Source: Candidatus Mcinerneyibacteriota bacterium (lineage in GTDB: Bacteria; AUK180; JAQVHJ01). From it: DNA of 5,896 nucleotides. This document shows positions 1-5,896 of the stretch, in pieces. The position numbers and the translations under genes were made by a program. Below the pieces are notes generated by a model. The model saw only the letters and a program-made list of their open reading frames with translations. It was not told the origin of the DNA and did no database searches. Position 1 is the first letter of the stretch; the number at the start of each line of letters is the position of its first letter. The stretch spans positions 1 through 5,896 of the forward strand of contig DAOVMD010000217.1 in the NCBI GenBank assembly GCA_030630935.1. Reading direction: 5' to 3'.

Positions 1-47
1 AACGATATTCCTTATTATAAACTTATTTCATTCGAAAACAAAAGAAT

Positions 48-84
48 GTCATTGCGAACGGAACGTAGTGGAGTGCGGCAATCT
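48..84. repeat. Dispersed-type inverted repeat (GTCATTGCG...GGCAATCT)
   Basis: The element begins GTCATTGCG and ends GCGGCAATCT. The ends ATTGC (51-55) and GCAAT (78-82) are complementary, and GAACG is repeated in tandem near the left arm. This architecture, ATTGCG followed by a short purine-rich core and then GGCAATCT, resembles small palindromic intergenic repeats seen in many copies in a range of bacterial genomes. Only one copy is in this window, so its repetitive nature rests on resemblance and not on anything counted here. Confidence 0.5.
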
Positions 85-130
85 ATATTTTTAATATCAA
101 ATAAATTACGAAGATTTATTAATTACGATT

Positions 131-156
131 CGGGCGACCGGCCCTTAACCCCTACT
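131..156. repeat. Possible degenerate GC-rich repeat fragment
   Basis: A GC-rich island in an AT-rich spacer reads CGGGCGACCGGCCC and continues to AACCCCTAC. GGGC and GCCC can pair around a GACCG centre. It resembles a decayed copy of the GGGCGACC...GGTCGCCCCTAC repeats common between genes in environmental genomes, with the right arm eroded. The match is from memory and only partial. It lacks a downstream T-run, so it is not a convincing terminator. Confidence 0.25.
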
Positions 157-232
157 TTGTTTGGGATACAATGCTTTGGTCTTCGGAGGGTTAATTAAAA
201 AAATGTTTTCTTTATTTTTTATCCCGTCCATC

Positions 233-256
233 TCCCGATACGCTTCACTATCGGGA
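233..256. repeat. Perfect 8-bp stem-loop TCCCGATA/TATCGGGA
   Basis: TCCCGATA at 233-240 pairs perfectly with TATCGGGA at 249-256 around the 8-nt loop CGCTTCAC. An upstream ATCCCG (221-226) can pair with the same right arm (CGGGAT, 252-257), so two alternative hairpins are possible. No T-run follows directly and no gene precedes it in the window, so I do not call it a terminator. It may be another dispersed palindrome or a structural element upstream of the operon promoter. Confidence 0.55.
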
Positions 257-370
257 TTTCCTCCCTTCGGTCGTCAACCTGCTGAAGAAAATTTTCTTTT
301 TTGTTTGTTTTTTTTACTTTCAAGTCTCGTAAATGTCTCTGTTAAATTTTGGAATATTGGCATTTTCTCC

Positions 371-400
371 TTGACAATGCTATTTATAGTATGTTATAAT
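371..400 (+). promoter_or_regulatory. Consensus sigma70-type promoter for the operon
   Basis: TTGACA at 371-376 and TATAAT at 395-400 are both exact consensus hexamers separated by 18 bp. A TG at 392-393, one base before the -10, adds an extended -10 element. Transcription should start near 406-408, giving a leader of only about 25 nt before the ATG at 432, with little room for a riboswitch. AT-rich sequence just upstream (about 341-360) could act as a weak UP element. No operator is evident. It is placed to drive every gene downstream in this window. Confidence 0.85.
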
Positions 401-422
401 TTATTAGTAAAAAGCTAAAAAT

Positions 423-428
423 GGAGGG
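423..428 (+). promoter_or_regulatory. Ribosome binding site of the first gene
   Basis: GGAGGG lies 3 nt before the ATG at 432. The core is strong but the spacing is short. It supports the 432 start and marks it as the first translated start of the transcript. Confidence 0.7.
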
Positions 429-431
429 CTT

Positions 432-899
432 ATGAAATTTGATAAGAAGAAGTTAAAAGAAGACTTTGATAAGATCCTTGGCATCACCAAAGATAATGCC
501 GAAAAGTTATGGGAAGGCACACTGAGTCTTGTAGATAAGGGGTCCCATCAATATCACATTTTAAAACTTCAAAAAAATATCTATTTCATACAAAGAAAGA
601 TAGATAAGATCAAGTCAAGACTTGGAGCTAAAGCATATAAGCTTTATAAAACCGGCAAAATCACAATAAAGGACATCAAACCTTTTGGTTTTGATATTGA
701 TATCCTTCTTGATGAAATCCATACGATTGAAAAAGATATTCACAAACTTAAAGAGGAGATGACTGCAGGTAAAACCGGTAAAGCTGGGAAGTCCGCAAAG
801 GGTAAGAAAGCCAAGGTAGCCAGGAAGTCTCCCAAGAAAAAAAGTTCAACAAAGACAAAATCAAAAACGGGTTCGAAAGCAAAGAAACCCAAGAAATAA
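432..899 (+). CDS. Coiled-coil protein with histone-H1-like Lys-rich tail
   Basis: I do not recognise this 155-residue protein as a named family. It has two parts. Residues 1-110 are charged and predicted helical, with likely coiled-coil segments at about 42-66 and 92-110 joined by a turn-rich linker (about 73-90, including KPFGFD). Residues 111-155 form a disordered tail of Lys, Ala, Gly, Ser and Thr with 19 Lys and 1 Arg in 45 residues and no acidic residue. The tail includes an SPKK motif (133-136), the type used by histone H1 tails to contact the DNA minor groove. There is no signal peptide or membrane segment, so it should be cytoplasmic. The tail suggests binding to nucleic acid or another polyanion, by analogy with H1-like bacterial tails; this is inference. 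It is first in the operon, with its own promoter and ribosome binding site, and is followed after 1 nt by nfeD. Confidence 0.85.
   Translation: MKFDKKKLKEDFDKILGITKDNAEKLWEGTLSLVDKGSHQYHILKLQKNIYFIQRKIDKIKSRLGAKAYKLYKTGKITIKDIKPFGFDIDILLDEIHTIEKDIHKLKEEMTAGKTGKAGKSAKGKKAKVARKSPKKKSSTKTKSKTGSKAKKPKK
762..896 (+). other. Region encoding the polycationic H1-like tail
   Basis: These 45 codons (residues 111-155 of the first gene) encode a low-complexity Lys/Ala/Gly/Ser/Thr tail carrying about +20 net charge. The sequence is made of short irregular units such as AGK, TGK and SKTK. Such tails often vary in length between strains, so this is the part of the gene most likely to differ among relatives. 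Confidence 0.75.
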
Positions 900-900
900 A

Positions 901-2196
901 ATGTTCCATTTAAAACGATTACCAGTAATATTATTTTTCATTTTATTATTGAATCTTTCTATTTACTCAAATGAAATATTTTTCATAGAAGTTGAGGGAG
1001 TGATTAATCCGGTTTCATCTGAGTTCATACGTGATTCAATTAAGACTGCAGAAGAATTTAATGGAGAATGTCTGATTATTTTACTTGATACTCCCGGAGG
1101 TTTAGATGAAAACATGCGCGAGATTATTAAAGCGATTATGTCTTCACAAATCCCGATTATTGTTTATGTATCACCATCAGGTGCTCAGGCTGCGTCAGCA
1201 GGGACATATATTACGATGAGTGCACATATTGCTGCAATGTCCCCGGGTACGAATATTGGTGCCGCGACTCCTGTTTTGATTGGTCAGACCAGTGGTAAGG
1301 ATACTAAGGTTTCTCCTGAGATGAAGAAGAAGATGATAAATAACTCGATTGCATATTTAAAATCACTTGCGGAGCAGCGTAAACGCAATTCAGAATGGGT
1401 AGTCGAAGCGGTTAAGGAGGGGAAATCGATATCTTCCGAAGAAGCACTAAGTTTAAATGTTATTGATATCATTGCAGGGAATCTTGATGATTTAATTATC
1501 CAAATTAATAAAAAAGATGTCCAGCTTCAGGTTGGGGAAAGAACCATAGATACCGAAGGCAAGAAATTAAAAGAGTTAAAAATGAATTTCAAATTAAATT
1601 TCTTGAAAACTCTTGCTAATCCTAACCTTGCTTATCTTCTTTTCATGGCAGGGCTTCTGGGTATTTATATTGAGATCTCTAATCCAGGTTCAATTTTCCC
1701 GGGTGTAGTTGGGGGTCTTTCTTTAATTCTTGCATTATACGCATTTAATGTTCTCCCGGTTAATACTGCAGGGATTTTATTAATCATTCTTGCATTTATT
1801 TTATTTATTTTAGAAATCAGAATAATCAGTTTTGGAATGCTGACAATAGGAGGTATTGTGTCTTTATTTTTAGGATCGATTTTTTTAATGAAATCTTCAG
1901 TTCCTTTTTATTCAGTTTCATTATGGGTAATAATCCCAACCACTGTATTCATTGCTTTACTTGTGACCTTATTGATTTCACTTGGTATTAAAGCACAGTT
2001 TAAAAGGGTTTCCACTGCCGGTAAGGGTATGGTAGATGAGAAGGGATATATAGAGCAGAAACTTAAAAAGGATTTGTACCTTGTTCATATCCATGGTGAA
2101 TTATGGAAAGGCGAGTCTGAAGAGGTGTTAAAAATTGGGGATAAGGTAATCGTGGAAGATATTGATAATCTTATCCTGAAAATCAAGAAGGTATAA
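901..2196 (+). CDS. Long-form NfeD, membrane-bound ClpP-class serine protease
   Basis: This 431-residue protein has the full layout of long NfeD (stomatin operon partner, PH1510-like). A signal peptide covers about 1-23. A ClpP/crotonase-fold protease domain spans about 25-205. About five membrane segments follow (near 241-258, 265-286, 288-306, 310-330 and 341-363), then a C-terminal OB-fold NfeD domain (about 371-431, GELW at 399-402). The protease domain has DTPGG (63-67) and AASAGTYI (97-104). By family alignment Ser99 is the nucleophile and Lys144, in KMINN before AYLKSLAEQR, the likely partner of the Ser-Lys dyad. Both are present, so it should be active. In the archaeal homologue the protease cleaves the C-terminal hydrophobic part of its stomatin partner, and a slipin gene follows directly here. 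The start lies 1 nt after the upstream stop with no good Shine-Dalgarno site, so translation is probably coupled to the first gene. Confidence 0.93.
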   Translation: MFHLKRLPVILFFILLLNLSIYSNEIFFIEVEGVINPVSSEFIRDSIKTAEEFNGECLIILLDTPGGLDENMREIIKAIMSSQIPIIVYVSPSGAQAASAGTYITMSAHIAAMSPGTNIGAATPVLIGQTSGKDTKVSPEMKKKMINNSIAYLKSLAEQRKRNSEWVVEAVKEGKSISSEEALSLNVIDIIAGNLDDLIIQINKKDVQLQVGERTIDTEGKKLKELKMNFKLNFLKTLANPNLAYLLFMAGLLGIYIEISNPGSIFPGVVGGLSLILALYAFNVLPVNTAGILLIILAFILFILEIRIISFGMLTIGGIVSLFLGSIFLMKSSVPFYSVSLWVIIPTTVFIALLVTLLISLGIKAQFKRVSTAGKGMVDEKGYIEQKLKKDLYLVHIHGELWKGESEEVLKIGDKVIVEDIDNLILKIKKV

Positions 2197-2217
2197 CTTA
2201 AGAATTAATTTTTTAAA

Positions 2218-2223
2218 AGGAGG
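2218..2223 (+). promoter_or_regulatory. Strong ribosome binding site of the slipin gene
   Basis: AGGAGG sits 6 nt before the ATG at 2230. It is the best Shine-Dalgarno site in the window and lies in the largest intergenic gap (33 nt). It suggests the slipin is translated independently and strongly, as expected for a scaffold needed in excess over its protease. Confidence 0.8.
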
Positions 2224-2229
2224 ATTGAT

Positions 2230-2988
2230 ATGGCATACCTAATAATTGTAGTTGTTGGAGTGATTTTTTTGCTTTCAATAATGTTACGAGTTCTAAAAGA
2301 ATATGAAAGAGGTGTAATTTTTCGATTAGGTCGATGTATCGGACAGAAGGGCCCGGGCTTAATAATTTTATGGCCGGTAATAGACCAGATGACCAGGGTC
2401 TCAACTCGAACAATTGCAATGGATGTCCCGCCTCAGGATATTATCACGAAGGATAATGTCTCAATCAAGGTTAATGCAGTTGTATATTTCAGAGTAATTA
2501 ATGCAGTAAAATCAATTATTGAAGTTGAGAACTATCTGTATGCAACTTCACAGCTTGCTCAGACTACACTTAGAACAATTCTTGGTAAACACGAACTTGA
2601 TGACCTTTTATCAGAGCAGGAAGGCATCGCCAAAGATCTTCAGATAAAGATAGATAAGGATACAGATCCTTGGGGAATAAAAGTAAGCCTTGTAGAAATT
2701 AAGCATGTTGATTTACCCACTGAACTTCAGAGAGCAATGGCAAAGCAAGCCGAAGCTGAACGAGAGAAACGAGCAAAGATTATCAATGCAGACGGAGAAT
2801 TTCAAGCTGCACAGAAACTTTCCGACGCCGCTGCAATTATTGAAAAGCATGCGGTTGCAATCCAGTTAAGATATCTCCAGACCTTGAAGGAAGTAGCAGC
2901 GGAAAATAATTCAACTACATTATTCCCGGTTCCAATTGATCTCTTCAAACCGTTTATTGAGCTCGCAGAAAGAAATAAGAAAGAATAA
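2230..2988 (+). CDS. Slipin, SPFH/band 7 (stomatin-like) membrane scaffold
   Basis: This 252-residue protein matches bacterial and archaeal slipins in length and order. One N-terminal hydrophobic segment (about 3-22) anchors it. The SPFH domain follows, with GVIFRLGR (28-35), GPGL (41-44), [13 protein letters not shown] (65-77) and VYFRV (85-89). [16 protein letters not shown] (148-163) leads into the helical [18 protein letters not shown] segment (168-185) and an Ala/Glu-rich coiled coil to about 225. The C-terminal segment [11 protein letters not shown] (229-239) corresponds to the hydrophobic region that the NfeD protease cuts in the Pyrococcus pair. Slipins oligomerise on membranes and mark microdomains. 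Its position just after long nfeD is the classical arrangement. The family assignment is firm; cleavage at this site is inferred from the homologue. Confidence 0.95.
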
Positions 2989-3003
2989 ACAAGGGGGAGA
3001 TAA

Positions 3004-3276
3004 ATGACTAAGACAGATATTGCTGAGAAGATTGCATTAGAATTAGATATTTATAAAATTGAAGCGCGGCAGATTCTGGAGATACTCCTTGATAAAATGA
3101 CAGAAGCGCTTAGTAAGGGTGAGAAGATTGAGATTCGCGGATTAGGTAGTTTTAATGTCAGGGAACGGAAATCTATGAAAAGAAGACACCCGGCAACGAA
3201 GCAGATCATTACTATTCCCGCTCAAAAAGTAGTTAAGTTTATTCCGGGGAAAGATTTGAAAAAAGTAAATATTTAA
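3004..3276 (+). CDS. HU/IHF-family DNA-binding protein
   Basis: At 90 residues this has the normal length of HU/IHF subunits. The N-terminal helical part (about 1-40) supplies dimerisation. The signature IEIRGLGSFNVRERK (42-56) leads into the beta-arm, RRHPATKQIITIPA (60-73), whose HPAT replaces the usual NPxT loop and keeps the Pro that intercalates DNA. The saddle closes with VVKFIPGKDLK (75-85). The EIRGLGSF form is shared by HU and IHF-like proteins, so I do not assign hup or ihf. It binds and bends DNA as a dimer in the nucleoid. A GGGGGAG ribosome binding site (2993-2999) lies 4 nt before the ATG. HU genes usually stand alone or next to housekeeping genes. Here it lies 15 nt after the slipin gene and 8 nt before a lipoprotein gene. 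Confidence 0.94.
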   Translation: MTKTDIAEKIALELDIYKIEARQILEILLDKMTEALSKGEKIEIRGLGSFNVRERKSMKRRHPATKQIITIPAQKVVKFIPGKDLKKVNI

Positions 3277-3284
3277 TTTTCATA

Positions 3285-3923
3285 ATGAAGATATTTCATA
3301 TTTCTATTCTGTTATTTTTGTTGTTATTTTCAGGTTGCTCAACAACCCAGGATGTCCGGAATGATTCAGAATTCTATAACCGGTATCCTGATGCAGTATT
3401 TGATCCGGTATCAGAATCTGCAGAATTACTATACCGGGGCAAGCTTTCCTATATGGATGGTGATCTAATTGAAGCAAGTGTTTTCTTTCAAAGAGCAATT
3501 GGATTTGATTATTATAATCCGGAACCGCACATGCTGCTTGCCGCTGTTTATTTTAACCTTGGTTGGTATGATTTTGCAACATTCGAATTAAATAGAACAG
3601 TTGAATTATTAAACAGTCCTGAATGGCGTGGTATGATATTTTTTATAATGGGTTCCACGTATTATCGTCAGGGGAAATATGAAGATGCATACGGTAAGTA
3701 TAAACAAGCCAGGGCAGAAGGATTTCGGGATCAAAGACTCGATGAAGAGATGAAAGATATTGAGAGCACTTTGAAAATTAAGGAAGAAAAATCTACATCT
3801 GAATCCGAACCTGAAAAGAAGAAGATTAATAAGAAGAAAAAAACAAAATTTGAGAAGAATACAAATTCAAAGGCCTTTTATAAAAAATATTTTAATAAGC
3901 AAATAAAAAAAACTAAGGAGTAA
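3285..3923 (+). CDS. TPR lipoprotein with Lys-rich C-terminal tail
   Basis: This 212-residue protein starts with a lipoprotein signal. The hydrophobic stretch 5-15 ends in FSGC, with Cys18 as the lipidation site. The +2 residue is Ser, which in Lol-type systems favours the outer membrane, if this organism has one. Three TPR-like units follow (about 45-76, 80-110 and 113-146), with the pattern GKYEDAYGKYKQA (130-142) clear in the third. TPR units usually mediate protein-protein contacts. A charged tail follows: an acidic/Ser stretch (167-177) and then 178-212 with 16 Lys in 35 residues. Specific function is unknown; a periplasmic adaptor or envelope assembly factor is plausible. The ATG lies 8 nt after the HU stop and has no Shine-Dalgarno site, so its translation probably depends on ribosomes finishing HU. 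Confidence 0.88.
   Translation: MKIFHISILLFLLLFSGCSTTQDVRNDSEFYNRYPDAVFDPVSESAELLYRGKLSYMDGDLIEASVFFQRAIGFDYYNPEPHMLLAAVYFNLGWYDFATFELNRTVELLNSPEWRGMIFFIMGSTYYRQGKYEDAYGKYKQARAEGFRDQRLDEEMKDIESTLKIKEEKSTSESEPEKKKINKKKKTKFEKNTNSKAFYKKYFNKQIKKTKE
3915..3920 (+). promoter_or_regulatory. Ribosome binding site of short nfeD
   Basis: AAGGAG lies 8 nt before the ATG at 3929 and overlaps the last codons of the TPR lipoprotein gene. It supports the chosen start, which is followed at once by a membrane segment. Confidence 0.7.
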
Positions 3924-3928
3924 ATTAA

Positions 3929-4366
3929 ATGCCGCCACTCTGGATAATTTGGAGTATTCTGGGGATCTTATTTTTAGTTGCTGAAGCATTGACAGTAGGT
4001 TTTTTCCTGGGCTGGTTTGGAATTGCTGCTATAATTACCGCGGTCCTCTCAGCAGTTGGAGTACCATTTGGGTTTCAAGTAGGAATCTTTATAGTATTAT
4101 CAGTAATCGGAATAATGCTTTCGCGGAAATTTGCAGAGAAAGTAACTAAGGAACCGCCGCAGAAAGCCGCAGTGGACAGATTAATTGGATTGAAGGGGAT
4201 TGTAACTTCAACCATTGATAACGCTAAGGGTATCGGTAGAATTACAGTTGACCGGGACTCATGGTTAGCAGATTCATCGGAAGATATAATCATTGAAAAA
4301 GATGAATATGTGAAAATCCTTGCTGTCTCCGGTACTCATTTAATAGTTGAGCCTTATAAAGATTAA
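3929..4366 (+). CDS. Short-form NfeD, membrane protein with OB-fold domain
   Basis: This 145-residue protein is a short NfeD lacking the ClpP-like protease. Three membrane segments (about 4-25, 27-44 and 48-65) form a small integral domain. After a polar linker an OB-fold follows at about 85-143, with IGLKGIV (86-92), GIGRITVDRDSWLADS (101-116, Trp112 at the family's conserved position) and HLIVEP (137-142). Short NfeDs are commonly encoded beside SPFH proteins (the YbbK/QmcA type pair) and are thought to assist microdomain assembly without proteolysis. It is the second NfeD in this operon, two genes after the slipin, so the two NfeDs could act on the same slipin in different ways. Its stop codon shares one base with the purN start (TAATG). 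Confidence 0.92.
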   Translation: MPPLWIIWSILGILFLVAEALTVGFFLGWFGIAAIITAVLSAVGVPFGFQVGIFIVLSVIGIMLSRKFAEKVTKEPPQKAAVDRLIGLKGIVTSTIDNAKGIGRITVDRDSWLADSSEDIIIEKDEYVKILAVSGTHLIVEPYKD

Positions 4367-4980
4367 TGAGAAAAAAGTTTAAACTCGCTGTTTTAGTTTC
4401 AGGGCAAGGTTCCAATCTGCAAGCACTTATTGACAATATAAAATTGGGGAAATTAAAAACACGTATCGAAGTAGTATTATCAGATAACTTCAAGGCTAAC
4501 GCGATTAATATTGCCTTAGAAAATAATATTCCCGCTGTTTCACTTGAAAGGTCAGGTTTTTCCTCAAGAAAGGAATTCGAAGGGAAGATGCTTAAAATCC
4601 TGGAGGGGTATACCCCTGATCTGATTGTGTTAGCAGGATTCATGAGAGTATTATCGAAAAATTTTATTAAGACATTCCCACGTAAAATTATTAATATCCA
4701 CCCTGCCTTATTACCTGCATTTCCGGGACTTGATTCTCAAAATCAAGCATTGGAATATGGAGTTAAAATTTCAGGTGCAACTGTTCACTTTGTAGATGAG
4801 GGTGTAGATACAGGGCCAATAATTATTCAAAAAGCAGTAAGGGTAAAAGATAATGATTCCAGGGATTCACTTGCTGCAAGAATTTTAAAATTAGAACATA
4901 AAATTTTAACAGAAGCAATTGAATTGATTAGAAAGGAAAAAATCATTATCACCGGACGTCAAGTAAAATATAAAAAATGA
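4366..4980 (+). CDS. purN: Phosphoribosylglycinamide formyltransferase (GAR transformylase)
   Basis: PurN transfers the formyl group of 10-formyltetrahydrofolate to GAR, the third step of purine synthesis, in the cytoplasm. The 204 residues compare with about 212 in E. coli. Visible motifs are VSGQGSNLQAL (11-21, phosphate-binding loop), LAGFMRVLS (89-97), INIHPALLPAFPG (109-121) and SGATVHFVDEGVDTGPI (136-152). The catalytic residues Asn110, His112 and Asp148 are all present at the spacing of the E. coli enzyme (N106, H108, D144), so it should be active. No other pur gene is in the window. The ATG overlaps the short nfeD stop by one base and no clear Shine-Dalgarno site is seen, so translation is likely coupled. 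A role with the membrane genes is not implied by its chemistry. Confidence 0.96.
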   Translation: MRKKFKLAVLVSGQGSNLQALIDNIKLGKLKTRIEVVLSDNFKANAINIALENNIPAVSLERSGFSSRKEFEGKMLKILEGYTPDLIVLAGFMRVLSKNFIKTFPRKIINIHPALLPAFPGLDSQNQALEYGVKISGATVHFVDEGVDTGPIIIQKAVRVKDNDSRDSLAARILKLEHKILTEAIELIRKEKIIITGRQVKYKK

Positions 4981-5896
4981 ATTATTTAAAAGTAAAATAT
5001 TATTTAATTACACTGCTTAATATTATTCTTAATGAAGATTTTGGTAGAAAAATAAAGCTGCCATTTTCAGAAGAGGATTTCATTAACGTTGCAGGTAAAG
5101 AGGGGGTTCTTAATTTTATTTATTATTACCTTTGTAAAGAACATCAGGTTCTGGAATTTTCTTCCACCACAGTTAAAAAACTTGAAGAATATTTCTTTAT
5201 GATTTCAGCAATAAATATTGAACTTCAGAAGAATCTATCTGAGTTTATAAAGATTTCAAGAGAAAAGGATTTAAAGGAATTCATTCTTTTTAAAGGCGGT
5301 CACCTGATAAATGAAATATACACACACCCTGCAACTAGGCCAATGGGTGACATCGACATTTTATATTCACAGGATATATTTAATGCATTAAAGGAACTCC
5401 TTTTAGAATTAGGGTTCGTTTATCATCGTGATAGTTCTCAAGGTCATAACTTTAAAAAGGGTGATAGGATAATATTTGACCTTGTAGAATATGAAGGAGA
5501 CTTTTATGTTGGGGAATTAAAGAAAAAACTATCACCGATAAATTATGAAGCTGTTCTAGATTCTACGCATGAAATAGAAATTGACGGGAATCGAGTAAAA
5601 GTTTTAACTAATGAAATGAATCTGCTGCTACTTTCAGATCACATGAGAAAACATTATTACAATAGGTTGATCTGGTTTCTCGATTTTATTTTAACTTATA
5701 AAAAATCAGAGATTGACTATTGTCATATTACTAATACTGCAGAGAAGATTAATCTTAAGAAATCACTTAATTATACATTATTTACAATTCAAAAATATTT
5801 CCCAAATCAAATTAAAGCACGAAATATAAAACTATCACACCTGGAGATGAAAATACTTACCGGAATAATTCAGGAGAAGATTAAGAAAGGGAATAC
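4977..5896 (+). CDS. Nucleotidyltransferase-family protein (NTP_transf_5-like), 3' partial
   Basis: An open frame starts at the ATG at 4977 in an ATGA overlap with the purN stop and stays open for 306 codons to the window edge, so the C-terminus is missing. The centre reads FKGG (105-108), then RPMGDIDIL (121-129), the KG...R.(M)GDIDIL signature of the uncharacterised nucleotidyltransferase family (Pfam NTP_transf_5). Asp125 and Asp127 would be the metal-binding pair. Further on, HMRKHYYNRLIWFLD (222-236) matches the His-rich HxxKHxxxRLxWLLD segment of that family. It is not a transporter or membrane protein. Substrate and role are unknown: related genes occur near polysaccharide and peptide-modification clusters but also alone. 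There is no Shine-Dalgarno site, so translation should be coupled to purN. Family assignment is by eye. Confidence 0.82.
   Translation, partial: MNYLKVKYYLITLLNIILNEDFGRKIKLPFSEEDFINVAGKEGVLNFIYYYLCKEHQVLEFSSTTVKKLEEYFFMISAINIELQKNLSEFIKISREKDLKEFILFKGGHLINEIYTHPATRPMGDIDILYSQDIFNALKELLLELGFVYHRDSSQGHNFKKGDRIIFDLVEYEGDFYVGELKKKLSPINYEAVLDSTHEIEIDGNRVKVLTNEMNLLLLSDHMRKHYYNRLIWFLDFILTYKKSEIDYCHITNTAEKINLKKSLNYTLFTIQKYFPNQIKARNIKLSHLEMKILTGIIQEKIKKGN

Follow-up and report, generated by a model that had tools for sequence, protein, structure and literature searches.

A class-wide NfeD-slipin-HU gene order and its probable place in a growth-linked housekeeping operon

Introduction

Slipins form SPFH rings, and NfeD1b is a ClpP-class membrane protease that acts on its slipin partner, as exemplified by PH1510 and PH1511 of Pyrococcus horikoshii. 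The pairing of the two in SPFH1b-NfeD1b operons is well established, with bacterial cases in Hinderhofer et al. 2009 (PMC2636767). A second point of comparison is offered by the Pseudomonas proteins PhaF and AlgP, in which a helical domain with an H1-like tail makes up an architecture able to anchor granules at the nucleoid (PMC9239181, PMC13052382).

Here we analyze a stretch of DNA from a Candidatus Mcinerneyibacteriota bacterium (hereinafter the window), which is a whole contig of 5,896 bases from a fragmented MAG. A preliminary description had noted a slipin and two NfeD proteins sharing an operon with an HU/IHF-family protein and an H1-like polycationic protein, and had offered two hypotheses, namely a membrane scaffold that contacts the nucleoid and a growth-linked housekeeping operon. 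The second fits better, given the presence of purN and a nucleotidyltransferase in the operon and the unrelated housekeeping context of the primary HU. We accordingly favor, with a probability of about 0.75, a standard NfeD1b-slipin module residing in a growth-linked housekeeping operon together with an HU paralogue, a TPR lipoprotein, purN and the nucleotidyltransferase, all served by one strong promoter.

Operon organization and the NfeD1b-slipin core

All genes from position 432 onward are on the forward strand, in the order given in Table 1, with successive intergenic gaps by gene coordinates of 1, 33, 15, 8, 5, -1 and -4 nt. The six genes previously placed between 432 and 4366 were recovered at those positions, on one strand and never more than 33 nt apart, and Pfam confirmed the families of all but the first (see below); the gene list of that operon thus stands, whereas its end point does not, as purN and the NTP_transf_5 gene continue past 4366.

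Table 1. Features of the window, in order of position.
Feature	Coordinates	Strand	Evidence
Sigma-70 promoter-like site, TTGACA-18-TATAAT, extended -10 (TG)	371..400	+	12/12 consensus match
Small coiled-coil protein ("H1-like"), 155 aa, with a 45-residue basic, SPKK-containing, predicted disordered tail	432..899	+	Family profile, AlphaFold, charge
NfeD1b, predicted ClpP-class membrane serine protease	901..2196	+	PF25145, PF24961, PF01957
Slipin, stomatin-type SPFH protein	2230..2988	+	PF01145 (Band_7) 4e-38
HU/IHF-family protein, second paralogue of the genome	3004..3276	+	PF00216 (Bac_DNA_binding) 3e-27
TPR lipoprotein	3285..3923	+	TPR_2 1e-9; N-terminal signal ends FSGCSTT (lipobox-like)
Short NfeD, membrane segments and NfeD C-terminal domain	3929..4366	+	PF01957 6e-13
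purN	4366..4980	+	TIGR00639 5e-70, above cut-off; 1-nt overlap with short nfeD
NTP_transf_5 nucleotidyltransferase	4977..5894	+	PF14907 4e-31; 4-nt overlap with purN; truncated by contig end

The putative promoter lies 31 nt upstream of the first ATG, and 0.0005 exact sigma-70 matches are expected in the 432-bp upstream stretch. We found no terminator-like site in any intergenic gap of the operon, no plus-strand promoter-like site between the start of the slipin and the HU gene and no match in an Rfam search for RNA elements. The whole operon would then be read as one transcript. The close packing of the genes, with purN and NTP_transf_5 overlapping, together with the single 12/12 site and the lack of an internal terminator, favor the housekeeping reading. 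NTP_transf_5 is coupled to purN across the class and follows it in the other family too.

The long NfeD combines the NfeD1b_N, NfeD_membrane and NfeD-C domains of Pfam. Its ClpP-class protease domain is recovered by PF25145 (2e-17) and aligns with PDB 2deo/3bpp (4e-36, plus a better-scoring alignment over the dyad region), wherein Ser99 and Lys154 are the candidate catalytic dyad by their position in the alignment to PH1510. The slipin is closest to stomatin structures (E 1e-71), with weaker matches to PH1511 and QmcA. Thus, a stomatin-type SPFH domain adjoins a ClpP-class NfeD with a predicted Ser-Lys dyad, and the earlier view of this pairing as an established one agrees with the documented SPFH1b-NfeD1b operons (PMC2636767). 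By analogy to the action of PH1510 on PH1511, NfeD1b may trim or regulate the slipin, and the pair would function in membrane quality control, with the SPFH ring as the scaffold and NfeD1b as the ClpP-class membrane protease.

In the sister family (L047-L051), NfeD1b is reduced to a NfeD C-terminal stub of ~95 aa with one membrane segment, which directly precedes the slipin and leaves it without a protease partner in the operon of this family. The HU, the small protein and purN persist there despite the absence of the protease domain, which indicates that the block is independent of the protease. A short NfeD at the place of 3929..4366 is confined to the window's family, with its two genomes.

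A basic tail on a widespread coiled-coil family

The first protein of the operon had been described as an H1-like polycationic nucleoid-type protein, a label that suits its last 45 residues (20 K/R, 0 D/E) and not its body, which belongs to a different family. Residues 1-110 form the coiled-coil body with a net charge of about +7. AlphaFold predicts a confident helical hairpin at about 39-112, with pLDDT under 55 beyond residue 113 suggesting a disordered tail. The homologue in G001, the other genome with this gene in the operon, has a tail with 17 K/R and 5 D/E, and an SPKKK motif is common to both tails. The tail is lysine-rich and of predicted disorder, as in Hc1, AlgP and PhaF proteins. 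The protein matched no Pfam or NCBIfam family, and the only structural relatives recovered for it were generic hairpins (best E 0.3). Membership in the H1/Hc1/AlgP group was rejected, as there is no family match and the body is of another coiled-coil family; a relation to phasins was likewise set aside, with one member of the coiled-coil family (L164) reaching only E 0.075 against PF05597, below significance.

At E 0.01, a three-row profile picks up the coiled-coil family in 37 of 193 genomes, with weak matches in some. The reciprocal profile, from 24 distant members without the window's family, recovers the window protein at E 1e-12, with no match to an unrelated frame among 13,680. On the strength of these profiles, residues 1-110 belong to a widespread, unnamed family of small coiled-coil proteins. 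Its members (window 432-767, residues 1-112; L138-L165) display a motif that is roughly KIGKLKxDIxxLxRxIxxxFxELGxxVYEL, and several that were tested had no significant Pfam match. Acidic tails occur in L138 and L157, a mixed one in L142, a basic one in L149 and zinc-ribbons in L159 and L165. As the body is shared by proteins with such diverse tails, the H1 resemblance is a property of the variable tail, and the basic version would have been gained or kept in one family. The protein probably oligomerises via the hairpin, with the tail binding a polyanion (DNA, RNA or acidic lipid).

No genome but G000 and G001 has the coiled-coil gene beside nfeD/slipin; the two represent separate genera within one family, and the remaining five class genomes lack the gene, so that its proposed place in a conserved module does not hold. 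Elsewhere, the family is mostly found away from slipin; G100 alone among the genomes with distant members has it near a slipin-like gene, two genes away and on the opposite strand. This distribution and the variability of the tails favor the housekeeping reading.

These data bear on the alternative that slipin/NfeD microdomains are joined to the chromosome by the dedicated HU paralogue, to which one family would add a PhaF-like coiled-coil protein; the hairpin of the latter would dock on the scaffold while its basic SPKK tail binds DNA in the manner of PhaF and AlgP. The combination of a hairpin with a predicted disordered basic tail, the SPKKK shared by both tails and the precedent of granule-nucleoid tethering (PMC9239181, PMC13052382) are in keeping with such a tether, as are the slipin-HU adjacency across the class (7/7 genomes, gaps no larger than 15 nt) and the dedicated nature of the HU copy. 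However, the bridging protein is absent in 5/7 class genomes and is at best a family-level addition, its relatives bear acidic or zinc-ribbon tails, purN lies in the same operon and the other HU of the class is equally fixed beside der-plsY-gpsA. We consider this tether very unlikely.

Phyletic range of the slipin-HU linkage

We surveyed the class through seven genomes of two families and six genera. NfeD, slipin and HU follow one another in one direction in 7/7 of these, with slipin-HU gaps of 15 (G000), 15 (G001), 12 (G002), 12 (G003), 14 (G004), 3 (G005) and -4 nt (G006). Downstream of HU are a small protein (lipoprotein-like in several genomes), purN and, where the contig continues, NTP_transf_5. 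The other family retains this block although it lacks both the coiled-coil gene and the protease domain, which favors the housekeeping reading. The order NfeD-slipin-HU-lipoprotein-purN-NTP_transf_5 is conserved class-wide. A point against the housekeeping reading is the weak orthology of the TPR lipoprotein between the families (31%, E 1e-4 in one genome only).

Outside the class, the best slipin locus from each of 80 genomes was searched in six frames. HU adjoined slipin at 0/80 of these loci, which by the rule of three places the adjacency outside the class below ~4%, and was within 5 kb at 1/80; we estimate a chance expectation of ~1 HU in 80 windows of 11 kb, at about three HU genes per 3-Mb genome. 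None of 30 short NfeD1b loci (L008-L037) had an HU within about 1.5 kb. Two candidates for an independent linkage were rejected: G075, where an HU of a different subtype shares the strand of slipin but is separated from it by ~3 kb with other genes in between, and G174, with rpsA-sppA-HU-YfcE-NfeD1b and the slipin on another contig. Both placements are at about chance level. In G174 (L053 4958-10475), IspH-rpsA-sppA-HU-YfcE-NfeD1b form a single run, which puts HU one gene from NfeD1b.

The neighborhood survey proposed earlier thus shows conservation across six genera and two families and none in the other lineages sampled. The HU-slipin linkage is real, class-wide, of single origin and limited to one class among these lineages; it is a feature of the operon and not an accident of the window. 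The contrast of 7/7 within the class and 0/80 outside it also speaks for the housekeeping reading. We found no report on slipin together with an HU-family protein in the part of the literature covered, and the arrangement may be undescribed. It could alternatively have arisen by one ancestral rearrangement and been retained by inertia, with separate transcription of the genes, a scenario matching the single origin in the tree and the 0/80 elsewhere. We give it hardly any credence against 7/7 genomes from two families with frames that overlap or nearly do so, down to the 4-nt slipin/HU overlap of G006.

A second HU paralogue in the operon

The operon HU scores 95 bits against PF00216 (cut-off 22.4), retains the arm proline P63 in RRHP and has IHF and HU as its closest structural matches. 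It was rejected as an IHF equivalog, with 68 and 65 bits against NCBIfam cut-offs of 111 (IHF-alpha) and 115 (IHF-beta). Exactly two PF00216 genes were found in every class genome, although the incomplete assemblies of G000 and G001 could hide a third. The tree groups the operon copies in a single clade (97/88) separate from the remaining copies; they are a class-specific, monophyletic second paralogue, which most likely became fixed a single time, in the ancestor of the class.

As a synteny control for the slipin-HU conservation, we used the main HU of the class, which occupies a der-plsY-gpsA-HU block conserved between the same two families (L200 2444-6321; L202; L203); in G000, a MerR-type regulator follows this block. 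The main HU is equally conserved beside phospholipid-synthesis genes, so slipin-HU conservation alone is no sign of contact. An HU beside membrane genes is ordinary in the class, and the slipin-HU neighborhood is not special in this respect. That conserved neighbors of HU need not interact with it again favors the housekeeping reading, under which the operon HU would be present through co-expression with growth-linked genes, making no contact with the slipin ring and binding DNA as an ordinary HU dimer. This reading leaves unexplained why the slipin-linked copy is kept in this place class-wide and lost nowhere.

One could posit a regulatory coupling, wherein the operon HU tunes supercoiling or expression upon membrane stress sensed by slipin/NfeD, by co-expression alone. 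The shared promoter architecture and the reservation of a second HU for the operon are compatible with it, but no regulator or stress promoter was seen, the promoter-like site being a plain sigma-70 consensus, and purN sits within the same operon; we regard it as rather unlikely. Being confined to one class and found alongside purN, the linkage is weak evidence for a membrane-nucleoid device. The "H1-like" label for its part goes back to a tail that varies among the members of a widespread, uncharacterised coiled-coil family, and this family is worth naming.

Comparison with known systems

The window shares with PH1510-PH1511 and the other SPFH1b-NfeD1b operons a protease-domain NfeD1b directly upstream of a stomatin-type SPFH protein. 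It differs in the addition of HU, the TPR lipoprotein, a second short NfeD and purN downstream of the slipin, in the preceding coiled-coil gene and in the absence of the protease domain from the sister family. Its first protein resembles PhaF and AlgP in having a helical N-terminal domain and a predicted disordered, lysine-rich H1-like tail; unlike them, it has no significant phasin domain, no granule genes accompany it in the operon and its tail spans 45 residues, against the 195-aa tail of AlgP with a 154-aa KPAA repeat region. Finally, the locus is akin to housekeeping HU/IHF loci, such as der-plsY-gpsA-HU of this class and rpsA-sppA-HU elsewhere, in that HU is fixed amid unrelated genes, some of them with membrane or lipid functions, whereas here HU neighbors a slipin/NfeD pair and is a second paralogue particular to the class.
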